Of a DNA stretch of 7,395 nt, positions 1-7,395 are shown one piece after another. The notes beneath the pieces are model-generated. The model ran no database searches and was not told where the DNA came from. It saw nothing but the letters and a program-made list of their open reading frames with translations. Within the stretch, counting starts at the first letter, position 1. Every line of letters starts with the position of its first letter. The position numbers and the translations under genes are program-made. The stretch spans positions 1 to 7,395 of the forward strand of contig JAQCID010000054.1 in assembly GCA_027618855.1 (NCBI GenBank), read 5' to 3'. This DNA comes from Bacteroidota bacterium. Its GTDB lineage: Bacteria > Bacteroidota > Bacteroidia > Flavobacteriales_D > Sanyastnellaceae.

Positions 1-1
1 G

Positions 2-331
2 ACGGAGATCTACGAAGCTAGGGTCCTCTCTCTAAATCATCTTCGCGCCGGTCAAGCGTATCTGTCTTGGCTACTGCAGGATGAAGTTGCTGGGCATGAT
101 GCTTTCCGGCGTGCTTTTCTGAAAGTACGCAACTCTTGCAAGCTTTCTGACAGGTCCTTTGGTTCTCTATTTCGGATAGGTCGAGCGCTAGACCTAGTGC
201 AAAAGAAACAGGATGGTTTAGGGCCAGTGCGAATATTGAAATTTGCGGCATTACATTCAGATGAGCGCGGCGAAGTTGCCAACTGCATTAACGCTGAGCT
301 TGGAACAGCAGGATATGCAGAAACATACTGA
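2..331 (+). CDS. A: C-terminal part of an unrecognised helical protein (5' end outside the window)
   Basis: Frame 2 is open from the left edge to a TGA at 329-331, giving 109 residues with no start in view. I read this as the tail of a gene that begins upstream, because the frame is uninterrupted and its end overlaps the next gene in a typical operon fashion. The segment is predicted mainly alpha-helical. It begins TEIYEARVLSLNHL, continues through a Leu/Ala-rich helix (QAYLSWLLQDEVAG) and an Arg/Lys-rich stretch (FRRAFLKVRNSCKL), and ends GTAGYAETY. There is no membrane segment, and no nucleotide-binding or catalytic motif that I can see. The family cannot be named from this fragment. An upstream ATPase or regulator would be plausible from context, but nothing in these residues shows it. 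The stop lies 17 bases inside gene B if B starts at 315, which suggests coupled translation. Confidence 0.7.
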   Translation, partial: TEIYEARVLSLNHLRAGQAYLSWLLQDEVAGHDAFRRAFLKVRNSCKLSDRSFGSLFRIGRALDLVQKKQDGLGPVRILKFAALHSDERGEVANCINAELGTAGYAETY

Positions 332-1352
332 GGTAAACAGTCACTTTTTTTACGACCTCGGACTGAATAATGAGTCCGAGACGGTCTTAGTGGAGTGGCT
401 AGAAGAGTATTTTAAAGCGGGGTTTTGGCTGCCCTATTGCTGGCTTCTTCCTTTTGCTCTTATTGATATCGGCGTGAAGCCGTTTCCCAGGATTATTCGA
501 GCTAGCCTCACGGTCCACGAGCGAAAGTGGTTTAAGAATGAGCTTCAACAGATTCCACGACTCAAGCAATATGGAAGTGCTATCGCTCGACAGTTGAGCA
601 CGGCCTTGTCCACCAGCGCGACTCAAAGCAAAGCATCTTCCCTGGCAAAGAGGGCGGTCCGGGATGTTTCGCAGGACCTAATCGCCTGGCTAACAAGCGA
701 GGATAATTCCTTGAGAAGGAAGGGCGTTGTTCTCTCAATGGAGGGGCGCTTACGCGACCGAATAAAAAACTCAGGAGACCTTCAATCCATAATCGGGAGC
801 TGGGCTTTCTCCTCAGGCAGGGGCGAGGCATTCGAAGACTTCATACCAGTCACCTGGAATTATCTAGAACAAACGGAGGTTGACCCACAGAGTCCTGATG
901 GCCCAGGAAGTAAAATAAATGGGCAACAGCGAATTATTTCTAGAAGTCAAACCGGAAGCTTCCTTGAACGTTCTGCGGGGTCTATGCCTGCCCAGCTTGG
1001 CAGGTTGAGCCCCATGGATCTACTTTTTCTTAAGGAGGTGCCAGACTATTTCAGTTACAAAGTAGCTTCGTGTGAGATCAACCAGACTTGGGGGAGTCGA
1101 TTGGCTTCCAGTCGGATGAAAAGCAGTGTTCTCCTTGATTTCCATATTGAGCTGGGAGAGTTGGACTTTGTCGTTTCCGATAATTCCAACCCTCCGGCTT
1201 CCGATTTATGTCGAGTTCTCGTGCTTGGCCTCCTTCGTCACGCGGCTTGGTATGTTCGAGAGGGAGTGTGGGACTTAAGTATTAGAATGCGTTGTCAAAC
1301 TCCGCTTGGTTTTGACGATTTCTTCATAGAGGCTGGCCATGTTGAATTTTGA
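315..1352 (+). CDS. B: unrecognised soluble protein of 345 residues, possibly with a degenerate vWA-like C-terminal part
   Basis: I chose the ATG at 315. It leaves only a 17-base overlap with A, and a GGAACAGCAGGA purine stretch lies just upstream. A TTG at 243 (369 residues) and an ATG at 261 are in frame, but both lie deep inside A and lack a ribosome site. Residues about 22-60 are acidic then hydrophobic (VEWLEEYFKAGFWLPYCWLL), which looks like an amphipathic helix rather than a secure membrane span. A basic helical region follows, then a Ser/Gly/Gln-rich linker at roughly residues 190-240. Near the C-terminus, SPMDLLFLKEVPDYF, a strand ending SSVLLDFHIELGEL, a helix (RVLVLGLLRHAAWYV) and a strand (WDLSIRMRC) have the order of the first half of a vWA/Rossmann fold. 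The metal-binding DxSxS is absent: the corresponding stretch reads DFHIE. The vWA idea is inference only. The frame continues open beyond the TGA into gene C. Confidence 0.8.
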   Translation: MQKHTEVNSHFFYDLGLNNESETVLVEWLEEYFKAGFWLPYCWLLPFALIDIGVKPFPRIIRASLTVHERKWFKNELQQIPRLKQYGSAIARQLSTALSTSATQSKASSLAKRAVRDVSQDLIAWLTSEDNSLRRKGVVLSMEGRLRDRIKNSGDLQSIIGSWAFSSGRGEAFEDFIPVTWNYLEQTEVDPQSPDGPGSKINGQQRIISRSQTGSFLERSAGSMPAQLGRLSPMDLLFLKEVPDYFSYKVASCEINQTWGSRLASSRMKSSVLLDFHIELGELDFVVSDNSNPPASDLCRVLVLGLLRHAAWYVREGVWDLSIRMRCQTPLGFDDFFIEAGHVEF

Positions 1353-1354
1353 TC

Positions 1355-1362
1355 AAGGAGGT
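1355..1362 (+). promoter_or_regulatory. Perfect Shine-Dalgarno AAGGAGGT with no ATG at normal spacing
   Basis: AAGGAGGT is a full complement to the usual 3' end of bacterial 16S rRNA. It starts two bases after the stop of B (TGA, 1350-1352). The next ATG of gene C is at 1401, 38 bases beyond the site, which is too far for ordinary initiation. The only near-cognate codon at tolerable distance in the C frame is CTG at 1377, 14 bases away and inside the hairpin. The CTG at 1363 abuts the site and is in another frame, which ends after a few dozen codons. The site probably serves re-initiation of C after B, but which start it uses is unresolved. Confidence 0.5.
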
Positions 1363-1365
1363 CTG

Positions 1366-1380
1366 ACAGGCTTCGCCTGT
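1366..1380 (+). repeat. Perfect 6-bp inverted repeat (hairpin) in the B/C junction
   Basis: ACAGGC (1366-1371) and GCCTGT (1375-1380) are exact reverse complements separated by TTC, and a G-T wobble at 1365/1381 could extend the stem. The hairpin lies between the strong Shine-Dalgarno site and the ATG of gene C, four bases after AAGGAGGT. It could alter access to that site or shorten its distance to a start. It is not followed by a T-run, so it does not resemble an intrinsic terminator. Confidence 0.55.
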
Positions 1381-1400
1381 TCAAAGACATTCGCCATCGC

Positions 1401-1790
1401 ATGCCAGCTTTGTTCGAAGTTAACCCCGGGAAAAAGAACCCAAGGGCCCAGCCACAGGCGTCGAGAACGGATTTGCTGTTGAGCATTGGAATCACCGGTT
1501 CTGCATTGAATCCAGGCCCCATTCTTCAATCAGGCTCAGATGAGACACCGACTGCGTTCACTGCAATGAGAAAGATGGAGACGACCCTAGACCGCGACCA
1601 AGGCGTGGCGTGGTCTGTACGGACACGGGGCACTGTTGGGCATGTGGGAGGGCGATCTGGATGTCTTGCCCCAGACCGCTTCGCGCGCGATCTGTCTTTC
1701 CTTGCAGAGGACCTATTCGGCAGCGTGAAAACGAACCCTTTAGCAAGATTGGCGAAATCAATAACCCAGGCAATTGAGGTCCAACTATGA
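1401..1790 (+). CDS. C: unrecognised 129-residue protein (start uncertain), or the C-terminal part of B behind a TGA
   Basis: This ORF ends in TGA at 1788-1790, overlapping the ATG of D by four bases (ATGA). That is a strong sign that it is translated. The ATG at 1401 has no ribosome site of its own. The frame is open from 1353, so a non-ATG start such as CTG 1377 would add eight residues. The sequence is Pro/Gly/Ser/Thr-rich at first (VNPGKKNPRAQPQASRTD), has a short hydrophobic strand (LLLSIGITG), a stretch GSDETPTAFTAMRKM, and ends in helices (RFARDLSFLAEDLFG and LARLAKSITQAIEV). The GSDETPTA stretch loosely recalls the (G)GTD...AL motif of vWA domains. With B in the same frame, that is why a split B-C protein of about 491 residues is possible. 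G+C over 1441-1740 is about 57% by hand count, above the roughly 45-50% I counted in lines of its neighbours. Function unknown. Confidence 0.6.
   Translation: MPALFEVNPGKKNPRAQPQASRTDLLLSIGITGSALNPGPILQSGSDETPTAFTAMRKMETTLDRDQGVAWSVRTRGTVGHVGGRSGCLAPDRFARDLSFLAEDLFGSVKTNPLARLAKSITQAIEVQL
1776..1780 (+). promoter_or_regulatory. Ribosome binding site of gene D
   Basis: GAGGT ends six bases before the ATG at 1787, within the last codons of C. With the ATGA overlap it supports both the start of D and coupling of D translation to C. Confidence 0.65.
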
Positions 1791-4312
1791 GGGAAAAAGA
1801 TTTTCGACCCTTACTGGAAGTTGTGACCGAGATCACTGTTCAGCACTCGAGAAGTGCCGCTGGTGCCGGACATCCAAAAATCCGGATTAGTGACGATGGC
1901 AAAGCCGGGATAATCCTTAGTCAAGGTCACGAAGAGGCGCTTGAGCAAACAATCGATTGCCAACAACTTGGCAGTAGGGTGAAGCTAACGGAAGCTTGGA
2001 ATCCCACCCAAGGAGTTCGGTTTCTGGTTTGCTCTTCGGCGTCGAAGGGAATGAACGCTTCAGACATTCTAGAAGAAGTCGAAGATTGGAGAGGCTACTC
2101 GGCGAGTTTTGTTCTCTATTCGTGTGAGGAGAAGGGGGAGTTTGGTTGTGTGCTTTTTGAACGAACCGATGAAGCTGACTCTGGGTACGCAGCACCGCTC
2201 ATTAGCGAGAAACTGCAGCTGTTTTGGAGTCTAGGAGGGGTACGTAGATACTATCCCATTGGGCGCTCCCACCCATTTGACGGGCATTCTGTTCATGAAC
2301 AGATTTTCTTTCCGGCGTTGGGAGACTCTGAGTATCTCATTTGGCTTCCTTCCTTGAAAGGGCTGGGCGTCTCCAGATTGAGTTGCGTTATTGAGCCTTC
2401 CCCGTTAATCGTTGGATTGGAAGTCGATTCCGCCGCCTTGTCTGAACTCCGTATCCCGCAAGAAATAAGGGCGGAATTTCCATTGGAAATTAGAAGGGAT
2501 TTTGGCCAATCGACGCCTTGGGGGAGCAGGTCGATCTTCCGGTTAACAACTAAGGGTGCAGAACTTGGCCCTGCTTTACTTGATCTTTTGGATCGGGCAG
2601 AGGCAGATATTCAGAGTGCAACTTACTTTAATCGAGTTCTTGGAATGGGGCCTTATGCTGAGGTCGAGCATTTCTTTCTTATCGAGGACGAAGGCGAAGG
2701 GAAAAGGCGGTTTCTACCCGATGACTCTGTGTTTCGGCAGCCTGAAGCCTTTGAAAACATTGGGGTGGACGTTTTCCTTAATTCAGCGAGGAGGTTCCGC
2801 CCCAACCTGTCTCAAGTAATTGAATCGTCTCTAGGCGATAGGTTGGTGGTTGAAAAAATCCGATCGGTGTTCGGGGCCGAAGCAGGAGTGATTTGCCTGG
2901 TTGGGGGGTACGAGGATGGGCGCCCAGAGATTTTGCGTTTGTCTGACGGGAAGCCGTTGAAAGAGGTCATCGCTGCGATTGTGAATTCGTGGATGGCGGG
3001 ATCTGCAAAGAAAATATCACCTGGCTTTGAGGCACATTTAGTGAGCCATATCGAGGCAGAGGTTTCTCAAGTAGAGGATCGAGCCGCGGCAGAAGTTGAT
3101 GAACATGATCAGGACTTCCGAGCTTACTGCACGGGTCTTGAGGAGTTGCTGGCTTCCCACGAGGCAAATGCAAAAAGTCTTGGTGGACGCCTTTCTGAGG
3201 CAACTGAGGTTGGGCAGAAGTGTGCTAGCTACCTCTCGGAATCAGAGAAGGATTGGGTGAAGTTTGCGAATAATCTAGCTTCCCTAATTGAGGAGTTAAA
3301 TTCTGCCAATCAAGCCTGGCTGGAAAATTGTGATATCGGTGTGATGATCGTCGACGGCTGGCAGGAGTCGATATTCAAAACCCTACTTTCACATGAGGAT
3401 ATTGCTTCTACCATTCTCAAGACATATAATAATAATCAGGCATCCTTACAAACCTGCGAAAAGAAAGTTGCAGGCATTTTGCCAATAATTGAGGGCGTAC
3501 AGAAGGAAGCGGAACAGTCTTCAAAGGATTTGAAGAACCTGGAAGAAATAGCAGACACTTCCATTCAGAAATTGGAGCAACGCCTTGCAGCAGAGGATGC
3601 CAAGCTACGTGAGTGGAGTAGTCAGCTAAATAGTCGCAAGGGAAAGCTGGTTTCGCAGAGAGTGGCGTTGGATGTTCGGCAAGGAGACCTCCAGAATCTT
3701 CAGAAAGAGAATGCTCGGACGGAGAAATCTCAACAGCAAGAGTCAGCAGCCTTGAAATTGAAGGAGAGTGCGGCGGAGGACGAGGTTAAGAGGCTACACC
3801 AGGTTCGCGATTACGAGATTCCAAGGCAAGAAAAGGAGGTTAAGAATGCAGCGGAAAAGCTTAATGTAATCCTTTTCGAAAAATACGACGAGAAATTGCG
3901 GTCAGCAGTTGCGACATTAGAGAAGTTGGAAATTAAGTTGAAGAGTGAGCGGGCCAAGCATAAGGAATTGCAACAGGCTCAGAGCAAGCAAGACTTGACT
4001 GCCCTTCATTTGCGCGAAGTCGAAGCGGGTAATGTTGAATCCGCTCAGACAATTAAGAAGCGCCAGAAGGATCTTGTTACTTTGGAGAAGAACGTAAAGG
4101 TAGCTGAAGCGAACTTGCATGCTGAGAGGGCTGAACTTGCGGAACGAATCCGGGTCCAGAGTTCCCAACTGGAAGATCTGGAGAAAAAGAGGAAGGGTGT
4201 ATCCGGTGTACGCGCGAAGCTCAATAAAGCGCGATCCCTTATCAAAGAGGTAAAGAGGGAGAAGGAGTCCATTGGAAAGGCACCATGGTTTTGGCCATTC
4301 CGAAAGAGATAA
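1787..4312 (+). CDS. D: 841-residue protein with a beta-rich N-terminal half and a long C-terminal coiled coil
   Basis: Unrecognised family with a clear two-part architecture. Residues 1 to about 415 are globular and mixed, rich in beta-strand-like stretches (VRFLVCSSAS, SASFVLYSCEEKG, EYLIWLPSLKGLG, RLVVEKIRSVFGAEAG, GVICLVGGYEDG). From about residue 421 to 830 the sequence is charged and helical. An interrupted segment (about 421-500, then a short region containing IGVMIVDGWQESIF) precedes a nearly continuous heptad-rich coiled coil from about 560 to 825, dense in Lys, Glu, Gln, Ala and Leu. The protein ends in an aromatic and basic tail, APWFWPFRKR. It superficially resembles SMC/Rad50 or myosin rods, but I find no Walker A (GxxxxGKS/T), Walker B or signature motif, so it is probably structural rather than an ATPase. 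No signal peptide or membrane span is seen, so a cytoplasmic location is likely, possibly membrane-associated through the tail. It overlaps C by four bases and precedes E by three. Confidence 0.9.
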   Translation: MREKDFRPLLEVVTEITVQHSRSAAGAGHPKIRISDDGKAGIILSQGHEEALEQTIDCQQLGSRVKLTEAWNPTQGVRFLVCSSASKGMNASDILEEVEDWRGYSASFVLYSCEEKGEFGCVLFERTDEADSGYAAPLISEKLQLFWSLGGVRRYYPIGRSHPFDGHSVHEQIFFPALGDSEYLIWLPSLKGLGVSRLSCVIEPSPLIVGLEVDSAALSELRIPQEIRAEFPLEIRRDFGQSTPWGSRSIFRLTTKGAELGPALLDLLDRAEADIQSATYFNRVLGMGPYAEVEHFFLIEDEGEGKRRFLPDDSVFRQPEAFENIGVDVFLNSARRFRPNLSQVIESSLGDRLVVEKIRSVFGAEAGVICLVGGYEDGRPEILRLSDGKPLKEVIAAIVNSWMAGSAKKISPGFEAHLVSHIEAEVSQVEDRAAAEVDEHDQDFRAYCTGLEELLASHEANAKSLGGRLSEATEVGQKCASYLSESEKDWVKFANNLASLIEELNSANQAWLENCDIGVMIVDGWQESIFKTLLSHEDIASTILKTYNNNQASLQTCEKKVAGILPIIEGVQKEAEQSSKDLKNLEEIADTSIQKLEQRLAAEDAKLREWSSQLNSRKGKLVSQRVALDVRQGDLQNLQKENARTEKSQQQESAALKLKESAAEDEVKRLHQVRDYEIPRQEKEVKNAAEKLNVILFEKYDEKLRSAVATLEKLEIKLKSERAKHKELQQAQSKQDLTALHLREVEAGNVESAQTIKKRQKDLVTLEKNVKVAEANLHAERAELAERIRVQSSQLEDLEKKRKGVSGVRAKLNKARSLIKEVKREKESIGKAPWFWPFRKR

Positions 4313-4315
4313 GAT

Positions 4316-4804
4316 ATGTCTGATTACCCTTCGCTTAGCAGAACCACCAAAAAGTGGGACTCTCGTTCAGAAAAGAACAGGGAGCGTCTTGAGAATCTTT
4401 TTCAATTACTTCTCCAGTGCGAGGTGAAGGGGGAAGGCGTTTCGTCTTTCTTTTTTGGTCTTGCTGTCCGAGTGGACAGGAAAGGTGATATTTGTTCCTT
4501 GGCCAAAGAAAGGATGGGCCAATCTAGAAAGAATCGCAGGTCCGTTGATAAGGGCAAATTGGATCCATGGCTAAATGTGGCGAAAGGAAAGCTCAATGAA
4601 TCACAGAGAGACTTAAAGTCAACCGCGGCATATTTAGAGCATGGGGAGGAATCTGTCCTAACCTTCTCTGCCTTTGTAGTGGAGGCACAGAAAAATCGGG
4701 TGGAGTGCATGCGCAGAATCGAATTGTGCATCGAGGAGGTCGCTACTCTGAAATCGACGATTCAACAGCTCCAGGAAGGGATTGAGGCTTGGGATGAAGC
4801 TTAA
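4316..4804 (+). CDS. E: small, mainly helical, partly coiled-coil protein of 162 residues
   Basis: The ATG lies three bases after the stop of D (TAA, 4310-4312), with a weak purine-rich site (AAAGAGATAAG) in front. Residues 1-35 are hydrophilic and highly charged (TKKWDSRSEKNRERLENLF). A short hydrophobic patch follows (GVSSFFFGLAVRV, about 41-53), too short and too interrupted by charge to be a convincing membrane span. The remainder is basic then amphipathic: KGKLNESQRDLKSTAAYLEH, then a C-terminal helix with heptad-like spacing (MRRIELCIEEVATLKSTIQQ) ending EGIEAWDEA. There is no catalytic motif. Its position between the coiled-coil protein D and membrane protein F suggests an adaptor or a partner helix for one of them. 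That role is inferred from order and helical character only. The stop falls 11 bases inside F. Confidence 0.8.
   Translation: MSDYPSLSRTTKKWDSRSEKNRERLENLFQLLLQCEVKGEGVSSFFFGLAVRVDRKGDICSLAKERMGQSRKNRRSVDKGKLDPWLNVAKGKLNESQRDLKSTAAYLEHGEESVLTFSAFVVEAQKNRVECMRRIELCIEEVATLKSTIQQLQEGIEAWDEA
4784..4787 (+). promoter_or_regulatory. Ribosome binding site of gene F
   Basis: GAGG lies six bases before the ATG at 4794. A second purine-rich element, AGGAAGG, is at 4773-4779. Both lie inside the last codons of E. They favour 4794 over the next in-frame ATG (4980), which would remove the first two membrane segments. Confidence 0.6.
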
Positions 4805-7395
4805 TCGGAGCCGCATACATTTTTTTTGGCTTGCTTTGGCTGGCGCAATCGCTTCTGAAGCACTTTGGGCGATTCCGGGTGTTGGGCTATTCGCATCAAC
4901 AGAACTATTGCACGGTCAAGCTAGGTGGGTTCTCTTCTTTTTGCTCGGCGCTTTACTCCTACTGTCGCCTTTAGCGAACATGAGCGGTAGGAGGTCCCAT
5001 TTGAAAATTGCGGTTGAGGTGACTCTGTTCGGATTCATACTTGCATTTTTCATCAGAGTTTTGTTTGATACGCAGTTGCTTGAGCGCAGCGATGTCCTTT
5101 GGCTTCTACTGTTCTCAGCACTTTTGTTTCTGGCCTTCGGTAGGATCATAGCCAAATTTGCGATTCGCTTCCTTTTACGGTTTGTCTCTCCCTCGAAGAT
5201 TGCGTCATTTGTATCAGGGTTCTGTGCAATACCAGGTGGCGATGGCGCGAGTTATAGGGCAGGTCTTTTCACTGGACGGGCTGTTCGGCCAATCCAGGGC
5301 AAGCCGGCGGCGTTGTCAGTTCAAACTCTCCGGCGCTGTCAAGGTGCGACGGATTTGGCGTCGAGGAGACTACTTAGGAGATTACTTAAGAGGAAAGCAA
5401 ATAAGGCGGCACTGAATGCAAGCTGTCGATCCCTGCTTAACGCTTGGCGTGCAGAGGCTCGCGTTTCCCGCTGCTTCGCACTTTTTTTTGAAGACGAGTA
5501 CCTGAGTGGTACCCCCTGGCTTCCCCGATTTGATGAAGTTTGGTGCTGCTTGTTGGAAGCTGAATGGCAGTGGAAGGAAGACCTTGATGGTTCATTCTCC
5601 GCCCAAGCCCTTGAAACACTCATTGACGAAGTGGCTGATGTACGCGCTGAAGGAGTCCCAGCCTGGTGTTCTCAAAAGTTCATGCAAAAGGGCAGAGTTG
5701 TTTCTGGTGAAGAATGGCGAGAGCTAAACCAAGCCATAAGGCAAAATAAAAATAGTGGAGGCTCGAGCTCCATCCCTGGTTTTTGGCAGTCCATTGTGGC
5801 TGAAAAGTTTTTGCGAAATGGATTTCCAGCATGGGCTCTTGGTTGCCTGGAGGAGTTCGATGAAGATCACTGGTTGCGGTCACGAAATATTTTGAGGCAT
5901 AGAGCCTTGACCTGTTTAGGGACAGGCTTATCAGTCGGTATTTCAAAAGGAGATTCGTCTGCACTTGAGCATGAGGCAATACGTTTTGGCAAGACAAGCT
6001 CAGCGAAAATCTCCCCAAAGAAATCGCGGCAGTGGGGTAGTCGCCGAGGCGGAAAAAGCAAGCTTCCGATTTGGGATTTCGGAGCTGGTTCAGGGGTAGT
6101 AATGGCGCTGGCATGCCTTGCTGCGGTGGCACTCGCATGGACGTGGAGCGGCACCAACGTAATGGGCGATCCTTGGCCGGTCTTTCGAGATATCCACAGA
6201 GCATTGGATTATCAGGAGTCTCCTCTTACCACTGCAACGAAGGGGGATAGCAGCGATTCTATTCTCATTGGTGATGCGGATGGCCGAGTTCATGAATTTT
6301 CCACCCGTAACTTTCGGATGACGACCGATGTCGGTCTCACTGGACACTCTCTGCCCATTGCCCAACTTGCAGCGGGTGACGATGGTGGGAATGCCTTCGC
6401 GTTGGTTGGAGACGCTGATATTCGAGGGTTGTTTGCCAGAAAGAAGGGGCGTGGCTGGGATGCAATTCTCCCAATGGATTCAATCCCATGGTTCGATGAG
6501 GAAAGCATTCTTGATGTTGAGCTCATGAACAGCGAGTGGCTTTTTGCTACGAAGAAGGGAGTTGTGAGGTACGACGTTTCCTCTCGCTTGCTCAAGGGTT
6601 TTAAGTTTGATGAGATTGCTGACGCCGATAAAGCGAGGTGGCAAGGCGAGGGCAAGCTCCTGATACTCAGGTCAGGGCATCTGGAGGAGCTAGTTATGCA
6701 GAAGGATGAGGCACCTTTACTTTCTCAGCTTTCTGATCCAGGCGCTAATCCTATAGTCGATATCGCCGACGATAAATACAGCCTGTGCGAGTCAGGGGAG
6801 GCGTTCCGGCGGAAGGACAATGTGTGGGAGCGCATCATGGGCGGAGCCCAGTTTCCAGGGCGACAGGTGTTTCAAGATGGTTGGACCCAGGCTTCAGAAG
6901 CGGCTGGAACAATCTGGTCTATTCTGCCAGTAGAGGGATCATCCAGATGGATTGTTAGCTCGCGAAGCCTGAGCGAGAACTTTTGGAGGCAGACAGAGGC
7001 AGGTGACCTCACCTTGAAGCCTCCGCCGATGATTCATCCAGATGGGAATTCGATTCGAATCGCCCTCAATGCAGGCGGATTTCTTGACGTTTCTCTAATT
7101 GGAAGCGTGTTGGAATCCTCAATCTCTGAAATGAGAGATAAAATTCTTTCTTGGGATTCGTCGGCCAATAACAATTTGATTCTGGGTGTTGATTCTCTGG
7201 GTGTTAAACGCTTGCGGATTTCCGATTGGACAATGGCAGAAGACATCGTGTCAAATCTTCGTGGACTTCTCCGACTCCAAGACACAACTGTCACCGCGAA
7301 TGAATGGGCTGCTGTTACTGTTGGCCCAACCCAGCAAGACGCTTTCTTTATTAAACACTCTGGCGAGGCATATCTTTATGACTTTAAGCTTGGTG
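4794..7395 (+). CDS. F: membrane protein with 4+1 transmembrane segments and a C-terminal beta-propeller-like domain (3' end outside the window)
   Basis: Frame 3 is open from the ATG at 4794 to the right edge, 867 full codons with no stop. Four hydrophobic segments lie at about residues 10-33, 45-61, 70-91 and 101-119. Lys/Arg in MKLNRSR, in the 62-71 loop (MSGRRSHLK) and after segment 4 (RIIAKFAIRFLLRF) predict an N-in topology with the region after segment 4 cytoplasmic. Residues about 133-428 form a soluble, Arg-rich, helical domain with many Trp and acidic residues in its second half. A very basic stretch (SPKKSRQWGSRRGGKSK) precedes membrane segment 5 (about 430-451), which should export the rest. 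From about 487 on, blade-like strands recur: SILIGDADGRVHEF (from about 489), WLFATKKGVVRYDV (from 582), and later LILGVDSLGVKRLRI and SGEAYLYDF. These resemble beta-propeller repeats of WD/PQQ or sensor type. The family is not recognised. Overlap with E implies coupled expression. Confidence 0.85.
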   Translation, partial: MKLNRSRIHFFWLALAGAIASEALWAIPGVGLFASTELLHGQARWVLFFLLGALLLLSPLANMSGRRSHLKIAVEVTLFGFILAFFIRVLFDTQLLERSDVLWLLLFSALLFLAFGRIIAKFAIRFLLRFVSPSKIASFVSGFCAIPGGDGASYRAGLFTGRAVRPIQGKPAALSVQTLRRCQGATDLASRRLLRRLLKRKANKAALNASCRSLLNAWRAEARVSRCFALFFEDEYLSGTPWLPRFDEVWCCLLEAEWQWKEDLDGSFSAQALETLIDEVADVRAEGVPAWCSQKFMQKGRVVSGEEWRELNQAIRQNKNSGGSSSIPGFWQSIVAEKFLRNGFPAWALGCLEEFDEDHWLRSRNILRHRALTCLGTGLSVGISKGDSSALEHEAIRFGKTSSAKISPKKSRQWGSRRGGKSKLPIWDFGAGSGVVMALACLAAVALAWTWSGTNVMGDPWPVFRDIHRALDYQESPLTTATKGDSSDSILIGDADGRVHEFSTRNFRMTTDVGLTGHSLPIAQLAAGDDGGNAFALVGDADIRGLFARKKGRGWDAILPMDSIPWFDEESILDVELMNSEWLFATKKGVVRYDVSSRLLKGFKFDEIADADKARWQGEGKLLILRSGHLEELVMQKDEAPLLSQLSDPGANPIVDIADDKYSLCESGEAFRRKDNVWERIMGGAQFPGRQVFQDGWTQASEAAGTIWSILPVEGSSRWIVSSRSLSENFWRQTEAGDLTLKPPPMIHPDGNSIRIALNAGGFLDVSLIGSVLESSISEMRDKILSWDSSANNNLILGVDSLGVKRLRISDWTMAEDIVSNLRGLLRLQDTTVTANEWAAVTVGPTQQDAFFIKHSGEAYLYDFKLG
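4820..4827 (+). repeat. Run of eight T in the first membrane-segment codons of F
   Basis: The T8 tract covers the end of His9, Phe10, Phe11 and the first base of Trp12 of F. Gain of one T would lead to a TGA at original positions 4856-4858, and loss of one T would also truncate the protein early. It is a possible slippage site. A chance hydrophobic-codon run is equally possible. Confidence 0.4.
5482..5489 (+). repeat. Second run of eight T within F
   Basis: A T8 tract encodes part of the ALFFE stretch in the soluble middle domain of F. Like the tract at 4820-4827, it could allow polymerase or replication slippage that would shift the frame ahead of the fifth membrane segment and the propeller-like region. 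Confidence 0.4.

Follow-up and report, generated by a model that had tools for sequence, protein, structure and literature searches.

Several multi-gene membrane-linked systems of bacteria serve in defence against phages or in stress signalling. RavA-ViaA pairs a MoxR ATPase with a vWA partner, and PDC-M05 is a candidate defence pair in PADLOC. The MIDAS motif reads DxSxS and lies at the end of the first strand. In the MoxR-vWA-beta-propeller (bp) systems, for which the motif is defined by two aspartates, the third component combines a membrane segment, TPR and a propeller (PMC7159879). PDC-M05 is described as pairing a nucleotidyltransferase with a HEPN-domain protein (PMC12988326). Here we analysed a 7.4-kb metagenome contig (the window, that is the whole stretch of 7,395 nucleotides), a tightly packed run of genes all on the + strand. 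It has in common with bp systems a multi-gene same-strand operon, several small family-less proteins and a possible degenerate vWA, and F may be likened to the third component. It differs from them in that no bpX, MoxR, vWA or propeller was detected in it and no profile similarity to six bp components from Bacteroidota was found. Among the bp operons compared, none had a component resembling the long rod protein D. The general make-up (a membrane protein, a scaffold and small partners in one operon) is of a known kind. The features are the following.

2..331, + strand: A, candidate gene; C-terminal end of an open frame of 109 codons, cut by the contig start
315..1790 (start maybe 261), + strand: B including C; one 491-aa gene in relatives, with a stop at 1350-1352 in the window
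1787..4312, + strand: D, 841 aa; head, predicted helical rod and aromatic-basic tail
1787-3028, + strand: D head, residues 1-414
3029-4261, + strand: D predicted helical rod, residues 415-825
4316..4804, + strand: E, 162 aa; small charged protein, likely helical
4794..7394, + strand: F, 867 aa; membrane protein, open at the contig end
4821..5186, + strand: F predicted TM1-TM4, residues 10-33, 38-64, 72-90 and 101-131 (Kyte-Doolittle)
5187..6077, + strand: F predicted cytoplasmic part, residues 132-428 (charge balance)
6078..6134, + strand: F predicted TM5, residues 429-447 (hydrophobicity peak 2.11)
6141..7394, + strand: F predicted periplasmic part, residues 450-867; possible repeats of about 45 residues

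A sequence-only reading of this DNA had described at least six packed same-strand genes. The packing holds: A ends at 331, overlapping B (start at 261 or 315); the end of B with C (1790) and the start of D (1787) share an ATGA overlap; E begins at 4316, after the close of D at 4312; and the end of E (4804) overlaps the start of F (4794). The count does not, as only four genes are solid. A is left without support as a gene because its length is not beyond chance in Markov-1 runs from the window and its codon agreement with the other genes (r 0.27) is below that of another frame of the same stretch (0.43); it gave no Pfam match up to E 10. C had been taken for a separate small partner in the same frame, which is refuted by its relatives: in 7/7 of them (P0010-P0016) the frame of B runs uninterrupted past the window's stop position and B+C is one gene, so that C is an artefact of the in-frame stop. 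Against the near-identical P0010, B differs at no residues other than 345, 346 (the stop), 347 and 349, and the stop sits within this locally divergent patch. D and the still open F far exceed the longest stop-free runs seen in 300 Markov-1 sequences modelled on the window (median 173, maximum 328), and for both E (r 0.51) and F (r 0.71) codon agreement is the best of six frames. Neither a promoter-like site on the + strand nor an Rfam match was found inside the window, and the closely packed genes are likely one operon.

The window frames were scanned with Pfam, NCBIfam, PHROGs and PADLOC. No protein reached any curated family cut-off, in line with the earlier statement that the products cannot be assigned to a family. 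PDB sequence searches gave best E values of 0.95 for B, 0.56 for D and 0.096 for F, and nothing at 0.1 for E. In E, no significant heptad pattern was found, and two low-scoring matches appeared: phrog_14909 (PHROGs, E 0.0029) and PDC-M05B over 66 residues (PADLOC, E 7e-4, the best PADLOC value among the window frames). The latter is a likeness to the PDC-M05 pair, from which the window differs in that no nucleotidyltransferase was recognised in it; the match is probably a helical chance match.

The expectation of a membrane protein in the operon is borne out by the hydrophobic segments of F (Kyte-Doolittle, 19-residue window). Basic residues at 1-10 and 65-72 place its N-terminus inside, residues 120-440 hold 48 K+R vs 31 D+E, and the predicted periplasmic part holds 42 K+R vs 60 D+E; we infer a topology with the N-terminus in and the C-terminus out. 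The periplasmic part may be a propeller. It contains nine motifs recognised by eye with a spacing of 39-55 residues, and its repeat self-similarity is weak, with p 0.035 by the number of offsets but 0.17 by the best offset. No beta-propensity autocorrelation was found in it at lags 40-50, and no Pfam repeat family in F up to E 10.

D had been described as a very long coiled-coil protein without ATPase motifs. The predicted rod and the absence of any Pfam ATPase family in D (head also checked in six D sequences) agree with this description, while the heptads cover the rod only in part: their signal rises above shuffles at about 491-630 and 701-770 and is missing from the rest. The low-confidence model (mean pLDDT 41) shows strands and helices to about residue 410 and then helices to about 800. 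The relatives of D, all from metagenome assemblies, are five proteins sharing 68-87% identity with it and a 664-aa fragment that is nearly identical. Columns invariant in 6/6 sequences make up 0.66 of residues 106-345 vs 0.31 of residues 601-825, and 5/6 sequences end in FWPFR. A DUF1948 match (E 2.5e-4) appears in one of the six D sequences and is absent in the others (Pfam). An SMC/Rad50-type coiled-coil ATPase was considered and rejected, as D lacks Walker A/B and its head an ATPase family; the match to SMC_prok_B (E 0.0047, 14.7 bits vs a cut-off of 567) is coiled-coil overlap only.

For B, the low-confidence predicted model (mean pLDDT 38.6) is helical in its N-terminal third and alpha/beta in its C-terminal half; the order of secondary-structure elements in this model is vWA-like. 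Foldseek with this model returned nothing at E <= 0.001 and VIA-align no match worth naming, a list from which a missing fold is not thereby excluded. Pfam and PADLOC scans gave no vWA or propeller match in 7/7 B relatives. The MIDAS motif is absent: the corresponding stretch is LLDFHIELGE, in which D275 is invariant in 7/7 and the serines are missing. A metal-less vWA fold is possible in B despite this. The earlier suggestion of such a fold in B, and of a propeller in F, found no support in family libraries or structure comparison.

We tentatively suggest that the operon encodes a sensor-scaffold complex that spans the envelope and might be a conflict or signalling system, strongly diverged. 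In it, F would relay a signal between the cytoplasm and its own periplasmic domain. D, whose C-terminal half we infer to be a rod, would be a scaffold that holds B and E at the membrane, where its aromatic-basic tail presumably docks. The packing, the hydrophobic and charge pattern of F, the D head conserved above the rod, the shared FWPFR end, the similar identity tiers of B and D relatives in metagenomes and the lack of an internal + strand promoter-like site speak for such a complex. Against it speak domain calls that neither structure nor family searches backed, the poor D and B models (pLDDT 41 and 39), co-location in a single contig, F having no relative among the scored candidates, the partial heptads of the rod and none in E, and the weak repeats. 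We consider a stress or conflict (anti-invader) output somewhat more likely than a housekeeping one, since the distribution of B and D is patchy and the close relatives of the MAG lack them, an argument weakened by the possibility that the contig is foreign to that MAG.

Somewhat unlikely, in our judgement, is that these genes form an ordinary lineage-specific envelope or cell-surface operon of an undersampled bacterium, novel-looking only through a gap in the databases. B and D have small sets of relatives (68-95% identity, in similar tiers), all in metagenome data, and the scan of GTDB genome contigs for D gave 295 pattern matches and no relative, a pattern that an unsampled clade would give. 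Both genes are absent from the 99 related genomes searched, where only the source MAG itself matched, and from 13/13 same-genus genomes. No relatives were found in the viral contigs, plasmids and phages searched for D, in the viral contigs and plasmids searched for B, or in the plasmids searched for F, and among the scored candidates, which cover relatives of up to about 1517 aa, F matched only itself. Beyond the source MAG, the B alignment found 10 short matches in 395 genomes of the phylum (26-74 positions, 11.8-18.0 bits), of which 6 have stops inside and the best (G100) falls in a frame whose P-loop is of a different type; the D alignment found 6 (11.5-13.0 bits), and F found 3 of 59-61 residues in 198 genomes. 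All of these are taken as chance. The window carries no defence or mobility mark (no Rfam match, PADLOC no better than the E match above), which also fits an ordinary operon. Housekeeping envelope proteins, however, are usually detectable across phyla, and no housekeeping family was recognised in any window protein. B, D, E and F were seen together in one contig only. The tetranucleotide correlation of this contig with the 20 other MAG contigs is 0.638, vs 0.771-0.950 for those contigs themselves, and its GC is 0.497 vs 0.427-0.492; its composition does not fit its own MAG, to which the contig may be foreign.

Less likely still is a far-diverged bp ternary system, with A as a MoxR end, B as a degenerate vWA, D as a rod that bears a bpX3-like head, and F as the third component. 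The gene order and general make-up do recall the bp operons fetched for comparison (bpX4, MoxR, bpX2, vWA protein, bpX3 protein and TM-TPR protein; third component of 959 aa in Hymenobacter), and the membrane segments and possible repeats of F recall the published third component (PMC7159879). The comparison set comprised four genomes of the phylum, the best 80 of 116 genome-scan relatives (nearly all Chryseobacterium) and one Hymenobacter plasmid; its examples are Bacteroidota only (Chryseobacterium-type, Taibaiella, Hymenobacter), proteobacterial, planctomycete and verrucomicrobial bp systems lying outside it. The models PF20030, PF19917 and PF17868 agree with their database names, and 21 comparison proteins are presumably DUF58-type, a label given by motif. 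Across 54 hhalign comparisons of window proteins with bp components the best probability was 2.9%, and 6/60 profile-profile tests fell at p <= 0.05 (lowest 0.01), within expectation for that number of tests. At profile level, bpX2, bpX3, bpX4 and the bpX0/bpX1 protein of these Bacteroidota examples matched no better than chance, and no bpX family was found in the six window frames, the 7 B relatives or the 6 D sequences.

The likenesses noticed by eye did not fare better. The likeness of A, with its LSDR motif, to a MoxR lid beat 2885/3000 shuffles in one test (115/3000 reached its score), but in a second test against bpMoxR 541/2000 shuffles ranked above A, about three quarters being beaten, and the profile-profile tests were at chance level; A as a MoxR lid was set aside. 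A comprises just the last 109 residues of its frame; no bpMoxR or AAA_lid_8 match appeared in the source MAG at E <= 0.001, and the bpMoxR model itself is unspecific, with matches in 98/100 genomes and 12/14 controls. The LLNAW...CFALFF region of F recalls the bp TPR region (231/5000 shuffles reach its score, 36/5000 in another test), but 207 unrelated frames scored higher and F as the bp third component was set aside. Control comparisons also led us to reject the D head as bpX3, not reported for 5/6 D sequences, and B, despite its vWA-like element order, as related to the bp vWA or DUF58-type proteins, against whose profiles it was not reported. B ends leaving no space for a propeller, and no vWA protein with a C-terminal propeller occurs among the window proteins. 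As each likeness was seen by eye first, the nominal p-values are biased in favour of the likenesses, which even so fail the controls. With the MoxR lid, vWA, bpX3 and TPR likenesses lost under controls, bp membership is not supported, and neither is the MoxR-vWA-propeller kinship proposed earlier, as MoxR, vWA, TPR and propeller families were not detected in the window proteins and direct comparisons with Bacteroidota bp components were at chance. As for RavA-ViaA, B (491 aa) is close in length to ViaA (about 483 aa) and, were A an ATPase, would come after one; it differs in that B vs ViaA was outside the 12 best of 91 pairwise comparisons and A was not recognised as an ATPase.

Finally, it is very unlikely that assembly produced part of the pattern (through mis-binning, a chimeric contig and base errors making or breaking frames), as the composition outside MAG ranges, the differences from near-identical relatives clustered at B 345-349 and D 514-522 and the absence of both genes from same-genus genomes might suggest, given that B and D are real genes, intact and conserved in independent assemblies.

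Returning to the sensor-scaffold complex, its boldest form is improbable: an undescribed envelope-spanning conflict or signalling system of an unsampled lineage, in which a membrane protein of five helices, topped by a sensor propeller in the periplasm, would drive a cytoplasmic machine made of a vWA-like partner without metal and a giant coiled-coil rod, and which would share no sequence relationship with any known MoxR-vWA system. The window is an unexplained operon, not yet a demonstrated system. If real, it would constitute a new set of protein families within the poorly understood multi-gene, membrane-linked systems of bacteria.

The window holds a real, closely packed set of genes without family assignment, so this part of the sequence-only reading, which had proposed a candidate membrane-linked system of at least six genes, stands, but its gene count and two of its labels had to be corrected. 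Six-frame reading gave the following frames:

2-331, forward strand: A
from 261 or 315 to 1352, forward strand: B
1353-1790, forward strand: C, in the frame of B
1787-4312, forward strand: D
4316-4804, forward strand: E
4794 to the contig end, forward strand: F

These coordinates confirm the tight packing. D and F are longer than anything chance predicts, and for D, E and F it is the right frame whose codon usage comes closest to that of the other genes. Neither A nor B passed this codon test; B is accepted as a gene because its relatives are conserved, a rescue that A does not have. A protein search with B found seven proteins among 3897 candidates, six of 491 or 508 aa and one 426-aa piece. 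The frame is uninterrupted in all seven at the position of the window's stop, and over 491 positions the window departs from a near-identical relative (P0010) at only four: 345, 346 (where the stop lies), 347 and 349. Hence B and C form a single gene, and C is not the separate small partner it was taken for.

The earlier description of F as a membrane protein agrees with its five hydrophobic segments (residues 10-33, 38-64, 72-90, 101-131 and 429-447), and charge bias suggests that the N-terminus and residues 132-428 lie inside and the C-terminal part outside. In this outer part nine motifs, 39-55 residues apart, were picked by eye; tested objectively, the self-similarity was borderline (p 0.035 and 0.17), and beta-propensity autocorrelation was flat at lags 40-50. 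A low-confidence model of B places elements at 273-468 in a vWA-like order, and the metal-binding serines of vWA are missing. E is a charged protein with weak matches only. In D, 66% of columns are invariant across six sequences at residues 106-345, compared with 31% in the rod at 601-825, and a poor model (mean pLDDT 41.2) mixes strands and helices to about residue 410, followed by helices to about 800. The coiled coil claimed for D holds in part: heptads exceed shuffles at 491-630 and 701-770, but not at 631-735. D ends (window 4274-4309) in an aromatic-basic tail, FWPFR at the C-terminus followed by basic residues, kept in five of the six sequences while the preceding region varies; it is possibly a membrane-interface anchor.

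From these observed features we infer, as the most likely reading, an envelope-spanning complex with its signal and output. F would be the membrane transducer and D a rod whose tail would tether it to the membrane, with B and E as putative partners. An ordinary lineage-specific envelope operon is a rival explanation. D has at least six relatives among 7992 candidates scored (68-87% identity, plus a 99% fragment), and F matched only itself among 7996 candidates; as F is cut off, full-length relatives above about 1517 aa fell outside that set. D and B are missing from all 99 other genomes of the genus, family and order (13 of the same genus); across the phylum, 394 further genomes gave no convincing match for B or for D, and 197 gave none for F. 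GTDB species genomes, viral contigs, plasmids and phages yielded no relative of D; pattern scans depend on short exact peptides. Searches of open-licence PMC papers on MoxR-vWA-propeller, bpX, PDC-M05/PDC-M11 and coiled-coil/propeller/defence-island/vWA combinations (PMC7159879 and PMC12988326 among them) turned up no description of this gene set.

A second rival is a diverged bp ternary system, that is, one of the MoxR-vWA-beta-propeller conflict operons with which kinship had been proposed. According to PMC7159879, these systems can include a third component that combines TPR and a propeller with a membrane segment, as well as further proteins without assignment. We compared four bp operons from the phylum (two confirmed by Pfam: bpX4, bpMoxR, bpX2, bpX0/bpX1, bpX3, TM-TPR), 80 loci from a genome scan and one Hymenobacter plasmid operon, whose third component has 959 aa. 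The best hhalign probability in 54 comparisons with bp components was 2.9%, and the best E in an HMM search of 1782 frames was 0.43. For A, 115 of 3000 shuffles fitted the lid profile equally well, 541 of 2000 ranked higher against bpMoxR, and the lowest p against 12 MoxR-type proteins (0.036) fell away from the lid. The cytoplasmic part of F was matched by 231 of 5000 shuffles in one test and by 36 of 5000 in another, where 207 unrelated frames outscored it. With the D head against bpX3, five of six sequences were unreported and the sixth was equalled by 63 of 1000 shuffles. The top z of 91 pairwise tests (3.31) paired the cytoplasmic part of F with the Hymenobacter bpX2-position protein, a pairing without clear meaning, and the second (3.23) a region of F with the third component of comparison locus L085; six of 60 profile-profile tests gave p <= 0.05 (lowest 0.01). 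Homology of the window proteins to bp systems is not demonstrated by these comparisons; the examples are from Bacteroidota only, which leaves room for a possible distant tie to other bp lineages.

As a separate observation, the Hymenobacter yonginensis plasmid (L196) carries at 11338-19174 an apparently complete bp ternary operon, which encodes an AAA ATPase and four proteins with hypothetical annotation; an annotated integrase lies some 8 kb away from it. Such operons are also widespread in Chryseobacterium (L086-L165), the genus that supplies most of the best 80 of 116 relatives.

An assembly effect is the last rival. Two short divergent patches occur, at window 1347-1361 (B residues 345-349, with the in-frame stop) and 3326-3352 (D residues 514-522, a second cluster of differences, seen against P0004, a near-identical relative of D). 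Both are read as local assembly or strain mixing; a real change is possible. The window is the entire contig G000:C50, binned in a Bacteroidota MAG whose completeness is put at 63% and its contamination at 0.04%. Compared with 20 contigs sampled from this MAG, the window has a higher GC (0.497 against 0.427-0.492) and a lower tetranucleotide correlation (0.638 with those contigs, which reach 0.771-0.950 among themselves). The contig is therefore likely mis-binned or foreign, and this misfit bears on any claim about the host.
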